This document shows positions 1-64,000 of a stretch of 64,000 bases of DNA, in pieces. Made by a program: the position numbers and the translations under genes. The stretch lies in assembly GCF_000317535.1 (NCBI RefSeq), contig NC_019757.1, forward strand, positions 2,496,501-2,560,500, given 5' to 3'. Under the pieces are notes generated by a model that saw only the letters and a program-made list of their open reading frames with translations, did not search any database and was not told where the DNA came from. The DNA is from Cylindrospermum stagnale PCC 7417 (GTDB taxonomy: Bacteria > Cyanobacteriota > Cyanobacteriia > Cyanobacteriales > Nostocaceae). How positions within the stretch are numbered: position 1 is the first letter of the stretch; every line of letters begins with the position of its first letter.

Positions 1-100
1 CATAACACACTATAGCATTTTAACAGTGAGGGGTTAGACCCATAATTAAGAATCTTGCTAAAAATACTTAAATTAAGACACCAGCAGCAAACAGAAAAAC

Positions 101-124
101 GGAGAGCTACTTAAGTGGCTCTCC
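101..124 (-). terminator. hairpin, likely gatB terminator
   Basis: The arms GGAGAGC and GCTCTCC enclose a near-palindromic ACTTAAGT core. Read on the minus strand the hairpin is followed by a T-rich stretch (GTTTTTCTG). It lies 119 nt downstream of the gatB stop codon, so it fits an intrinsic terminator for gatB. The bases around it (1-242) show no gene. Confidence 0.6.
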
Positions 125-242
125 AACTCATCAGGTTGCATCTACAAAGCAAAGTATAGCAGCTTAGGGATGAGGGGTCTGACCCATTTATTAGTGTCGT
201 TTTGTAAAGATCTGGTGAAAATACGGTTGGCTATACCTAGTG

Positions 243-1718
243 CTAGCCGTTGAGTTTCTTTTCCACCAATTCGTTAGTCAGCTTGGGATCAGCGCGTTTA
301 CCGGTCTTTTTGAGAACCTGTCCGACAAAGAAGCCTTTGAGGTTGGTGTTACCGTTGCGATACTTTTCTAGTTCTTTGGGGTTAGCAGCGATCGCATCAT
401 CCACAATTGGTTCTAAAATAGCAGGGTCGGTAATTAGCTCCTGACCAGCAAAAGCTTTTTCGGGAGAAACACCACTCAGTAAGTCTGACAGCTTTTCTTT
501 AGCTTGGGCATTGCTGATTTTACCCGTTTCAATGCGGGTGATCACATCGGCTAAATTGGTAGGAGTGAGAGCAATTTCTGTGATGCTGAGTTTTTGCTTG
601 TTGAGATAAGCAGCGATATCTTGAGTAATCCAGTTAGCAGCCGCTTTGGGATTTGCACCAGCAGCGATCGCACTTTCAAAATATCCTGATACAGGATGGT
701 CTTCTGTCAACACCCGTGCATCATAAGGTGAAAGCCCCAACTCACCTTCATAACGATGGCGTTTTTGGGCTGGTAGTTCTGGTAATTCACTCAGCCAATG
801 CGCTAATTCTTGATCTGTCACCTCAATCGGTGCTAAATCTGGTTCGGGGAAGTAGCGATAATCGCTAGAACCTTCTTTAATCCGCATACTAATTGTGCGT
901 TGCGAACCTTCTTCCCACAAGCGGGTTTCTTGGACAATCCTTTCCCCTGCTTCATTTGCAGCGATTTGGCGCTCTATTTCATAGTCTATCGCTTTTTGGA
1001 TAGCGCTGAAAGAGTTCATATTCTTGATTTCTACTTTCGTCCCAAAGGCCTCTCTTCCCACAGGACGGACAGAAATATTCACATCACAGCGCAGAGATCC
1101 TTCTTGCATATTGCCATCACTGACACCGAGATAGCGGACAATTCGGCGCAATTCTTGGGCATATTCTGCTGCTTCTTGTCCAGAACGCAAGTCAGGTTCT
1201 GAGACAATTTCTACCAACGGCACACCCGCCCGGTTGTAGTCTACCAGAGAATAAGTAGAACCGGAAATGCGATCGCTCCCCGCGTGTACCAATTTGCCAG
1301 CATCTTCTTCCATGTGCAACCGCGTGATTCCAATGCGTTTGCGCGTAGAATTGCCTGCATCATCTACCAATTCAATCTCTATCCAACCATGTTCTGCGAT
1401 CGGTAGGTCATATTGAGAAATTTGGTAATTTTTCGGTAAATCAGGATAAAAATACTGTTTACGGTCAAATTTGCTATATCTAGCAATTTGACAATTTAGC
1501 GCCAAACCCGTTTTCACAGCATATTCCAACACCTTGGCGTTGAGTACGGGTAAAACCCCAGGTAAACCCATACACACAGGGTCAATATTAGTATTGGGTT
1601 CACCACCAAATGCCGTTGAGCTAGAAGAGAAAATCTTGGTATTTGTACTTAGCTGGCAATGGGTTTCTAGTCCAATAATCGCTTCGTATTCAGTCTTTAC
1701 GGTGGTAGCAACAGTCAT
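243..1718 (-). CDS. gatB: Asp-tRNA(Asn)/Glu-tRNA(Gln) amidotransferase subunit B
   Basis: GatB is the tRNA-binding and glutamyl/aspartyl-tRNA kinase subunit of the cytoplasmic GatCAB amidotransferase. That enzyme converts mischarged Glu-tRNA(Gln) or Asp-tRNA(Asn) to the correct aminoacyl-tRNA, which cyanobacteria need because they lack GlnRS. The 491-residue protein has the family's usual length. Its N-terminal catalytic domain begins with IGLETHCQLST near residue 15 and contains YFYPDLPKNYQISQYD and the GVPLVEIVSEPD segment. The C-terminal third (about residues 345-490) is the helical YqeY-like tRNA-binding region, ending in FFVGQVLKKTGKRADP. The start follows an A/T-rich leader with only a distant AAGGA. 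gatA and gatC are not in the window. The gene is intact and its identity is very secure. Confidence 0.97.
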   Translation of the reverse strand: MTVATTVKTEYEAIIGLETHCQLSTNTKIFSSSSTAFGGEPNTNIDPVCMGLPGVLPVLNAKVLEYAVKTGLALNCQIARYSKFDRKQYFYPDLPKNYQISQYDLPIAEHGWIEIELVDDAGNSTRKRIGITRLHMEEDAGKLVHAGSDRISGSTYSLVDYNRAGVPLVEIVSEPDLRSGQEAAEYAQELRRIVRYLGVSDGNMQEGSLRCDVNISVRPVGREAFGTKVEIKNMNSFSAIQKAIDYEIERQIAANEAGERIVQETRLWEEGSQRTISMRIKEGSSDYRYFPEPDLAPIEVTDQELAHWLSELPELPAQKRHRYEGELGLSPYDARVLTEDHPVSGYFESAIAAGANPKAAANWITQDIAAYLNKQKLSITEIALTPTNLADVITRIETGKISNAQAKEKLSDLLSGVSPEKAFAGQELITDPAILEPIVDDAIAANPKELEKYRNGNTNLKGFFVGQVLKKTGKRADPKLTNELVEKKLNG

Positions 1719-2074
1719 AATATCTCGATTTTCATCATAATCCTTCTTTAGGCTACTATTCTAGCGCTGTCGAGAGTTGCGTTGAAGGTTGTTCGTTACC
1801 TAGAGTAGCAAATCACCTTCAATTGAGATTGCAGTTAACAACTTGGGTTAGAAGTAACAAGTAATTTTACTAAAAGCGCGATTAGGTTTTTATAAGTTTT
1901 TTCACGCATTTACGAACCCTACAGCAAAATCTTTTTATTTAATTTTCCATCCTTTCAAGGCGTATATTCTGGCTTTTTTAAGTAAATTCCGTACTATCTT
2001 GTTGCAATGTAACTTGTTAAACTCAGCATAGCTAAAGTTACTTTTGTATGATTTAATTCATATAATTTCTGTAC
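1719..2074. other. divergent intergenic region gatB/gajA
   Basis: These 356 nt hold no convincing gene. The right part is A/T rich and should contain the gajAB promoter. A TATAAT hexamer at 2061-2066 lies 8 nt before the gajA ATG, with a weak TTACTT 17 nt upstream of it, which would give a nearly leaderless transcript. A second candidate -10 (TATGAT) lies at 2047-2052. An inverted repeat at 2009-2041 is listed separately. Confidence 0.35.
2009..2041. promoter_or_regulatory. inverted repeat upstream of gajA
   Basis: The 7-nt arms GTAACTT (2009-2015) and AAGTTAC (2035-2041) are perfectly complementary across a 19-nt spacer, 34 nt upstream of the gajA start. The spacing between arm centres is about 26 nt. 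It could be an operator for a dimeric regulator of the defence operon, but no regulator gene is adjacent and chance cannot be excluded. Confidence 0.3.
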
Positions 2075-4171
2075 ATGAAAATAGAATCTATAACTCTTAA
2101 AGGGTTTCGCTGTTTTGGTGATACACCCAAGACTGTAAAACTATCAGATGGCATCACAGCATTAATTGGAGCCAATGGTTCTGGAAAAACTGCTTTACTT
2201 GAAGGACTTTTGCGAGTTTTTGGCATAACAGGTAAACAGCGAACTATTTTGCGTACTGATTTCTATACATCTCCTAGTACACCAGATGAAGATAGTAGCA
2301 CCCGTGAGTTGTATATCGACATTCGCCTTACTTTTCCAGAATTGTCAGAAGATGCACCAGTAACAAATCCAGCAGTACCAGCGTGTTTCCGTCACATGGT
2401 AGTAGATCAACCAAATGGTACACCCTTTGCGCGTGTGCGCCTTGAAGCAAAGTGGGTTGACGATAGAACAGGAGGTGATGGAGATATTGAACAAAATATT
2501 TACTGGGTTCTTACTGCTAATGAATTACCAACAGACAAAGACAAAAGACCCTGCGAACCAACCGACCGTGGCAGGATTCAAGTTTATTATGTTCCAGCTA
2601 TACGTGATCCCTCATCACAACTTATATCTAGTAGTGGTGCAATGATAGGGCGTTTACTTAAAGCCATAGAATGGACTTCGGAAACAAAGGAGTCTATTGA
2701 AACTGCATCGGCGCGGATTCGAGAGGTGTTCGGAAAAGAATTAGCAATAAATAGTATCAATCAGACAATAGCAAGTAGGTGGAAAGAACTTCACAACGAT
2801 ACCTTTGATGCAGAAGCGGAGTTCAACGTTGCTAGCAGAAAATTTGAAGATATAATTCGCAAATTCAATATTGTATTCAGCCCAAATGAATTTAATGGCG
2901 AACGTGATTTAGATGCTTTGAGTGATGGACAAAAATCGCTTTTTTATTTTTCATTGGTAGCTTCTATTTTTGAGGTAGAAAGTAAATTTATTAATCAAAA
3001 TATTGCTATAAAAAATACAAAGAAAATAGATGATCAGGAAAATCCCGAAAATACTGATGAAGACAAGCCTTCAAGAACAGGTTTTAATTCCAATCGAATC
3101 CAAACACCGATTTTAACAATTTTTGCTTTTGAAGAACCAGAAAATCACTTAGCCCCTTATTTTCTGTCACGTATTATCAAACAAGTTCAGTCTATAGTTA
3201 ATGAGTATCCTGCTCAAGCCATATTAACAAGTCATTCTCCTGCGATTTTGGGAAGAATTGAGCCAGAGCAAATACGACATTTCAGGCTTGATATTAAATC
3301 AAGAAATGCAATTATCAAAGAAATAACACTTCCTAGTCAAGCAGAAGAAGAAGCTAAATATCTACGTGAAGCAGTAAAAGCATACCCAGAATTGTATTTT
3401 GCTAAATTTGTGATTCTGGGAGAAGGAGATTCTGAGCAAATAGTTCTGCCAAAATTAGCTTCAGCAATGGAATTAGAAGTAGATCCTGCATTTGTTGCTA
3501 TAGTCCCATTAGGAGGACGCCATGTTAATTACTTCTGGAAACTACTTAATGACCTTCAAATCCCATACGCTACACTTTTAGATTTAGATATTGAACGAAA
3601 TGGAGGTGGCTGGGGTAGAATCAAGTACGCTTTAAAACAACTTCTTGAGATAGGAATAGATGCAGCATATCTTCTTAAATTTAAAGTTGCAGAAGGGGAT
3701 GAGCAGGAAATATCTCATGCAAGCCTAGAAACACTTCACACAAATAATGAGCCAATTGACGAAAATCACCCTTCAATCAAAATACTTGAAAGCTTTGGTG
3801 TATTCTACTCTGCACCACTTGATTTAGATATGATAATGTTATCATCCTTTCCGGATGCTTACAAAGCTATTATTGACAACAGATCTAGACCAAGAATTCC
3901 TGATAAAAACAATGCCAACTATAACGATGACATGGATGGAGTAAAAAAAGCTGTTCTTGGAAAAGATGCTAATTTGTCAACATATTCAGAAGAACTACAG
4001 GAATTACTTCCTTGGTATAGATATTTATTTCTTAGCAAAAGCAAACCATCAACACATCTTCAGGCATTGTGCAAAATTGATAACAAAGACCTAAAACAAA
4101 AAACGCCTCCTGTATTAGAAAGACTCTTAAAGCATACAACTAAAGAAATTAGTGCAAATAAAACATTATGA
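2075..4171 (+). CDS. gajA: GajA-like OLD-family ATPase/TOPRIM endonuclease (Gabija)
   Basis: This is an overcoming-lysogenization-defect (OLD) family protein. The N-terminal ABC/SMC-type ATPase has Walker A GANGSGKT at residues 32-39, a signature-like LSDGQKSLFYFSL, Walker B ILTIFAFEEPENHL and the switch-His segment TSHSPAIL. The C-terminal TOPRIM nuclease domain shows the conserved Glu in LGEGDSE (E450) and the DxD in LLDLDIE (D503, D505). Class 2 OLD proteins paired with a UvrD-like helicase form the Gabija system, in which GajA is a DNA endonuclease held in check by nucleotides. Here the next gene is such a helicase, overlapping by 4 nt (ATGA), which indicates translational coupling. At 698 residues it is longer than the studied Bacillus GajA (about 580), mainly through an acidic insertion before Walker B. 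The key catalytic residues are present. Confidence 0.9.
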   Translation: MKIESITLKGFRCFGDTPKTVKLSDGITALIGANGSGKTALLEGLLRVFGITGKQRTILRTDFYTSPSTPDEDSSTRELYIDIRLTFPELSEDAPVTNPAVPACFRHMVVDQPNGTPFARVRLEAKWVDDRTGGDGDIEQNIYWVLTANELPTDKDKRPCEPTDRGRIQVYYVPAIRDPSSQLISSSGAMIGRLLKAIEWTSETKESIETASARIREVFGKELAINSINQTIASRWKELHNDTFDAEAEFNVASRKFEDIIRKFNIVFSPNEFNGERDLDALSDGQKSLFYFSLVASIFEVESKFINQNIAIKNTKKIDDQENPENTDEDKPSRTGFNSNRIQTPILTIFAFEEPENHLAPYFLSRIIKQVQSIVNEYPAQAILTSHSPAILGRIEPEQIRHFRLDIKSRNAIIKEITLPSQAEEEAKYLREAVKAYPELYFAKFVILGEGDSEQIVLPKLASAMELEVDPAFVAIVPLGGRHVNYFWKLLNDLQIPYATLLDLDIERNGGGWGRIKYALKQLLEIGIDAAYLLKFKVAEGDEQEISHASLETLHTNNEPIDENHPSIKILESFGVFYSAPLDLDMIMLSSFPDAYKAIIDNRSRPRIPDKNNANYNDDMDGVKKAVLGKDANLSTYSEELQELLPWYRYLFLSKSKPSTHLQALCKIDNKDLKQKTPPVLERLLKHTTKEISANKTL

Positions 4172-6057
4172 CTTTTATTATCCAAACTAAAAAGTGGGTT
4201 CCAGTTGGAAATATGACACTTGAACGTAATGCTTATGAAGTAGTGTGTTCAAATAGTAACTATTCTATAATTGCTGGGCCAGGAGCAGGAAAAACGGAAC
4301 TACTTGCTCAAAGAGCTTGCTATCTTTTCCAAACTGGTTTATGTCCTGATCCTTATCGTATTCTTGCAATCAGTTTTAAAACAGATTCTGCTAAGAATTT
4401 AAAGGAAAGAGTAGCTGAGAGATGTTCTAAGCAAGATGCTATGCGATTTGATTCTCTAACCTTTGCTGCATTTGCAAAAAGTATGTTAGATCGATTTATG
4501 GGAGCATTGCCTGAACTTTGGCGACCAAAGTATAATTATGAATTATACTTTCCGAAAGATTCTGAATATCAAGCTTTTTTGATATCTCTTATAAAAGCAG
4601 CACCAAAAAATTTTATTAATTTACAAAATTTAAAACCTAAAGAATTTGAAAAAGATTGGGTTCTCGGCTCAACGCTCCCATTAGAGGGAATACAAACAAC
4701 ATGTATGAGAGCTATAGCTGCAAAAGAATGGTGGCATGCTTGCTTACACCTTGGGAAAAAGTCCAGGCTTACTTTCCAAATGATTGAAAGATTAGTAGAA
4801 CTACTCCTGAGGACAAACCCTCAAATTACTAATGCATTGAGAGGGACTTATTCTCATGTTTTCATGGATGAGTTTCAAGACACAACTCATACTCAATATG
4901 ACCTTATTAAAACATCTTTCCTCAATTCACAAGCCGTATTGACTGCTGTCGGTGACAACAAGCAGCAAATTATGCGGTGGGCTATGGCTATGGATGATGC
5001 TTTTAGCATCTTTGAGAAAGATTTTCAAGCAAACTCAATTTCCTTAATTTCTAATTATCGCTCTTCTCCAGAACTTGTACGAATACAGGATCTATTAGCT
5101 ATAACAATTGATCCTAATTATACGCAAGTAGAATCAAATAAAGAGAAGAACATAGCTGAAGAGGCTTGTGTAATTTGGGATTTTGAAACACAAACATTAG
5201 AAGCAGAACATTTAGCAAAAACCATATCTAACGCTATCAATATTTATCAATTAAAGCCGAAAGATTTTGTATTAGTTGTCAACAAACTCGCAAGAAGCTA
5301 TGAACCATGTTTAACAGAGGCGTTCAAAAAATATGATTTAAAAGTACGTTTAACATTACCAAATGATATCCTTGATAAGGAGCTTACTGAAATTTTTATT
5401 AACTTCCTGCGTTTTGGTTCTAAAGAAGGTACTAACCCCTACTGGTCTGACTGTAACAAAATTCTCACAAGTATTTATGGTATAGATCCAGAAGATGTTA
5501 GAAGTACAAGAGAATTACAAGATAAACTGGACTCATTCCACTTATCTTTACAAAATAAAATGACTAACTTAGATTTTAGCGACGATACACAAGTAAATTC
5601 TATCCTGGCAGATATCGAAAATTTTATTGGAAAAGATTATATCAAGCTTTCTTATCCACAATATCAGCAAGGTGACGAATATGAGAAAGTAATAAAAGCA
5701 ATTAGTAATCAACTTCAAACCAGTCATACAAACAGTACAGACAAAGCATGGAAATCAATATTAGACGATTTTGAAGGGATTGATTCTGTGCCATTAATGA
5801 CCATTCATAAAAGTAAAGGACTGGAATATCACACTGTAATTTTCGTTGGACTTGAAGACTCAGCATGGATAAATTTTAAAGAACAGGCTCAAGAATCACG
5901 TTCTACATTTTTTGTAGCCTTCTCGCGTGCAATGCAACGTGTTATATTTACTTACTGCAAACAGCGTGGTGCTAGGGATAATACTAGGGATGATATTTCT
6001 TCTCTTTATCAAGTACTACAGGGTGCAGGAGTGAAAACTGAGCAAATTCAGGTTTAA
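4168..6057 (+). CDS. gajB: GajB-like UvrD/PcrA-family helicase (Gabija)
   Basis: This is a superfamily 1 helicase partner of the upstream OLD nuclease. Motifs in order: Walker A GPGAGKT at residues 37-43, Walker B DEFQD (234-238), GDNKQQIMRW (motif III), SNYRSSPELV (motif IV), MTIHKSKGLEYHTVIFVGL (motif V) and FFVAFSRAMQRV (motif VI). In Gabija, GajB joins GajA in a large supramolecular complex and is thought to respond to DNA ends and nucleotide depletion during phage infection. The start ATG lies inside the gajA stop region (4168-4171), so the two proteins are made from one transcript. At 629 residues it is larger than the studied Bacillus GajB (about 490). An alternative in-frame ATG lies at 4213. 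No frameshift or missing motif was seen. Confidence 0.88.
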   Translation: MTFIIQTKKWVPVGNMTLERNAYEVVCSNSNYSIIAGPGAGKTELLAQRACYLFQTGLCPDPYRILAISFKTDSAKNLKERVAERCSKQDAMRFDSLTFAAFAKSMLDRFMGALPELWRPKYNYELYFPKDSEYQAFLISLIKAAPKNFINLQNLKPKEFEKDWVLGSTLPLEGIQTTCMRAIAAKEWWHACLHLGKKSRLTFQMIERLVELLLRTNPQITNALRGTYSHVFMDEFQDTTHTQYDLIKTSFLNSQAVLTAVGDNKQQIMRWAMAMDDAFSIFEKDFQANSISLISNYRSSPELVRIQDLLAITIDPNYTQVESNKEKNIAEEACVIWDFETQTLEAEHLAKTISNAINIYQLKPKDFVLVVNKLARSYEPCLTEAFKKYDLKVRLTLPNDILDKELTEIFINFLRFGSKEGTNPYWSDCNKILTSIYGIDPEDVRSTRELQDKLDSFHLSLQNKMTNLDFSDDTQVNSILADIENFIGKDYIKLSYPQYQQGDEYEKVIKAISNQLQTSHTNSTDKAWKSILDDFEGIDSVPLMTIHKSKGLEYHTVIFVGLEDSAWINFKEQAQESRSTFFVAFSRAMQRVIFTYCKQRGARDNTRDDISSLYQVLQGAGVKTEQIQV

Positions 6058-6097
6058 GTAATGATGGATATTAACAAAGATTATTATCAATAAAATT

Positions 6098-6124
6098 GTT
6101 GGGTTTCACTTCGTTCAACCCAAC
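6098..6124 (+). terminator. hairpin after gajB
   Basis: The arms GTTGGGTT (6098-6105) and AACCCAAC (6117-6124) are perfectly complementary. The hairpin starts 40 nt after the gajB stop and is followed by a weak T-rich run. The GTTGGGTT-loop-AACCCAACCTACAA form is also a dispersed element I associate with Nostoc-type genomes, so it may be a repeat serving as a terminator. Confidence 0.5.
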
Positions 6125-6198
6125 CTACAATTTTCTTGACTGAACCATATTGGATTATAGGCAATTGGGGATAAGGCAAATTTCCTTAAATCAAAAAA

Positions 6199-6242
6199 TA
6201 TAGCGATTCTAACTTTGTTAGATTCAAGTCAGAATCGCTATA
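6199..6242. terminator. long inverted repeat between convergent genes
   Basis: The 12-nt arms TATAGCGATTCT and AGAATCGCTATA match perfectly around a 20-nt loop. The element lies between the convergent ends of gajB and the PEP-CTERM gene, so a bidirectional terminator is likely. It could also be a copy of a dispersed palindrome. Confidence 0.5.
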
Positions 6243-6303
6243 CTTACGAAGTAGCTCTATTGAGTAAATTTAAGTCACTGTTTTAGCAACAACTTCTAGA
6301 AGA

Positions 6304-6828
6304 TTAGGGACTAGATTTTGTACGTAATGACCTAGAGAATCCCCTCTTTTTGAACATAAATAAAAACAGCCCGAACACAGGCGCTGCTCCAAGAATACTA
6401 CTTGGCTCTGGAACAGAAACATCGGTGTAAGAAACCGTTTGATCACTAGCCCCAGTCGCATCACTAAAAACAACAAAATTTTCGGCGTTGACTGTAAAGG
6501 CATTGGTTTCAAATTGCAAACCTAATCCTTGTTGGTCAATTCCTCCCAAGAAATTAGTCAAAACCGTTGCTAAAGAATCATCCGCTTGGGTGTAGGACTG
6601 TCCACCGTAGTTAGCAGAAATTATTAAACCTTCGGCAACAGTTACTTCTTGATCTAATGCCGCAGCAGAGTCAAAAGAAAAAGTACCTGTGAAGGGATTC
6701 TGTGCATTAGAACTAGAGAAATTATAAGTGATAGTTACAGCTTGGGCTGGTATATTTTCCCCTACTGCAAACATCAGAGTGGTTGCCGCAGTTACAGATG
6801 CTAATTTCTTGAAAATGGAGTAAGTCAT
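6304..6828 (-). CDS. PEP-CTERM sorting-domain secreted protein
   Basis: The 174-residue protein has an N-terminal signal peptide (hydrophobic core ASVTAATTLMFAV, likely cleavage after IPAQA). The middle is Ser/Thr/Asn-rich with no recognised domain. The C-terminal sorting tripartite signal is VPEPSS, then a hydrophobic helix, then basic residues KKR. Proteins with this signal are substrates of exosortase-type transpeptidases and usually reach the outer surface or exopolysaccharide. The hydrophobic core was read as ILGAAPVFGLFLFMF. After KKR a further 10 or so residues follow, which is longer than the usual very short tail. No exosortase gene is in the window. The specific role of this protein is unknown. 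Confidence 0.8.
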   Translation of the reverse strand: MTYSIFKKLASVTAATTLMFAVGENIPAQAVTITYNFSSSNAQNPFTGTFSFDSAAALDQEVTVAEGLIISANYGGQSYTQADDSLATVLTNFLGGIDQQGLGLQFETNAFTVNAENFVVFSDATGASDQTVSYTDVSVPEPSSILGAAPVFGLFLFMFKKRGFSRSLRTKSSP

Positions 6829-7032
6829 TTTTTTCCTTCAATCAAAATATTAGGTGTAAAAAACTAGAATGCTTTAATGAAGCAGAGACGTTATTTATCC
6901 ACGTCTCTGCAAGATCAAGCTTTTGAGTTAACGTGAGTTCTACGGGAGTTGTGGAACCCTTCTCAAAACCTCAAAAAGCAACGGGGAGAGGCTTAAAATC
7001 CTTAATTTTTCGCCCTTCACTAAGGGTTCAAC

Positions 7033-7070
7033 TGCCCCTCCCCGCGTCGGAGAGGGGTTGGGGAGAGGTT
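7033..7070. repeat. GC-rich palindromic dispersed repeat
   Basis: The stretch with CCCCTCCCC facing AGGGGTTGGGGAGAGG, together with flanking AACCTCTCC-like sequence, belongs to a family of dispersed cyanobacterial repeats. A related copy occurs at 48922-49023. It lies between the alkaline phosphatase stop and the PEP-CTERM start and could also act as a terminator for the latter's upstream neighbour. Confidence 0.45.
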
Positions 7071-7111
7071 CATTTTTTCACGTTGAGTTAGCCAGAGAGT
7101 GAAGCGGTAAA

Positions 7112-9028
7112 TTAATTTGGCAAACTCGTGAGTGCAGTCTTCATGGTTTGAAATATTTGGCTCTGATCAATTACTCCTCGGATACCGGGCACATTGTAAG
7201 TACCAGAGCTATCTGTCATTTGAAAGCCTTGTCCCAAGAATCTAGTTAGAGTTGTTGAGTAAGCACCTTGGTAGTAAACAGGCACAATCCGTCGGCTGTG
7301 GCTACCCCAAAGATACTTTTTACTTGGGTCAGATCCCCAGAAGTGACCAGCATCTGTAGGGTTGTGCTTGTTGAAAGTGATATCCTTAGCGTTAAACTTC
7401 AAACCTCTAGACACATCTGGATCTTGAGCAGTTAACTTCGAGGGGAAGTCATTATTTAAAGTTAGGTAGTGGTCATGGTCAGCAGTAACAAGCAGCAAGT
7501 TTTTGCTCCAACCGCCATTATTGTTGATCCAATTAATGGTTGTTTGGACGGCTTTGTCAAAATCATTCATCGTACCAATCAAGTTATCCATGTTGTCATC
7601 ATGGGCAGCCCAATCGACATCACCACCTTCAACCATTAGCCAGAAACCATCTGGGTCTTTACCGAGAACGGTTAAAGCTGCTTGAGTCATATCAGCTAAA
7701 GTGGGATTTTCGTTAATCTCTCTGGCAATAAAGCTAGCGTTAGTTTCACCAGGAGACAGAGGACGAATAGTATCAGGGTTAGGAGTTTGATTCGCAGAAG
7801 TTGTTGAACTAAAGAGTGTAAATTGACCTAAACCTGTTGTGCTGTAGTCCCCTTTAGAAGAACTCACAGGAATGTTGCCATCTTGACCACGAGCGCCATA
7901 CAGACCAAATAACTTGCCGCCGGTATTTGGGTTGACTGATGCAGCGGTGTTCAATAGTGTCTGAGTTGCGTTAGGGCCACGCTCCAAAAAGGTGTAACCG
8001 TAACGATTGTTAGGATTTGATGAAGCAGGAGCTGAACAAGCGGCTTCATTGCTTAAGGCTGTTTTACCAGTCAACTCTTTGTAAGTAGATGCTTTGATGT
8101 AAGTGTAGCTAGTGTTATTACAGACCGGGCCTGAACTGGTACTGTTCTGATGATCCAAAGGATGACCGCCGCCCAAAATCACATTAGGCTGAAAGTTCAG
8201 TAATGCCTGTTGCAAAATGCTGTCTTGATTGGCCTTGTTGGGATCATAGTCACTATCGTATTTACTACGACGATTGACGAAAGAGACGGCAGCACCGGGA
8301 GTTGCGTGGCTGATTGGTACTGAAGTTACCACTCCTGTAGACTTACCTTGTTCTTTGGCAATTTCCACGATGGTTTTCAGCTTCTGCTCGTAAATGTCTA
8401 CGCCCATCGCGTTGTTATAGCTCTTTACACCTGTATAAAGAGTTGTGGCGGTGTTAGCAGAGTCGGGATAGCTGTACTTGATGTACTCTTTATCATAAGT
8501 ACCAGGATTAGCGGGGGATAAGGGAATCCAAGGAGCCGGGCCTCCTTTCGTGACGTCATAGCCTGCTAAGTTACCTGGTAGTAAGGTGTCGCCATTGGCT
8601 GTAGTACCGGGATTAAATGGAGTGGGCTGCAATGAGAAGCCTGGACGAACAGGACTGAGTCCTGTAACTTGATTTGTGCCGTCTAGGGCGGAGTTGCCCG
8701 TTGATTTGGCTAGATTATTGGGAGTACTTGGTGTATTTGACTGAATTGTGGTGCCGTAGGTAGTTACCTGTCCATATCCTGTGAGAGTTTGAAAGCTAAG
8801 ACCGGAGCCTTTCCCAGCGGTGTAGAATGGTCCACCTTTGGCAACGGCAGCTGCTCGTGCCATCTCCCAACCCATACCATCGCCAATCATGATAATGACG
8901 TTAATCCCATTACCTGCGGCTAGGGCTGGCTGAACTGCTGGATTACCAAATACCAGCAGTAGGGGACATAGTAAACTAGCCATCGCCAAAGCTAGCGATC
9001 GCTGATATTTTCCCAAAAATGAAATCAT
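7112..9028 (-). CDS. PhoA-type alkaline phosphatase
   Basis: This is a secreted phosphomonoesterase of the alkaline phosphatase superfamily that should release phosphate from organic esters outside the cytoplasm. The signal peptide spans about residues 1-38 (ending QPALAA). The metal-binding start IIMIGDGMGWE holds Asp50, the nucleophile Ser190 lies in YPDSANTATT, and later metal ligands are in MVEGGDVDWAAHDD and VTADHDHYL. At 638 residues it is longer than E. coli PhoA, with a Gly/Asn/Pro-rich insertion around residues 80-175. The start is supported by the signal peptide. It is the last gene of a same-strand group (transporter, two small secreted proteins, phosphatase) and begins 43 nt after the preceding small gene. 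No clear Pho box was found. Confidence 0.92.
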   Translation of the reverse strand: MISFLGKYQRSLALAMASLLCPLLLVFGNPAVQPALAAGNGINVIIMIGDGMGWEMARAAAVAKGGPFYTAGKGSGLSFQTLTGYGQVTTYGTTIQSNTPSTPNNLAKSTGNSALDGTNQVTGLSPVRPGFSLQPTPFNPGTTANGDTLLPGNLAGYDVTKGGPAPWIPLSPANPGTYDKEYIKYSYPDSANTATTLYTGVKSYNNAMGVDIYEQKLKTIVEIAKEQGKSTGVVTSVPISHATPGAAVSFVNRRSKYDSDYDPNKANQDSILQQALLNFQPNVILGGGHPLDHQNSTSSGPVCNNTSYTYIKASTYKELTGKTALSNEAACSAPASSNPNNRYGYTFLERGPNATQTLLNTAASVNPNTGGKLFGLYGARGQDGNIPVSSSKGDYSTTGLGQFTLFSSTTSANQTPNPDTIRPLSPGETNASFIAREINENPTLADMTQAALTVLGKDPDGFWLMVEGGDVDWAAHDDNMDNLIGTMNDFDKAVQTTINWINNNGGWSKNLLLVTADHDHYLTLNNDFPSKLTAQDPDVSRGLKFNAKDITFNKHNPTDAGHFWGSDPSKKYLWGSHSRRIVPVYYQGAYSTTLTRFLGQGFQMTDSSGTYNVPGIRGVIDQSQIFQTMKTALTSLPN

Positions 9029-9071
9029 TGCAATGCCTTTTAAAGTTAATTGAGTAAGTGTTAGCAGTTAA

Positions 9072-9272
9072 CTATTGATAAAAATTTGGTTCCAGATGAG
9101 TAGCAGCAAAGTCGGAGGTCATCACTGACTGATTAGAAGACGGGGCATAAATCTGGTTAGCGGCAGTAGCTGGTTGTTGATTTGGTGTTGCCAAGGACAA
9201 CAGAACTGCAAAAACTAGACCAGATATAAACCAAGCCAATAAGCGCTGGTACTTGTTCAGTAATGAAATCAT
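9072..9272 (-). CDS. small secreted protein ending in EPNFYQ
   Basis: This is a 66-residue protein of unknown function. A ribosome-binding AGGAG lies 8 nt before the ATG at 9272; a GTG one codon upstream is possible but less well spaced. Residues 1-38 look like a signal peptide (MISLLNKYQR, hydrophobic helix, ATAA), leaving a mature part of fewer than 30 residues that ends HLEPNFYQ. The signal peptide resembles that of the next gene, alkaline phosphatase (MISFLGKYQR), which suggests that the 5' end of one was copied from the other. The last six residues equal those of the upstream secreted protein. The gene is 43 nt from the phosphatase, so the two are probably cotranscribed. Confidence 0.65.
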   Translation of the reverse strand: MISLLNKYQRLLAWFISGLVFAVLLSLATPNQQPATAANQIYAPSSNQSVMTSDFAATHLEPNFYQ

Positions 9273-9447
9273 CACAGTGTCTCCTTTGTGTAAGTTAAAC
9301 TTTTACTTTGGTGCTAGTTAGCCAAAGAGTTTTTAGGATCAGGACTTACATAAAAATGAAGTGAAAGCCTTGATTTCCCCTACATTTCCTACTTAATACC
9401 TAAGTTCTAAGTATGTCTGAATCACTAGATTCAATCGAGAACTTCCG

Positions 9448-9918
9448 TCACTGGTAAAAGTTAGGTTCGTTCTCAGTTATGTCAGGCGTATACTGAGGAA
9501 CTACAGTCGATTGGGATGTAAACACAGGTTGGGAATACTTGACAAAACCTAAAAGCTGTGCCGCGCTATTAAAATACTTTGCCCAAGATTGAACTCTGGG
9601 GTCTTTCTGCCAGTTAGCTTGGGAGACAGTTACTGATAACAACGGAACTTGCTGCCCATAATTTTCACCCATAACATTGACGGTCAGGTCTGTCATTTCA
9701 GGACTGGACTGAAAGGTTTGCTGAATGGATTTTTTAGCTAAGGCTTCCGCGAATTGCACCAGAGTGGGAAAAGTTTGATTTTCTTGGGAGTTGAGAGTTA
9801 AGTTTAGTTGCCCAGTTTCGGCACGGGCTGAAATGGCAAGATTTAAAGAGACGGCAACAGAACACAGCAAAATCTGGGGATATGTTGCCCAGTTTCGGGG
9901 GAACATACTTAATCTCAT
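9448..9918 (-). CDS. conserved secreted protein ending in EPNFYQ
   Basis: The 156-residue protein has a signal peptide (hydrophobic stretch ILLCSVAVSLNLAISARA) and a mature region of about 125 residues with no domain I recognise. The start is taken at the ATG that overlaps the stop of the upstream transporter (TAATG at 9920-9916), which implies translational coupling; an open frame extends further upstream but would overlap the transporter. The protein closes with ENEPNFYQ, the same hexapeptide as its downstream neighbour. The coupling to a cation-efflux gene and the proximity of a zinc-dependent phosphatase suggest an envelope role connected with metal or phosphate, but this is only inference from position. 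Confidence 0.6.
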   Translation of the reverse strand: MRLSMFPRNWATYPQILLCSVAVSLNLAISARAETGQLNLTLNSQENQTFPTLVQFAEALAKKSIQQTFQSSPEMTDLTVNVMGENYGQQVPLLSVTVSQANWQKDPRVQSWAKYFNSAAQLLGFVKYSQPVFTSQSTVVPQYTPDITENEPNFYQ

Positions 9919-10751
9919 TAAATAAGCTCCTGTAAAGATGGAAATAATAACTTTTCTGCTTGCTGTCGCTGACCAACCGTGAGCCATTGACTGACGCTAC
10001 AGTTTTCTGTTTGCAGATCACATAAGCAGTCACCATTGGCTATATTGGTAACTTTACCGCGCAGACAATGAATGCTCTGAGTCACTTGAGTTGCCGCAAA
10101 AAGGGCTATCAGACATGCTACTACTAAGCTGATGACTCCATCTGCCCAAGTCCAATTTAGCCAGATAACTGCGATCGCAGCCAGCACTGTTCCCACTGAA
10201 CTGACTAAATCCGCCAAGAAGTGAAGAAATACACCCCTCATATTCAGGTCATGACGGCTACATCCATGTAAATAGAGGGCATTAAAGCTGTTAACCCCTA
10301 GTCCAAGCAATGCGGTTGCTAACATCGGTAAGCCAAGAATCTCTGGAGATGGAGATTGCAACCGAACCAGCGCTTCTTTGACAATCCAGCCAGCAATACA
10401 GGCCAAACCTATACCGTTAACTAGAGCCGCCAAAACTTCCAATCGATAGCCCCCAAATACAGTTCCTTTGGACATAGATCGAGATAGCCAGATTGCCAAT
10501 AGTGCCAGACCCAAAGCTGCCACATCCGAAAGAATGTGCTCTGCATCTGCCAAAAGGGACAGGCTATGGCTCAAAATGCCCGCACTTAATTCCACACCAA
10601 AAAAAAAGCTCAGTAAAATCAAAGCAGTCCACAGCGCTTGGAGCTTCTGCTTAACTTGGTTTGATTGCCTTGAACCTGAACTGGGAAATTGATTGGAAGC
10701 TGACTCAAATGCCAAGCTGTCAGTTAGATGCTTCTGCACCGAAAGCACCAT
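9918..10751 (-). CDS. cation diffusion facilitator family transporter
   Basis: The 277-residue inner-membrane protein has about six transmembrane segments and resembles CzcD/ZitB-type divalent-metal/proton antiporters that export Zn, Co or Cd. The paired metal-site motifs are HILSD in the second helix and HFLAD in the fifth. Preceding HILSD is the family segment SHSLSLLADAE. The last 50 residues do not look like the usual cytoplasmic ferredoxin-like dimerisation domain: after the sixth helix comes a Cys-containing tail (NGDCLCDLQTENC), so the C-terminal domain is short or lost. The stop overlaps the start of the next secreted protein by one base. Confidence 0.85.
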   Translation of the reverse strand: MVLSVQKHLTDSLAFESASNQFPSSGSRQSNQVKQKLQALWTALILLSFFFGVELSAGILSHSLSLLADAEHILSDVAALGLALLAIWLSRSMSKGTVFGGYRLEVLAALVNGIGLACIAGWIVKEALVRLQSPSPEILGLPMLATALLGLGVNSFNALYLHGCSRHDLNMRGVFLHFLADLVSSVGTVLAAIAVIWLNWTWADGVISLVVACLIALFAATQVTQSIHCLRGKVTNIANGDCLCDLQTENCSVSQWLTVGQRQQAEKLLFPSLQELI

Positions 10752-11007
10752 GCTTAATTCCTAAATGTTTATACATACTTACTCAACTTTACCAGTATCA
10801 TAATTAACATTTTAGTAAGAAACGTTTAATTTTAAGTAAAGCTAATTCCAGTTTTGGGTAAATTCGTAATATTATCAAATTACTTTATACAAAGGTATTT
10901 GCTCTGCCTCTACTAGCAGAAACACGTTTGATGAAATTATTTCAATAGAAAGTTTTCTCTTCTGAGAAAATTTATCACTCATTACCGAGAACGCTTTCAC
11001 TTCACCT

Positions 11008-11628
11008 TCAGGTTTCTCTAATCCAGAGTGCCAACCCTCCGCTACGACCGCGAGCGGCAATGAAATCTTCAGTCACCAAAAAAAATCCAAAGAAGGGTTG
11101 TTTAGCTATCGACTGATTGTAGAAATCCTCTGCTTGAAATTTACTAGAGCGAATCCGCCCGTTGTAAATAACTAGACCAAACAAACTGAGGAGCATCTGG
11201 GTAAAGTCAAACGCCAATAAATTTTTCTTGCCTAAATATTGGGCTGGCCCCGTGAGTTTCAACATCAATGAACCCAATTGCACCTGATTACCAATTTCGC
11301 CTTTGCCTGAATCTGTTTCTAAGTTGGCATTGAAGGAAATATGGGCAGCGACAAATTTGGGCAAATAAAATCCCTTACCCAAGATAATTCCCCCGCGCTT
11401 TCTGACTTTACGAGTGCCAGTGGCAAAGCAAAGCCGCCATTCGCCCACAAGCGACTCAAAGGCATAATTTAGCCGTTGCTGCTTGGCAGCTTTTTCTGCT
11501 TGTAGCAGCGCATTGACCAATAAAGACGCAGTAGGCAGTTCACCTCCTTGTCCTCGATACGCAGTCGCTGCCTGGAATAGCACGTCGGCAAAATCAGGTG
11601 TAGTTGTAGGTGTCAAATTAGCTGTCAT
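11008..11628 (-). CDS. conserved hypothetical, possibly PAP/fibrillin-like
   Basis: This is a 206-residue protein with no signal peptide. ATG at 11628 is preferred over an upstream TTG. The segment LVGEWRLCFATGTRK followed by a beta-rich middle (FNANLETDSGKG, GSLMLKLTGPAQYLG) resembles the lipocalin-like plastid-lipid-associated (fibrillin) fold seen in cyanobacteria and plastids, where such proteins associate with thylakoid lipids. I recognise this only loosely. It stands alone with about 210-255 nt of non-coding sequence on each side. Confidence 0.55.
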   Translation of the reverse strand: MTANLTPTTTPDFADVLFQAATAYRGQGGELPTASLLVNALLQAEKAAKQQRLNYAFESLVGEWRLCFATGTRKVRKRGGIILGKGFYLPKFVAAHISFNANLETDSGKGEIGNQVQLGSLMLKLTGPAQYLGKKNLLAFDFTQMLLSLFGLVIYNGRIRSSKFQAEDFYNQSIAKQPFFGFFLVTEDFIAARGRSGGLALWIRET

Positions 11629-11851
11629 CAAGAACCCCAAAATTAACTTTTATCGGCGATACGTATGAGCAAATGCATTAGTGTATAAAGATTTCATCAT
11701 TTTTCAGGTATTTCTGGGGTTTTTTCTGGGACGCTAAATAGTACAATTGTTCTAGTGAAGAAACTTTTAGTTTTGGCTGTTACGTTCGCTGTTTGAGCGG
11801 GCGCTTCGCGGCATCGCCTTTAAAAAAAACCCTTAGTACAAGCTCAATACT

Positions 11852-12529
11852 ATGATGACACCAGTCCAAGGTGCAAATAAGGCCCCAATTAACTCTCAAG
11901 CAATTGCTCAATCCAAGTTTGAGCAATACGTTGAACAAAAACCTGATGCGGTCAAGAGCGTTAGTGCGGAAAATTTTTCTTTCCAAACCCTTGCTGAAGT
12001 CACTAAGACAATTTTACATTATGCTTTTTGGCTAGCCGAACAAAAACAGCAGCTCTCTTTAAAGGAGTATAGAAAGCTACTTTTTGACCAAGGTTGGGAA
12101 GGTGAGGAAAAAAGATATCTCAAGATTGCAGCCGCATTTGGTAAGTTTTCGCCCCAAGATTTCGCACGAGTTGAACCTAGAACTATATATCAGCTAGCTG
12201 AGAACAGCAGAAAGTACCAGCAAGTTATAGATAGGCTTTTGGACTTAAGCGAAATCACCCAAGAAGCTGTACGCTCTCTCACCAAAAAGCAGCCTACTTC
12301 TAAAGAAACAAGACCTGAGAAACCTAGTATTTGGCGACGGACAAAAAATGGTGGTAGATACTGCCAAGTTCCGCCGATTCACGAAGTTTCAGAGCAGACT
12401 GGAACTACTCTGCAAAAAATGATGGATGAAGAAGGATTGAGCGCCCAGCAGATTGTGGCAGAAGCAATTGCGCTGCGAAAGGCATATCAGGAAGGGCGAC
12501 TGGTACTGAGAGAAGAAAAGGTGGTTTAA
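11852..12529 (+). CDS. conserved protein of unknown function
   Basis: The 225-residue, mostly helical and charged protein begins at a double ATG (11852/11855). There is no signal peptide or membrane segment. The first 150 residues (SLKEYRKLLFDQGWEGEEKRYLKIA...) look like a DNA- or partner-binding helical domain. A low-complexity basic linker follows, then a C-terminal module starting RYCQVPPIHEVSEQTG that ends in coiled-coil-prone EAIALRKAYQEGRL. I do not recognise a family and assign no function. It ends 11 nt from the convergent metalloprotease gene. Confidence 0.5.
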   Translation: MMTPVQGANKAPINSQAIAQSKFEQYVEQKPDAVKSVSAENFSFQTLAEVTKTILHYAFWLAEQKQQLSLKEYRKLLFDQGWEGEEKRYLKIAAAFGKFSPQDFARVEPRTIYQLAENSRKYQQVIDRLLDLSEITQEAVRSLTKKQPTSKETRPEKPSIWRRTKNGGRYCQVPPIHEVSEQTGTTLQKMMDEEGLSAQQIVAEAIALRKAYQEGRLVLREEKVV

Positions 12530-12540
12530 CTTCGTGACAC

Positions 12541-15381
12541 CTACCGACTTAATGCTTTAGTGATGCGATCGCCAGAAAATTCCAAGTGAGCTAGTGTATA
12601 AATATCAAGTTTTTCAGCAAATTGTTTGAGCCTGAGATCAATAGCTGTTTGCAGTTGGTGCAATTCATACCAAGCCAGTGTATGCCCATCTTCAGGTGCA
12701 TCAGTGCGACGCAACACCATTTCTAGCAAAATATTCAGATGTTCCCGTTGTAATGAACGGCGGATGCTAGAAATTGGCTTTAGTTCCCCTGAGGCTAAAA
12801 CTTCCGTCCAGACACCTTTTTGCAAGGTGTCGAACAGTTCGGGGATCGAGAGTGCTTGCCCTGGTGGGGATTTTAATTCTATATCCTGTAAACGATTTAG
12901 GCGATCGCTGTCTAATAGCGATCGCAATACTCCACTTTGGAAGCGCAAAATGCGATCGTGAATTGGATAATCAAGGCGGTTGTATGGTACAGCGCTACCC
13001 CAGTGTTGCCAACGCGACGGCGCTAGCTGATTCAGCAATTGTGGCGAAAAACTAAAAGCATCCTCAGCAAACACATACTCTTGCAACTTCGCCAATGCCT
13101 GACGTTGTTTTAAAAGTGAAACTGGTACAAATGCCCAAGAACTGTCATCACTAGCATGGTGACGCCGAAAAGATTGCCCACCAATATATTTAGACAGCAA
13201 GGTGGCATTACGAAAATAGTATTTAAGTACTCTATTAAATAAAACGCGCAGGTTACTATAGCTTTCTCCTCTCGATAGATAACCCTGATCAAGGCGCTGC
13301 CACATAACTCGAGCATTATCCATCTGCCACTGAGAATAAACTAGCACGTCGCTACTCATATCCCAGACATTTGCCAGCGGATTGATGTCCCAGATATCTT
13401 CATCAGTAGCGTAAGATAATTCTGGTTGAGGCGACGCCAGCGCAATCTGTTCCAAAAAACCTTTTTCCGCTTCCGGAATAATTGCCTCAAGTGCTGCATG
13501 AGAGCTTTTTTTATAGCCATACGCAATTGCCCATTCGTCATAGGGCCCAACAACCCCTGGAAAATAGTCACCTTGCAGCACTCCCTGCGGTGCTATGTTC
13601 ACCGGTAGATAGTCCATCACCGAACCCACTAAACCTCTGGTGTGAGTGATTTCGGTGTTATTTAATTCTTGGGGCGCTAACATGGTGCTACCGTGGAAAT
13701 TGTGGCGCAAACCGAGAGTGTGCCCGACTTCATGCGCGATAAGAGAACGCAAATATTGATGCACATACTCCTTCATCGCTTCACTATTTGGCGTAGTATT
13801 TGGCAAAATTGACAACGCCAGCGCCCCCATAGCTGCTTGCTCTGAAGACTCAGCGCCGTAGCAGAAGTCGTTGTCTACTAAAAGTTGCTTTGGAACAGTC
13901 TCAAAACCTTTCTGACTTTTCACATCATCTGGAAAAGCTAACGCGAAACCTAACCCCCCAGCCCCCTTCCCTACTAGGGAAGGGGGAGAATTCAAAGCCT
14001 CACTAAGAGCAGGAGAGAGGTTTTCCACATCCGGTGAAAAGTCAGCAAAACCTTTCCCTTGACATGGATTTTTTCCCAGTTGCGAAAAATTTCCATTCAT
14101 CAGTGCGCGAGATTCTTGCTGAATTGAGCGCACCATATTGGCATCGACGATAATATCTGCATCCAATATTTCCCCAGTGAGTGGGTTGACGCGCATCGGG
14201 CCACTGGCAAAACCTGCGTCCAGAGAATTGAACCAGCGAATAGTGTTGTAGCGTACATCTGCCGGATGCCAATCAGCATTATCTGGCATTTGTCGAACTT
14301 CAATAGCATTTTGAAATCCTGCTTTCTCAAATGCTTTGTTCCACATCAGGACACCTTCACGAATCGCGTCACGGTACAACTGTGGTACAGCATTTTCAAT
14401 CCAAAATACAATTGGCTTTTTGGGTGGAGATAAAACTGCGTCAGGGTCAGCTGGTTCAAGATGCCAACGATTGATGTAACGTACAAATGGTTCTTGAGCG
14501 TTACTGTTAGAAAAATCTTGGAACGCAGTAATAAAATATCCTACTCTGTCATCGGCAAATCTGGGAACATAACCGTTGTTTTCTCTAAGCTGGGAAAAAC
14601 TGTAGTGTACCTTCAGGGTGAGTGCCCTGCTATCAGGTAAGGTGACTAAATTCGCTCCTTCAAGTGATGAAAAGCCATAAATAGAATCAATCTCTACATT
14701 TTTTGGGAAACTGTTAACATCACCAAAATACGACTTGCTTTTTTCCAGGCGATAATCAGCCTGCAAAGAGTATTTCAATAAAGTTGTTAATCCAGGAAAA
14801 TCCTGCATTAGCAAATCGTCTAGATTAATCAAAATATTTTTACTGCGCGGATCAATACTGTCTATTTCAAGTGAATAAAGAACTGAATCGCTAAATGAAC
14901 GAGCAAGTGAGCGTTGTTCTGGTGTACTTGGTTCTGTACGGAATTTGACATTACGAATAACAAAGTGCAAATTATTGTTTACTCGCTGGAAATAAAAGAG
15001 GAAATCAGAAAGAGGTAATCCGCTATAAATACCATTCTCTCCAACGCCCGATTCTAATGTCACTGTAGCTAGGTAGTTTTTATTTAGCTGCTCTGGCTCA
15101 AGTTCCAAATAAATTTGGTCTGAGTCATCACGTCGATAAAGTGTGAAGAGTCCTTCTAGCTTATTGGTACCATTAACTATCTCGCGAAATCGCCAAAAAT
15201 CTTCCTTTCTAATCTCCCCAATATTGCCATCAGCACTTGCTAAGTTTTCAACTACTGGGAGTGCGTTTAATTGCTGCACATCAAGATTTGAAAGTTGGTT
15301 GGCGACAGCGTAATTAGGAAATAGAAACAACTTATACAGCAGTAATGTTAAAATTGCTAATTTCGTTATCCAGTATCTCAT
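12541..15381 (-). CDS. secreted zinc-dependent metalloprotease (DUF5117/DUF4953 type)
   Basis: The 946-residue exported protein has an N-terminal signal sequence (LTLLLYKLFLFPNYAVA). The extended metzincin-like zinc motif HEVGHTLGLRH lies at H550, E551, H554 and H560. The preceding N-terminal half corresponds to the DUF5117-like region (YLATVTLESGVGENG, FRTEPSTPEQRSLARSF) and the part after the zinc site is DUF4953-like. The substrate is unknown. Around residues 461-478 the sequence NSPPSLVGKGAGGLG is the translation of a dispersed GC-rich palindrome (13962-13986) that has been absorbed in frame just ahead of the catalytic region. The gene is convergent with the preceding one and follows 636 nt of non-coding sequence. 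Confidence 0.85.
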   Translation of the reverse strand: MRYWITKLAILTLLLYKLFLFPNYAVANQLSNLDVQQLNALPVVENLASADGNIGEIRKEDFWRFREIVNGTNKLEGLFTLYRRDDSDQIYLELEPEQLNKNYLATVTLESGVGENGIYSGLPLSDFLFYFQRVNNNLHFVIRNVKFRTEPSTPEQRSLARSFSDSVLYSLEIDSIDPRSKNILINLDDLLMQDFPGLTTLLKYSLQADYRLEKSKSYFGDVNSFPKNVEIDSIYGFSSLEGANLVTLPDSRALTLKVHYSFSQLRENNGYVPRFADDRVGYFITAFQDFSNSNAQEPFVRYINRWHLEPADPDAVLSPPKKPIVFWIENAVPQLYRDAIREGVLMWNKAFEKAGFQNAIEVRQMPDNADWHPADVRYNTIRWFNSLDAGFASGPMRVNPLTGEILDADIIVDANMVRSIQQESRALMNGNFSQLGKNPCQGKGFADFSPDVENLSPALSEALNSPPSLVGKGAGGLGFALAFPDDVKSQKGFETVPKQLLVDNDFCYGAESSEQAAMGALALSILPNTTPNSEAMKEYVHQYLRSLIAHEVGHTLGLRHNFHGSTMLAPQELNNTEITHTRGLVGSVMDYLPVNIAPQGVLQGDYFPGVVGPYDEWAIAYGYKKSSHAALEAIIPEAEKGFLEQIALASPQPELSYATDEDIWDINPLANVWDMSSDVLVYSQWQMDNARVMWQRLDQGYLSRGESYSNLRVLFNRVLKYYFRNATLLSKYIGGQSFRRHHASDDSSWAFVPVSLLKQRQALAKLQEYVFAEDAFSFSPQLLNQLAPSRWQHWGSAVPYNRLDYPIHDRILRFQSGVLRSLLDSDRLNRLQDIELKSPPGQALSIPELFDTLQKGVWTEVLASGELKPISSIRRSLQREHLNILLEMVLRRTDAPEDGHTLAWYELHQLQTAIDLRLKQFAEKLDIYTLAHLEFSGDRITKALSR
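13946..13999. repeat. dispersed palindromic repeat inside a CDS
   Basis: The 10-nt arms CCCCCTTCCC (13962-13971) and GGGAAGGGGG (13977-13986) pair perfectly around the loop TACTA, flanked by CCTAACCCCCCAG. This form is familiar as an intergenic dispersed repeat of cyanobacteria. Here it encodes the peptide SPPSLVGKGAGGLG within the metalloprotease. Confidence 0.7.
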
Positions 15382-16017
15382 CCTTTAGTTTTCCACCTGA
15401 AGCGGTTCTCATTTCGAGGAAAAAATGTGGATTACAGCAGAAATCATTTTATTTAGACCACAGCGCAGAGACGTTGCATACAAAGTCTCTACAGGATTTT
15501 TAATTTCCCATAAAGTGGTTCATTTACCTGAAAATAGCTGTAATGAGTCGTTTGCAAATCGCCCAAATACTTAGGGCTTGCACACTATATAAATCCACCT
15601 CGGTCAGATCAACAATTGTTTGTCACCAGGCAAAACAACGCCACTAGTCTAAAAGTATTGAGTCATTAGATGGCTGTTAGGGCTTTTCAGCGATTTTTCA
15701 TCTATTAAATAAATTTAACTATACAACAATATTTATGTCTTAAGATAGATGGTTTGTAAAATTAAAGATGTATGTGTTTTTGAATATATCTGTAACTTAA
15801 AATAATAAATGTATCTAAAAATACAATTGAATTGCAGGGTATATCGCGCGGAGCGCCCTTGGTCTTGACGAGGCAATCATAGTATCTTTGGAAGCATCTC
15901 ACTTCAATTGCCGTCTATGGATAACCCGGTTAATCCAACGTCTAAACTCTCGTTTGAGGTGGCGAACGAGAGTTTAGCTCGCAGTATATTATTTTTTAAC
16001 AGAAATTGAGATTTGAG
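15382..16017. other. 636-nt intergenic region
   Basis: No protein or RNA gene could be supported. It should hold the metalloprotease promoter at its left end. It contains A/T-rich stretches (15700-15830) and a strong hairpin at 15942-15977, listed separately. Confidence 0.4.
15942..15977. terminator. perfect 13-bp hairpin downstream of the DUF4336 gene
   Basis: The arms CTAAACTCTCGTT (15942-15954) and AACGAGAGTTTAG (15965-15977) pair perfectly over a 10-nt loop. It sits 40 nt past the stop of the minus-strand DUF4336 gene. There is no good T tract on that strand, so it may be a repeat or processing signal rather than a classical terminator. Confidence 0.45.
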
Positions 16018-17262
16018 CTACACCTTGTCTTTGGCTGGAGTCGCAATGCCTCGTCTAAGCAGATCCGCCTCAATTTCCTTGATAAATCTCAAATCTTCTG
16101 CCAACATTGGCTGGTTTACAGTTACAGATAAATCCTCACTCGCAGAGGGTTGCTTTTCTAGAAAAGCAAATGCCTGGCGAAATTGATCGGGACTTGCTGA
16201 AATTGGCGAGTCAAAGTGACAAGATATAATCTGCTGAAAATCCCAACTCGCCACCTTGTCAGCCCAGTCGAGTACCTGTCTCGGTGCCTGGGGAAGAATC
16301 AGAGTTTGCAGAATCGGTGCTACAAATGGACGCCCATTACCACGCAGGGCAGTGAATGACTGCTGCCAGTTCTCTTGCCAGCGAAAGGGAAATAAACCGA
16401 AGTACGCCTTTCTGGAACGGTCTGGTGCTCTTTTGGCATCACTAAACATCTGCGAGAGTCCAGTAACTTCCAGCGCACAGGGACGAAAGTAAATTGCAAA
16501 TAGTGAGATGCGTTGCCATCCCTGACGACGGTTTGCTTCATTATTATCGATGGCTTGAAGTGCATTTTCCCTAGCGTGAAACAGCAAGGGGTATGGGTCT
16601 AATTGCAGAATCTCCGGTGGATTTTCAGGTACAGACAGCACAGAATCGGTCACCAGCAGGGTGCGAGATGGCTTGTGAAATACTGCAACTTCTACAAAAG
16701 ACCCCCGTCCTAGGTTGATGTCTAGCACTTCATAGTCAAACTCATCGCCAAAAGGATTTTGGCTGTTGTCCTCTGGCAGTACCTGAGTGCGTTTTTGGGG
16801 AAAACCCAACCAACTGAGGGGTAAGTTAATTGGAAAACTCCACTGGTGTGGGGCAACAAACACCATAGCTGTTGTAAATTTTCTGGCGAAGGGGCCAACA
16901 AAGATTTTATGCTCTAAACCAGAACTGGTGGGTAGGATGATGTATTTAACATCACCGTGCTTTGCTACTAATTCGTTAACTAGGCGGATACATTCTGGTG
17001 TTGGTGCAACGGGTGCGTAGACGAGGAGACCCCCTGCTTCTAGTTTGACGATGGTCATACGAATCGGCACGATAGTGTAGAGAATGCCGTGTAGCTGGTC
17101 AAATGTCCAGATGGTATCCTTAACTATTTCCCGACGCAGTGTCCGCCGGTTGCCGTAAGGATAAAGTGGTAGAGCAGGCCAGAACGGCCATGACCAATCG
17201 TTGCTTTGATGTATCTTTTGTTCCTGCGGCCGTTTCCTCGACTTACCTTTCTCAGCGTTCAT
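16018..17262 (-). CDS. DUF4336 domain protein
   Basis: The 414-residue protein matches the cyanobacterial DUF4336 family in its characteristic opening (WPFWPALPLYPYGNRRTLRREI, DTIWTFDQLHGILYTIVPIRMT). This family is thought to have a metallo-beta-lactamase-like fold; the middle carries YIILPTSSGLEHKIFVGPFAR and an LLVTDSVLSVPENPPEIL segment where metal ligands would lie. I could not identify a full HxHxDH motif, so catalytic activity is uncertain. No signal peptide is seen; the N-terminus is strongly basic and polar. It is monocistronic. Confidence 0.75.
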   Translation of the reverse strand: MNAEKGKSRKRPQEQKIHQSNDWSWPFWPALPLYPYGNRRTLRREIVKDTIWTFDQLHGILYTIVPIRMTIVKLEAGGLLVYAPVAPTPECIRLVNELVAKHGDVKYIILPTSSGLEHKIFVGPFARKFTTAMVFVAPHQWSFPINLPLSWLGFPQKRTQVLPEDNSQNPFGDEFDYEVLDINLGRGSFVEVAVFHKPSRTLLVTDSVLSVPENPPEILQLDPYPLLFHARENALQAIDNNEANRRQGWQRISLFAIYFRPCALEVTGLSQMFSDAKRAPDRSRKAYFGLFPFRWQENWQQSFTALRGNGRPFVAPILQTLILPQAPRQVLDWADKVASWDFQQIISCHFDSPISASPDQFRQAFAFLEKQPSASEDLSVTVNQPMLAEDLRFIKEIEADLLRRGIATPAKDKV

Positions 17263-17299
17263 GTTCGTTCTACCAACTTTTTGCCTCTTTCCAATTTCT

Positions 17300-17350
17300 A
17301 AGATGCGTCAGGGGACGCATCCTACAGGTGGCGTGCGTTAGGGAACGCAC
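17300..17350. repeat. dispersed hairpin pair
   Basis: Two short hairpins follow each other: GATGCGT facing ACGCATC, then GTGCGT facing ACGCAC, joined by CCTACAGGTG. A related GATGCATC/GCATCCTAC element occurs near 35169-35194. These look like dispersed genomic repeats. Confidence 0.45.
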
Positions 17351-17507
17351 TTTATTAGTACTTTTAATGACATTTTCTGTTAATACGTAATACCAATTCC
17401 CCATAAGTAAGATTGAAATAATAATAATTTTTTTTGTAGTGAGTGATTTATCTCTCTCTACGAGAATTTTAAGGACTAAAGTCCTTACTACAAGCTTTAT
17501 TTTAATT

Positions 17508-20500
17508 TTATCTTGGCTTACCTGTGATTGTGAATGCTGCCCAGTAGTAAGGATGATTATAAATCTTTTTATCGGGTTCTAATTTACTACTTCTATACAG
17601 TTGTGTGGCTAAATAAGCTCTGGTTCTAAAATCCTCTGGATGCAAAATATTCAATAAATCTTCATACCATGTTTTCAGTTCTACCGCAGTTAGCTCTTTT
17701 AGCCATGCTGTCGCTTCAGCTAAGGCTGTAGTTGCTGATTTATTTGGTTGTAGTCGTCGGTAAAATTCTATCATTACCAAAGTACTAGCAGATGATTCTA
17801 CAGTCCAGATTGTGCTGACTACATGGGGAACTCCACGACTCAGCAAACCAGTAGCTAAACCCACATATTCACTATTGATGTTCTGGTTGGTAGTACTGGC
17901 ATTTTCACAAGCCCAGAGGGTAAATAAGTTATAACTTGCTAGAGTGCGTTGGTAGATTTGTTCTAGGATAAGCTTGTCTTCATCGGCTAATGCCAATTCT
18001 GATTTTTTTGGATCACTGAAATTATTGATGCTATGACCCGTAAAATTAAATATATTTTTATTTGTAAATAAGGCATTTTCTACATTATTTTTACTTGCTT
18101 GTGAACCCTGGATGCGTTGGGAATTCTCAAACATTTTACTGACAATTTCTGAGGCAAATCTGGCAAACTTTGGCGGGGAATAACCTGTACTGTTGGGCTG
18201 TTCTACGCTGAGTAATTGCTGCTGCTGCCAAGAGAATAATGACTCTGTTTTTAAGCTCACCCCCATTTGGATGCTAGGCAGATAGGTAATGGTGCAATTC
18301 AATTCTAAACTTGGTAACTCTTCTTGAGAGGAGGAAGAAAGATGAAAAAGTGCATGAACAGGTAATCTGTACAAGTCACGGTGGGGAATTAAAATCAGTT
18401 GGGTGATGCCTTCGAGTTCTTGAGTAATGGTGGAAATATTCAGGATATTTTTTAACTGCACCAACCTTTTTTCCATATCCACTCGCCAGGAATGGTTGTT
18501 TTTTGTTTCTTGTTCTTGCTGGCGATATTCCTGGTATTGTTGATGCCAATCTTCCAACCAATTTTCAAAGTTAATTAAGCGTTGAACTGCTTCGGGTAGG
18601 GGAAATTTGGTTCTCTCTAAGGGTGTTGCGCCAACATCTTGTATGGGCGTAAACAACAAGATGGGTGATGGGGCTTGGTCTTTGATAATAAAAGTGTGTA
18701 AGGCGGCGGGGCTGATATGCCAGTAAACAATTGCTGTTGTAGGATTGAGCAGTTGTTGAACTGAGTGATAGTTGGGGGAGTAAATATCATCACTCCAACC
18801 AGAAAGTAGCCAAGTTGAACAGGTATTTTTTCCCTGTTCGGCGATTTGCCAAGCTTCTACTAAATCACCAGCAGCGACGGTTAAATCAACTGCTAATTGC
18901 CCCAAACCTGCAAATTTGAGTGCTAACTGTTTTTTGCTTTCATCAGGGCGAGTTGGTTCATTGAGTAATTGTCGCCATAAATCTATGCCGCTTTGCTGTA
19001 ATTCTTGTGCTGGTGCTGTATGTCCTAAGCCGATGAGTACTTTGACAAGGGATTGCAAGACTTCTAGATGCAATTGGGGAAAGTCTTCTGGTGTGAGGGT
19101 TAACAATGCCTGATCATATTCAGCTATGGCTTGAGTCCAATAATCGCGGGGTGTGGGCTGTTTTTTTCCTTGGTCGTAGTGAGTATTAGCGATCGCTAAA
19201 TGTAATCTACCCCAACCTTCTGGGTGGGTATCTGGGCGCAGATGTGTTAACCCTGCTTCTAAGCTGGCTAATTTTCCTTCATAGCCTCTCAAGTTCAGGA
19301 GGGGATTGGATGTACTAATAATTAAACTTTGAGATGGGTCAGAATTAACTAAATTAAGAGCGGCTGTACCTCTACCCATCCAAGCTTCCCAGTAGTCGAG
19401 TTTGATTTGTAAGGCGCTGTCGTAGGAGGCGATCGCTGCTTCAAATCGTTCTAAATAAAACAGTGCTACTGCTTGGTTATACCAAGCAAGGTGGAAATCA
19501 GATTTAATGGCGATCGCTTGTTCATAGGAGGCGATCGCTTCTTCGCGCCGTTCTAAGTTATCTAAGGCGATACCTCGGTTATACCAGGCTAGGTAAAGTT
19601 CTGGTTGAATTGAAAGTGCTTTATCCCAAGATTCAATAGCCTCTAACCAGCGTCCTAAATTAAATAACACCACACCCCGGTCAATCCAAACTTCTAAGTA
19701 GTCGGGTTGAATTAAAAGTGCTCGGTCATAGGAGGCGATCGCTTCTGCATATTGCTCGTCTACAGCCAGGGCTACCCCTCGGTAATACCAGTTCTCTGAA
19801 TCTTGTGGTTGCAGATTTAAAGCTTGGTCATAACTGGAAATTGCTTCCGATAACAATCCTAACTTGAGCAGCGCCAAACCCCGGCTAGACCAAGCTGCTG
19901 GATAGTCTGACTTGATTTTAATCGCCTTGTCGAAGGAGGCGATCGCTTCCTCAAAGTTGCCTAACTCTCCCTGAATTCCCCCGCGATTGTACCAAGCTTT
20001 GTAGAAGTCCGGTTTCAGTGCGATGGCTTGGTCATAATTGGCGATCGCTTCCGCAAAATATTCTAAATGAAATAGTGTCAAGCCCCGGTTAAACCAGTAA
20101 TCAGAGATATCGGGCTGAAATTCAATCGCTTGGTCATAAGACGCGATCGCACCTAATAAATCCCCTGTTCTAGCTTGCTGAAGACCTCGGTAAAACCATG
20201 CTTGCCCTTGGGTAGTCGCAGTTACTAAGGCTGTCGGTTGCTCAATGATCTCTTTTTTAGCAGACTGTAGATTATTGCTTTTTTGAATTGCCAATTCTGA
20301 GGCGAGTTGCTGAACTAAATTGGCACTTTGATCCAACCTCCCTAACAACTCATCTATGGCGTAAGCTACCTTTGGCTCCAAATTCACCAACGACTGATCC
20401 CTGGTTTCTTCTCCTGAAGATGCAGGGGGAGTAAGGCTAGGTTCTGGCGTTGCGGTTTCTTCTCCTGAAGATGCCGAGGGAGTAAGGATAGTTTCTGGCG

Positions 20501-21185
20501 TTGCGGTTTCGGCGTCTTCCCCGTCATCTTCCCAAATTAGTTCTCCTAAGTTGCCGATCTGATCAGCTTCAGAGGGAGCGAGGAATTCTACAAACTCTAA
20601 GTTAGCAGTCAAGTTTTCTTCAAAGGCAAGGTGATCTGCTGTGGTGATGGTAACTTCTTCGGAATCATCGAACCATAAGCGATCGCCTAATTTGCGGACT
20701 AACTCTTGCCCAGGAGAGTCTAGCAGGTTTTCGTTTGGCTCTGTGGATTCCAAGAGTTCTGGCTCCTCATCTCCATAATCTTTGCCTAAGTTTCGCCTCA
20801 AAAGCTGGATGCCAATGTCGTAAGCAAGTTCGCCAACTTTGCCGATTCCCAGTTCACCCAGTTGCACCATTCGCGTTGCTAATTGATGATTTGGTGCAGG
20901 TGAAGCTAGCAATTTTTCGCCAAACATCAGCAGCCAATCTATCCAGCGCTCAACAGTAATGCGATTTTCCATTCGCTGCAAATACTTCAGCGCCCACTGT
21001 TGTCCTCTGGCTTGATACACCCCTTCTAGCAATTGGGTAAACAAAAGCTCCAAATCCGCATTGGTGAGTTCAGGTGGTGCTTCTACCACCTTATGTATCC
21101 CGGCAGCGTTTAGAGAATGAGTCTGCTGACTGTCAAAGGGATGCTTCAAAAACCTGTCAAAACACTGCGATAGCCACCTGAGCAT
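17508..21185 (-). CDS. TPR-CHAT caspase-like protein
   Basis: The 1225-residue cytoplasmic protein has three parts. Residues 1-135 form a helical N-terminal domain (LELLFTQLLEGVYQARGQ, ERWIDWLLMFGEKLLAS) repeated in the next gene. After an acidic low-complexity linker with a 17-residue tandem repeat come about nine tetratricopeptide repeats (roughly residues 325-620, consensus AWYNRGxAL...EAIASYDQAL). The C-terminal CHAT domain has the caspase-like dyad His1051 in NFTGHS and Cys1093 in LWACENA, followed by VGLATGLLSRGVPHVVSTIW. CHAT proteases are often activated by partner proteins, and TPR-CHAT proteins act in type III-E CRISPR (Craspase) and other immune-like systems; no CRISPR genes occur here. 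The substrate is unknown. Confidence 0.88.
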   Translation of the reverse strand: MLRWLSQCFDRFLKHPFDSQQTHSLNAAGIHKVVEAPPELTNADLELLFTQLLEGVYQARGQQWALKYLQRMENRITVERWIDWLLMFGEKLLASPAPNHQLATRMVQLGELGIGKVGELAYDIGIQLLRRNLGKDYGDEEPELLESTEPNENLLDSPGQELVRKLGDRLWFDDSEEVTITTADHLAFEENLTANLEFVEFLAPSEADQIGNLGELIWEDDGEDAETATPETILTPSASSGEETATPEPSLTPPASSGEETRDQSLVNLEPKVAYAIDELLGRLDQSANLVQQLASELAIQKSNNLQSAKKEIIEQPTALVTATTQGQAWFYRGLQQARTGDLLGAIASYDQAIEFQPDISDYWFNRGLTLFHLEYFAEAIANYDQAIALKPDFYKAWYNRGGIQGELGNFEEAIASFDKAIKIKSDYPAAWSSRGLALLKLGLLSEAISSYDQALNLQPQDSENWYYRGVALAVDEQYAEAIASYDRALLIQPDYLEVWIDRGVVLFNLGRWLEAIESWDKALSIQPELYLAWYNRGIALDNLERREEAIASYEQAIAIKSDFHLAWYNQAVALFYLERFEAAIASYDSALQIKLDYWEAWMGRGTAALNLVNSDPSQSLIISTSNPLLNLRGYEGKLASLEAGLTHLRPDTHPEGWGRLHLAIANTHYDQGKKQPTPRDYWTQAIAEYDQALLTLTPEDFPQLHLEVLQSLVKVLIGLGHTAPAQELQQSGIDLWRQLLNEPTRPDESKKQLALKFAGLGQLAVDLTVAAGDLVEAWQIAEQGKNTCSTWLLSGWSDDIYSPNYHSVQQLLNPTTAIVYWHISPAALHTFIIKDQAPSPILLFTPIQDVGATPLERTKFPLPEAVQRLINFENWLEDWHQQYQEYRQQEQETKNNHSWRVDMEKRLVQLKNILNISTITQELEGITQLILIPHRDLYRLPVHALFHLSSSSQEELPSLELNCTITYLPSIQMGVSLKTESLFSWQQQQLLSVEQPNSTGYSPPKFARFASEIVSKMFENSQRIQGSQASKNNVENALFTNKNIFNFTGHSINNFSDPKKSELALADEDKLILEQIYQRTLASYNLFTLWACENASTTNQNINSEYVGLATGLLSRGVPHVVSTIWTVESSASTLVMIEFYRRLQPNKSATTALAEATAWLKELTAVELKTWYEDLLNILHPEDFRTRAYLATQLYRSSKLEPDKKIYNHPYYWAAFTITGKPR
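19429..20150. repeat. HIP1 octamers in register with TPR repeats
   Basis: GCGATCGC occurs at 19429, 19531, 19735, 19939, 20041 and 20143. All intervals are 102 or 204 nt, i.e. one or two 34-codon TPR units. On the coding strand the octamer supplies Ala-Ile-Ala of the EAIASYD helix. A further out-of-register copy lies at 19510. Confidence 0.9.
20403..20504. repeat. 51-nt tandem repeat in the TPR-CHAT gene
   Basis: Two adjacent 51-nt units (20403-20453 and 20454-20504) encode ETATPEPSLTPPASSGE and ETATPETILTPSASSGE in the linker between the N-terminal domain and the TPRs. The high identity suggests recent slippage or unequal exchange. Confidence 0.8.
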
Positions 21186-21390
21186 CTGCTACACTCTTGG
21201 ATTTTGTCTCTCCTAGATTGTAGCTATCGTTGTGTTAAAAAAATCATGAATTACAGGATATTACGGGAAGAAGAGAAAATCACTCAGCCTTAGATGACAG
21301 GGTGAAAACTGCGATGCTTCCAGCGGGGCGTAGCCGATCGCACTTTTTCAACCTTTCCAGTAGACACAATAGATACAAGCACTGGACAGT

Positions 21391-22080
21391 TTAATTATCT
21401 CTTGGCAACTCTTCCTCTTCTTCCTCTGGGGCAGATTCACCATTAGCCTGCAATTGGTCAATCAATGCCTGGATGAGAACTTCTGGATCATCTGTCTCAA
21501 TTGCTAACTGTTCGGCAACTTGCTGGCGTAAGTTTTCATCCTGCTGCAACATCAGAAATAACTCATCTAGGGTGACGGTTTGCAAATCTTCCCCTGGGAG
21601 GCTTTCTTCTAGTTCAATAGAGGTGTCTTGCCCCAGAAAGGTAGCAGCAAAAGCATCTGGCCCTTCATATTCCCATATTGGTTCGCCTTGAATTCGCGTC
21701 AACAGTTGCATACCAATATTGTATGCAACGTCGCCAACTTCACCGACACCCAAATCACCCAACTGCACTAACCGCGCTGCTAATTCATTATTAGGTGTAC
21801 GTGAAGCTAGCAATTTTTCACTAAAACGCTGTAACCACTCCACCCAGCGTTCTGTTGGGACGCGATGCTCAATATTATGCAGCCACTTTTGCGCCCACCC
21901 TTGTCCTCGTGCTTGATGCACTCCCTCTAAAAGATCGGTGAAGAGAAATTCCAGATCTGTATCGCTAAGGGGTGGCGCTAGTTCTTTTTGCACATTCACC
22001 CGATTTTGGGAGTGCGTCCGTTTTCCGCCAAACAAGCGTTGAAAAAACTTTTTGAGCCACTGAACTAGCCGCCTGAGCAT
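21391..22080 (-). CDS. stand-alone copy of the TPR-CHAT N-terminal domain
   Basis: The 229-residue protein is a paralogue of the first 135 residues of the downstream TPR-CHAT protein. Over about 90 aligned residues roughly 60% are identical by eye (LFTDLLEGVHQARGQGW, SEKLLAS, VQLGDLGVGEVGD). The ATG at 22080 is chosen because it matches the MLR start of the paralogue; the DNA just upstream of both starts is also nearly the same (CTGAGCATCTGC), so the duplication included the leader. The rest is acidic, ending in a poly-Glu tract (EEEEEELP). It lacks TPR and CHAT parts. It is 205 nt upstream on the same strand. An adaptor or regulator binding through the shared domain is a reasonable guess. 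Confidence 0.7.
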   Translation of the reverse strand: MLRRLVQWLKKFFQRLFGGKRTHSQNRVNVQKELAPPLSDTDLEFLFTDLLEGVHQARGQGWAQKWLHNIEHRVPTERWVEWLQRFSEKLLASRTPNNELAARLVQLGDLGVGEVGDVAYNIGMQLLTRIQGEPIWEYEGPDAFAATFLGQDTSIELEESLPGEDLQTVTLDELFLMLQQDENLRQQVAEQLAIETDDPEVLIQALIDQLQANGESAPEEEEEELPRDN

Positions 22081-22354
22081 CTGCCACACCATTGATTGTT
22101 GCTTGCTTAACCTAATTCACATTCTGCCACGGGGCTAAATTTTTTAACTAGAAATTTCTCACATCTACAGGATAAACGACCCAAAAGGGGATTGGGGAGA
22201 CAAAAGGAGAAATTTATTGAATTCGGCTCCTAGCATTAGCAATTACCAGCATTTTTAGGAGCGGGGAATTTCCATGAAGTTGTTAAAATAGGTGAACGCC
22301 AAACTCGACTGGGCGCTAAAAACCAACATTAAAAGGCATTGAAACTCTTTCTCC

Positions 22355-24967
22355 ATGTCTTACGAACCGCTGCACCACAAGTATCGCCCAAAGAGTTTTG
22401 CTGAACTGGTGGGACAAGAGGCGATCGCTACTACCCTCACAAACGCGATCGCCAGCGCGAAAATTGCCCCTGCCTATTTATTCACTGGCCCCAGAGGTAC
22501 GGGTAAAACTTCTAGCGCCCGGATTTTGGCAAAATCTCTTAATTGCCTCAAAGGTGACAAACCTACTGCTGACCCCTGCGGCATCTGTGATGTTTGTCAG
22601 GGAATCACCAAGGGCTATTCTACAGATGTGATTGAAATCGACGCTGCCAGCAACACTGGTGTCGATAATATCCGCGAACTGATTGAACGGGCGCAGTTTG
22701 CCCCTATGCAGTGTCGCTATAAGGTTTATGTGATTGATGAATGCCTAACTGGAGATTCCTTAGTTTTGACTAATGAGGGACTTGTCCGAATCGATGACCC
22801 TAATATCAAAGGATCTAAGGTTCTTAGTTACAATGACTCATTAGACAAGTGGGAATTTAAGCAGGTTGTTCGGTGGTTAGACCAAGGAGAACGGCAAACT
22901 CTTGTTATCAAGACAACTAACCGAGAAATTAGATGTACAGGTAATCATTTAATCAGGACAGACCAGGGATGGATACCAGCAAAAGCCGTAAAAGAAGGAG
23001 TGAAGATACTATCCCCTGCCAATGTGGATGCGGCACTTTCATTTACAAATTTGGTGTCGATGGACGAACCCGGAGATTTGTTAGCGGACACCAGTTTAAA
23101 GGCAATACCTACGGGCAAAAAACCTACAACCCTGAATCTATCCTTAAACAAGCTGAATTACTCCGACCTCTCTGTGCTTGCGGATGTGGGGAAAAGCTTG
23201 ATTGGCTGGCAGACCTCAAACAATATTCCATCCCCACAATGGATTACAAGTTTGGAAGTGGTCGAATCTGTTCACCTCGCTGGAGTTGAGCAAGTTTACG
23301 ATATTGAAGTTGAGGATAATCATAATTTTGTAGCTAATGGGCTTTTAGTGCATAACTGCCATATGCTCAGTACCCAGGCATTCAACGCGCTACTAAAAAC
23401 TCTGGAGGAACCACCGAAACACGTAGTCTTTGTCTTGGCGACAACTGACCCACAGCGAGTATTGCCGACGATTATTTCTCGCTGTCAAAGGTTCGATTTT
23501 AGACGGATTCAAATAGAGGCGATGGTCAAGCATTTAAGTGCGATCGCTAAAATAGAAAATATTCAGATTGCAGCAGAAGCCGTCACCTTGATAGCCCAAA
23601 TTTCTCAGGGAGGATTGCGGGATGCCGAAAGTCTACTTGACCAATTAGCTTTGTTATCGGGGGAAGTATCACCAGATAGCGTTTGGGATTTAGTCGGTTC
23701 GGTAAGTGAACGGGATTTGCTAGAACTGTTAAGTGCGATCGCTCAAGATCATGCCGAAGTTGTTCTGGACTACACCCGCAAAATCCTCGACCGTGGACGA
23801 GAACCTTTAACTATTCTCCAAAATCTCGCCGCATTCTACCGCGATTTGCTGATTGCTAAAACCGCACCTAACCGCCACGACTTGGTTGCTTGTACTCAGC
23901 AAACTTGGACAGCGCTGGTAGAGTTAGCCCAAAAGTTGGACATGAAAATAATTTTGGCTGGACAGCAACACCTGCGAACAGCAGAAGTGCAAATTAAAAA
24001 CACAACCCAGCCGCGTTTGTGGTTAGAGGTAACATTACTCGGATTGTTACCCAGTGCGACGAATATTCAACCACAAACCCCAAGTATCTCACAGCGAGTG
24101 AACACACCTGCTGTATCTTCAAGCTATCCTCCAGCAGTAGCCCAAAATCACCAAGTTGCTGCATCGCTAACAAATTATCCACCAACAAATCACAATCCTC
24201 CAGCAGTAGCCCAAAATCACCAAGTTTCTGCAACGCCAACAAATCAAAATTTAGCGGCTAACTCAGTTTCACCACCAACCCCAGAACCTGTATCTGTTCC
24301 TGTCCCACCTGCAATCATTGAACCAGTAATCCCAGTATTACCCTCAACTGAGTACACTCAAGTTTGGCAACAGGTACGTGGCAATATCCAGCAGTTCTCC
24401 ACACAAGCTTTACTGGGGCAAATGTGCCATCTCATTGAGTTTGATGGTGCTGTGGCTCGTATTGGTGTTCAACCTAAGTGGTATGAAAAAGTTAAATCTT
24501 ATCTGCCTATAATTACAGCAGCTTTCCAGCAGACCTTCCAGCGTGAAGTTCGGGTAAATCTAGAACAAGGAACTGCTGCAACTCCTACTTCAGCTAAAAC
24601 ACCCCCTCCATCAAAAGACTCTAATCGCGTTCAGCAGCTAGCTACACCCAGCTACGAAAGGCAAATGCCGCCGCTAACGCCACAACCAATACCACAACCG
24701 ATACCACAACCAACACCACAACCAACGCCAGCAAAAATCGAGTCAGTGGCAACTAATACAGGAATCGTGCAAACTTTGCCACCACCGCAACAACCGCTAA
24801 CACCCGTAGCTAATTACCAAAATGAGGAAGTAGAAGGTGCAGCTAAACGGCTAGCAAAATTTTTCGACGGTCAAATCATCCGCCTCTCCCATGATGCAAT
24901 AGATTACTCTGAAACTGTCACTGTGCCTGATTCAGTATATGAATCAGAAATTGATGATGATTGGTGA
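22355..24967 (+). CDS. dnaX: DNA polymerase III gamma/tau subunit with intein
   Basis: DnaX is the clamp-loader ATPase that loads the sliding clamp and organises the replisome. The precursor has 870 residues. Walker A GPRGTGKT is at 45-52, followed by a Cys-rich zinc module around residues 64-82. The Walker B segment VYVIDE (to E129) is directly followed by an intein (C130-N334), after which the extein resumes with C335-HMLSTQAFNALLKTLEEPP. Removing the 205-residue intein leaves a 665-residue mature protein. After the ATPase and collar domains (to about residue 570) comes a Pro/Gln-rich linker with internal repeats and a short C-terminal tail. The intein site, right after the DE of Walker B, means that unspliced protein should be inactive as a clamp loader. 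Confidence 0.95.
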   Translation: MSYEPLHHKYRPKSFAELVGQEAIATTLTNAIASAKIAPAYLFTGPRGTGKTSSARILAKSLNCLKGDKPTADPCGICDVCQGITKGYSTDVIEIDAASNTGVDNIRELIERAQFAPMQCRYKVYVIDECLTGDSLVLTNEGLVRIDDPNIKGSKVLSYNDSLDKWEFKQVVRWLDQGERQTLVIKTTNREIRCTGNHLIRTDQGWIPAKAVKEGVKILSPANVDAALSFTNLVSMDEPGDLLADTSLKAIPTGKKPTTLNLSLNKLNYSDLSVLADVGKSLIGWQTSNNIPSPQWITSLEVVESVHLAGVEQVYDIEVEDNHNFVANGLLVHNCHMLSTQAFNALLKTLEEPPKHVVFVLATTDPQRVLPTIISRCQRFDFRRIQIEAMVKHLSAIAKIENIQIAAEAVTLIAQISQGGLRDAESLLDQLALLSGEVSPDSVWDLVGSVSERDLLELLSAIAQDHAEVVLDYTRKILDRGREPLTILQNLAAFYRDLLIAKTAPNRHDLVACTQQTWTALVELAQKLDMKIILAGQQHLRTAEVQIKNTTQPRLWLEVTLLGLLPSATNIQPQTPSISQRVNTPAVSSSYPPAVAQNHQVAASLTNYPPTNHNPPAVAQNHQVSATPTNQNLAANSVSPPTPEPVSVPVPPAIIEPVIPVLPSTEYTQVWQQVRGNIQQFSTQALLGQMCHLIEFDGAVARIGVQPKWYEKVKSYLPIITAAFQQTFQREVRVNLEQGTAATPTSAKTPPPSKDSNRVQQLATPSYERQMPPLTPQPIPQPIPQPTPQPTPAKIESVATNTGIVQTLPPPQQPLTPVANYQNEEVEGAAKRLAKFFDGQIIRLSHDAIDYSETVTVPDSVYESEIDDDW
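22742..23356 (+). other. intein in DnaX
   Basis: The 205-codon intervening segment begins with Cys130 (block A, CLTGDSLVL), contains the block B T-x-x-H in CTGNHLI, and ends with block F/G VYDIEVEDNHNFVANGLLVHN followed by extein Cys335. All residues required for splicing (Cys1, block B Thr/His, penultimate His, terminal Asn, +1 Cys) are present, so splicing should work. Cyanobacterial DnaX inteins at this site are known. No LAGLIDADG motif is present in the main frame; the middle has no recognisable protein sequence in that frame (see the next entry). Confidence 0.92.
22969..23289 (+). pseudogene. out-of-frame zinc-finger/homing-endonuclease-like segment in the intein
   Basis: In the frame shifted by two bases relative to dnaX, an open stretch of 106 codons encodes two similar Cys-rich modules: PCQCGCGTF...RRFVSGHQFKG (Cys codons from 23017) and LCACGCGEKLDW (from 23173), 52 codons apart. 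C-x-C-G-C-G followed by a GRxRRFVSGH segment is typical of zinc-binding parts of phage and intein HNH-type endonucleases. No HNH catalytic motif follows. The simplest reading is a once in-frame endonuclease insert displaced by compensating indels near 23010 and 23265, the splice frame having been kept. A separately translated small protein from ATG 22969 is possible, but only a weak ribosome site precedes it. Confidence 0.65.
24128..24226. repeat. direct repeat in the dnaX linker
   Basis: An identical 30-nt segment occurs at 24128-24157 and 24197-24226 (period 69 nt), encoding PPAVAQNHQV twice in the Pro-rich linker. A second short repeat (PQPIPQPIPQPTPQPTP) lies near 24679-24730. Both reflect expansion of a flexible tether. 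Confidence 0.75.
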
Positions 24968-24973
24968 AAAAAT

Positions 24974-25003
24974 AAAGGATGAAAAATTTCTCCTTCATCC
25001 TTT
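24974..25003. terminator. bidirectional terminator dnaX/glycosyltransferase
   Basis: The arms AAAGGATGAA (24974-24983) and TTCATCCTTT (24994-25003) pair perfectly over a 10-nt loop between two convergent stops. On the minus strand the hairpin is followed by ATTTTTTC, a good T tract; on the plus strand it ends in TTTT. Confidence 0.8.
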
Positions 25004-25008
25004 TGACG

Positions 25009-26463
25009 TTATGCTTTTTCAGTGCCTGTATGCACGGTTTTCACCCATTTCAGGCGTTTTGGCCTGACTGAGATTCGAGCAGTAGTGCTGCTCATCACCA
25101 CTAACCAGTGCAACATATATAAACTGCCACGCAAAGTCTGAAGCAGCATCAGAAAATAAGTAGAAACGTTAAATTCCTGATTTTGACGTATCCGCCTTAA
25201 ACCAGCAAACATTCCCACCACAGACATAGATACCGACAAAGTAGTGACGGAACTTAACATTGGTGGACGATGACGGGCAACTGCCATTAATAAATCAGGG
25301 ACTGCTGCCGTAGGCAAGATATACATCGTCAGCATAAATATCAGCAAATCCCAAGTTTTCCGCGTACCCATGCGGTTTTTGAGAATTAGATCCCAGTAAT
25401 CTAAATAGCGCTGATATCCACCTTCTGCCCAACGGTTGCGCTGATGCCAGAGTGCGATCGCATTTGTCACGCCTTCTTCTTCTACCGGTGGGTAGAACAT
25501 GCACTCAATATCCCAGTTTTCTAGATGTAGGCGGATCGTCAAATCCAAATCATCAGTGATCGTTTCCTCATTCCATCCACCACAACTTGCCAAAGCTGTG
25601 CGCCGAACAAATTGACCATTACCCCGCAGTTCACCAATACCACCAATGGCAGTCCGCTGTTGTTGGAACCAGGTATCCACAGCCATTTCTGCCATCTGTC
25701 CCTTAGTCCAAAAATTTTTAGCGGCATTGGCGATCGCTTTTCGCACCTGCACCGCCCCCACCTTCTCTTTTTGAAATAAAGGTATTACCTGTAGCAATAA
25801 GTCTGGTGTCACCTGGGCATCAGCATCAAATACGGCAACGATTTCCCCCTGTGTCAGCGGTAGCACCTGATTCAACGCTCCCGATTTACCGCCCACAGCT
25901 TGTGCTGATCGCCTTAGCACCTTGAGTTGGCTGTATTCCTGCTCCAGTTCTGCTAATAACTGCGGCGTGCTATCGGTACTGTGATCGTCAATAATCCAGA
26001 CTTCGTAATGCCCATTGGCATATTCCAGACTACAAAGACTCTTGACTAATTTGCCAATAACTGCTTCTTCATTTTTAGCTGCCACTAACACAGATACAGA
26101 GGGTAAATCTCCCTGCATTTCTTTAGGATGGTGGCGGGGTTTAGCAAACACAACCACCAAGGCATGAATGCCTAAAAGAGTTGTCAGTCCGAGTATAAAT
26201 ATGGAACCCCAAGAAGCTAAATGCAGAGCGATCGTACCGCTCCAGACTACAGACAAAACTAGAGCGGCTTTGCCTCTACGTCCTTGAAACCGGGATGATG
26301 GTAAAGACACGGCATCTGTATTTACCACTGACTTATCGGGAGCCGATAGGTCGGACAACAGGGAGTTAAGCGGATCAGAGCTTCCATTGCTAGAATCTTT
26401 TTCGGGCCAGGAATTCGCTGGCATAGGTTGATAGTCCTTTTCGGGCCAGGAATTCTCTGGCAT
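25009..26463 (-). CDS. family 2 membrane glycosyltransferase
   Basis: The 484-residue processive-type GT2 enzyme probably makes or transfers a surface polysaccharide. An N-terminal polar stretch contains a short tandem repeat (MPENSWPEKD, MPANSWPEKD). Two hydrophobic helices (about residues 65-105) precede the GT-A domain: SVSVLVAAKNEE, WIIDDHSTD, FDADAQVTPD (DxD metal site), TDDLDL (acceptor Asp) and the R-x-x-RW-like RNRWAEGGYQRY. Three or four further membrane helices close the protein. The layout resembles BcsA/IcaA-type synthases, but there is no PilZ domain. It converges on dnaX with 41 nt between stops. The sugar donor is not known. Confidence 0.88.
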   Translation of the reverse strand: MPENSWPEKDYQPMPANSWPEKDSSNGSSDPLNSLLSDLSAPDKSVVNTDAVSLPSSRFQGRRGKAALVLSVVWSGTIALHLASWGSIFILGLTTLLGIHALVVVFAKPRHHPKEMQGDLPSVSVLVAAKNEEAVIGKLVKSLCSLEYANGHYEVWIIDDHSTDSTPQLLAELEQEYSQLKVLRRSAQAVGGKSGALNQVLPLTQGEIVAVFDADAQVTPDLLLQVIPLFQKEKVGAVQVRKAIANAAKNFWTKGQMAEMAVDTWFQQQRTAIGGIGELRGNGQFVRRTALASCGGWNEETITDDLDLTIRLHLENWDIECMFYPPVEEEGVTNAIALWHQRNRWAEGGYQRYLDYWDLILKNRMGTRKTWDLLIFMLTMYILPTAAVPDLLMAVARHRPPMLSSVTTLSVSMSVVGMFAGLRRIRQNQEFNVSTYFLMLLQTLRGSLYMLHWLVVMSSTTARISVRPKRLKWVKTVHTGTEKA

Positions 26464-26714
26464 GGGTTAATTGATTTAAAAAAGGCGTTTTCGCCACCAA
26501 GTCAAGCAATTGTACCATTGATAGGGGATAAATCTGCCTGTGTTGATCCCCTGGATAAATCACGCTTGCACTACTAAGGTGTGGGGTATTGGCATAAGTC
26601 TTTCTCCCTGTTACCCTGACTCCTCGATTGTGTGTAAAGACACATTTTTTGGGGAATACTATTGATGACCACTAAACATCCCCAGTTATCAACTAACTTC
26701 AGGAATACTCAACG

Positions 26715-27089
26715 ATGTCTATTGAGCAACTCCAACCCGTTACTCCGCAACAAGCCAGTGTATATTTACCCTACACTCAGGGCACAAAGCGCAGTTTCTT
26801 ACCCTATGCCATCAGTCTCTATCAAAAAGGCGTGTTGGAAGGACACCGGAAAATAGAAGCCAGTGACCACATTCCCTTCGTCGCCACCTGGAATGTTGCT
26901 ACCCTGCCCTCAGACTTAACGCGTTGCCGAATGCAGTTTGATGGCAATGCTGATCTGAGTTATGAAGTGATGCTGGCAAGTTTCGAGTTTATTAATTGTT
27001 TAATTGAACTTATGGAAAACTATAAACGTTATCGCATCACTGATTTTTCACAAGCTTTCTACCGCAAGCTGCTGCGGATAGATGAATAA
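26715..27089 (+). CDS. ebsA: EbsA-like conserved cyanobacterial protein
   Basis: The 124-residue soluble protein has no signal peptide or membrane segment and a strongly conserved look (YLPYTQGTKRSFLPYAISLY, IPFVATWNVATLPSDLTR, DFSQAFYRKLLRID). From memory it matches the cyanobacteria-specific EbsA family, named for essential for biofilm self-suppression in Synechococcus and reported to act with the type IV pilus assembly machinery and Hfq. I cannot verify this without a search, hence the moderate confidence. The ATG start is clear. A good terminator hairpin follows at 27213. Confidence 0.55.
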   Translation: MSIEQLQPVTPQQASVYLPYTQGTKRSFLPYAISLYQKGVLEGHRKIEASDHIPFVATWNVATLPSDLTRCRMQFDGNADLSYEVMLASFEFINCLIELMENYKRYRITDFSQAFYRKLLRIDE

Positions 27090-27212
27090 ATCGGGCAATG
27101 CCGCGAAATTGAACAATTATGCATGTTAAGCGCAACTGCGAGAAAAAGTTGATGCTGGTAGATTGTAGGCTGAAAATTTGGTCACTCCGGGGCAAAATTT
27201 GACAACACTAGT

Positions 27213-27249
27213 GCCAACGCCTCAGCGATTTGGTTTGGCGTTGGCTTTT
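27213..27249 (+). terminator. intrinsic terminator
   Basis: The 9-nt arms GCCAACGCC (27213-27221) and GGCGTTGGC (27237-27245) are followed directly by TTTT. It is 123 nt after the EbsA-like stop and 108 nt before the next start. Confidence 0.75.
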
Positions 27250-27352
27250 GGGAAAACCTACTTTGTCAGAGCACCAGCCTTCTATCAGAACCAACTAAAA
27301 TTAGTAAACACCTAGCTAGGTTCTACAGACTTTTGAAATTAGGAGTGCATGT

Positions 27353-28447
27353 GTGCCAACATCCGCTAAATATTTGCTGATTGGATCAATTGAGACTTAC
27401 AGCGGTAAATCCGCAACAATTTTAGGTTTGTCTCACCAGCTACAGCAAAAAGGACTGGATATTGCCTACGGCAAACCACTAGGAACTTGTTTGAATGTAT
27501 CTAGTGGAACTGTGGTCGAAGAAGATGTCCAGTTTATTACTCAAAGCCTCAATCTGCCAGAAAACCGTGTTGCACCGACAATGCTAGCTTTAGACGAAGT
27601 CAGTGTGCAAAAACGCTTATGTGGGGAAGATAACATTAATTATCAGCAGTCTCTAATACAGCAGTATTTACAAATGTCCCAAGGAGATTTGGTGCTGTTA
27701 GAGGGCCCTGGTGATTTGGCAGAAGGCAAATTGTTTGGCTTGTCTTTACTGCAAATGGCTGAAGCATTGGATGCTGCTGTGCTTTTGGTAGCTCGCTATC
27801 AGTCACTACTTTCGGTTGAGGCAATATTGTCTGCTTCACAGCGTGTAGGCGATCGCTTGATTGGTGTTGCCATCAACGAAGTTCCTCGCGAACAACTAGA
27901 AGCGGTGAACACTTTGTTGCGCCCGTTTTTAGAACAGCAAGGCATTCCCGTGCTGGCAATGCTACCAAAAAGCGACTTGCTGCGAAGTGTCAGCGTTGGC
28001 GAACTCGTCAAGCAGTTAAATGCCGAAGTTCTCTGTCGCAGCGATCGCCTAGATTTATTGGTGGAAAGTCTGGCAATTGGGGCGATGAATGTCAACTCCG
28101 CTGTCAAATATTTCCGCAAACGCTGGAATATGGCAGTGGTGACAGGGGGCGATCGCGTCGAAATTCAGCAAGCAGCTTTGGAAACTTCGACCCAATGCCT
28201 GATCCTTACCGGACAACTACCACCACCCGCCTTCATTCTAAATCGCGCCGAAGAGCTAGAAATCCCCATTTTGTCCGTTGATCTCGATACCCTGACCACA
28301 GTGGAAATTGTTAACCGCACTTTTGGTCAAGTCCGTGTCCACGAAATGATTAAAGTCGAGTGCCTTCGCCAATTGATGGCAGAGCATTTTGATACTGACC
28401 GTCTGTTATCTCAGCTAGGGTTAAATCCAGCTAAGTCTTTGTCATAG
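27353..28447 (+). CDS. phosphotransacetylase-family (Pta N-terminal/DRTGG) protein
   Basis: The 364-residue protein starts at a GTG preceded by AGGAG 7 nt upstream. Its N-terminal half is a P-loop dethiobiotin-synthetase-like fold (LLIGSIETYSGKSATILGL, then DLVLLEGPGDLAEG), as in the regulatory N-terminus of large phosphotransacetylases. The C-terminal half (RWNMAVVTGGDRVEIQQAAL, CLILTGQLPPPAFILNRAEE) is DRTGG-like. The catalytic acetyl/phosphotransferase domain is absent, so the protein is probably not a Pta enzyme but a sensor or regulatory relative, common in cyanobacteria. The precise role is unknown. Confidence 0.8.
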   Translation: MPTSAKYLLIGSIETYSGKSATILGLSHQLQQKGLDIAYGKPLGTCLNVSSGTVVEEDVQFITQSLNLPENRVAPTMLALDEVSVQKRLCGEDNINYQQSLIQQYLQMSQGDLVLLEGPGDLAEGKLFGLSLLQMAEALDAAVLLVARYQSLLSVEAILSASQRVGDRLIGVAINEVPREQLEAVNTLLRPFLEQQGIPVLAMLPKSDLLRSVSVGELVKQLNAEVLCRSDRLDLLVESLAIGAMNVNSAVKYFRKRWNMAVVTGGDRVEIQQAALETSTQCLILTGQLPPPAFILNRAEELEIPILSVDLDTLTTVEIVNRTFGQVRVHEMIKVECLRQLMAEHFDTDRLLSQLGLNPAKSLS

Positions 28448-28799
28448 CCTGAGCAAATTGCCAAATTGCTAGTTTATTGAAAGCGTAAATCCTTACCTGT
28501 GGTGTTAGATGGTTGTTTGACTAACTAGCCACCGACTCACCCTCGCTGTCGGAATCCATTTGGAGAGGGCGATAAATTTGTTAATTCCGGAAAAACTACC
28601 AGAACCAGCAAAGTTTCAGTATCTGACGCTCCTGAATGGTATCAGTTATCAAACACATTGCCGGGCTGGGTGTGACCAAGCGATCCAGCTACTGAGCAAA
28701 TCTATCGAGAAAATATAGCAATATCTAACTCAGGTAGGCTTCGCATCTACACGCTGTTTGGTAAAATATCTAGGTTGTTTAATCTGATTAAATCCATCT
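28448..28799 (+). other. 352-nt intergenic region with a possible ORF remnant
   Basis: No RNA gene or terminator is clear. In one frame an open stretch from about 28522 to 28719 lacks ATG but reads protein-like (LNGISYQTHCRAGCDQAIQL). It may be a decayed gene or chance. The promoter of the DprA-like gene should lie in the right part. Confidence 0.3.
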
Positions 28800-29303
28800 T
28801 TGAGCCAGTCTACAGACCTCATCAACCTTGATACATTAGCGCAAGAACTAGCGACTATCCAGCAAACGGGTTCTAAGCGCATCGCCTTGCTGGGTTCCCG
28901 TCATGTGCCAATTACACATCAGAGTCTGATTGAAATGATGACATATGCCCTAGTTTTATCGGGCAATCGCGTCATCACCTCTGGTGCTACAGGATCTAAT
29001 TCAGCTGCCATCCGGGGAGCAACACGGGCTGACCCGAATTTGTTGACGGTGATTCTACCCCAAAGCTTAGAACGCCAGCCCAATGAATCGCGCCAGCAAC
29101 TAGAGCAGGTAATGCATCTAGTGGAAAATCCCAGTAACGACAATCTGTCCCTAGCTGAAGCTAGTTACCTGTGCAACAAGGAGATTGTCTCCCGTTGCCA
29201 GCAACTGATTTGCTTTGCGTTTCATGACAGTCGCACTCTGCTACAAACTTGTAAAGATGCAGAAGAACAAAGAAAAGTGGTGACGCTCTTCTACTTTGAC
29301 TAA
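28800..29303 (+). CDS. DprA/SLOG-like DNA recombination-mediator protein
   Basis: The 167-residue protein has a Rossmann-type SLOG fold like the central domain of DprA: RIALLGSRHVP, then VITSGATGSNSAAIRGA (phosphate-binding loop) and a C-terminal EIVSRCQQLICFAF. DprA loads RecA on incoming single-stranded DNA during natural transformation; this shorter family member lacks the N- and C-terminal accessory domains, so a DNA role is not certain and a nucleotide-binding role is possible. The start is TTG at 28800; the first in-frame ATG would remove the first beta strand, so the non-ATG start is favoured. Confidence 0.7.
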   Translation: MSQSTDLINLDTLAQELATIQQTGSKRIALLGSRHVPITHQSLIEMMTYALVLSGNRVITSGATGSNSAAIRGATRADPNLLTVILPQSLERQPNESRQQLEQVMHLVENPSNDNLSLAEASYLCNKEIVSRCQQLICFAFHDSRTLLQTCKDAEEQRKVVTLFYFD

Positions 29304-29441
29304 CTTGAAACTTAGTCAACGCGAAGCTCATGAGAGAAATGGGAAATTACCAAAGGGTAATGGGTAATAAGTGTTTTCCGAATTGCCCCTTACCCATTCA
29401 CAATTACCAACCAAAAACTACTACCACTACTTATTAGGTTG

Positions 29442-29861
29442 ATGTCGCTGTCGCAACTCCCTGTATCTGCTATTTTTTTATACTCTATCGCCGCCGCTGC
29501 CGTTCTCATTTATCTACCGTTTTTGTTGGTAGCTTATGCTCGTGTGCTTGTTGGGTTTGATCTTTCTGCTCCTCGCGCCATGTTTGATAAATTGCCACCT
29601 TATGCCCAACGAGCTACTTGGGCACACCAGAACTCCTTTGAAGCGTTTATGATTTTTGCCGCAGCAGCACTGATGGCTTATGTCACAGGCGTGAATTCTC
29701 CTATGGCAGCAAACGCGGCGATCGCATTTCTCACAGCTCGGTTGCTATACTCAATTTTTTATATTTTGAATATACCCCTTTTGCGATCGCTCATGTTTGG
29801 CATCGGCTCCTTTTGCTCTGGCACGCTCATCTACCTGAGTATCATCCAAGCAACTAGCTAA
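29442..29861 (+). CDS. MAPEG family membrane protein
   Basis: The 139-residue protein has four transmembrane helices and the MAPEG hallmarks: a polar first loop (VLVGFDLSAPRAMFDKLPPYAQRATWAHQNSFEAF) with the conserved Arg-Ala-x-x-Ala-x-x-N/H pattern, and RLLYSIFYILNIPLLRS near the end. MAPEG proteins in eukaryotes are glutathione-dependent enzymes of eicosanoid or detoxification pathways; the bacterial substrate is unknown. ATG at 29442 is preferred over the TTG one codon upstream. A GST-family gene lies 700 nt away, which may be chance. Confidence 0.8.
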   Translation: MSLSQLPVSAIFLYSIAAAAVLIYLPFLLVAYARVLVGFDLSAPRAMFDKLPPYAQRATWAHQNSFEAFMIFAAAALMAYVTGVNSPMAANAAIAFLTARLLYSIFYILNIPLLRSLMFGIGSFCSGTLIYLSIIQATS

Positions 29862-30019
29862 TGGGTAATTGGTAATTGGTAATTGGTAATTGGTAGCAGG
29901 TAACAAGTAACAAGTAACAAGCAACAGATAACCCCTATATTCGCCGTTTGTAGTTCCATTACCATCACCCATTACCCATTACCCATTACCCATTACCCAT
30001 CACCCATCACCCATCATCA
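29861..30019. repeat. heptanucleotide short tandem repeats (STRR)
   Basis: On the left, TAATTGG is repeated about four times, then TAACAAG about three times (29865-29922). On the right, CCATTAC is repeated about four times followed by CCATCAC three times (29955-30019). The two tracts are partly complementary and could fold. Such 7-bp STRRs are characteristic of heterocyst-forming cyanobacteria. Confidence 0.85.
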
Positions 30020-30039
30020 TCTCACAACCAAAATCTTCT

Positions 30040-30531
30040 ATGGCTTCTACATATTCCTTTGACATTGTGAGTGAATTTGACCGCCAAGAATTGGTCAATA
30101 CGGTCGATCAAGTTGTGCGAGACATCAAAGGCCGTTACGACCTTAAAGATACTCAAACGACAGTCGAATTAGGTGAAGAAAACATTACCATTAATACTGA
30201 CAGCGAGTTTACCTTAGAATCTGTGCACACTGTACTGCGGGAAAAAGCGGCTAAACGTAACCTCTCCCAAAAGATCTTTGATTTTGGCAAAGTTGAATCA
30301 GCCAGCGGTAACCGCGTGCGTCAAGAAATCACACTCAAAAAAGGCATCAGCCAGGAACTAGCTAAACAAATTTCCAAATTGATTCGCGACGAATTCAAAA
30401 AAGTGCAAGCTTCGATTCAAGGTGATGCTGTTAGGGTTTCAGCTAAATCTAAAGATGATTTGCAAGTTGTTATGCAGCGAGTTAAGCAAGAAGACTTGCC
30501 TGTGGCTTTGCAATTTACCAATTATCGTTAA
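30040..30531 (+). CDS. yajQ: YajQ-family nucleotide-binding protein
   Basis: The 163-residue cytoplasmic protein closely matches the YajQ family: [20 protein letters not shown] at the N-terminus, [28 protein letters not shown] and the closing ALQFTNYR. The fold is two ferredoxin-like domains. In Xanthomonas and Pseudomonas, YajQ proteins bind cyclic di-GMP and work with a LysR-type partner; whether the cyanobacterial protein binds this messenger is not shown. The gene is complete and follows the STRR region by about 20 nt. Confidence 0.93.
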
Positions 30532-30544
30532 AAAATCCAGGTAA

Positions 30545-30566
30545 TGGTGGGCGTAATTGCCCACCA
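30545..30566. terminator. hairpin between yajQ and the GST gene
   Basis: The arms TGGTGGGC and GCCCACCA pair over a 6-nt loop between convergent stops. There is no long T tract. It could terminate both genes. Confidence 0.5.
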
Positions 30567-30572
30567 AATCAA

Positions 30573-31130
30573 TTAAGCACGACTGCCAAGGCTTTTTTGA
30601 AAGGCTGACCGCTCAGACAGCTGCTTCAGATAGTTTAAGATTGCTGGGTAGGCGCTAAGGTCTAGCTTCAGCATCATGGGAATATAACTCAGGATAGACC
30701 CCACTGCCACATCGGCAACTGTAAATTCATTACCTAGCAAGAAAGGTTGCCGTCCGAAAATTTCATTTAGGGGAGTCAACAAACGGGGCATTTCTCGCTC
30801 CCGATTAGCTTCCACAAAAATTCCTGTAGCCAGGGTGGCATTGGCAAACAATACCCATTGGCTAAATTCAGCACGTTTTTCAACAGAATGGGTGGCTTTG
30901 CCATACTTTTCTGCAAGATACAGCAAAATCGCCCCAGATTCCCAAAGCTGGAAATCTCCATCAACAATTGCCGGCACTTTACCCATTGGGTTAATTGCCA
31001 GATACTCAGGCTGGAGGTGAGCACCAGCCTGCATATCGAGCTTGATAAACTCGTAGGGAACTTTTAGTTCCTCTAAATACCAGTGGACAATTGATGCGCG
31101 ACTACGCGCACCACCATAAAGCTTTAGCAT
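30573..31130 (-). CDS. glutathione S-transferase family protein
   Basis: The 185-residue protein has a thioredoxin-like N-terminal domain (YGGARSRASIVHWYLEEL, NPMGKVPAIVDGDFQLWESGAI, with the cis-Pro and the Glu-Ser glutathione-contact pair) and an all-helical C-terminal domain (FLLGNEFTVADVAVGSIL). It is slightly shorter than typical GSTs (200-220). The likely catalytic Ser is in the SRAS segment. Substrate unknown. It follows a small conserved gene by 12 nt on the same strand and probably shares its transcript. Confidence 0.88.
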   Translation of the reverse strand: MLKLYGGARSRASIVHWYLEELKVPYEFIKLDMQAGAHLQPEYLAINPMGKVPAIVDGDFQLWESGAILLYLAEKYGKATHSVEKRAEFSQWVLFANATLATGIFVEANREREMPRLLTPLNEIFGRQPFLLGNEFTVADVAVGSILSYIPMMLKLDLSAYPAILNYLKQLSERSAFQKSLGSRA

Positions 31131-31142
31131 AATGACTTAAAA

Positions 31143-31607
31143 TTAAAGAACTTTGTGAGTGTGAGAATGCTGTTTGACATTGTCTTCTTTTGTCACAACC
31201 CTGGCAGCATTTAGAACTCGTTTACGCTCAGTGGAATACTTCAAGTCAGTATTGGTTGCACCCAGGGGAATCAGGGTTTTTGCCGATTCACGACGCTTGT
31301 AGGTGCGAGCAGCTGCAAACGCCCTGGGCACAAATTCATCTCCAAACTGAGATGATTCTGGGAAGCCCTCTGGCAATAACAGTGTGTCACCATCCAGTAC
31401 AGATCCCAATGTTGTCGCATAAGCTAGCTTATAGGACGTGGGAATGCCCTTTAAGATTGCTTCCAAAGCCGCAGAGGGAATAGGTTCTATGACTTCTATC
31501 TGATGAACTCCTTCGTCGTCCTTATAGAAGCAGGTTGCCAAGCCGAGGACAATGTAATCATCAGCTACTAAGTCAGAAGCATTGGGATAAGAAATTGCTG
31601 TTGTCAT
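31143..31607 (-). CDS. conserved hypothetical upstream of the GST gene
   Basis: The 154-residue soluble protein has no signal peptide. It reads as a compact alpha/beta domain (YIVLGLATCFYKDDEGVHQIEVIEPIPSAALEAI) and a basic C-terminal part (RTYKRRESAKTLIP, RKRVLNAARVV) ending in a His-rich tail (KQHSHTHKVL). I do not recognise a named family. It is 12 nt from the GST gene, so they are probably cotranscribed. The His cluster could bind metal, but this is speculative. Confidence 0.6.
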   Translation of the reverse strand: MTTAISYPNASDLVADDYIVLGLATCFYKDDEGVHQIEVIEPIPSAALEAILKGIPTSYKLAYATTLGSVLDGDTLLLPEGFPESSQFGDEFVPRAFAAARTYKRRESAKTLIPLGATNTDLKYSTERKRVLNAARVVTKEDNVKQHSHTHKVL

Positions 31608-31992
31608 CAGAAAATTTTCTCAAAACTTAAAAATCAAATCTAGGGAGTGGGGGTTAAGGAGATGCAGAGAGATTGCTGTTACATTCAACTGGAGTGCCGT
31701 GTGTGAACTCTAGCCCATTTCGCATGAACGGCTTGTTGGCATTCTACCAAGTTGTCGCTCTCACTACTTGAATAGTCTTGAGGATTAATATTTGTAGTTT
31801 CTGGAATTTAACTTGGGGATGAAGTATCCATTAATAGGTTGGAAGATCATTTGTTTGAGTACATTAACTTCAGTCTTGATACTTGCGCTTAAGTAATCAT
31901 AGACTCCTGAACAAGTGACACAGTGGCAACGCCACTAGCAGCGAAAAAACTATAATTTGATTTCACAGAGCAAGCAGCTCAGGCAGGACAGT
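31608..31992. other. 385-nt intergenic region between divergent genes
   Basis: No additional gene, tRNA or terminator was found. A short hairpin (AGTGGC facing GCCACT) lies at about 31921-31937. The promoters of the minus-strand hypothetical/GST pair and the plus-strand TPR gene should be here. Confidence 0.35.
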
Positions 31993-32715
31993 ATGGATAT
32001 TCACTCATTTTTAGCATCTGGTGATCAGCAAAATAGACGTTATATGTTTGTTAAAGATAATACATTTTATACTCAAGAACACGAAGTGTATTGTCGGGTT
32101 GAATCTGCTGTAGAAGACAACTACTTACGTTCTTGTGCTTTGGAGTCAGCGCAACAAGGAGATTACACTCAGGCGATCGCGCTGTTAAGCCAACTTATTT
32201 ACCGCCATCCCCAAAATGCAGTTGATTACAATAACCGGGGGCTGATTTATTTTCAAAGCGGAGAAGGGCAAAAAGCCTTCTGTGACTATAACACAGCGCT
32301 ACAACTAAATCCTACTTTAGCTAGTGCTTATAACAATCGGGCAAACTACCACGCGGCTTGTGGAGAATTAGCAGTCGCACTTGCCGACTACGATCAGGCG
32401 CTAGATTTGAATCCCCGCCATGTTCGAGCCTGGATTAACCGGGGCATTACCTTGCGTGATTTGGGACAATATTATGAAGCAGTTGAGAATTTTGAGACTG
32501 CACTGCTGTTCGGTCAACTAGAAGGTCACATTTGGGCTGAACGTGGCAGGACTTACCACCTTTGGGGCGATTGGAATTGTGCGATCGCCGATTATTACCG
32601 CGCCCTCACACAACTGCCTTCTCTGAACAATAATCGGGACGTTTCTGGTTATCGCTTGCGTTTACAACTAGAAACTTGGCTAAACGAGTTGCTGTCTCCT
32701 GAAAATCTTAATTAG
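31993..32715 (+). CDS. TPR repeat protein
   Basis: The 240-residue protein contains about four tetratricopeptide repeats from residue 45 on (AIALLSQLIYRHPQNAVDYNNRGLIYFQ, AYNNRANYHAACGELAVALADYDQAL, AWINRGITLRDLGQYYEAVENFETAL, HIWAERGRTYHLWGDWNCAIADYYRAL). No catalytic domain or signal peptide. ATG at 31993 is chosen over an upstream TTG because AGGAC precedes it at normal spacing. TPRs mediate protein contacts; in cyanobacteria similar small proteins act in photosystem assembly or pilus function, but nothing here selects one. Confidence 0.8.
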   Translation: MDIHSFLASGDQQNRRYMFVKDNTFYTQEHEVYCRVESAVEDNYLRSCALESAQQGDYTQAIALLSQLIYRHPQNAVDYNNRGLIYFQSGEGQKAFCDYNTALQLNPTLASAYNNRANYHAACGELAVALADYDQALDLNPRHVRAWINRGITLRDLGQYYEAVENFETALLFGQLEGHIWAERGRTYHLWGDWNCAIADYYRALTQLPSLNNNRDVSGYRLRLQLETWLNELLSPENLN

Positions 32716-32920
32716 TATAGTAGATGGCTGAATTTTAAATTCAAAATTCCCCATCAAAAAAATCATTTTTAAGCTTTGAATTGGAGCACAGCAACTCTGT
32801 ATAGCTAAGTAGTTAATAAAAGAAAAATTAGCAGTTAACTATTAGCTGTTAGCACTGATACAAATTCATCAGCAATTTATCCAGATACACGGACAAAATC
32901 AGCAAACACCTCAATTGTAC

Positions 32921-33331
32921 TTAGGGTGCTGAATTTGATTGTTCAACTTCTTTGACTTCCTGATTCAGGATCACTATCTGACGCTGGTTCGGGTCAAATC
33001 GATATGCTTGTTGTTGCATGATACTTTTAGCTTGCCGGGGATCAAAATTCCGGCTAAACTCCGCCTGCAAATTATTGACACGCCCTTCCATCAGTTTGAC
33101 TTCCGTGCTGATTTCTCGCAACTTTTCTTGCTGTAACCAGTGATAAGGCAAAAGTTGCACTAGAGCAGATACAGCTACTGCGGAAAGACCAAGGTTAACC
33201 GCTATCTTGGCTGTGGTTTCTAGTCCCATTACCTGGTAAGAACGCTGGCGAAGGTGTCGTTTTGGTCGAGGTACAACTCGACGTTTTGGTTCTGGTTGTA
33301 GCGCGGGTCTGGACGATTGAAACGCGTTCAT
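32921..33331 (-). CDS. single-pass membrane protein with coiled coil, FtsB/L-like topology
   Basis: The 136-residue protein begins with a very basic cytoplasmic part (RRVVPRPKRHLRQRSY), then one transmembrane helix (IAVNLGLSAVAVSALVQLLP) and an extracytoplasmic helical segment (KLREISTEVKLMEGRVNNLQAEFSR) suited to a coiled coil. A short tail contains QQQAYRFDPNQRQIVIL. This layout is like the divisome proteins FtsB/FtsL/DivIC, but sequence similarity is not clear and the family is otherwise unknown to me. Confidence 0.6.
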   Translation of the reverse strand: MNAFQSSRPALQPEPKRRVVPRPKRHLRQRSYQVMGLETTAKIAVNLGLSAVAVSALVQLLPYHWLQQEKLREISTEVKLMEGRVNNLQAEFSRNFDPRQAKSIMQQQAYRFDPNQRQIVILNQEVKEVEQSNSAP

Positions 33332-33486
33332 GATGCTAAAAAGAGCCTCGCTAATTGAAGGGAAGCACCGTCAAAAGCACACTGGCGCTAATTGCGGCTT
33401 GATTTAGCTGCCATGTTACTTCATTTTTGGGAAATTGCTACACGTGTTGCACCAGTTAATAAATAACCTGACACACGGAGAAAGGG

Positions 33487-33517
33487 GTAATGGGTCATGG
33501 GTCATGGGTTATGGGTA
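33487..33517. repeat. heptanucleotide tandem repeat
   Basis: About four copies of a GGGTCAT/GGGTTAT heptamer follow each other, the same STRR family as at 29955-30019 in inverted orientation. Confidence 0.75.
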
Positions 33518-33586
33518 AAAGTTTTTTCTCAGTACCCAATCCCAAATTTCCAGCACCCATTACTCATTCCCCGTCACATTTTGAGG

Positions 33587-33682
33587 CTATTTGTAAAGTT
33601 CTGTGGCTAACCGCCAAGCCAGAATTCCTGGAATCAACGCCACAGCCAGAGCGATGTACACTTGAGTATCTGATATGGGCAT
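33587..33682 (-). CDS. psaM: photosystem I reaction center subunit XII (PsaM)
   Basis: The 31-codon frame translates to [19 protein letters not shown] followed by [12 protein letters not shown]. This is the single-helix PsaM subunit, located in the thylakoid membrane near the trimer interface of cyanobacterial photosystem I. The family length is 30-31 residues and the start MxxSDTQ and end RLATELYK are characteristic. A strong ribosome site GGAGG (plus strand 33692-33696) lies 9 nt before the ATG. The gene stands alone; STRR repeats lie downstream. Confidence 0.93.
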
Positions 33683-33839
33683 GGTGGTAAACCTCCTAAG
33701 TTCAATAAAATTTCAACACTTCGTTTACTACTTTTCACTGTTTTGCCAAGATTGGGGAATATCTTGTTACAAGATGCAACAAAAACAATGATTAAAGACT
33801 ATTCGTTAGTGAGCCTTTTTGAGAAAAACTGATCAGATT

Positions 33840-35096
33840 ATGGGTTTGTATCTGGGTATCGACTTCGGCACCTCTGGCGCCAGGGGTGTGGTAATTGACG
33901 ATGATGCTACTATCCTGGCTGAGGTGCGTTATCCTTGGGAAACTGCGGCGGTCTCTGACTGGGTAACTTGCTGGGAGACGGCTCTGTTTACCCTACTGGA
34001 ACTCACACCTAGTGAATTACGGCGAGAAATTAAGGCGATCGCAATTAATGGCACATCTTCCACTATTTTACTGGGGGATGCCGCCGGAAAGCCTGTAGAT
34101 GCACCGTTATTGTACAACGACGCGCGGGGAGCAGAGATGCTAGAGCAGTTAAGAAGTATCGCCCCGTCAAACCATACCGTATTAAGTGCCACCTCTAGCC
34201 TAGCTAAACTGCTGTGGATGAGGCAATTACCCTCTTTTAGCGAAGCTAGATATTTAATCCATCAAGCCGACTGGCTGGCGTTTCTCCTGCATGGACAATT
34301 GGGGATTAGTGACTACCACAACGCTTTAAAGCTGGGTTACGACGTTGAAAAGTTAAAATACCCAGAATGGCTAGAAAACCTGCAAATACCGATTCAGCTA
34401 CCGAAAATTTTAGCCCCTGGTACGCCAATTGCCGAATTACGCCCGGAGATTGCAGCTAGGTTGGGTTTCCCCCGTGATTGTGTAGTGTATGCGGGAACGA
34501 CTGATAGTATTGCCGCTTTTCTCGCCAGTGGGGCACAATTGCCTGGTGAAGCTGTGACTTCCCTTGGTTCGACGTTGGTTCTCAAACTCTTGAGTCGCAC
34601 CCGGATTGAGGATGCCAGGTATGGGATTTATAGCCATCGCTTGGGGGATTTATGGCTGACTGGAGGGGCTTCTAATACGGGTGGTGGGGTGTTACGGCAT
34701 TTTTTCACTGATGAGGAGTTAGAAAGCCTTAGCGGCGGGATAGATGCCAGTATTGCCAGTGATTTGGATTATTATCCTTTATTGGAGAGTGGCGATCGCT
34801 TTCCGATTAATGATCCCCACCTACCGCCAAGATTAGAACCGCGCCCAGACAACTCACAGAAGTTTCTGCATGGTTTGTTAGAAGGTATTGCCCGTATTGA
34901 GTCACGGGGTTATGAATTATTACAACAGCTAGGCTCTGACAAGTTGAAGCGTGTTTATACTGCCGGTGGCGGTGCGGGAAATCCTACTTGGACTAATATT
35001 CGTCGGCGTTATTTAAAGGTGTCTGTAGTTGCGTCGAAGCACACGGAAGCGGCTTATGGGACTGCACTTTTGGCGATGCGGGGGGTTAGGAGATAG
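33840..35096 (+). CDS. FGGY-family sugar kinase (xylulo-/ribulokinase-like)
   Basis: The 418-residue cytoplasmic kinase has the ASKHA fold: N-terminal phosphate-1 loop LGIDFGTSGARGVVID, phosphate-2 segment VYAGTTDSIAAFLASGA and adenosine motif VYTAGGGAGNPTWTNI. The length is shorter than classical xylulokinases (about 480-500). Cyanobacteria have a related FGGY enzyme that phosphorylates D-ribulose (Slr0537-like); by overall look this may be its counterpart. The start is set at ATG 33840 because the FGGY motif follows immediately; a TTG 21 nt upstream adds residues without family support. Confidence 0.85.
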   Translation: MGLYLGIDFGTSGARGVVIDDDATILAEVRYPWETAAVSDWVTCWETALFTLLELTPSELRREIKAIAINGTSSTILLGDAAGKPVDAPLLYNDARGAEMLEQLRSIAPSNHTVLSATSSLAKLLWMRQLPSFSEARYLIHQADWLAFLLHGQLGISDYHNALKLGYDVEKLKYPEWLENLQIPIQLPKILAPGTPIAELRPEIAARLGFPRDCVVYAGTTDSIAAFLASGAQLPGEAVTSLGSTLVLKLLSRTRIEDARYGIYSHRLGDLWLTGGASNTGGGVLRHFFTDEELESLSGGIDASIASDLDYYPLLESGDRFPINDPHLPPRLEPRPDNSQKFLHGLLEGIARIESRGYELLQQLGSDKLKRVYTAGGGAGNPTWTNIRRRYLKVSVVASKHTEAAYGTALLAMRGVRR

Positions 35097-35323
35097 GGGA
35101 TTTAAGGATTTAGGACTTACTTCCTTTGGAAATTCAACCTAATTTTGGGCTTTTTTAATGGTGTTTTGATGCATCAGGGGAAGCATCCTACCCGTAGGGT
35201 GCTGCCCAGCACGAATTAAGATTTTCAATAAATAAAAATAGCATGTATATTTAGCATTTTTTGTCAATGCGTAAGTCCTAGGATTAACGAACCGCAGAGG
35301 CGCAGAGGGCGCAGAGAGAGGAG

Positions 35324-36523
35324 TTAGGAGGGAGGAAGGAGGTTTTTTAGGAAGGTTTGGCCTGCGTGATTGAGGTTGTTTTCGAGGGAAAAGGTGAGGC
35401 TGCGAACTTGGATATTGTCGCTTTTAATATTTAGTGGCTGTGTCAAGTCTTTCGGGTATATCAAAAAGGCTTGCTTACACTGTGTTGTGTTAGCGTAGCT
35501 GATCATCTGATGAATATCAGAACTTGCGGCTTTTTCTGGTGTTTTATATTTGGTATCTAAAACTGCTAGTGTTTTGCCTGTAGCAGCATCACACAATAAT
35601 AGGTCTATGCTAAACTGTCGATTCTGACCAATTTGCATTAGATGTTGCTGTTTGAAAAAATAGCCTTGTGGCGTGTTTTCCTTCAGCCATTCTGTCACGA
35701 ACATTTCATATAAACGCGCCATCTCGACAAGAAAGGGTAGGATTTTGTGATTTCCCCTTTCATTACTTGGCCCAATGTTTTCTAAAAAAAATCGACAAAG
35801 ATAATGTAATATTCGATAATCTTCATTGAGGCGGTTATATTGTCTATGAATACAGTCTGCTGAATTGCAAAGTTGTAGAGTTACCATCCCTTGCATAGCG
35901 TGATAAGCTTGTCGGACTATCAGTGATACTTTTTCTGAACAAAAACGGCTATGACCAATATTAAAAAGTGTCCAAAACAGAATTTGGTTTTCTATAATAT
36001 CAGCAGTGTGTTCTTCATATTCACATTTTAGTTTAACATTCCAAGGCTTTTGAATTATTTGTTGTAAATTTATCCTTCCTCGTGCATAGGCAAGCTGTTC
36101 AATTTTAGGTACATAAGCGCGATATAATCCTTTGCGACATCTTTCTATAATTTTCTGGGCTAATATGTAAGCTAGCCGATTATAAAAATCTTCTATAGAT
36201 TCACAATTTATCAGCCCTTCGAGAAAGCTGAAACTCTTTAAATTATAAGCATACTCCAGCATTCCCAAGAGGTTTTGAATAGGCACTTTGGGGTTAATTT
36301 TTAGAGCAAATCCGGAATTTAAAGGAATATAGCCAACCCATCCCTTAGCTTTTAGTTGCCACTTATTACGAGTTTTATAGTTAGGAAATTCCACATCTAC
36401 TTGAATTTTATATTTCTCATATAACTCAATTCCAGCTAAATCAGATATTTCATCATGCTGAAATGATTTAGTTTCATATTCAGTTATTTGAATAATTCTT
36501 GATTGTGCTGGATTTATATGCAT
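35324..36523 (-). CDS. mcrC: McrC-like subunit of a modification-dependent restriction system
   Basis: McrC is the nuclease subunit that joins the McrB GTPase to cut DNA containing modified cytosine. The 399-residue protein has the McrC N-terminal region (KWQLKAKGWVGYIPLNSGFALKI) and a PD-(D/E)xK nuclease core near the C-terminus: FSIDLLLCD (Asp), then LAVLDTKYK (D-x-K). The start ATG would overlap by 10 nt the original mcrB end, but the current mcrB stops 92 nt earlier. The gene itself looks intact. A region of dispersed repeats lies downstream (35169-35320). Confidence 0.85.
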   Translation of the reverse strand: MHINPAQSRIIQITEYETKSFQHDEISDLAGIELYEKYKIQVDVEFPNYKTRNKWQLKAKGWVGYIPLNSGFALKINPKVPIQNLLGMLEYAYNLKSFSFLEGLINCESIEDFYNRLAYILAQKIIERCRKGLYRAYVPKIEQLAYARGRINLQQIIQKPWNVKLKCEYEEHTADIIENQILFWTLFNIGHSRFCSEKVSLIVRQAYHAMQGMVTLQLCNSADCIHRQYNRLNEDYRILHYLCRFFLENIGPSNERGNHKILPFLVEMARLYEMFVTEWLKENTPQGYFFKQQHLMQIGQNRQFSIDLLLCDAATGKTLAVLDTKYKTPEKAASSDIHQMISYANTTQCKQAFLIYPKDLTQPLNIKSDNIQVRSLTFSLENNLNHAGQTFLKNLLPPS

Positions 36524-36618
36524 AGCAAATTCACGATATTCTCCCAGCGAAACTTATCTAATTTTTCTAGCTGGTTAAAGAAGTATTCCTCTAAATAAGG
36601 CTCAATTTCCATTCGCTA
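36514..36618 (-). pseudogene. mcrB 3' end behind an in-frame TAG
   Basis: After the stop TAG (36618-36616) the same frame continues for 33 codons, R-MEIEPYLEEYFFNQLEK to the segment KFRWENIV, and ends with TAA at 36516-36514. McrB relatives carry Trp followed by an E-x-x-PYLEEYFF helix at this place, so the TAG most likely replaces TGG. The old end overlaps the mcrC start by 10 nt, as expected for an operon. Confidence 0.8.
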
Positions 36619-38037
36619 AATATCTTCTATATCATCCCGTAGGTTATCAGTTAAAAAGAATGAAACACCAATTTCATAGTTTTTATCTGCTATAGCCTGA
36701 TTTACTTGCTCCAAAATCTTAATCAAATCTATAACTGCAAAACCAGTTTTTAGGTGATATTTTATTAGCACATCATAATTAGGGCGAAGTTCTATAAATG
36801 CAAAGCGGCGACGTAACGCATGATCTATTTGTGCTATAGACCTATCTGCTGTATTCATTGTACCAATAATACGCACATTTTTGGGAATGCGAAAGGTGTT
36901 ACCTCCAGCTAATGGAATTTCTCTTTCACGGTATTCTAGCAGATACATTAATTCACCAAAAACTTGTACAAGATTTGCACGGTTTATTTCATCAATAATG
37001 AGGACACAAGTATCTTGACAAGATTCAGCTTTTTTACAAAATTCTAAAAATCTGCCTGGAACAAGTGGATATGTTAAATTGCCATCTTGGCTTTGAGGAC
37101 GGATACCTTGAATAAAGTCTTCATAAGAATATGCTGGATGAAATTGTAGAAGTTCTGAAAACCCATCACCACCACTGATTAAGTATTTAGCTACTTTTTC
37201 AACTATAAATGTTTTACCTGTTCCAGGCGAACCATAAAATATGGCTTGTTTTTTGCGCTCAATTACACGTAACCAAATTTCTATATTTTGTTTGCTATAG
37301 CTAATATAATCGGCTAATTCAAGTATGGTATCAATAGGATTAATATCCAGATAATTGTAAATTTTTTGCATAGTATCATTTGGAATTCCTAATAAAAATA
37401 ATGAAGATAATACTTGTAATATTTCTAATATTTGAGCTATTAACTGTTCAAAACTTATTTGCAGAATTTTTTCTTTGGATATAGTAATTTCTCCACTAAA
37501 TTCATCAAAGTTAGCTTCTTTTAAAAAATGTTTTAGAGCATGTAGGGGTTGATTATCTTCGGGGGAATAATTATATATAGCATGATACTTTAGTTTGATT
37601 TTATCAAAGATATAGTCTAACTCATCCTGATAAAGTTCACAGTTTTTATAAAAAATATTTCCGTAATCACTACTATGCTTATCTATACTAAAGCCAATTT
37701 TTATCCCTTCATTATTTAGTTTTATGAATAATTCGGGAGCGCAGAGTTTACTATTCAGCCGAAAATCATAATATAAACAAAATGGTCTTTTATCATTTTC
37801 ATTAAAGGGATGTAAAAATGCGGGAGAATGCCAGTTATGATTTCCTTTTAGATGATTTAATAATGCTTTTGGCAATATTTTATACACCTCTTCGACAAGA
37901 GATTCAAATGGCTTTTCGAGATATTCCCAAAAGTCGTTATTTTCAATATAAGTAAATATATTATTACCATTAATCTCTTCAAGCATTACAAATGTTTTAC
38001 TTATAAAAAAGCATCTAGAATTTATATTCTTTACCAT
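36616..38037 (-). CDS. mcrB: McrB-like GTPase/AAA+ subunit, prematurely stopped
   Basis: McrB recognises modified DNA and uses GTP to drive translocation with McrC. The 473-residue product has an N-terminal DNA-recognition region of about 250 residues without a domain I recognise. The AAA+ module follows: Walker A YGSPGTGKTF, Walker B CVLIIDEINRANLVQVFGEL, the GTP-specific MNTADRSI and the Arg finger region HALRRRFAFIEL. The coding sequence ends at TAG after LRDDIEDI; the natural end would add 34 residues (507 total). The lost part is the last helices of the AAA+ lid, so activity may be weakened or lost unless the stop is read through. It lies 41 nt after the BadF-like gene on the same strand. 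Confidence 0.85.
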   Translation of the reverse strand: MVKNINSRCFFISKTFVMLEEINGNNIFTYIENNDFWEYLEKPFESLVEEVYKILPKALLNHLKGNHNWHSPAFLHPFNENDKRPFCLYYDFRLNSKLCAPELFIKLNNEGIKIGFSIDKHSSDYGNIFYKNCELYQDELDYIFDKIKLKYHAIYNYSPEDNQPLHALKHFLKEANFDEFSGEITISKEKILQISFEQLIAQILEILQVLSSLFLLGIPNDTMQKIYNYLDINPIDTILELADYISYSKQNIEIWLRVIERKKQAIFYGSPGTGKTFIVEKVAKYLISGGDGFSELLQFHPAYSYEDFIQGIRPQSQDGNLTYPLVPGRFLEFCKKAESCQDTCVLIIDEINRANLVQVFGELMYLLEYREREIPLAGGNTFRIPKNVRIIGTMNTADRSIAQIDHALRRRFAFIELRPNYDVLIKYHLKTGFAVIDLIKILEQVNQAIADKNYEIGVSFFLTDNLRDDIEDI

Positions 38038-38078
38038 ATCCTTGTAAAACTTAAATTAAGGTTGTTTTTAATTATAAA

Positions 38079-39005
38079 TTATAACCTCTGTAATGCCAAT
38101 AAACCTGCACCAATTGCAGGTTCATACCGGGGATAAATAACTCTCACAAAAGAAAAATTCTTAATAATTGATGCTGCAAATCTCTCTTGTATTTTGCATC
38201 TACCCAGCCAAACACTTCCCGTTGTGACTACTTCTAAAACTGACTCAGAATTAAAAATTGCTTCAATAACTGTAGCTGTAGCTTTTACCAATTCTTTCAC
38301 AGAATCATCAATTATCTGATTCGCTATTTCATCACCTGATGCTGCTGCAAAATCTACAACTGGTGCTAAAGCTGCTATCTCTTTAACTCCCCATTCTCGT
38401 CGATATATTAATTCTATTAAATCTTCTATACTCGCTAGACTAAGATGCTGTTTAAAATCTTCAACTAAAGTTGTTGATATTTCACGTCCATCATAAGATT
38501 TCAATGCAGCTTGCATCCCGGCAACAGCAATTTTATAAGCGCTACCTTCATCACCTAAAATATAACCCCATCCGCCAACTCGCTTGGTTTTTTTTTGATG
38601 ATTTCGCCCGAAAACTATCGAACCAGTACCCGCTGCAACTACAATTCCTACATCATGACCAATTCCACCCATTAAAGCTATTAAAGCATCATTGCAAATT
38701 ACAATATTCTCTGGTTGCAATTCCCAGTTAATAGGCAATTCTTGCACTAATTTTTTGATAATTTCAATATCTTCTGTACGTCCTACACCCGCTAAACCCA
38801 AGCAAATTGCTGAAATATTTACATTATTTGTAGTTTTTATCGCTTCGTCAATTGCATCTTTAATTGATTGTAACGTTGCTGCAATACCTATACTTTGGTA
38901 ATTAGACGGGCCTGCTTCCCCGCGCCCTAACACTTGACGTGCCTCATTCATTAAAACGCACACAGTTTTGCTACCGCCGCCATCAATTCCTAAAACGTAA
39001 TTCAT
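38079..39005 (-). CDS. BadF/BadG-family ATPase, N-acetylglucosamine kinase-like
   Basis: The 308-residue ASKHA-fold protein has phosphate-1 loop VLGIDGGGSKTVCVLM, the LGLAGVGR segment, phosphate-2 VVAAGTGSIVFG and a closing GAGLLAL. Members of this family include N-acetylglucosamine kinases of cell-wall recycling and dehydratase activators. The lack of activator Cys residues favours the sugar-kinase role. The upstream gene is an AmpG-like transporter on the same strand, which supports a shared role in recovering wall amino sugars. McrBC follows 41 nt downstream. Confidence 0.82.
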   Translation of the reverse strand: MNYVLGIDGGGSKTVCVLMNEARQVLGRGEAGPSNYQSIGIAATLQSIKDAIDEAIKTTNNVNISAICLGLAGVGRTEDIEIIKKLVQELPINWELQPENIVICNDALIALMGGIGHDVGIVVAAGTGSIVFGRNHQKKTKRVGGWGYILGDEGSAYKIAVAGMQAALKSYDGREISTTLVEDFKQHLSLASIEDLIELIYRREWGVKEIAALAPVVDFAAASGDEIANQIIDDSVKELVKATATVIEAIFNSESVLEVVTTGSVWLGRCKIQERFAASIIKNFSFVRVIYPRYEPAIGAGLLALQRL

Positions 39006-39121
39006 GATAAAACTTTTAATTTAGATGAGGTAGAGCCTCACGGATAGCATTCCCAGCCAGAGGCTAGGAACGAGTAATTTAGATTTACTCTCTGTTTGGG
39101 TTGAGGGGTGAGGTTCTTCGA

Positions 39122-40387
39122 TTAAAGAGATTTATCTTCTTTTAATGGAATAAAAAACAGAGTTATCATTCCCGGAACGGTTAGTAAACAAACCAAAACA
39201 AAAAATAATGGATAACCTACTGCTTTTTGAATTACGCCGCTAATTGCTCCGGGTAACATTAAACCTAAAGCCATTAATCCAGTAGATATGGCATAATGTG
39301 AAGTCTTGTATTTACCTTGGGCGGTGTACATTAAATAAACACTAAAAGCTGTAAATCCTAAACCATAGCCAAATTGCTCTAAAGAAACCAGGGGATAAAT
39401 TAATGTCAACGATGGTTTAGCATAAGCTATATATACATAAAATATGTCGGGTAAATTTAATGCTAAAGCCATTGGAAACAAGCATTTTTTTAACCCATAT
39501 CTAGCAATTAGTGCTCCTCCTAAAATACCGCCGATAATTAGGGAAAGTACACCGAAAGTTCCATATACCCAGCCAAATTCTTCTGTTGATAAACCTAAGC
39601 CCCCATTTTCTATTTTTTCCACTAGAAACAAAGACGCTATTTTGAGTAGCATTGCTTCGCCTAATCTGTAGAATAAGATAAATGCTAAAATTGCTCCTAT
39701 CTTCTCTTGCTGAAAATAAGTGCTAATTACTTCCCAAAAAGGTATTTTTTCTGATTCTACTTCTAGTTGACGTGGGGCATCTGATTCAGGTAATGGTAAA
39801 ATAAGGCGATGAAAAATAAAAAGTATCGCAAATAAAACAGCAGAGAAGCCTATAGATATACTCCAACTTAAAGGAATATTATTCAGGCTTTTTTCTAGGC
39901 GACCTGCTAACACTACTAAAAACCCGCTACCAAATAAGACAGCTAGCCGATAAAATAGTGAACGAATACCTACAAAAAAAGCTTGCTGTGCTGGATTTAA
40001 AGCCAGCATATAAAAGCCATCTGTGGCAATGTCATAAGTGGCTGAAATAAATGCCCCAAGTGTCAATGCTGCTAAGGATAAGAAAAAGAAGTTTGGTAGT
40101 TGTAAAGATAAGGCGACCAAAGTCAAGCAACAAAACATGGCAAATTGAGTGATAAGTATCCATGTTCTTTTGGTTGAGTAAATATCGACAAGTGGCCCCC
40201 AAAACATTTTGATCACCCAGGGGAGATAGAGAAAGCTTGTCCAAGCGGTTATTTGCTCGTTATCTATGCCGAGTTTTTTGTAAAAAATTACGGCAACTGT
40301 GCTGATGATGACGTTAGGTACGCCTTCGGCAAAGTATAGGGTGGGAATGTAAGTCCAGGGGGAACGGGTGGGGGTTTGAGGTTTCAT
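39122..40387 (-). CDS. MFS transporter, AmpG-like
   Basis: The 421-residue inner-membrane protein has about twelve helices and the AmpG-like opening (YIPTLYFAEGVPNVIIST, WTSFLYLPWVIKMFWGPLVD). AmpG carries anhydro-muropeptides into the cytoplasm for recycling; some relatives carry other substrates. ATG at 40387 is preferred; a TTG at 40405 would begin inside a dispersed repeat (MAVRYS is its translation). It is followed after about 116 nt by the BadF/GlcNAc-kinase-like gene, which fits amino-sugar recovery. Confidence 0.82.
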   Translation of the reverse strand: MKPQTPTRSPWTYIPTLYFAEGVPNVIISTVAVIFYKKLGIDNEQITAWTSFLYLPWVIKMFWGPLVDIYSTKRTWILITQFAMFCCLTLVALSLQLPNFFFLSLAALTLGAFISATYDIATDGFYMLALNPAQQAFFVGIRSLFYRLAVLFGSGFLVVLAGRLEKSLNNIPLSWSISIGFSAVLFAILFIFHRLILPLPESDAPRQLEVESEKIPFWEVISTYFQQEKIGAILAFILFYRLGEAMLLKIASLFLVEKIENGGLGLSTEEFGWVYGTFGVLSLIIGGILGGALIARYGLKKCLFPMALALNLPDIFYVYIAYAKPSLTLIYPLVSLEQFGYGLGFTAFSVYLMYTAQGKYKTSHYAISTGLMALGLMLPGAISGVIQKAVGYPLFFVLVCLLTVPGMITLFFIPLKEDKSL

Positions 40388-40392
40388 GGAGT

Positions 40393-40427
40393 AACGAACC
40401 GCCAAGGCGCCAAGAACGCCAAGAGAA
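40393..40427. repeat. left 35-bp inverted repeat at the GxxExxY gene
   Basis: The sequence beginning AACGAACCGCCAAGGCGCC is matched in inverted orientation at 40816-40850, with two mismatches in 35. It contains a CGCCAAG-based tandem motif. A looser relative (AACGAACCGCAGAGGCGCAG) occurs at 35287. Confidence 0.85.
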
Positions 40428-40429
40428 TC

Positions 40430-40855
40430 TTAAGAAGATAGGATAATGCGTTTGATGCCGTCTTTGAGAAGGGGGACGTTAAAGTTGATGAGGAGTCCTA
40501 AGGAGCAGTTAGTCATTTTGAGGTAGGAGAGGACTTGCGCTTCGTGAATGGGGGCTAGGGTTTGGACTGCTTTCAATTCCACTACTAAACAGTTAGCCAC
40601 CAAAAAATCCAATCTTGCTTTGCCTACCTCATGCCCTTTGTATATAACACTTACTGACTTCTCGACCTCATGATGTATGCCGCACCTCATAAATTCAATA
40701 ACCAGCGCCTCCTTATACACTTCCTCCAAAAACCCTGGCCCCAACACGCGATGCACCTCAATCGCCGCCCCAATCACCCCATGAACCAGCCTATCTACCT
40801 CTTGACTTGGCTCTCTTCTCTTGGCGTCCTTGGCGTCTTGGCGGTTCGTTTCCAT
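40430..40855 (-). CDS. GxxExxY protein
   Basis: The 141-residue protein belongs to the GxxExxY family, seen in the signature GPGFLEEVYKEAL, and to the PD-(D/E)xK superfamily: E in the GxxExxY helix, D in ARLDFLV, and VELKAVQ (E-x-K). Function is unknown; a nuclease is possible. Residues 1-15 (METNRQDAKDAKRRE) are the translation of a dispersed CGCCAAG repeat, so the present start lies within a repeat and the ancestral protein may begin near residue 16 or use a start there. The gene is bracketed by 35-bp inverted repeats and sits between the AmpG-like gene and valS. Confidence 0.85.
   Translation of the reverse strand: METNRQDAKDAKRREPSQEVDRLVHGVIGAAIEVHRVLGPGFLEEVYKEALVIEFMRCGIHHEVEKSVSVIYKGHEVGKARLDFLVANCLVVELKAVQTLAPIHEAQVLSYLKMTNCSLGLLINFNVPLLKDGIKRIILSS
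40816..40850. repeat. right 35-bp inverted repeat at the GxxExxY gene
   Basis: This is the inverted partner of 40393-40427 (33 of 35 positions match). It overlaps the first codons of the GxxExxY gene. Confidence 0.85.
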
Positions 40856-40917
40856 AAATCCCCCTGCAACCCTGTGGCAAAATTTAGTAGAGTCCTTCCA
40901 AACTTAGTTTTCCCAGC

Positions 40918-43900
40918 ATGACCGCAACTATTCCTAATCTCCCCAGTCTCTACGAAGCCTTCTCCACTGAAGCCAAATGGCAAAAATTTTGGGAAGACAA
41001 CCAAGTTTACAAAGCTGACCCCAACCATAAAGGCGAACCCTACTGCGTCGTCATTCCCCCGCCAAATGTCACCGGCAGTTTGCACATGGGTCACGCCTTT
41101 GAAAGTGCTTTAATTGATACCCTTGTGCGTTACCACCGGATGCAAGGGCGTAATACCTTGTGGTTGCCTGGAACTGACCACGCTAGCATCGCTGTGCAAG
41201 CAATTCTGGAAAAGCAACTCAAGACTGAGGGTAAAACTCGCTACGATTTGGGTCGCGAGAAGTTCTTAGAACGCGCTTGGCAATGGAAGGCGGAGTCTGG
41301 GGGGACAATTGTTAATCAGCTACGACGTTTGGGCGTTTCGGTTGACTGGACGCGGGAACGCTTTACCCTAGATGAGGGTTTGTCGAAAGCTGTGGTCGAG
41401 GCATTTGTTCGCCTGTATCAGGAAGGCTTAATTTATCGCGGTGAGTATTTAGTTAACTGGTGTCCAGCTTCCCAGTCAGCGGTGTCTGATGTGGAGGTGG
41501 AAAATCAAGAGGTTAACGGGAATCTTTGGTATTTCCGCTATCCTCTCAGTGATGGTTCTGGTTATTTGGAGGTGGCGACGACTCGACCTGAAACGATGCT
41601 GGGTGATACGGCGGTGGCGGTTAATCCCAATGATCAAAGATATCAGCACCTGATTGGCAAAACTTTAACTCTGCCAATTATGCAACGGGAAATTCCGATT
41701 ATTGGCGATGAATTAGTTGATCTCGCTTTTGGTACGGGTTGCGTGAAGGTGACTCCCGCCCATGATCCTAATGATTTTGAAATGGGTAAGCGTCACAATT
41801 TGCCGTTTATCAACATTATGAATAAGGACGGGACTCTCAACGAAAATGCCGGGGAGTTTCAAGGACAAGACCGCTTTGTGGCTAGAAAGAATGTGGTTTC
41901 TCGCCTTGAGGCAGATGGCGTTTTGGTGAAGGTGGAAGATTATAAGCATACGGTGCCATTTAGCGATCGCGGCAAAGTACCTGTTGAACCCCTCCTCTCA
42001 ACACAGTGGTTTGTCAAAATTCGCCCCTTAGCTGACAAAACACTAGAATTCCTCAACCAGCAAAATTCGCCGGAGTTTGTTCCCCAACGCTGGACAAAGG
42101 TCTATCGTGACTGGTTGGTGAACCTCAAAGACTGGTGTATCTCTCGACAATTGTGGTGGGGTCACCAAATCCCCGCTTGGTACGCTGTTAGTGAAACCGG
42201 CGGACAAATTACCGACTCGACACCTTTTATCGTGGCGCAAAACCAAGGGGAAGCTGAGGAAAAAGCCAAATTACAATTTGGTGAAAATGTCCAGCTAGAA
42301 CAAGACCCAGATGTGCTTGATACTTGGTTTTCTTCTGGACTCTGGCCATTTTCCACTTTGGGCTGGCCAGAACAAACTCAAGATTTAGCAACTTACTATC
42401 CCACCACCACCCTTGTAACAGGCTTTGACATCATCTTTTTCTGGGTTGCCAGAATGACGATGATGGGGGCACATTTTACAGGACAAATGCCATTTAAAAC
42501 CGTTTATATTCACGGTTTGGTGCGGGATGAGAATAATAAAAAGATGTCCAAATCGTCTAATAATGGCATTGACCCACTGTTGCTGATTGCCAAATATGGC
42601 ACTGATGCCTTACGTTACACCTTAATTAAGGAAGTAGCGGGGGCTGGGCAAGATATCCGCTTGGAGTACGATCGCAAAAAGGATGAATCTTCATCAGTGG
42701 AAGCTTCCCGCAACTTTGCCAACAAGTTGTGGAATGCTGCCCGGTTTGTGATGATGAATCTAGATGGACAGACACCGCCACAATTAGGTCAACCAGTCGC
42801 TACTGAACTCAGCGATCAGTGGATTCTTTCCCGCTATCATCAAGTAGTTAAACAAACTACCAATTACATCGACAACTACGGGTTAGGGGAAGCAGCAAAG
42901 GGGCTGTATGAATTTATCTGGGGCGATTTTTGCGACCAGTATATTGAACTGGTTAAATCTAGGTTGCAAAAAGATGCTGATCCTGCATCCCGCCGAGTAG
43001 TGCAACAAACCCTAGCCTACGTCTTGGAAGGGATTTTAAAACTACTGCATCCCTTTATGCCCCATATTACTGAGGAAATTTGGCAGACTCTCACCCAGCA
43101 ACCAGTAGATGCACCGCAAATTTTACCATTACAACTTTATCCCCAGGCAGACGCAAACTTGATCAATCCGCAACTTGAGGAACAGTTTGATCTATTAATT
43201 AACACTATCCGCACCATTCGGAATTTGCGGGCTGAAGCGGATATTAAGCCAGGGGTAAAAGTAACGGTGAATTTGCAAACTGCTAATGCTCAAGAACGGT
43301 ATATCCTCACGGCTGGACAGTCTTACATTCAAGATTTAGCCAAGGTTGAGAGTTTAACAATAACTGACGAAACCGTTACTGATGAACAAGAGAGCCAAAA
43401 AGTGGCGGCGAAATCGCCTCTCAGGGGTTTAAAGACGATAGGCTTAATTATCTTAGCAATTGTCTTCGTTCGCTTGGCTTTTGCTGCGGTGGATACAATT
43501 AATCAGGTTCCTGTTTTAGGAAGCTTTTTTGAATTAGTTGGTCTCCTTTATACAACGTGGTTTGTTGCTAGCAATTTAATTACGGCTCAGGCGAGACAAA
43601 AGTTATGGGCAAAGTTGTTTAAACCAGCCGCTGACAACAATCTATCCCAGACAGAATCACAACAGCCGCAGGAATCAGATAACAGTATCGCTGGTGTTGT
43701 GGGTACAGTACAAGTACTAATTCCCCTGAAAGGTGTGGTAGATATTGAAGCCCTGCGTGCCAAGCTAGAGAAAAGCATCAGCAAAGCGGAAGCGGAAGCT
43801 AAGTCATTAAGTACTAGATTAAGCAACCCGAGCTTTGTGGATAAAGCGCCAGCCGATGTAGTCCAGGGAGCGCGTGATGCCTTGGCAGAGGCAGAGAAAC

Positions 43901-43941
43901 AAGCAGAAATTTTGCGCGATCGCCTTCGTGGTTTAGTATAG
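40918..43941 (+). CDS. valS: valyl-tRNA synthetase with CAAD domain
   Basis: ValRS charges tRNA(Val). The 1007-residue protein has the class I motifs HMGH (56-59) and KMSKS (542-546), an editing domain between them and a helical anticodon-binding domain to about residue 800. Between this and the C-terminal coiled-coil arm ([20 protein letters not shown]) lies an inserted segment with two membrane helices at about residues 840-860 and 870-891. This is the CAAD domain known from cyanobacterial aminoacyl-tRNA synthetases, which anchors them to the thylakoid membrane. Typical bacterial ValRS has about 880-950 residues, so the insertion explains the extra length. The gene is intact. Confidence 0.95.
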
Positions 43942-43945
43942 CTGC

Positions 43946-43985
43946 AATGGGTAATGGGAAATTTATCAATTCCCAATTACCCATT
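43946..43985 (+). terminator. long hairpin after valS
   Basis: AATGGGTAATGGGAA (43946-43960) pairs with TTCCCAATTACCCATT (43970-43985) with a single bulged base. It begins 5 nt after the valS stop. No T tract follows. The arms are built from the STRR heptamer seen elsewhere, so the terminator may derive from that repeat. Confidence 0.55.
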
Positions 43986-44191
43986 ATCAAGAGGCAAGAG
44001 GCAAAAAATTTTCACATTCGTGTAGACTTCGGCTTGGTCTCCGTCAAATGCGTGCCCGCTCTCAAAGGGTTAGGGCTGATGATTTAGGATTGCTATAAAT
44101 AAATTATACTTAACTTTTGTATATCAAATTTTTAATACTTCGACAAGCTCAGTACAAGTTTTTAATTTTTAATTGGAGCAAAGCGACTATC

Positions 44192-44626
44192 ATGCTATAC
44201 CTAGCCCAGGTGCGTAAAAATGAGTTTTTAGACCAGTACCAGTTGCACTTGTTAGCGCGCCAGGAAGCTGAAAACCTCTGGGCAGTAATTTCGGAAGAGG
44301 CTTTCATTCTCCTGGGTAAGGGAAACACCATGACTGAGAAATTACTGGTCTTAGTAGAGCTTTCCCCCGCAGGTGTGATCGAAAAACTCGAAGACGCTAC
44401 CAACTGGGTACTTTATCTAGTGCAAACTTACCTCACCACTGGCGTTACTCCAGAATTTTTGCAACAAGAAGCAGAGCGAGCCGAACATTGGCGACAATCT
44501 CTCACTTTGCAAAACCAGGATTTAGCGCGTCGTTCCTTGGAACTAGAGGCGCGTCGCGAACAAATTCAAGCTCTAGAAGAAAGTATTAAACGTGAGCGAA
44601 ACGGTCATCATCAGGATGATGAATGA
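44192..44626 (+). CDS. conserved small coiled-coil protein
   Basis: The 144-residue soluble protein starts at ATG 44192; an upstream TTG would read through a dispersed repeat and is rejected. The N-terminal half (YLAQVRKNEFLDQYQLHLLARQ) is conserved-looking. The C-terminal half is a charged helix prone to coiled coil (FLQQEAERAEHWRQSL, LARRSLELEARREQIQ). I do not recognise a family. It lies between valS and the UbiB-like gene, convergent with the latter at 76 nt. Confidence 0.6.
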   Translation: MLYLAQVRKNEFLDQYQLHLLARQEAENLWAVISEEAFILLGKGNTMTEKLLVLVELSPAGVIEKLEDATNWVLYLVQTYLTTGVTPEFLQQEAERAEHWRQSLTLQNQDLARRSLELEARREQIQALEESIKRERNGHHQDDE

Positions 44627-44702
44627 TCTTGATTCAGCGTTGTCAACTATCTTTACTCAACGCAGGAATAAAAATCCTTCTTACCCCTGCGGTTCTCAAT
44701 CT

Positions 44703-46682
44703 TCATCTTTGATACTTTACAGTTTCTTCTGCCGCCAATAGTTCCCGAATTAACCTAGCTAGAGCCTTTTGAGCAAAGCGGCTAGCTATTTGTTGACCTA
44801 AACGCTGCACGCCTGGATTAACAAGTATTTGGGCTACTTGGGGAGCAAGTTGCGCGGGATCAAACCCACGGGTTTGTTGGAGAATTTTAACGATGCGTTT
44901 GATATGCTCTAAGGTTTGTTGTTGCTCGACTGTTGCTCCTGGAGTTTCATTGATTGCTGTCAATCCTGCTTCTGATAGCAGATGCGTGAAGTTATGTAGG
45001 ACATTTTTACTTACAGCATTAAGTCCATTGAGAAATTCATCTACCAACTTGTCACGAATAAATGAGCCGCGTTCAGATGATAGAAACTCTACCGTCTGAT
45101 TCAGTACCAAACTGAGATCGTATTCTTGATTTTTCCGCGCATTGGTTAACAAATTTTCCAAGCGATTCCAGCGAAATCTGCCATCTTTAAACAGCAAATC
45201 TTGCAGTGAAGCTCTTAATGCTGGTGCTGGGTCGGTTAACAAGCGTTTAGAAACATAGGGATAAGCTTCGCTCAGAACTTTAAAATCGGGATCTATATAA
45301 ATAGCAATGCCTTCCAGGGTGACGAGGGAGCGAATAATTAAGGCATAGTATGGTGGTACACGGAAAGGATACTCATACATCAAAGCCGATAGTTCATCGG
45401 TGATGCTTTTGATGTTGAGGTCGGCGACGCTGGCACCTTGAGCATCAGCAAATACTCGCGCAAAAGCTGGAATAATTGGTGTTAAATCTGTTTCTGGTGA
45501 TAAGAAATCTAATTTAACGTAGTCTTTTGCTAACCCTTCAAAGTCGCGGTTGACAACGTGGACGATCGCTTCAATTAAACCATAGCGTTGGGCTGGTTTA
45601 ACCTCACTCATCATCCCAAAGTCGAGATAAGCTAATTTACCCTCTGGGGTGGCTAACAAATTACCTGGATGAGGATCGGCGTGGAAAAACCCATGTTCTA
45701 GTAACTGGCGCAGGGAACACTGTACACCAATTTCAATCATATAACGGGCATTTATCCCCTGGTCGCGAATTTCTTCTGTCTGGGTTAATTTAATGCCGTT
45801 AATCCACTCCATCGTCAACACGCGACGGTTGGTGTATTCCCAATAAATTTTTGGCACATATATGTCTTCCATGTGACCATACAATTCAAAAAAGCGCTCG
45901 GCATTTTCGCCTTCATGGATGTAGTCCATTTCTTCAAAGATGCGATCGCCTAATTCATCGAGAATCCCGACTAAATCACTCCGCACCCGTTTTACTCTTT
46001 GCTGAACCCAGGCGGCGATGCGACGCAAGATGTACATATCAATGGTAATTCGCTCTCGCAAGTCGGGGCGTTGAACTTTAATGGCGACTTCCTCGCCAGT
46101 TTTCAACTTACCTTTATAGACTTGTCCCAAAGAAGCAGCAGCAATTGGTTGGGGCGAAATTTTGGCGTAAACCTCCTCTGGAGGCGCTCCTAGTTCTTCT
46201 TCGATAAACTGGTAAGCAATTTCGTTAGGAAAGGGTGGCAATTGGTCTTGCAGCCTAGTTAGTTCTTCCAGATACATTGGCGGCACTAGGTCTGGTCTGG
46301 TGGACAAAGCTTGGCCAATTTTAATGTAAGCAGGCCCGAGTTGTGTCAGCAATTCTCTGAGCTGAATCGCTCGACGGCGGTCACTTTTGACGACAATTCC
46401 CCGTTTGTTATCCCACCACAGCCCAAAAACCAAGGCTAGAGTTGGTCGCAAAACTGCGAAAATCCGCCGCAAAACTTGCAGGGGTTTGCTGGCGTAATGG
46501 GCCTCTATCTCCACAGGATTGTAAGCCAGTGCCTCAGGTTCAGCCGTTGCTAAGTGTCTTGGCGATCGCGCCACTTTGTCTGATGTAACTTTTTCTGGCA
46601 CTACATCAATCACGGATAGTTCGCCGCTGAGACTATCCTCCGGATTTGGTCGGGTACTAGGGGGAAGTGTCTTCACAATCAT
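44703..46682 (-). CDS. ABC1/UbiB (AarF) family atypical kinase
   Basis: The 659-residue protein belongs to the ABC1/ADCK/UbiB family, linked in bacteria to quinone biosynthesis and in cyanobacteria and plastids to prenyl-quinone and membrane-lipid stress responses. The family motifs are KIGQALSTRPDLVPP (KxGQ), the Ala-rich loop AAASLGQVYKG, the catalytic FFHADPHPGNLL and the metal-binding YLDFGMM. The C-terminal third is helical with no recognised domain. ATG at 46682 is preferred over a TTG 45 nt upstream. The substrate is unknown. Confidence 0.88.
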   Translation of the reverse strand: MIVKTLPPSTRPNPEDSLSGELSVIDVVPEKVTSDKVARSPRHLATAEPEALAYNPVEIEAHYASKPLQVLRRIFAVLRPTLALVFGLWWDNKRGIVVKSDRRRAIQLRELLTQLGPAYIKIGQALSTRPDLVPPMYLEELTRLQDQLPPFPNEIAYQFIEEELGAPPEEVYAKISPQPIAAASLGQVYKGKLKTGEEVAIKVQRPDLRERITIDMYILRRIAAWVQQRVKRVRSDLVGILDELGDRIFEEMDYIHEGENAERFFELYGHMEDIYVPKIYWEYTNRRVLTMEWINGIKLTQTEEIRDQGINARYMIEIGVQCSLRQLLEHGFFHADPHPGNLLATPEGKLAYLDFGMMSEVKPAQRYGLIEAIVHVVNRDFEGLAKDYVKLDFLSPETDLTPIIPAFARVFADAQGASVADLNIKSITDELSALMYEYPFRVPPYYALIIRSLVTLEGIAIYIDPDFKVLSEAYPYVSKRLLTDPAPALRASLQDLLFKDGRFRWNRLENLLTNARKNQEYDLSLVLNQTVEFLSSERGSFIRDKLVDEFLNGLNAVSKNVLHNFTHLLSEAGLTAINETPGATVEQQQTLEHIKRIVKILQQTRGFDPAQLAPQVAQILVNPGVQRLGQQIASRFAQKALARLIRELLAAEETVKYQR

Positions 46683-46947
46683 GAAAAAAGCCACCGGTGG
46701 GATTGAATATGTAAAATATTGTAACAATATGTGGCGATTCCAGCATCATCCTGAGCAGAGATTGAGTACTCAGTTAGCTAAGGAAAAAAATTCGACTGCA
46801 CCAGGCAGAGGCAATTAACAGGTTTGCTACACTTAAGTGGGCGTGCTAGTTCAATATTAGTTGGTATTATTGGTTGCTGAAAGATCAAGTTCATACTGCT
46901 GAAAGTTGGAATTATCCGGCATCTACCCTTACGGAGAATTTTGCCTG

Positions 46948-48699
46948 ATGTTGCTATGCCTGCGAATTGAAAACTTTGCCCTGATTGACCAACTGGAACT
47001 GGAATTTGGCCCTGGACTGAATGTATTGACAGGGGAAACCGGCGCCGGAAAATCGATTATCTTGGATGCCATTGATGCTGTCTTGGGTGGTAAAGTCTCT
47101 AGCCGAGTGATTCGCACTGGCACTAATCGGGCAATGGTAGAAGCTACTTTTGCCTCTACTCCCCCCCTAGCTGCTTGGTTGAACGAACAGGAAATCGATT
47201 TTATTGATGATAATTCTGTAGTTATTAGCCGAGAAATCAGCGTCACTGCGAGTAATATCCGCAGTCGCTCACGGGTGAATGGTGTATTGGTGAATCGACA
47301 GATGATGGGCGGACTGCGCGATCGCTTGGTGGAAATTACCGCCCAAGGGCAAACTGTACAAGTGGGACAATCTGCCCAAGTCCGAGACTGGTTAGATTTG
47401 TATGGCGGCGATTCTTTGATGCAACAGCGGCAAAAAGTGGCGATCGCCTTTACCGCATACCAACAAGCGCATTTATCACTAGAAAAACGCCGGATATCAG
47501 AACGGGAACGCTTGCAACAACTGGATTTGCTCACTTATCAAGTGCAGGAATTAGGCACAGCTAACCTCAGTGATGCCCAAGAAATGGAACAACTGCTGCA
47601 AGAACGAGAACGGCTGAATCATGTCGTGGAATTGCAACAGATGAGTTACAAGGTTTATCAGGCTTTGTATCAAAATGAAGATGAAACCCCAGCCGCCTCA
47701 GATTTATTGGGAGACAGCGAGACGACTTTAAATGACATGGTGGAATATGACGCCCAACTGCAACCTTTGTTGGACTTGGTGAGAGACGCACAAGCAACAT
47801 TAATGGAAGTGGGAAGGCAGATTAATGCTTATGGGGAAGAATTGGAAGCCGATCCCCAGCGGTTAGAGGAAGTAGAAGAGCGGATTCGGGAATTAAAGCA
47901 GATTTGTCGCAAGTATGGCCCGACTCTCACGGAAGCGATCGCATATTACCAGCGTATCCAAGGAGAATTAGCGGAACTGAATGACAGCGAACAATCTATT
48001 GAAACTTTAGAACAGCAACAACAAACTTGTCTGCATCAACTCACCCTCTTCTGTCAGCAGTTAACTCAACTGCGGCGTCAATCTGCTGGTAATTTAGAAT
48101 CTCGCTTGGTGGCTGAACTCAAACCTCTAGCGATGGATAAAGTCAAGTTTCAAGTTGAAATTTTGCCTAGTTCCCCAACCCTTGCCGGCGCAGATAAAAT
48201 TACCTTTATGTTCAGTCCCAACCCCGGAGAACCACTACAACCGATGATCGCGATCGCCTCTGGTGGGGAAATGAGCCGCTTTTTACTAGCGCTCAAAGCT
48301 TGTTTTTCTCAAGCTGATACCGCTCAAACAATGGTTTTTGATGAAATTGATGTCGGCGTTTCCGGAAGGGTGGCTCAAGCGATCGCCGAAAAATTACACC
48401 AGCTAGGACAACTCCACCAAGTATTATGTGTGACTCACCAACCTTTAGTTGCGGCAATGGCAGACCGTCATTTTCGCGTTGATAAGCAAACAATCAATCA
48501 AACCAATAGTAACAAAGCGAACAACGGCAGCGCGGAACAGCGGACTGTGGTGCGAGTCACTAACTTGGATAATTTAACCACTCGACGGGAAGAACTAGCG
48601 CAATTAGCTGGGGGTAAATCGGCAAATGAAGCGATCGCATTTGCAGAATCTCTACTATTGCAAGCTGCAAATCACCGTCAACTAAAGGGAGGGAAGTAG
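46948..48699 (+). CDS. recN: DNA repair protein RecN
   Basis: RecN is an SMC-like ATPase that acts early in double-strand break repair by holding DNA ends and sister molecules together. The 583-residue protein has Walker A TGETGAGKSIILDAID near the N-terminus, a central coiled coil (about residues 150-360), the ABC signature ASGGEMSRFLLALK, Walker B MVFDEIDVGVSG and the His switch CVTHQPLVAA. ATG at 46948 is chosen because the family begins with L-x-L-R-I-E-N-F-A-L-I; a TTG further upstream adds 14 unsupported residues. A GGAG lies about 12 nt before the ATG. Confidence 0.95.
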   Translation: MLLCLRIENFALIDQLELEFGPGLNVLTGETGAGKSIILDAIDAVLGGKVSSRVIRTGTNRAMVEATFASTPPLAAWLNEQEIDFIDDNSVVISREISVTASNIRSRSRVNGVLVNRQMMGGLRDRLVEITAQGQTVQVGQSAQVRDWLDLYGGDSLMQQRQKVAIAFTAYQQAHLSLEKRRISERERLQQLDLLTYQVQELGTANLSDAQEMEQLLQERERLNHVVELQQMSYKVYQALYQNEDETPAASDLLGDSETTLNDMVEYDAQLQPLLDLVRDAQATLMEVGRQINAYGEELEADPQRLEEVEERIRELKQICRKYGPTLTEAIAYYQRIQGELAELNDSEQSIETLEQQQQTCLHQLTLFCQQLTQLRRQSAGNLESRLVAELKPLAMDKVKFQVEILPSSPTLAGADKITFMFSPNPGEPLQPMIAIASGGEMSRFLLALKACFSQADTAQTMVFDEIDVGVSGRVAQAIAEKLHQLGQLHQVLCVTHQPLVAAMADRHFRVDKQTINQTNSNKANNGSAEQRTVVRVTNLDNLTTRREELAQLAGGKSANEAIAFAESLLLQAANHRQLKGGK

Positions 48700-49445
48700 C
48701 TTTAAGAACTTCAAAAAATTACATCAGTAAATTTTCTATAATCTCTCATTGAAAATTTCAGCAAAAATGAGGTTCTGCTAACGAAAAGCATTACTCCAAT
48801 AAAGCAATATTCGGTCAAGTCGCTTCGCTCCAATTCAAAATTAAAAATAGAGCCTACGGCTCTATGAGTGCATTTTGAATTCAAAAAAGGTCAACAATCT
48901 ACTTTAACGCGAGTTCTATAAACCTCTCCCTGACTTGAACTAAAGTTCAAGTTTATCCCTCCCCCTTTATCCCTCTCCGACTCGGAGAGGGAAAGTAAAG
49001 CGATAGCAAAACCAGGGAGAGGTCTTTGATTTAGCTCATTTGGCGAACACCACATCAGCCGTAGAACTCAGGTTACTTTATTTGGTGGCTCGAAAGATCT
49101 AAAGAAAATTACTGAAAAAATTAGTGAGGAAAAAAGGGATGAGGGGATAAGAAAAATGCGCCAATTCTTGGAAGATGTGGCAAGAAGACAGACCCAAAAT
49201 AACAGTCCCAATGGGTTATTTACCTCCCTGATTTTTAGCACGTCATATTTTCGCGTAGCTCCCGTATTGGGATGTGAGTAATAGCAAACTTATATTTCCA
49301 AATGTTGAGCTTTATTTAGCTTTAGAGAATTTTTTGGCTGGCTGGGAATGCTGAATAAAGCACCTCATTGTCCTTTCGTTTGATAGTGCTGGACACCACC
49401 CATTAGCCTCACGCCTAGTTCACCCTAACACTCAGTCTGAGAAAA
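48700..49445. other. 746-nt intergenic region with repeats
   Basis: It contains an inverted copy of the AATTGGAGCGAAGCGACT-type element (48819-48837), a composite palindrome at 48922-49023 (separate entry) and an open, protein-like but unassigned stretch at about 49030-49281 (EKRDEGIRKMRQFLEDV) with no good start. The promoter of the large kinase gene should lie near the right end. Confidence 0.4.
48922..49023. repeat. composite palindromic repeat
   Basis: The outer arms ACCTCTCCCTG (48922-48932) and CAGGGAGAGGT (49013-49023) enclose a second hairpin, CCCTCTCC (48971-48978) with GGAGAGGG (48984-48991), and a small one, TTGAAC/GTTCAA. Related sequence occurs at 7033-7070. Confidence 0.7.
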
Positions 49446-52400
49446 ATGATACCTAACCTTCCCGGTTACAACTTTATTGAAGCTCTGCATGAAGGTGTGA
49501 ATACCTTTATTTATCGTGCTTCCAAGCAGTTGAATCAAACCTTTGTGATTGTTAAAGCCCTCAAAGCCGAGTATCCCAGCCTCGAAGAGCTAACCCGACT
49601 AAGACACGAATATAAAATTTTAAAAACCGTCGTAGATATAGAAGGAATTGTTGAGCCAATAGCTTTAGAAAATCATCATAACGGTCTAGCCCTAATTTTG
49701 ACAGACTTTAGTGCAGAATCCCTGAAAAAGTATATCAGCGATCGCCAATTGTCATTAACCGAATTTCTAAAAATAGCCATTCAGCTAGCATCAACTCTCA
49801 CTCAACTGCATCAAGCCAAGATTATTCATAAAGATATTAAACCTGACAACATCGTCATTAACCCAGAAACCGGGCAAGTTAAAATCATCGACTTCAGCAT
49901 ATCATCGCGCCTAGAAAAAGAAAATCAAAGCATCAGCAATCCCAATTTACTAGAAGGCACCCTTGCCTATATGTCACCGGAGCAAACTGGACGGATGAAT
50001 CGGTCAATTGACTACCGTACAGACTTCTATTCTCTAGGTGTTACCTTTTATCAAATGCTGACAGGTTCGCTGCCTTTTAATGCCGCTGACCCGCTGGAAT
50101 TTGTTCATTGCCATATTGCAAAAACACCAATACCGCCTCAAGAGCTAAATCCAAAAATTCCCCAAGCGGTTTCTGACATAGTAATGAAATTGTTAGCTAA
50201 AACTGCTGAAGATAGATATCAAAGCTCTCTAGGACTAAAAGCCGATTTAGAAACCTGTCTCACCCAGTTGCAGACGGATGGCGAGATTTCCCCCATTATT
50301 GTCGGTCAGCTAGATTCATACAGCCAATTTTCTATTCCGCAAAAACTCTACGGACGAGAAAGAGAAGTTGCTACTTTGTTGTCAGCATTTGACCGCGTTA
50401 GTGCTGGCACTACGGAAATGATGTTAGTTTCTGGTTACTCAGGCATCGGCAAATCGTGCTTAGTTCACGAAGTTCACAAACCGATTGTACGGCAGCGGGG
50501 TTATTTTATCTCCGGTAAATTTGACCAGTTCAAGCGGAATATTCCTTTTGCTTCCTTAATTCAAGCATTCCAGGATTTAATGCGCCAGATGCTAACTGAA
50601 ACCGATGACCAAATAGCTGTTTGGAAATCAAAACTTTTAGAAGCCCTCGGCTCCAACGGTCAAGTAATTATAGACGTTATTCCCGAATTAGAACGAATTA
50701 TTGACCCGCAGCCAGCAGTTCCTCAATTAAATCCATCTGAATCACAAAACCGATTTAATCGGGTGTTTCAACGATTCATTCATGTATTTAGTCAACCCGA
50801 ACACCCGCTAGTTTTGTTTCTGGATGACTTGCAGTGGGCAGATTCAGCTTCCCTCAAGCTTATCCAGTTAATTATGACCGACCCAGATAGCCAATATTTA
50901 TTGCTAATTGGCGCCTATCGAGATAACGAAGTAAGTGCCACTCATCCCTTGATTCAAACATTGGAGGATATTCAACAGACTGGTGCGATTGTAAATAACA
51001 TTATCCTCCGGTTTTTGGATATTGCTCATGTCGGTCAGTTAGTAGCCGATACGCTTCGTAGTGAAAATTTAAAGTCAAAGCCGCTAGCTGAGTTAGTTTT
51101 TATCAAAACCCAAGGTAACCCATTTTTCTTAACTCAGTTACTCAAATCTCTTTATCAGGATAACTTGTTATACTTTGACTTCAAGCGCGGGTTTTGGCAA
51201 TGGAATATTGAGTTTATCGAGGGAGTTAACATAACTGATAATGTCGTTGAATTGATGGTCAGTCAAATTCAAAAATTGCCAGATAAAACACAGAATGTGT
51301 TAAAGTTTGCCGCCTGCATTGGAGACAAATTTACTTTAGATATGTTGGCGATTATTAATAAAACATCTCAGTCAGAAACAGCAGCAGATTTGTGGGAAGC
51401 TCTGCAATCAGGTTTGGTTATGCCCCTAAACAATTCATACAAAACACCACTCGTTTTTGACTCAGAACAAATGGAGACTGAGAACAGGCGATCGCCCATT
51501 ACCCAGCACCCATCACCCGTTACCTATAAGTTTTTACACGACCGAGTGCAGCAAGCGTCTTATTCTCTCATCCCAGATGACCAGAAAAAACAGACTCACC
51601 TAAAAATCGGCGAACTGCTACTAAAACATACCTCAGAAACGGAAATTGAAGAAAATATCTTTGAGATTGTCAACCAACTGAATGTTGGTGCTGAATTCAT
51701 CACCCAACAGCCTCAAAAAGATAGACTGGCTCAACTCAATCTCATAGCTGGACAGAAAGCAAAAGCAGCAACAGCCTATGAATCAGCCGTTAAGTATTTA
51801 AATGTAGGTTTGGAACTCCTGGTAGCAGATAGCTGGGAGTGTCAGTACGACCTGACACTCAACCTTTATGTAGAAACAGCAGCAGTAGAATTTCTCAACA
51901 CCAACTTCGAGCGAGCAGAAATACTTTCTGATGTAGTTTTGTCACAGGCAAAAACCCTGCTTGATCGAGTCCAGGTGTACGAGACAAAAATGCAGTTTTA
52001 TATTGCTAAAAACGAAATGCAAGCCGCGTTAAATACCGGGCAGCAAGTCCTGAAAATGTTGGGGTTACCTTTATCAGCTAAACCCCCAACAAGACTGACT
52101 AGATTGAATTTAGGAGGGAAACGGATTGAGGATTTAACAGAATTGCCAGAAATGACTGATGCTTATAAATTAGCTGCACTGCGAGTCTTGATAAATCTGA
52201 TTCCTCCGGTTTATATTGCAGCTCCCGAACTTTATCCACAGGTCGTTTTTAAAATGACCAATCTCTGTCTCAAATATGGAAACTCTTCTCTGTCAGCTTA
52301 TACCTATGTACTTTATGGTATGTTCCTGTGTGGCGCTTTTGAAGACATGGATTCTGGCTATCAATTCGGTCAGCTAGGCTTAAAGCTGTTGAATCAATTC

Positions 52401-55400
52401 AATGCTAAGGAAATGACGGCGAGAATTTATGAAACATTTAATTATTTTATCAGGCACTGGAAAGAACCAGCTATTAATACTATAGAACCGTTACTTGAGG
52501 GTGTCCAAAGAGGGTTAGAAACAGGAGATTTAGAATATGCTTCTTATTCGGCTTGTTTTTATTGCACGCATTTATTCTTTATAGGTGAAAATCTAGAAAT
52601 AGTTCTCCAGAAACAGGCACACTATATTGATTTAATGCAAAGAAACAAACAAGAGTTTCAAACTATTTATGCTAACATAGTTCGACAAACAAGTTTGAAT
52701 TTAAGTAGAAAAACTGCGGAACCATGCCGATTAATCGGCGAAAGTTTTAATGAAGATGAAATGTTGCCAATTCTGATAAATAGCAACAATTATATGGCTA
52801 TTTATCCTATATATGTTTCTAAAGTCATTCTAGGTTATTTATTTAAAAATTACGCTCAAGCTGCTGAAGATGCCTTGCTGGCAGAAAAATACGAACAAGG
52901 CGGACGAGCGTTGATGTACAAAGCCGAACACAAATTCTACTACTCTCTGACTCTCTTGGCTTTGTATCACACCGCATCAAAAAGCGATGCCTACGGCGGC
53001 AAGCTACGCCAACAATATCTCAGCCAAGTGACAGCGCATCAGAAAAAAATGAAGCAATGGGCGTTGCATTCTCCTGCCAACTATCAGCATAAGTACGAGC
53101 TTGTGGAAGCAGAGAAGGCGCGAGTATTGGAGCAAGACGTCAAAGCGATCGCGTTTTATGACCGAGCAATAAATGGAGCCAGACAACATGGATATATTCA
53201 GGAAGAAGCGCTAGCCTCGGAACTGGCCGCAGAGTTCTATTTTGCCTGTGGTAGAGAGAAAGTAGCTAATACCTATCTCAACGATGCCTACTATGGATAT
53301 GGTCGCTGGGGAGCAAAGGCAAAAGTCAAAGCCTTGGAAACAAGATATCCTCAACTATTTCGGATGTCAAAGCGAGAAACCGTCAGTACGGACGTGACTC
53401 GGATCATTAGCTCTACGGGTGAAAGTGCTTCAGACTCGCTCGATTTAGCCACAGTCATGAAAGCATCTCAAGCCCTTTCTGGAGAAATAGTTTTAGGCAA
53501 GTTGCTAGCTAAATTAATGACAATTGTGCTAGAAAATGCTGGCGCTCAAACGGGCTACCTAATTTTAGAAAAATCAGGAGACTTGCTAATAGAAGCATGT
53601 GGTGCAGTAGATAAAACCGATGTCACCGTGCTACAAGGAACCCCAGTATCAACCAGTCAGCAGCTACCAATTTCACTGATTAACTATGTAGCCCGAACCC
53701 TGAAAAATGTTGTTCTCAGCGATGCGACTCGTGAGGGAACATTTACCACAGATACCTACATCGCTACTCATCAACCTAAATCTGTTTTATGTACCCCGCT
53801 CATCCATCAAGGAAAACTTAGTGGTCTCCTTTATTTAGAAAATAATCTCACCACTGCTGCATTTACGCCAGATCGCTTAGAAGTCTTACAAATGTTATCC
53901 TCTCAAGCGGCGATTTCAATTGATAATGCTCGTCTTTATAAAGACTTAAAATTAGCCAACACTGGCTTAGAAGTCAAAGTACAAGAGCGAACTCTAGAGT
54001 TACAGGAAAAAAATGTGCATCTGCAAAAAGCAGAAGAAACTGCACAATCTGCCAACCGGGCTAAGAGTGATTTCCTCGCTAACATGAGCCATGAACTGAG
54101 AACACCGCTCAATGGCATTTTGGGTTATGCCCAAATCCTCAAACGAGACAAAAGTTTAACCGACTCACAAAAAGATAGTGTGGGTATTATTCATCAGTGT
54201 GGCGACCACCTCTTGAACTTGATCAATGACATTTTAGACCTCTCCAAAATTGAAGCAAGGAAAATGGAACTCCACCCAACGGATTTTCATTTTCCAGAAT
54301 TTCTAGAAGGCATTGCTGAAATCTGCCGTATCCGCGCCGAACAAAAAGGTATTTGCTTAATTTTTGAACAGATTACTCAACTTCCTACAGGTGTCAAGGC
54401 TGATGATAAACGGTTGCGGCAAGCCTTGATTAACTTACTAGGCAATGCGGTTAAGTTTACTGAAACTGGAGGCGTGGCTTTCAAAGTCGGCTATCACGAA
54501 GGGAGAATTCGGTTTCAGGTGGAAGATACAGGAGTTGGCATGGCACCAGAGCAATTAGAAGAGATATTTTTGCCGTTCCAGCAGGTAGGAGATCACGATC
54601 GCAAAGCCGAAGGTACGGGATTGGGACTGGCGATTACCCGTCAATTAGTTCAGATGATGGGTGGCGAAATCCAGGTGAAGAGTAACTTAGGCAAAGGGAG
54701 TGTTTTCTTCTTTGATTTGGATTTGCCTGAAGTTTCTCAATACGCTGATGTTGTCAAAAAAGAGCAACGAAATATCCAAAGTTTTAAAGGCTACAAGCGG
54801 AAACTTATCGTAGCAGATGACAGACAAGAAAATCGCTCAATTTTGGTCAAGATGCTATCGCCTTTGGGATTTGAAATTATGGAAGCAATAGATGGTCAAG
54901 ATTGTCTCAATAAGGCATTTGAATCGAATCCAGATTGTATCTTAATGGACTTGTTGATGCCTCAGATGAGTGGCTTGGAAGCTACTCGTCGGCTCAGGCG
55001 AGCGCCAGAACTAAAGAATCTGATAGTGATTGGCACATCTGCCAGCGTTTTTGATTTCGATCTAAACAAAAGTAAAGAGGCAGGTTGCAATGATTTTCTA
55101 CCTAAGCCAATCCGGATAACAGAGCTTTTAGAAAAATTACGGCTTCACTTAGAACTGGAATGGATTTATGATGATGAAAGTCTAGTATATAAAGACAACA
55201 AAGAAGAAAATCCTCAGCAATCATTGGTGGCTCCCTCAGCAGAAGAAATTGCAGTTCTGTTGAATTTAGCAATGAAAGGCGATCTCAAAGGTATTTTGGA
55301 GCGAGTTACTCACTTGGAAGAATTGGATGTTAAGTATGCACCTTTTTGTTTTGAGGTGCGTCAATTAGCTAAAGGGTTTCAAGTTAAAAAAATTCGTGAA

Positions 55401-55427
55401 TTTCTGAAAAATATAGGAACAAACTAA
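49446..55427 (+). CDS. Ser/Thr kinase-ATPase-GAF-hybrid histidine kinase
   Basis: The 1993-residue multidomain signalling protein starts with a Ser/Thr kinase domain (about 1-270; catalytic loop HKDIKPDN with D130, then IIDFSIS in place of DFG). Next come an AAA_16/STAND-like ATPase (Walker A GYSGIGKS at 330-337, Walker [13 protein letters not shown]), a long helical TPR-like region (about 700-1290), a GAF domain (about 1330-1490), a coiled coil, HisKA with H1549 in [12 protein letters not shown], HATPase (N-box [10 protein letters not shown]-boxes DTGVGM and GTGLGL) and a receiver domain with D1835 in MDLLMP. Such fusions are common in filamentous cyanobacteria. The DFG-to-DFS change may affect kinase activity. 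An STRR heptamer tract is built into the coding sequence at 51496. The stop overlaps the next start. Confidence 0.93.
51496..51523. repeat. STRR heptamers inside the kinase CDS
   Basis: Four 7-nt units (CCATTAC, CCAGCAC, CCATCAC, CCGTTAC) follow a HIP1 site in the linker before YKFLHDRV. They encode [12 protein letters not shown]. It is the same heptamer family as the intergenic tract at 29955-30019. Confidence 0.8.
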
Positions 55428-56947
55428 TGAGTATTTCAAAGATTGAAAATGGCGTTATCTTAATCGTTGATGACAACCCTACAAATTTAGGAGTATTATT
55501 CGATTTCTTGGCTGATTCTGGCTTTCAGGTGTTGGTAGCGCAGGATGGCGAGGATGCAATTGAGCAGGTCAAATATGCTCTTCCCGATCTTATTTTGTTA
55601 GATATACTCATGCCCGGAATGGACGGGTTTGAAACTTGCGAGCACTTGAAAGCTCAGGAATCAACTAAAGAGATCCCCGTGATTTTTATGACTGCGCTTT
55701 CTGAGACGGTGGATAAAGTCAGAGGGTTGAATCTCGGGGCGGTGGATTACATCACTAAGCCGCTTCAGCATGAAGAGGTTTTAGCTCGTGTCAAAATCCA
55801 TTTAAGCCTGCGTAATCTGACCAAGAGACTGCAAGAGCAAAATGTGCTTCTGGAACAGGAGATTCAAGAGCGAACTAAGGCAGAGAACGCACTCTTAAAA
55901 CTTACATCTGAGTTAGAAGAACGGGTGGAAGAAAGGACGGCTGCACTTGAGCAATCTAATCAGCTGCTGCAACAGGAAATCCAAGAGCATATTTTTACAG
56001 AGCAAGCATTGCAAGAATCAGAAGCACGCTACCGAAAACAAGCCAATCAGCTTGAAGTTGCTTTTCGCCAACTTCAAGAAGCTCAAAGCCAACTGGTTCA
56101 TAGTGAAAAAATGTCCAGTCTGGGACAATTGGTAGCGGGTGTCGCCCATGAAATTAACAATCCCGTCAACTTCATCTATGGGAATCTGACTCACGCTTAT
56201 CAATATACCCAAGACTTGCTCGATCTCTTGAATCTCTATGCCAAGTACACTCCCTCACCGCTACCTGAAATTCAGAAGCTAACTGAGGCGATAGATTTAG
56301 AATTTTTGAGTGAAGATCTGCCCAAATTGCTGAGTTCGATGAAGGTTGGGGCTGACCGCATCCGCCAGATTATTCAGTCGTTACGGATTTTTTCCCGCGT
56401 GGATGAAGCCCAAATGAAGCCGATGGATATTCACGCTGGGCTAGATAGTACGTTGCTGATTTTGCACAATCGGTTCAAAGCCAGCTCTAACTATTTAGGT
56501 ATTCAACTCGTTAAAGAGTATGGCGACCTACCCCTTGTGGAGTGTTATGCGGGACAACTCAACCAAGTGTTTATGAATCTACTGGCGAATGCTCTTGATG
56601 CTCTGGAGGAGTACGATAAAGAGCGATCGCCACAGGAGATTTACTTTTGCCGCAGTACGATTCGGATTCGCACCGAAGTAACTGACAATGAGTTTGTCAC
56701 TATTTGGATTGGGGATACTGGCCTCGGTATGGCAGAGGAAGTACGCGATCGCCTATTTGACCCCTTCTTTACGACAAAAGCCGCAGGTAGAGGCACAGGT
56801 TTAGGCTTGTCGATTAGCCACCAAATTATTGTCTCCAAACATGGTGGTCAGATAATGTGTCTTTCAGCACCTGGGCAGGGAACAGAGTTTATGATTAAAA
56901 TTCCGATTCGCTCGCACTCTCTAGAATTGGCGTACTCCAAGAAATAA
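55427..56947 (+). CDS. receiver-coiled coil-histidine kinase
   Basis: The 506-residue cytoplasmic protein begins with a receiver domain (LIVDDNPTNLGVLFDFL, phospho-acceptor D59 in LLDILMP, Lys in ITKP), followed by a long coiled coil (about 130-230) and a histidine kinase core with H241 in GVAHEINNP, N-box NLLANALDAL, G1 IGDTGLGM and G2 GRGTGLGLSI. Its ATG shares one base with the stop of the giant kinase (TAATG), so the two are translationally coupled and probably form one phosphorelay: the upstream hybrid kinase is a natural phosphodonor for the N-terminal receiver. The output partner is not in the window. Confidence 0.93.
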   Translation: MSISKIENGVILIVDDNPTNLGVLFDFLADSGFQVLVAQDGEDAIEQVKYALPDLILLDILMPGMDGFETCEHLKAQESTKEIPVIFMTALSETVDKVRGLNLGAVDYITKPLQHEEVLARVKIHLSLRNLTKRLQEQNVLLEQEIQERTKAENALLKLTSELEERVEERTAALEQSNQLLQQEIQEHIFTEQALQESEARYRKQANQLEVAFRQLQEAQSQLVHSEKMSSLGQLVAGVAHEINNPVNFIYGNLTHAYQYTQDLLDLLNLYAKYTPSPLPEIQKLTEAIDLEFLSEDLPKLLSSMKVGADRIRQIIQSLRIFSRVDEAQMKPMDIHAGLDSTLLILHNRFKASSNYLGIQLVKEYGDLPLVECYAGQLNQVFMNLLANALDALEEYDKERSPQEIYFCRSTIRIRTEVTDNEFVTIWIGDTGLGMAEEVRDRLFDPFFTTKAAGRGTGLGLSISHQIIVSKHGGQIMCLSAPGQGTEFMIKIPIRSHSLELAYSKK

Positions 56948-57206
56948 AATGCCCTGTAATTCTGTATCCCTTACGGAAGCCGCAGGCATACATAGCGAAG
57001 TGAAGTGCACAATTGAGAGAGATACTTCACTCCGCTTTACTCCGTTCAACATGACAACCCTAGTGCCGCTTTCTCGGAATTAAAAATTAACCATTAAAAA
57101 TTAAAAAAGTAGATTACACAAGCTTTTGAGTTGAATCTCACTGGTTAGTTATTTTTGCCGCGATGCACTAGATTATTTTTTGAGGCTGGTTTATTTGTTT
57201 AATCAA

Positions 57207-58457
57207 TTAACCTTGATAGGCAGTAATTTCAACCCCAGAAACTGTATAGGTAATTTCTGTAAATTCCCTCAAATCCAGTAATTCTTTAATTGTGGAGTTC
57301 ACATACAGCTTTCCAAATTCCCCTTGATCTTGAGCCATTTTGGAAGCAATATTCACCGGCATTCCGGCAATATCTTTACCACCCACAGCCAAATCAGAAA
57401 TCAAAACTTGCCCAGTGTCAATCCCTATGCGGGTAGTGATATCTAGTACCGCTAGTTCGTAACGAAATGCTTGGGCAAAGTTGAAGGCTGCGATAGCTTC
57501 ATCAAAAATATAAATTCCTAAAGAACCAATTACCTTAATTTCCTCACCATTGCTTTCGGCAAGAAGACGCAAACCGATATCCTTCATCTTAGCAGAAAAT
57601 GCCAAGTTAGTGAACATGAAGACATCAGGGGCTGCGGTATCTTTGTTTTCCCGCTCAATGAGAACAACTACTTTATTTTGCAAGTACTTATCTGCTAACT
57701 CTTGACGAAAAATAGGATCATTCTGTCGGTTTTGATAAGCGATTAAGTCTGCATAAAAAATTTGAGAATAGGGAATAGGATATTGTTTATTCCCAGGCGG
57801 CACATCAGCTAAAATTGGCCCGTCTAACACCCGAAAAATATTGCCAATGATTGTTTCTACTTCATCTTTTTGAACAATAGTAAAATTGTGGTTAGATGGC
57901 AACCTCTGATAAAATCCTTGGCTGATAGCTATTTCTCCGCCTTCTGTTTCATTTTCAGTAATTTCTTCTATAGTGTCTGCTTCTAAACCATACAATCCAC
58001 CATTAATGTAGTAAAAATCGCCATAATGTGCGCCAATTCCAATTTGAATTTGGCAATTTTTGCTAATTTCTCGTTGGATTGTCAGCAACGCAGATAAAAG
58101 AGTTTCCGGATTAACTGATGCTGGATAAAACATTTGCGTGTTGTCAGCAGCCCAAATACCAACGCCATATCCACCAAGGGCGATACCAAAGCCGTAGAGG
58201 ATTTCCTTTGGCTGGTTAATGATTGCTAAAATTTCCAATAAGCCTTTTTGTTTCGTCAGTTTGGTTAGTCCAACGGAATCAGAAGATACGCTATAACCTT
58301 TAACTTTATACGGCTCAAGTAACTGCTGGGCTACTTCTTGAGTTTGCTCACTCTCCATCCACTTGGCAATTAGTTTCAGTGGCAACGTGCCGACGATATC
58401 TTGGGTAATGTCAAACAGGGATGGAGAATATTGATCCTTTCTCAATTTGTTAGTCAT
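57207..58457 (-). CDS. adenylate/guanylate cyclase-like protein
   Basis: The 416-residue cytoplasmic protein has two class III cyclase-like segments: an N-terminal one (YGFGIALGGYGVGIWAAD..., then IQIGIGAHYGDFYYINGGLYG) and a C-terminal one (FNFAQAFRYELAVLDITTRIGIDTGQVLISDL, then MPVNIASKMAQDQ). The metal-binding Asp of the usual F-x-D-I-x-G-F motif is not seen in either, so it may be a non-catalytic nucleotide sensor. ATG at 58457 is preferred; the upstream TTG overlaps the preceding gene. It follows the ATP adenylyltransferase by 22 nt on the same strand. Confidence 0.7.
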   Translation of the reverse strand: MTNKLRKDQYSPSLFDITQDIVGTLPLKLIAKWMESEQTQEVAQQLLEPYKVKGYSVSSDSVGLTKLTKQKGLLEILAIINQPKEILYGFGIALGGYGVGIWAADNTQMFYPASVNPETLLSALLTIQREISKNCQIQIGIGAHYGDFYYINGGLYGLEADTIEEITENETEGGEIAISQGFYQRLPSNHNFTIVQKDEVETIIGNIFRVLDGPILADVPPGNKQYPIPYSQIFYADLIAYQNRQNDPIFRQELADKYLQNKVVVLIERENKDTAAPDVFMFTNLAFSAKMKDIGLRLLAESNGEEIKVIGSLGIYIFDEAIAAFNFAQAFRYELAVLDITTRIGIDTGQVLISDLAVGGKDIAGMPVNIASKMAQDQGEFGKLYVNSTIKELLDLREFTEITYTVSGVEITAYQG

Positions 58458-58479
58458 GTGCTCATGGCTGCTACAGGTT

Positions 58480-59358
58480 CTATAGCGTAGGTACCGCAAC
58501 TTTCCTCAGGATAGTCATGGGGCCGTAGTCTTGGAGAATCTGCATTTGTTGTTGATTTCGCACCAACAACGCTCCCGCGAAGCCTAGGGAATTTATAGAT
58601 ATTTTCTCAAACTCTTCATGCGATCGCAAAACAATCAACATCCACTCTCGCGTCACTAGCAAATTATAAGCACCAGATGGCTGAAAATCCACAGCCTGCA
58701 ATAAGCCGTGATAACGCTCAAGTGTCGATTCAGCACCCATTAGAGGATTTAGGGTGGTGAAGGCGTGGACAAAGGCAAATCCTGGTATAGTTGCGATGCC
58801 ATCCTGAAATTTTGCTTCTGTCAGCAGCGGTTCAATGGGTATCTGCACTCCCGACGGTACAAGTGGTAGAGGGACAATTTGCAAATGCTTGTGTCGCTGA
58901 CTGGCCCCCGCAATTTTGCCACTATTGTAGAATACCAAACCATCGAAATCAGCCAAACACGCCCACATAGCCGCAAAATCTGCCAAAGTGAGCAAGTTTT
59001 CCTGTTCTTCAAAAGCACGGGTAATCAGCAACAGGTGATAGTCAACAACATTAAATTTATTCAAAATACAAACATGCGTGTCGGAAATATCCGCCACAAA
59101 CAAATCTTCTTCATAAGGTAAAAAAGGATTAAACTCTTCACCAGAGATAGCGGTTTGTTTCTCTTGTTTCTTCTTAGCTGCTTTTTTGCGGTTCAGATTA
59201 GACAAAATCCGCACCAAGAACCGCACCCCATCCTGTTCGACAAATTCAAACTCTGTCGGTATCGACAGCAGCGCCCCACATTGCAACGCGTGTTCAGTCC
59301 GTTCTTTGACACTTTTCCATAATGTGTCAGGTTCGAGTAATATTTTCCCTAGTGCCAT
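58480..59358 (-). CDS. ATP adenylyltransferase (Ap4A phosphorylase)
   Basis: The 292-residue cytoplasmic enzyme of the HIT superfamily splits diadenosine tetraphosphate with phosphate into ATP and ADP. The catalytic H-x-H-x-Q is in GASQRHKHLQIVPLPL, and the N-terminal region (SIPTEFEFVEQDGVRFLVRIL) matches the family. A basic linker (KKAAKKKQEKQ) lies near residue 65. The length is normal (about 290-300). It precedes the cyclase-like gene by 22 nt and the two may be one transcript, both handling adenine nucleotides. Confidence 0.88.
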   Translation of the reverse strand: MALGKILLEPDTLWKSVKERTEHALQCGALLSIPTEFEFVEQDGVRFLVRILSNLNRKKAAKKKQEKQTAISGEEFNPFLPYEEDLFVADISDTHVCILNKFNVVDYHLLLITRAFEEQENLLTLADFAAMWACLADFDGLVFYNSGKIAGASQRHKHLQIVPLPLVPSGVQIPIEPLLTEAKFQDGIATIPGFAFVHAFTTLNPLMGAESTLERYHGLLQAVDFQPSGAYNLLVTREWMLIVLRSHEEFEKISINSLGFAGALLVRNQQQMQILQDYGPMTILRKVAVPTL

Positions 59359-59429
59359 TTGATTTTCCTTTCGGCGTAGAGAAATATTTTATCAGTATTG
59401 CCAACTACTCACCAAGCTTTCAGAAATAT

Positions 59430-59647
59430 TTAAAATTGGTTTTCCTGAATTATTGAAATTGAAATTTTTGCTGGTTTGGGATTTAAACAATATTCAATTG
59501 TAATTTCTTCCCAGGTAGCAGCATCGGTGTATCTTCTTAAATCTCCAACATTTCGCGTTGCTATTATTGTATAAATTCCCAATTTTTCTGATAAAGTTAT
59601 TGTTTGCGCTGCTAGTATCGCATCACCAGCAAGTTCTCTGCTATCTT
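59430..59647 (-). pseudogene. PIN-domain gene, 3' part cut off by the Tn3 element
   Basis: Read on the minus strand from the left transposon end the frame gives SRELAGDAILAAQTITLSEK, the C-terminal half of a PIN nuclease with the conserved Asp in GDAILAAQ, then TIIATRNVGDLRRY, and ends at TAA (59432-59430). The matching 5' part is at 63624-63962. Joined at the 5-bp duplication they restore 183 codons. This part has no start of its own. Confidence 0.92.
59643..59647. other. left target-site duplication ATCTT
   Basis: ATCTT abuts the GGGG end of the left inverted repeat and equals the ATCTT at 63624-63628. Tn3-family elements generate 5-bp duplications. Confidence 0.93.
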
Positions 59648-59684
59648 GGGGTATTGCAACGATTCGTAAAAAATTCCGCCATAT
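59648..59684 (+). repeat. left terminal inverted repeat (IRL)
   Basis: 37 bp, starting GGGGTATTGCAACGATTC and ending TTCCGCCATAT; 35 of 37 positions match the right repeat. Confidence 0.95.
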
Positions 59685-59722
59685 TGAGTGAAATGGTTAC
59701 ACACAAAGGATTGTAGATATAT

Positions 59723-60358
59723 TCAGTCCGTCCAAAAAGATTCAAATCTCTGGGGAGACATTTGCGTGTAACGCACGGTGTGGTGAATATTCTTGTGTCC
59801 CAAGTAATCTTGAATTGCTCTGGTATCATGACCCTGGGCTGCTAAATAGTAGCCACAAGCATGGCGCAATTGATGGGGATGAACTGGTTCAGTGATTCCA
59901 GCGCGCTCGCCAGCGCGTGCGATAATGTGACGAACGGCTCTAGTTGATAGTGGAGCTTTACGCTCAGACACAAAAACATAGGAAGTATCAGGATAATCGC
60001 GTTGCAATTGACGCAAGGCTCTTAATTCTGGAGCGCGTAACGGATGAACAGTATCATGCCCATGTTTGAGACGACGAATGTCGATATAACCCTCTGACAA
60101 ATCTACTTGTGACCACTTGAGCGCAACTAACTCAGCAGTACGAAGTCCATGCCGGAACATGAGTAAAATCATCGCTGCATCCCGCACAGAGTGCCGACCG
60201 ATAGAACGAGCCGCACAGATCATGGCATCAACTTCTTTCGGTCGCAAATATTCTCGTTGGCGTGTAGATGGGCGTTTAGCTGGTGGAGTCGAGTAGTTAG
60301 TTGACTTTGCCGAAAATGGAAGTTGAGTAGTGTGGGTAGACATGGGCCAAATCCTCAT
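59723..60358 (-). CDS. tyrosine recombinase of the Tn3 element
   Basis: The 211-residue protein is a phage-integrase/XerC-type recombinase probably acting as the transposon's resolvase (cointegrate resolution, like TnpI of Tn4430). The conserved catalytic residues are Arg in FRHGLRTAELVAL, the HPHQLRHACG box (H-x-x-R), the LGHKNIHHT box and the nucleophile Tyr in VRYTQMSP. It is shorter than typical integrases, lacking most of the N-terminal arm-binding domain, as in FimB-like proteins. The start may be the ATG at 60358 or the one at 60343, which has a better-placed GAGG. It is transcribed away from the transposase. Confidence 0.9.
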   Translation of the reverse strand: MRIWPMSTHTTQLPFSAKSTNYSTPPAKRPSTRQREYLRPKEVDAMICAARSIGRHSVRDAAMILLMFRHGLRTAELVALKWSQVDLSEGYIDIRRLKHGHDTVHPLRAPELRALRQLQRDYPDTSYVFVSERKAPLSTRAVRHIIARAGERAGITEPVHPHQLRHACGYYLAAQGHDTRAIQDYLGHKNIHHTVRYTQMSPQRFESFWTD

Positions 60359-60384
60359 GTCTTAGTTGCTATCTCCAGCATACA

Positions 60385-60411
60385 TTGCCTAAAAAGAGAC
60401 GAACTAGGCAA
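60385..60411. other. candidate recombination (resolution) site
   Basis: The inverted repeat TTGCCTA (60385-60391) and TAGGCAA (60405-60411) with a 13-nt spacer lies between the divergent recombinase and transposase genes, where Tn3 elements carry their internal resolution site. The arms are short, so this is a suggestion only. The region must also contain both promoters. Confidence 0.4.
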
Positions 60412-60496
60412 AGTTATAAATTACCTCAAACGAGAGGCTTGTATCTTTTAAACTTAAATTCGCACTACCCCTTAATCATAGAGAATTTTAACGTCC

Positions 60497-63400
60497 GTGC
60501 CAAGTCTTGCTGAAACTGCCTATCCCCGACTGAAAAACCAGATTAGTTCCAAAGAACTCTTAGAAATTTATACCCCAACTGACCTTGAACTTCAGTTTGC
60601 CAGCCAACATACCAAAGGTAAAGTTGCCAAATTAGGTTTTTTAGTGCTGTTAAAAACTTTTCAGCGATTGGGATACTTTGTTTTAGTCAAAAATGTGCCT
60701 GATGCAATTATTAAGCACATTGTTGAGGCAGTTAAAATCAACTTTATTCCCCAAAAGTTGGAGAATTATGATAGATCAGGAACACGCTGGCGACATTTAA
60801 CTCTAATTCGGGATTATCTCAAAATCATCCCCTATGGTGTCGGTGCAAGGCGAATTATCGTCAAATCAATGGCACAAGCAGCACAAACCAAAAATGACCT
60901 AGCTGACTTAATCAATGTAGCGATTGAAGAATTAGTTCATCACCAGTATGAATTACCTATTTTCACAACTTTAGTTCGTGCAGCTAGAAGAGTTAGAGCA
61001 ACTATTTCTCAAATCTTTTATCGACAAGTAGCAGATGGTTTAAATCTAGAAACTAAGGTCATGCTAGATGGGTTATTGGAGACGAGTATTCTCAATCTCA
61101 AAACTCCTTGGTATGAACTCAAACAAGACGCTGGTAAACCCATACTCAAGAATTTAAAAGCATTAGTCGAGCGGTTGAAATGGATAGATGAAATTAATCC
61201 AGCTCAGAAACTATTAACAGATATTCCTGATAGCAAGGTTAAATATTTTGCAGCCGAAGCTATGACCTTAGATGCGGCACGCATGAAAGAGCTAGAACTT
61301 AATAAACGTTATACATTGACATTAACTTTAATTGCCATTCAAGCCGCAAGAACACTGGATGATATTGCGGAGATGTTCATTAAAAGAATGCTCAAGATTC
61401 ATTTCTATGGACAGGAGGCATTAACGCGTTATCGTCAAGAACACCAAGCCAGAAGTGACAGATTAATTACGACCTTAAGAGATGTGGTAATTGCTTACTC
61501 CAGTGAAGGTCAAATCTCCCAAAAATTCACTGCTATAGAAACAGTTATTGGCGAATCTCCCGAACAGCTTCTAGAAGATTGTGAAGCTCATATTGCCTAT
61601 GCAGGCAATAATTATTATCCTTTTCTGTGGCGATTTTATAAAAGTCATCGTTCTACTCTCTTTCAGATTCTCAGATGGGTAAAACTCCAGTCAACTACCC
61701 AAGATACTTCCTTAGAAGAAGCAATTGAATTTTTGAGTAAGCATCAAGGAAGCCGCAAAGATTGGTTAAAAACAATCATAGTTGAAAACCCAGGTACTGC
61801 TGAAGAAAAAACCAGGAATTTACTCAACTTAGATTGGATACCTACGAAGTGGTGGCAATTAATCACCAACCAGAAAAACCGTCATTCTTACCCCACACGA
61901 ATTAATCGTAAGCATTTTGAGGTTTGTGTTTTTTCACAGGTGATGTGGGAACTGAAATCAGGAGATTTATATGTAGAAGGAAGTGATGCCTTTGCTGATT
62001 ACCGAAAACAGCAGATTTCTTGGTCTGATTATAAGGCGACAGTTGCTAACTATGGAGAATTAGTCAATTTACCTGTTGAAGGAAAAGCCTTTGTTGTTCA
62101 TTTAAAAGAGTGGCTTTCTCAGGTAGCATCCCAGACAGATAAATCTTTTCCTAAAAATGAGTTTGTTCGCCTAGAAGATGGCAAACCAATTATTCAAAAA
62201 ACTAACAAGAAGGTTAACCAGGAAAAAGTAAAATTGATTGAGTCTCTCATCAGAGAACGGCTGCACCCAGTTAACATACTGGATATTCTCACCGATACAG
62301 AACTCTGGTTAAACTGGACTCGTTTCTTTCACCCAATTTCAGGATATGAAGCTAAAATCGACCATCCAATTGCTCGTTATCTAACTACCACTTTTTGTTA
62401 TGGTTGTCATTTAGGAGCTTCTCAAACAGCCCGTTCTTTAGGAGCGTTTGACCATCGACAAGTGGCTTGGGTTAATCAGCGTCATATTACTGAAGAAACC
62501 TTAGATAAAGCGATTACTTCAATTATTAACGCTTATAATCGGTTTTCTCTGCCTAAATTTTGGGGAACTGGAAAACGAGCTTCAGCCGATGGGACAAAGT
62601 GGGATATTTATGAGCAGAATCTTTTAGCAGAATACCACATTAGGTATGGTGGTTATGGAGGCATTGGTTATTATCATGTTTCTGATACTTATATTGCCTT
62701 ATTTAGTCATTTTATTCCTTGTGGTGTATGGGAAGCCGTTTATATTCTTGATGGTTTGTTAAATAATCAATCAGAAATTCAACCTGACGTTATTCATGCT
62801 GATACTCAAGGTCAAAGTGCGCCTGTATTTGGGTTGGCTTATTTGTTGGGAATCAATTTAATGCCTCGCATTCGCAACTGGCATGATTTAAAGTTGTATC
62901 GTCCTACTAAGGAGTCTCGTTACCACCATATTGATGGTCTCTTTTCTGATGTAGTCGATTGGGATTTGATTGAGACTCATTTGCCAGATATGTTACGGGT
63001 TGTTCTTTCAATTAAAGCGGGAAAATTTACCGCCTCAACCATTTTACGTAAGTTAGGAACTTATAGCAGACATAATCGACTCTATCAGTCATTCTCTGAG
63101 CTAGGGCTAGTGATTCGCACAGGATTTTTGTTGTCATATTTATCTGATGAAAAGTTACGCCTTACCATCCAAGCTGCATTAAATAAGAGTGAATCTTTTA
63201 ATGGTTTTACCAAATGGGTCAGTTTCGGTGGATCAGGTTTAATTCCTAGTAATAATCGAGATGAACAACGCAAGATGATTAAGTATAACCATTTGGTTTC
63301 AAATTGCTTAATTTTCTATAATGTCTTTGAAATGACGAGGATTTTGCAGGAATTAATTGCTGAAGGGTATGCCATTGATGAGGAGATTATGGGGGCGTTA

Positions 63401-63520
63401 AGTCCATATCTGACTAAACATATCAACCGATTTGGACGCTATAGCCTGGATTTAAATCGCAAACCCCCAGATGTTGATTATGATCTGTCTCTAATTCCCA
63501 TGGATGTAGATAATTCTTGA
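60497..63520 (+). CDS. tnpA: Tn3 family transposase
   Basis: The 1007-residue DDE transposase has the family's usual length (about 960-1010). The N-terminal part is the DNA-binding DUF4158-like region (QFASQHTKGKVAKLGFLVLLK). The catalytic residues are Asp in ASADGTKWD (about residue 697), Asp in VIHADTQGQSAPVFGLAYL and Glu in LNKSESFNGFTKW, the normal Tn3 arrangement. The start is a GTG at 60497. No frameshift or stop interrupts it. It mediates replicative transposition by cointegrate formation, to be resolved by the adjacent recombinase. Confidence 0.95.
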   Translation: MPSLAETAYPRLKNQISSKELLEIYTPTDLELQFASQHTKGKVAKLGFLVLLKTFQRLGYFVLVKNVPDAIIKHIVEAVKINFIPQKLENYDRSGTRWRHLTLIRDYLKIIPYGVGARRIIVKSMAQAAQTKNDLADLINVAIEELVHHQYELPIFTTLVRAARRVRATISQIFYRQVADGLNLETKVMLDGLLETSILNLKTPWYELKQDAGKPILKNLKALVERLKWIDEINPAQKLLTDIPDSKVKYFAAEAMTLDAARMKELELNKRYTLTLTLIAIQAARTLDDIAEMFIKRMLKIHFYGQEALTRYRQEHQARSDRLITTLRDVVIAYSSEGQISQKFTAIETVIGESPEQLLEDCEAHIAYAGNNYYPFLWRFYKSHRSTLFQILRWVKLQSTTQDTSLEEAIEFLSKHQGSRKDWLKTIIVENPGTAEEKTRNLLNLDWIPTKWWQLITNQKNRHSYPTRINRKHFEVCVFSQVMWELKSGDLYVEGSDAFADYRKQQISWSDYKATVANYGELVNLPVEGKAFVVHLKEWLSQVASQTDKSFPKNEFVRLEDGKPIIQKTNKKVNQEKVKLIESLIRERLHPVNILDILTDTELWLNWTRFFHPISGYEAKIDHPIARYLTTTFCYGCHLGASQTARSLGAFDHRQVAWVNQRHITEETLDKAITSIINAYNRFSLPKFWGTGKRASADGTKWDIYEQNLLAEYHIRYGGYGGIGYYHVSDTYIALFSHFIPCGVWEAVYILDGLLNNQSEIQPDVIHADTQGQSAPVFGLAYLLGINLMPRIRNWHDLKLYRPTKESRYHHIDGLFSDVVDWDLIETHLPDMLRVVLSIKAGKFTASTILRKLGTYSRHNRLYQSFSELGLVIRTGFLLSYLSDEKLRLTIQAALNKSESFNGFTKWVSFGGSGLIPSNNRDEQRKMIKYNHLVSNCLIFYNVFEMTRILQELIAEGYAIDEEIMGALSPYLTKHINRFGRYSLDLNRKPPDVDYDLSLIPMDVDNS

Positions 63521-63586
63521 GATAGGCATAAGTGAGGAAAGAGTTATGGTATCGCTAAAACTCTCTCTGGGCAAGCGTTTCATGCG

Positions 63587-63623
63587 ATATGGCGGAATTT
63601 TTCATGAATCGTTGCAATACCCC
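63587..63623 (-). repeat. right terminal inverted repeat (IRR)
   Basis: 37 bp ending in CCCC on the plus strand; the reverse complement starts GGGGTATTGCAACGATTC and differs from the left repeat at two positions. Confidence 0.95.
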
Positions 63624-63628
63624 ATCTT
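63624..63628. other. right target-site duplication ATCTT
   Basis: This is the same pentamer as 59643-59647, directly next to the CCCC end of the right inverted repeat. Confidence 0.93.
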
Positions 63629-63962
63629 CAGTTGATTGATTTGTATTTTTTGCCCAAGCCCATAAACTAGCTGCTTTAAGCATTGCTTCTGTGTTTATGG
63701 GTAAATACATTAGTCCTTGTTTTCCTAAACTATCTAGCCTTTGTAATTTCTCAAGTCTAGTAGTTTCTTTTATTGGATCTTTATTGACACAAAGCAATTT
63801 CCGCCTAGACTCATAGTCTGCTATTTCTGGTACTACAACTGCAATATTATTAGCTACTAACTTTTTTACCCAACTTATGCAATCTAGTACTTGTGAGCTT
63901 TTTGGTCTTTCCACTAGGATAGATAAAATATTGGTATCTAATACAACTATTGCTGAGTTCAT
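63624..63962 (-). pseudogene. PIN-domain (VapC-like) gene, 5' part
   Basis: The first 113 codons of a PIN-domain protein start at ATG 63962: VVLDTNILSILVERP (first active-site Asp), then VVVPEIADYESRRKL and LPINTEAMLKAASLWAWAK, ending with Thr-Glu-Asp at the transposon. In the present sequence the frame runs on into the element for 22 foreign residues and stops at 63557-63555. Most PIN proteins of this kind are ribonuclease toxins paired with an antitoxin upstream, but the window ends 38 nt before the start, so no partner is visible. The final acidic residues are on the other fragment, so the product should be inactive. Confidence 0.92.
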
Positions 63963-64000
63963 TTAATTTTGATTAATTAATCTTCACCTAGCGAATGTAT

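What the first reader, a model, noticed from the sequence alone, without database searches (positions are those of the whole stretch)
22969..23289. Zinc-finger/homing-endonuclease-like domain preserved out of frame inside the DnaX intein
The main dnaX frame has intact intein splicing blocks at both ends but an unrecognisable middle. In the frame offset by two bases the same DNA reads as two CxCGCG modules (from 23017 and 23173, 52 codons apart), the first followed by GRTRRFVSGH, a pattern typical of zinc-binding parts of HNH-type homing endonucleases. Both frames are open over about 250 nt. This suggests compensating indels that disabled the endonuclease while the splice frame was kept under selection, or a nested gene. 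It would be a snapshot of intein decay.
Basis: partly seen in the sequence, partly recalled or inferred. Interest (0 to 1): 0.85.

Follow-up and report, generated by a model that had tools for sequence, protein, structure and literature searches.

The report
Endonuclease gene hidden inside an intein
Inside a self-splicing insert (intein) of a cyanobacterial DNA-replication gene lies the remnant of a second, complete gene written in another reading frame of the same DNA: a homing endonuclease that is still full-length in about 30 related cyanobacteria, which makes this a rare natural case of roughly 1,000 bases that must be read in two frames at once.

Summary
The -1 frame of the dnaX intein (window 22742-23356) holds the two ends of a LAGLIDADG_2 homing endonuclease (not HNH) with N-terminal CxCGCG modules. 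In 34 cyanobacterial loci the intein is full length (429-431 aa). All 34 keep the dnaX frame open; in 29 the nested -1 ORF (about 331 codons) is intact, and in 5 it is broken by nonsense codons. In the middle, codon-position and identity patterns show selection on the endonuclease frame only, but its codons strictly avoid creating dnaX-frame stops (0 found, 5-12 expected per sequence). The out-of-frame state is therefore the working arrangement, not a product of compensating indels. The window copy lost endonuclease codons 79-303 in one 675-bp deletion at 23202|23203; both catalytic motifs are gone and splicing blocks are kept. Xanthomonas phage FoX3 has the same geometry in a helicase intein. 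In phages ES and Ymer the host frame is closed and the gene is split, suggesting a continuum with 'fractured' genes. Out-of-frame HNH insertions without an intein are published (ShiLan); a 1998 paper that may have described the DnaX case could not be read. Translation of the nested gene is inferred, not shown.

The parts
22355..24967 (+). dnaX (DNA polymerase III gamma/tau), 870 codons including the intein; N-extein 22355-22741, C-extein 23357-24967; intein inserted in the Walker B motif (VYVIDE|CHM)
22742..23356 (+). DnaX intein, 205 aa in the dnaX frame, with splicing residues retained
   Evidence: Pfam Intein_splicing
22742..23023 (+). N-terminal Hint part (residues 1-94 of the full-length intein)
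   Evidence: pLDDT about 82-94 up to residue 90 and 50 or more to residue 94 in the full-length relative
23234..23356 (+). C-terminal Hint part (last 41 residues of the intein)
22969..23289 (+). -1-frame remnant ORF (106 codons + stop): fused ends of the nested LAGLIDADG_2 endonuclease gene
22967..22972 (+). GGATGG: Gly-Trp codons of the intein frame; the ATG inside them is the presumed start of the nested gene
   Evidence: ATG present in 32 of 32 relatives with 1290-nt inteins; equivalent GTG in FoX3 at the same intein coordinate
22969..23202 (+). endonuclease codons 1-78 retained (N-terminal zinc-module region)
23203..23286 (+). endonuclease codons 304-331 retained
23202..23203 (.). junction of the single 675-bp in-frame deletion (endonuclease codons 79-303, including both LAGLIDADG motifs)
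   Evidence: same breakpoint against the ten closest full-length relatives, no other indel
23017..23034 (+). first CxCGCG module (CQCGCG) in the -1 frame; these bases also encode the end of the N-Hint
23173..23190 (+). second CxCGCG module (CACGCG) in the -1 frame
23047..23053 (+). A AAT TTG in-phase heptamer, a possible -1 slippery site; present in 20 of 32 full-length relatives, so not conserved

Best explanation
The window holds a decayed copy of a DnaX intein whose homing endonuclease is a separate gene overprinted in the -1 frame of the intein's own coding sequence. In the intact form (429-431-residue intein) the dnaX frame encodes Hint domain, about 295 residues of meaningless linker, Hint domain. 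The same DNA in the -1 frame encodes a 331-residue LAGLIDADG_2 endonuclease with CxCGCG zinc-like modules. Its ATG lies inside the Gly-Trp codons of Hint, and its tail overlaps the C-Hint. Shown: both frames are open in many species, selection on the endonuclease protein, strict avoidance of stops in the dnaX frame, predicted fold of each frame, and the single deletion in the window. Inferred: translation starts at the internal ATG on the dnaX mRNA, the enzyme cuts intein-less dnaX alleles so that the intein spreads, and DnaX precursors splice normally. After saturation the nuclease decays by nonsense codons and multiple-of-3 deletions, while the splice frame stays protected by DnaX being essential.
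For: Nested full-length ORF in the same place. In 34 full-length inteins there are 0 dnaX-frame stops, with 333-360 -1 codons open in 29; the other 5 (L038, L040, L043, L044, L049) are broken, and among the 32 of exactly 1290 nt, 27 are intact and 5 carry nonsense codons. Middle region: identity 72% endonuclease frame, 50% dnaX frame, 49.5% third frame; nucleotide differences at endonuclease codon positions 1/2/3 are .21/.14/.41. In the Hint flanks the pattern switches to the dnaX frame, and variability at endonuclease position 3 drops to .20-.27 at the two overlapping ends. Stop avoidance: 5.2 expected by synonymous shuffling and 11.6 by extein codon usage against 0; NTA before purine 0/186 against 1029/1557 in exteins (p = 7e-80); NTG before A 0/321 against 258/1204. 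Eleven control ORFs of the same superfamily have 7-38 such stops, as expected. Pfam LAGLIDADG_2 E = 2.8e-22; I-SceI-like fold E ~ 1e-11; endonuclease-frame model pLDDT about 90 over most of residues 121-310, dnaX-frame residues 95-389 below 50. Window: one 675-bp deletion. 28 shorter inteins with 25 distinct gaps, all multiples of 3. Patchy presence: about 30 of 100 relatives, apparently absent in a same-genus genome.
Against: No expression data. No conserved Shine-Dalgarno: AGG upstream of the ATG is no commoner in intact than in deleted inteins. The ATG is forced by the conserved Gly-Trp of Hint, so its conservation proves nothing about initiation. Divergence of intein and extein is mostly parallel, with one clear transfer candidate (Dendronalium against Nostoc), so recent homing is only weakly supported. 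Zinc binding and cleavage are untested.
Confidence: 0.9

Rival explanations
1. One reading: an in-frame endonuclease domain was thrown out of frame by compensating indels, and the window is a snapshot of that decay.
For: The endonuclease really is out of frame and dead in the window.
Against: Intact relatives across several cyanobacterial orders have the same -1 relation and a constant intein length (32 of 34 exactly 1290 nt), with purifying selection on the -1 frame. The window has no indel other than one 675-bp deletion.
Confidence: 0.02
2. The endonuclease is made not from its own start codon but by -1 ribosomal frameshifting from the dnaX frame, giving an N-DnaX/N-Hint/endonuclease fusion.
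For: The nested frame is -1, the direction of the well-known E. coli dnaX frameshift. An in-phase A AAT TTG heptamer lies near endonuclease codon 26 in the window and in 20 of 32 relatives.
Against: 10 of 32 relatives have no in-phase X XXY YYZ heptamer in codons 70-110; the A AAT TTG site would skip the first CxCGCG module; the heptamer is also dictated by the two conserved protein sequences.
Confidence: 0.12
3. The 106-residue remnant in the window is itself a functional small protein (domesticated zinc-binding peptide).
For: The remnant ORF is open, with both CxCGCG modules intact.
Against: Other deleted inteins have different breakpoints and many have stops in the remnant; the congener G001 lost the GHQFK region and second module. 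A recent multiple-of-3 deletion explains the openness, and the first module sits over Hint-constrained sequence.
Confidence: 0.04
4. Chance open frame in a low-stop region.
For: None beyond the short length of the window remnant.
Against: Homologous 331-residue ORFs with Pfam and fold matches and strong constraint.
Confidence: 0.01

Closest known systems
ShiLan-type insertion with a hidden out-of-frame HNH endonuclease in phage DNA methylases (Arsenault et al. 2025, PMC11855218)
   Same: Insertion open in the host-gene frame, meaningless there, with a complete homing endonuclease gene in another frame and no clear ribosome-binding site.
   Different: HNH rather than LAGLIDADG; the authors find no intein or intron, whereas here a Hint domain with intact splicing residues brackets the insert; described there mainly in phages, here chromosomal in cyanobacteria with statistical proof of dual-frame constraint.
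Canonical bifunctional inteins with a LAGLIDADG domain in frame (e.g. PI-SceI; closest here the RNA-ligase inteins of Pseudaeromonas phage KLEP7 and Miltoncostaea)
   Same: Hint splicing domain plus a LAGLIDADG homing endonuclease in one element; homologous endonucleases.
   Different: There the endonuclease is translated in frame as part of the intein; here it is a separate -1-frame gene and the in-frame middle is disordered filler.
Fractured genes / split inteins with a homing endonuclease gene between the halves (known from general knowledge; examples seen here in Escherichia phage ES and Pectobacterium phage Ymer)
   Same: Same order N-Hint / -1-frame LAGLIDADG_2 gene with CKCGCG / C-Hint, overlapping both ends.
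   Different: In ES and Ymer the host frame is closed by 8-11 stops, so the host protein must be rebuilt by trans-splicing; in DnaX and FoX3 the host frame stays open.
Ssp DnaX intein of Synechocystis PCC 6803 (430 aa from memory; splicing studied in PMC3443213)
   Same: Same host gene and, from memory, the same 430-residue length as the intact inteins here.
   Different: Its -1 frame was not examined here. Gorbalenya 1998 (Non-canonical inteins, NAR 26:1741) is cited next to overlapping frames in PMC11855218 and may have noted it, but was not available.

Membership tests
LAGLIDADG_2 homing endonucleases (PF03161) | Sequence match to the family | tested here: met
   Full-length relative E = 2.8e-22, 79.9 bits against a cut-off of 25. 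The window remnant itself gives no match because codons 79-303 are deleted.
LAGLIDADG_2 homing endonucleases (PF03161) | LAGLIDADG fold with two acidic motifs | tested here: met
   Invariant GTLLGD and W-W-x-x-DDG motifs; Foldseek matches I-WcaI and I-SceI at E ~ 2e-11. In relatives only.
LAGLIDADG_2 homing endonucleases (PF03161) | Site-specific DNA cleavage of the intein-less allele | not testable with these tools
   Needs biochemistry.
   No HNH family in Pfam, PHROGs or NCBIfam for the 106-aa or full-length product.
Inteins (class 1, Hint) | C1, block B TxxH, terminal HN, +1 nucleophile | tested here: met
   Window sequence; invariant among the 20 aligned full-length relatives; Pfam Intein_splicing in all 20.
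Inteins (class 1, Hint) | Actual splicing | not testable with these tools
   Needs expression; a 150-residue form of the Synechocystis DnaX intein, cut in two, trans-splices (PMC3443213).
Overlapping (overprinted) genes | Both frames open and constrained in several lineages | tested here: met
   Constraint on the dnaX frame in the middle is only avoidance of stops.
Overlapping (overprinted) genes | Both products translated | not testable with these tools
   No ribosome profiling or proteomics available.
ShiLan-type hidden HNH insertion | HNH endonuclease, no splicing domain | tested here: not met
   LAGLIDADG_2 bracketed by a Hint domain.

The most novel reading that the evidence does not exclude
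The -1-frame overprinted LAGLIDADG gene is a stable intein architecture of its own, shared by homology between cyanobacterial chromosomes and phages. It sits on one continuum with fractured genes: a single stop in the host frame would turn it into a split intein with a free endonuclease gene between the halves, so overprinting may be the route by which split inteins arise (or the reverse).
Probability: 0.45. Interest if true: 0.87.

Novelty: new variant of a known kind. Interest (0 to 1): 0.74.

Why it matters
Long fully nested same-strand genes are thought to be very rare in bacteria and are hidden from standard annotation. This one is about 1 kb, present across several cyanobacterial orders, and carries a clean statistical signature of dual-frame constraint. 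It explains why these DnaX inteins have a large unrecognisable middle, shows that a mobile element can hide its endonuclease in another frame of an essential gene, and offers a testable route from ordinary inteins to split inteins, which are widely used in biotechnology.

Tried and rejected
Compensating indels: rejected, single deletion only. HNH identity: rejected. Shine-Dalgarno selection upstream of the nested ATG: AGG is enriched at that Arg codon, but equally at another Arg and more so in deleted inteins, so no evidence. Conserved slippery heptamer: not conserved. IMG/VR scans for close relatives: none with A1, only FoX3 itself with the FoX3 protein. Rfam scan of relatives' loci: nothing. 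Extein/intein trees: the extein tree used unaligned columns and has artefactual long branches, so it was not relied on; pairwise third-position comparison was used instead and gives only one good transfer candidate. Literature searches found no earlier report for DnaX in the held library; Gorbalenya 1998 and the Gosselin 2025 preprint are not held. A PF03161 survey of relatives found only dnaX copies and free-standing genes.

Full report
What is there. The window carries dnaX at 22355-24967, interrupted in its Walker B motif by an intein of 205 residues at 22742-23356.

What it is a remnant of. A search of 100 whole genomes (the window's own and 99 relatives) with the 106-residue product gave 23 matches; in many of them the same frame runs on to about 335 codons. 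A scan of named genomes gave 64 cyanobacterial loci, from Nostoc, Anabaena, Calothrix, Microcoleus, Planktothrix, Phormidesmis, Pleurocapsa and others. Of 62 loci with recognisable intein ends, 34 have a full-length intein of 429-431 residues (32 of them exactly 1290 nt). All 34 have no stop in the dnaX frame. In 29 of the 34 the -1 ORF is intact; in the other five (L038, L040, L043, L044, L049) it is broken, by one nonsense codon in four and two in L043, all five among the 32 of 1290 nt. The full-length product matches Pfam LAGLIDADG_2 (E = 2.8e-22) and its predicted structure matches I-WcaI and I-SceI (E ~ 2e-11). It is not an HNH enzyme.

Which frame is selected. In the middle of the overlap, amino-acid identity is 72% in the endonuclease frame but 50% in the dnaX frame, the same as in the unused third frame (49.5%). 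Differences concentrate at endonuclease third positions. In the Hint flanks the pattern switches to the dnaX frame, and at the two overlapping ends the endonuclease third positions are also constrained. The dnaX-frame middle is predicted to be disordered (residues 95-389, pLDDT below 50) while the Hint parts fold well. The dnaX frame therefore demands only the absence of stops, and that demand is strict: endonuclease codons ending in TA are never followed by a purine (0/186 against 1029/1557 in the exteins) and codons ending in TG never by A (0/321 against 258/1204). Synonymous shuffling predicts 5.2 stops per sequence and host codon usage 11.6; none is seen. Eleven related endonuclease or LAGLIDADG_2 ORFs, in frame, free-standing or in fractured genes, show 7-38 stops in the equivalent frame, in line with shuffling.

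The window copy. Against every one of the ten closest full-length relatives the window intein aligns with one gap of 675 bp, between 23202 and 23203, removing endonuclease codons 79-303 and both catalytic motifs. There is no second indel. 28 other shortened inteins show 25 distinct gap/breakpoint combinations, all multiples of three, with a floor of about 137-139 residues. Broken endonuclease frames in otherwise full-length inteins give the preceding step. About 30 of 100 relatives have an intein in dnaX, and the same-genus genome G002 appears to have none. This is the expected life cycle of a homing element, although recent transfer is supported clearly only for Dendronalium against Nostoc.

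The same architecture elsewhere. Xanthomonas phage FoX3 gp40, a helicase, has an intein with the Gly-Trp at residue 76 and a -1-frame LAGLIDADG_2 gene whose GTG start is at intein nt 228, the same coordinate as the ATG in DnaX; the host frame is open across it, although on its own the FoX3 sequence is only marginally unusual by synonymous shuffling (P = 0.06; 0.0005 by extein codon usage). The Hint parts of the two inteins align at 27-29% identity and the endonucleases at about 35%. In Escherichia phage ES and Pectobacterium phage Ymer a homologous gene with CKCGCG lies in the same -1 relation between an N-Hint and a C-Hint of a helicase, but the host frame is closed by 8-11 stops, i.e. a fractured gene with a split intein. 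In KLEP7 and Miltoncostaea the endonuclease is in frame. I infer a continuum between overprinted and fractured forms; the direction is not known.

How it probably works (inferred steps). The nested gene would be translated from the dnaX mRNA by initiation at the ATG inside GGATGG. No Shine-Dalgarno signal specific to intact inteins was found. A -1 frameshift is possible but the only recurrent slippery heptamer is absent from 12 of 32 full-length relatives. The enzyme would cut intein-less dnaX and the intein would be copied in by repair.

Relation to what is known. Out-of-frame HNH endonucleases in phage methylases are published (PMC11855218), without an intein. I found no report of the DnaX case in the held library, but Gorbalenya 1998 and a 2025 preprint could not be read, so priority for the basic arrangement is uncertain. 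The codon-level proof of dual-frame constraint, the breadth, the FoX3 match and the link to fractured genes were not found in anything I could read.

Noticed in passing
L113, L119, L123, L124 (and L134-L136): A free-standing LAGLIDADG_2 ORF of 226-249 aa lies at the same kind of intergenic position in several cyanobacteria, with no Rfam intron; possibly a domesticated endonuclease.
   Followed up: partly
L125:1749-3241 and L129:2117-5227: Phage helicase genes split by an intein with an overlapping -1-frame endonuclease; the N-terminal halves are annotated as 'minor tail protein' or 'hypothetical protein'.
   Followed up: partly
window 17508-21185 and 21391-22092 (minus strand): Two neighbouring genes share a similar N-terminal segment (RWLSQCFDRF... 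/ RRLVQWLKKFF...), suggesting a partial duplication.
   Followed up: no
window (whole): The same-genus genome G001 has the contig length and dnaX position of Cylindrospermum sp. NIES-4074 (AP018269.1), so the window is from the genus Cylindrospermum.
   Followed up: partly
L132 and L133: LAGLIDADG_2 ORFs of about 328 aa with an N-terminal cysteine-rich part of another type; in L132 directly followed in frame by another long ORF.
   Followed up: no

Follow-up and report, generated by a model that had tools for sequence, protein, structure and literature searches.

The McrBC system of Escherichia coli K-12 (structures 6HZ4 and 6UT6; PMC6624300, PMC7680126) combines an AAA+ McrB carrying the GTPase signature MNTADRS with an McrC that follows it and carries a PD-(D/E)xK-like motif. 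The AAA+ protomer of the published McrBC structures includes the small subdomain (PMC7680126). We analyzed a related operon, for an anti-phage restriction system of the McrBC type, in the heterocyst-forming cyanobacterium Cylindrospermum stagnale PCC 7417. It is located within a 64,000-nt stretch of DNA (hereafter, the window) that is part of the 7.0-Mb contig C2 in a 7.61-Mb genome assembly (4 contigs, 99.99% complete). The locus shares with E. coli both the signature-bearing AAA+ McrB and the motif-bearing McrC after it. In contrast, its McrB has a different N-terminal domain and is 34 residues short, and the system is probably dead. A literature search for McrBC in Nostoc or for this locus found no open paper. 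The features of the locus are collected in Table 1 and discussed below with respect to the stop codon that shortens McrB.

Table 1. Features of the mcrBC locus (positions in the window).
Feature	Position	Strand	Remarks
mcrB with read-through frame	36514..38037	-	frame opens at 38037; original 3' end at 36514
mcrB truncated open frame, 473 aa	36619..38037	-	Pfam AAA_5, NCBIfam McrB PRK11331, phmmer
mcrB protein parts			variable N-terminal domain, residues ~1-230; McrB-type AAA+ GTPase core, ~249-473
in-frame TAG, mcrB codon 474	36616..36618	-	TGG in FACHB-282; Trp in cyanobacterial homologues
post-stop mcrB remnant, 33 in-frame codons	36517..36615	-	remains of the McrB C-terminus
original mcrB TAA	36514..36516	-	overlaps the mcrC start (36514-36523, 10 nt)
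possible re-initiation frame, 32 codons	36517..36612	-	ATG two codons past the TAG
mcrC, 399 aa, full length	35324..36523	-	start at 36523; Pfam PF10117, full profile

The mcrBC operon and its closest relative

The identity of both products is supported by motifs and by profile searches. Walker A, Walker B, and the signature of the mcrB product read GSPGTGKT, VLIIDEINRANL, and MNTADRS, as is characteristic of McrB-type AAA+ proteins. The NCBIfam McrB profile PRK11331 matched residues 249-454 (7e-41, though under the equivalog cut-off), and phmmer aligned the product with E. coli McrB (6hz4/6ut6) at 3e-43. The adjacent McrC matched the whole PF10117 profile (E = 6e-46) and contains the PD-(D/E)xK-like stretch FSIDLLLCDAATGKTLAVLDTKYK; mcrC is single-copy, and a second McrC that could complement it was not found in the genome. 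The AAA+ small subdomain of McrB is incomplete, as its C-terminal helices are cut by the TAG at codon 474.

A previous reading of the sequence alone had described such an in-frame TAG near the end of mcrB, with a frame that stays open for 33 codons behind it and ends in a TAA overlapping mcrC by 10 nt, and all of these features were recovered. The 33 sense codons behind the TAG are RMEIEPYLEEYFFNQLEKLDKFRWENIVNLLCI, and the overlap, exactly 10 nt long, is ATGCATATAA. The frame encodes the C-terminal helix that had been expected there: its residues align with the C-terminus conserved in every cyanobacterial homologue and in E. coli McrB ((I)EPYLEEYFF in the window, IAPLLEEYFF in E. coli), and thus its openness is not a matter of chance.

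The closest relative found at the locus is Cylindrospermum sp. FACHB-282 (NZ_JACJRJ010000022.1), which has a xylulokinase-like gene and other neighbors on the mcrC side in common with the window, as well as the same 10-nt overlap (mcrB 119..1087, mcrC from 1078). Its McrC is about 94% identical, and the C-terminal part of its McrB is nearly identical. In this pair comparison, dN/dS was 0.23 for mcrC and 0.21 for mcrB codons 224-473, pointing to purifying selection. In contrast to the window, the mcrB frame of FACHB-282 is AAA-only, 322 aa long, and located at the contig end, and the sequence upstream of the AAA core differs. This frame starts 118 nt from the contig end (L036:1-118), the N-terminal domain being missing or replaced; the mcrB frame of another locus, L049, is short too (323 codons). 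Divergence between the window and FACHB-282 over 36619-37368 (mcrB codons 224-473) is mosaic, with 11 differences in codons 380-473, most of the ~94 differences in codons 224-379, and unrelated sequence farther upstream. This mosaic pattern suggests that the N-terminal part of mcrB may have been exchanged by recombination.

Codon 474 and the sequence behind the stop

Screening of 217 genomes of the family revealed 53 with an McrB relative at E <= 1e-20. Among the matches listed, TAG at codon 474 occurs in the window alone, the other 52 genomes with an McrB lacking it; the viral contigs checked do not carry it either. Every other aligned cyanobacterial copy (about 40 distinct sequences) has Trp at this position, embedded in the near-invariant block D-I-W-x-M-E-I-E-P-Y-L-E-E-Y-F-F, and an alignment of 26 shows hardly any variation in the C-terminal motif W.ME.EPYLEEYFF. 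Val of E. coli McrB is apparently aligned with Trp 474, as is Ile in two Bacteroidota, with the helix motif after it kept in both cases. FACHB-282 has TGG at codon 474, one base away from the TAG of the window, which agrees with the single G-to-A change that had been proposed. The sequence-only reading had also reasoned that close relatives with the same stop would mark the short form as normal. The close relatives do not stop there: because they all have Trp and no other genome ends at codon 474, the short mcrB is not the normal form.

Stops or truncations in mcrB were also observed in other Nostocales (G137/L029, G175, G204, and G139/L073). These genes resemble the mcrB of the window in carrying inactivating lesions, and a McrC match is kept in L029 and L073; they differ in the positions and stop codons involved, none having TAG at codon 474. 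In L073 (Nostoc sp. NMS8 MAG, ~4974-6415), a 90-codon C-terminal mcrB frame directly precedes a full-length mcrC match, a further case of mcrB decay with mcrC retained. A different rearrangement, a tandem duplication of the last part of mcrB before mcrC, was noted in Planktothrix rubescens (L067:5382-5965).

The old 3' end of mcrB had been described as intact, which holds for the reading frame and for codons 475-491, whereas codons 492-507 have drifted from FACHB-282. The 51 nt directly after the TAG are identical in the two strains, which is unremarkable: with 11 differences per 282 nt locally, such a stretch has a probability of 0.13. Codons 492-507 hold 7 non-synonymous and 3 synonymous changes, compared with 2 non-synonymous and 9 synonymous in codons 380-473 (Fisher p = 0.03), a weak contrast in that the comparison was post hoc, chosen once the differences were known, and intact genes also vary at their extreme C-terminus. 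Two residues of the window's tail, V502 and L504, are absent from every relative, the others being mostly polar at both positions (A, D, E, H, K, N, Q, S, or Y at 502; E, G, K, N, Q, R, S, or T at 504). At least 7 non-synonymous tail changes were seen in 12 of 101 intact pairs, mostly more diverged than the window and FACHB-282; of the listed intact pairs of similar divergence, most have 0-4 and one has 10. The substitution pattern is a modest, post hoc sign that mildly favors relaxed constraint behind the stop. The drift of the tail likewise mildly favors a genuine nonsense mutation that has already aged a little, rather than a sequencing error or a maintained read-through.

Alternative readings of the TAG

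We consider it likely, with good confidence, that the TAG is an ordinary nonsense allele of the Type IV restriction gene mcrB, that is, a real and most likely recent loss of function. Three options had been put forward from the sequence (recent inactivation, a read-through or regulatory stop, and a sequence error), and the strongest support is for recent inactivation by a change from TGG to TAG. What counts against it is that the rest of mcrB and mcrC are intact and no other decay was seen, an absence that fits a recent event but would equally fit an error.

A sequencing or assembly error, under which codon 474 would really read TGG and leave mcrBC intact, draws on the same open operon with its purifying selection in the pair comparison and on the one-base distance from the FACHB-282 codon. 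We regard it as unlikely, since the tail behind the stop has drifted, with unusual lineage-specific changes that would be unexpected if the stop were false. The contiguity and completeness of the assembly argue against an error as well. A lone G-to-A outside a homopolymer is also untypical of short-read errors.

The short McrB might instead work, alone or together with a 32-residue tail peptide produced by re-initiation. The ATG for such a peptide lies two codons past the TAG, and the frame it opens terminates at the native mcrC-overlapping TAA, so that coupling to mcrC could persist. However, conservation of the lost segment extends from cyanobacteria to E. coli, and the cut falls inside a helix. 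The ATG did not evolve for re-initiation: the same Met is conserved in intact relatives, which makes its position coincidental, and no clear Shine-Dalgarno sequence precedes it at the usual spacing. A working short form thus appears very unlikely, and its particular version in which immediate re-initiation yields a separate C-terminal peptide able to make good the loss in the truncated motor, with mcrC still coupled, is less likely still.

Partial decoding of the TAG, which would supply full-length McrB in regulated amounts, would be in line with the frame open to the original TAA and the unchanged codons 475-491; it is highly improbable, and the earlier suggestion of a read-through or regulatory stop was not borne out, since none of the 69 tRNAs found (all those over the Rfam threshold were examined) has a CTA anticodon to read UAG, RF1 (prfA) is intact in the genome, TAG is a normal stop that ends 10 of the 39 window ORFs, the RNA around and after the mcrB TAG folds no better than its shuffles (z = +1.2), the aligned cyanobacterial relatives do not share the stop, and the last 16 codons look less constrained. 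An odd, unclassified ARAGORN tRNA call (L123) was considered as a suppressor and rejected, as its anticodon loop carries CAT. Elsewhere on contig C2, 21 tRNA genes are clustered on one strand within 2.2 kb (L114:116-2322; G000:C2:3383115-3385321), an arrangement that resembles the trn operon described in Anabaena PCC 7120 (PMC10272220).

Probable loss of McrBC function and its possible consequences

The structural effect of the nonsense mutation was assessed on an AlphaFold2 model of the read-through mcrB frame (mean pLDDT 72.9, 82-93 in the C-terminal region), which matched E. coli McrB (6ut6/6hz4) with a best Foldseek E of 1e-17. The modeled C-terminal helices span residues 466-485, 490-494, and 498-504, and residue 474 lies within the first of them, in the AAA+ small subdomain, at a pLDDT of about 90. 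The TAG removes the last 34 residues, comprising half of helix 466-485 and the two short helices. Loss of McrB function is to be expected because these helices belong to the small subdomain, a part of the AAA+ protomer. Judging from the model, the truncated McrB is very probably unable to fold or to form a working hexamer, and the McrBC restriction system is probably inactive in this strain.

In the sequence of events that we propose, a G-to-A transition would have turned the conserved Trp codon 474 into TAG in the lineage of the window, presumably once this lineage and that of FACHB-282 had separated. An McrB product without its last 34 residues would form no working hexamer, leaving McrBC inactive. 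Translation of mcrC may also drop, as the early stop would abolish its coupling to mcrB; a ribosome restart at the ATG behind the stop might restore reach to the mcrC overlap.

The loss of mcrB could be neutral or selected. We considered incompatible methylation as a driver, a newly acquired C5-methyltransferase being a target of McrBC. The idea looked plausible because two such enzymes of this genome, one chromosomal (L109) and one on the small contig C1 (L110), are absent from FACHB-282. Across the 217 family genomes, however, both are found together with mcrB about as often as chance predicts (7 observed vs. 7.6 expected and 16 vs. 16.9), so co-occurrence gives the idea no support.

Restriction genes are frequently lost, and the nonsense allele of mcrB is one more instance that opens no new question. 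If the mutation is real, a methylation-dependent barrier against foreign DNA has probably disappeared from this strain; this would matter for how readily the strain can be transformed and how sensitive it is to phages.

Follow-up and report, generated by a model that had tools for sequence, protein, structure and literature searches.

The window, that is, the whole stretch of 64,000 nucleotides analysed, contains a complete Tn3-family transposon that interrupts a PIN-like gene, and its transposase and its recombinase module are shown by sequence comparison to come from different transposon lineages. The transposon is regarded as chimeric because the transposase and recombinase trees conflict, the DNA homology of the module stops at a putative recombination site, and relatives of the transposase carry other resolution systems. 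The features of the region are as follows.

59430..59645, minus strand: 3′ part of the PIN-like gene, 70 codons after the duplication (codons 59642-59433, stop TAA 59430-59432)
59643..59647: left copy of the target site duplication (TSD), 5 bp, ATCTT, exact repeat of the right copy
59648..63623, plus strand: complete Tn3-family transposon, 3976 bp, with terminal inverted repeats (TIRs), TSD and two further full copies at 99.97% identity
59648..59684, plus strand: left TIR, 37 bp, 2 mismatches
59723..60358, minus strand: FimB/FimE-like tyrosine recombinase, 211 aa, presumed cointegrate resolvase (TnpI-like), PF00589 (E-value 1e-44)
59723..60417, minus strand: exchanged module (recombinase and core site), with 88-91% identical DNA in transposons whose tnpA DNA is unrelated
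60381..60415: putative recombinase core site, 35 bp, inverted 11-bp arms and 13-bp spacer, TACATTGCCTA-N13-TAGGCAAAGTT
60497..63520, plus strand: tnpA, intact Tn3-family DDE transposase, 1007 aa, NF033527 and PF01526
63587..63623, minus strand: right TIR, 37 bp
63624..63628: right copy of the TSD, 5 bp, ATCTT, exact repeat of the left copy
63624..63962, minus strand: 5′ part of the PIN-like gene, 113 codons, reading on for 22 codons into the transposon

Tn3-family transposons encode a large DDE transposase, are bounded by TIRs of ~38 bp that typically start with GGGG, and generate a 5-bp target duplication. The TIR sequence of the window element is GGGGTATTGC, with 35/37 matches between the two ends and 55/69 across the extended repeat. 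Only tnpA and the divergent recombinase gene are encoded, and there are no passenger genes. On all structural features tested, including its predicted proteins, the element is a member of the Tn3 family. The first-pass annotation had described a complete Tn3-family element with 37-bp TIRs differing at two positions, a perfect ATCTT duplication and intact transposase and recombinase genes, and this description is reproduced by the TIRs, the exact duplication copies, the Tn3 transposase profile, the two further full copies, and the full reading frames with catalytic residues present in both proteins. The range 59430-63962 that it gave for the element is instead the outline of the interrupted gene; the transposon itself occupies 59648-63623.

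TnpA matches NF033527 with 669 bits (cut-off 500) and PF01526 with the E-value 5e-151. Its residues D698, D769 and E899 correspond in the alignment to residues 679, 751 and 881 of the Tn4430 TnpA, the catalytic DDE residues of that protein. The similarity to the Tn4430 TnpA is just 247 bits over 967 aligned residues. The closest group is composed of the transposases of Pleurocapsa sp. CCALA 161 and genome G059 (68-69% identity), and the window TnpA joins this group in the maximum likelihood tree with an SH-aLRT support of 99. It is 45% identical, over ~995 aa, to the TnXax1-type transposase, and TnXax1 is assigned to the Tn4651 subgroup (PMC7157771). By TnpA similarity, measured as pairwise identity, the window element appears nearer to the Tn4651 side.

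The recombinase is a short protein of 211 aa whose Phage_integrase domain starts at residue 37. Recombinases of the FimB/FimE type have ~200 aa and comprise little more than the catalytic domain. All six expected catalytic positions are present (R73, K98, H162, R165, H188 and Y197). Its best NCBIfam model is a FimE-type invertase (E-value 1e-51), and the two top models, PRK09871 and PRK09870, are both scored under their curated cut-offs. Judged by these profiles, the protein is Fim-like, not a FimB/FimE member.

The putative core site is located 26 nt upstream of the recombinase start. Among relatives, 23 distinct homologous sites gave the consensus AACWTTGCC(T/G)A-N13-TAGGCAAWGTA, and when start positions follow the numbering of the window protein, the spacing between site and start is 25-26 nt in nearly all of them, with 24 and 34 nt observed once each. 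In several relatives the two arms carry paired changes, TTGCCGA occurring together with TCGGCAA. Because the spacing is near-constant, the arms are symmetric and the homology boundary described below falls at the same point, 60381-60415 is likely to be the crossover site of the recombinase. The exact core-site pattern occurs in the 7.6 Mb genome in the three copies of the element and once on contig C1. This orphan perfect site (C1 111635-111661, L131) has extended arms, no recombinase was detected nearby, and it is possibly a remnant of a lost element. A TIME-like miniature element of 358 bp (C2 5900970-5901327, L014 1471-1828) combines ends of the same TIR family with a core site bearing one mismatch, and end-only matches of this TIR family are scattered across other genomes of the host's family.

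The recombinase has a different set of closest relatives from that of TnpA, a discordance that the first-pass annotation had not noted. It is 90-92% identical to recombinases that lie beside transposases only 24-28% identical to the window TnpA, in convergent orientation. At the DNA level, positions 80-770 of the element are 88.6% identical to the plasmid pNOS3756_1 of Nostoc sp. NIES-3756, 90.5% to genome G066 and 88.2% to genome G085, and all three matches stop at element position 770, which corresponds to window position 60417. In the transposase siblings of Pleurocapsa sp. CCALA 161 and G059, by contrast, the recombinases are 66-69% identical and co-directional with tnpA. In the maximum likelihood tree the window recombinase joins G066, NIES-3756 and G085 (96/94), and a tree in which it was forced to follow the TnpA siblings was rejected (AU p = 0.00027). 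The recombinases of the convergent group are themselves non-monophyletic (p 0.0009). If, with vertical descent of both genes, the short recombinase had merely changed more slowly than TnpA, no capture of the module would be required; the weak support that leaves 9 of the 14 deep branches of the recombinase tree open would agree with such a history, but the lower identity to the sibling recombinases than to those beside the distant transposases, the rejection by the AU test and the abrupt stop of DNA homology at the site make it highly improbable. Since the deeper recombinase branches are poorly resolved, only the exchange in the window element and the non-monophyly of the convergent group are firmly supported.

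Two simple routes to the present arrangement were considered. Mere inversion of the module at its present location, between a pair of core sites in inverted orientation, is rejected, since only one complete site is present in the element and the recombinase falls in another lineage. A single exchange at the site, between one element with convergent and one with co-directional genes, would not by itself yield the observed gene order.

Relatives of the window TnpA at 57-70% identity were compared for their resolution systems. Two of them (L019 and L087) encode a short recombinase co-directional with tnpA. Four (L017, L020, L022 and L023) encode a divergent tyrosine recombinase of ~300 aa together with a protein of 151-155 aa containing HTH and double-zinc-ribbon domains, tested in L017; this pair is possibly a helper-assisted resolution module. 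Another (L026) encodes a divergent serine resolvase. In a second transposase lineage, 44-47% identical to the window TnpA, the short recombinase is mostly co-directional (TIOX110, Gloeothece 7424 and 7822, and Geminocystis), with one divergent case in Calothrix 4101. In a third lineage it is convergent. Four relatives are bounded by TIRs with perfect duplications. It is quite possible, if short of probable, that the recombinase and its 35-bp core site circulate as a plug-in module for resolution in no fewer than three cyanobacterial Tn3 transposase lineages that are deeply separated, in three gene orders, that recombination at the site helps create hybrids, and that one TnpA lineage has had this cassette, a serine resolvase and, with a helper, a long tyrosine recombinase.

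The function of the recombinase as a cointegrate resolvase is presumed from its position and from the analogy with TnpI. It may instead be a hitch-hiking invertase or plasmid-multimer recombinase, with cointegrates resolved by host recombination. The top profile is a FimE-type invertase rather than TnpI, and some plasmid relatives have the site with no tnpA nearby, such as Chondrocystis plasmid2 (L082). Against this, the recombinase and one conserved site are retained within the TIRs of compact elements that belong to three transposase lineages, and the recombinase occupies the place that serine resolvases or long tyrosine recombinases take in relatives. Nor does the element contain a second inverted site: besides the core site, the motif TTGCCTA is found only at element position 1946, inside tnpA, and has no partner arm there. 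An invertase or multimer recombinase is therefore considered unlikely, and resolution of cointegrates is the preferred role.

The full 3976-bp element is present in three copies in the genome of Cylindrospermum stagnale PCC 7417, with one base differing overall. The second chromosomal copy (C2 6296731-6300706) has its own perfect duplication, TTGTT. The third copy (contig C4 145173-149148) has no target duplication and is flanked by GTTTT and ATATT. These two copies are mutually identical, and the window copy differs from them by one SNP at element position 336, which places Ser at residue 126 of the recombinase where the other two copies, as well as the nearest homologues, have Pro. Ser is also found at this residue in family members from Stanieria, Geminocystis and G050, and so it need not inactivate the recombinase. 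That the same 3976 bp recur at two other places in the genome, one of them with a perfect duplication that differs from ATCTT, indicates that the insertion is not a chance arrangement, and three full copies with one base difference point to recent transposition. The first-pass annotation had inferred a recent insertion and suggested a search for other copies, and the two further copies on C2 and C4 are in agreement with its inference. Given the near-identical copies and the intact catalytic residues of the transposase and the recombinase, the element is plausibly still mobile.

Contig C4 contains N gaps and partial copies of the element, and the assembly has scaffold gaps (L013). Because of these gaps and the missing duplication of the C4 copy, the copy number is uncertain, as is the order on C4. 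The extra copies might thus be assembly duplicates, in which case recent activity would be overstated, and one left-end fragment indeed abuts a gap of 100 N. However, the flanks of the copies differ, a separate perfect duplication accompanies each of two copies, and one SNP is private to the window copy, so that assembly duplication is very unlikely and recent transposition is retained as the explanation.

Several further insertions and derivatives were observed. A gene for a 74-aa protein of unknown family (L011 1492-1716) has its start 15 bp downstream of the second chromosomal copy. The C4 copy (L010 1674-5649) cuts a gene of the 23S-rRNA-intervening-sequence type whose continuation is not seen on the far side; the one-sided gene and the missing TSD suggest recombination between copies. 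An 803-bp palindromic derivative (C4 103272-104074, L012 1773-2575) consists of two facing left ends of 343 and 462 bp with no target duplication, which could have arisen by deletion between two copies in inverted orientation or as an artefact of assembly. Solitary TIR remnants are present at C4 318727-318768 and 54006-54048, within a larger duplicated stretch of C4. A 196-bp left-end fragment at C4 175315 was examined as a deletion derivative and set aside as uninformative, as it is the fragment that abuts the 100-N scaffold gap.

The PIN-like gene is divided by the transposon into 113 and 70 codons, which form one frame of 183 codons when one copy of the duplication is kept. The two halves were searched separately, without joining the flanks, and 18 uninterrupted homologues of the gene halves were read. 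In G031 and G020, two genomes of the same family, both halves match one continuous ORF, with identities of 42-43% for the N-terminal half and of 64% and 47% for the C-terminal half. In G002, a genome of the same genus, 154 bp of the 3′ flank (88% identity) are joined directly to 47 bp of the 5′ flank (91%) at the orthologous locus, and unrelated DNA with no transposon lies beyond the joined remnants. This locus adjoins the same gene as in the window, with 90% protein identity; we presume from its sequence that the gene is HIT-like. The continuous homologues and the adjacent remnants in G002 indicate that the two flanks were once one gene at one place.

The G002 junction (contig C61, L166 945-1137) is a deletion scar across the orthologous PIN gene, spanning the point where the transposon lies in the window. 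The orthologous gene has decayed by deletion in this sister species too, either through an independent event or through loss of an inserted element and its flanking DNA in one step. As the G002 locus is deleted through, an intact copy at the exact empty site was not found within the genus, and in G001, also of the same genus, no PIN sequence was found in the near flanks of the ortholog of the HIT-like gene.

Alternatively, the flanks may represent two different PIN genes that were joined when transposon copies recombined, an event that may also explain the C4 copy with its missing duplication. The genome has several PIN paralogues, which would provide the partners. This origin is nevertheless hardly credible, considering the perfect in-frame ATCTT duplication, the matches of both halves to the same ORFs, and the adjacent and correctly ordered remnants in G002. 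A single gene is the reading that is followed here. The first-pass annotation had likewise proposed one interrupted gene, restored to 183 codons by deleting the element with one duplication copy, and had named the absence of any uninterrupted homologue, or an origin of the flanks from two PIN genes, as evidence that would speak against it; neither was found. Its proposed search for the empty site yielded uninterrupted homologues and the transposon-free G002 locus, but not an intact gene in the same genus.

The assignment to the PIN family is moderately supported by sequence profiles: 8/12 uninterrupted homologues match PF01850, with the best E-value 1.4e-6. A Pfam search with the two gene halves returned no match, and a PDB search with the profile of PIN homologues returned no sequence match. 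The broken product is composed of the first 113 codons and 22 codons from the transposon, without the conserved C-terminal GDxILAAQ stretch, and for this reason loss of function is likely. Lacking this acidic C-terminal motif, the truncated protein is most likely inactive.

VapC-like toxins combine a PIN domain with a small antitoxin gene directly upstream. Here, beyond position 64000, a gene of 264 aa (L009 6478-7272) ends 14 bp upstream of the PIN start. In both G031 and G020, the intact PIN gene has a homologue of this gene upstream; the two homologues are 244 and 289 aa long. In the three genomes (L009 6478-7272, L032 1841-2575 and L033 619-1488), the upstream proteins of 244-289 aa share the C-terminal motif LLxESxxRIHxL. 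No family was matched by the 264-aa gene in Pfam, NCBIfam or PADLOC. Its product is a possible antitoxin, and together with the PIN-like gene it is a candidate toxin-antitoxin-like operon. The first-pass annotation had described a toxin-like PIN gene switched off and had pointed beyond 64000 for an antitoxin; the toxin-like label depends on weak PIN matches, loss of function is likely, and a conserved upstream gene is present, but it belongs to no recognised antitoxin family.

Taken together, it is very probable that a passenger-free Tn3-family transposon entered the PIN gene by replicative transposition, that resolution is carried out by the recombinase at the core site, and that the module was captured from another lineage. 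Cointegrate formation by replicative transposition is established for the Tn3 family. TnpA would bind the TIRs, and replicative transposition would join donor and target into a cointegrate with two copies of the element. The insertion duplicated 5 bp and cut the PIN protein after codon 113. The short tyrosine recombinase would then separate the cointegrate by recombination between the two 35-bp core sites, one of which precedes the recombinase gene in each element copy. As the site lies 26 nt upstream of the start and between divergent genes, binding of the recombinase would probably regulate its own promoter and also the divergent neighbour gene. Gene regulation through site binding was reported for TnpI of Tn5401 (PMC7157771). 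Recombinase and site would constitute an exchangeable resolution cassette, captured in divergent orientation beside a tnpA that has other resolution systems among its relatives.

The element resembles Tn4430, Tn5401 and TnBth4 in that a Tn3-family TnpA is paired with a tyrosine recombinase whose gene is preceded by an inverted-repeat core site. No passenger genes are known from Tn4430 (PMC7157771), and the window element likewise has none. However, its TnpA is distant, its gene order is divergent while theirs is co-linear, and no separate N-terminal SAM-like domain was found in the 211-aa recombinase. Accessory direct repeats of the core motif, like DR1 and DR2 of Tn4430, were not found in the element, where diverged repeats could escape detection. 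For these reasons (distant TnpA, short recombinase, different gene order and accessory repeats not found), it is not placed in the Tn4430 subgroup.

With the Tn4651 subgroup, represented by TnXax1 with TnpS and TnpT, it shares 45% TnpA identity and a divergent arrangement in which the site is placed between the recombinase gene and the gene next to it, but it has no TnpT-like helper and its recombinase is short. The Tn4651 plan seems better matched by the four relatives that encode a ~300-aa recombinase together with a helper-like protein. The elements of pNOS3756_1 and of Crinalium plasmid pCRI9333.06 carry the same module at 88.6% and 78% DNA identity, whereas their TnpA is 24% identical, their TIRs are different (GGCGTAAATAGAAGG) and their gene order is convergent. 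The elements of Pleurocapsa sp. CCALA 161 and of G059 (contig C430, complete, TSD ATGTC) have the sibling TnpA and related TIRs, but in them the site lies on the TIR side.

In a collection of 190 members of the Tn3 family, just three elements encode a TnpI-type resolvase (PMC7157771). No description of the cyanobacterial Tn3 group with the short recombinase was found in the literature searched outside subscription journals. The disruption of the PIN gene is a routine outcome of transposition, and the interest of the element comes from its hybrid origin and its exchangeable recombinase/site module. In contrast to the three TnpI elements, there is in cyanobacteria a whole set of Tn3 elements with a short tyrosine recombinase and a sharply defined site. 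They offer a compact recombinase/site pair for cyanobacteria, and the exchange of transposition and resolution functions as modules can be tested directly on their natural pairs.
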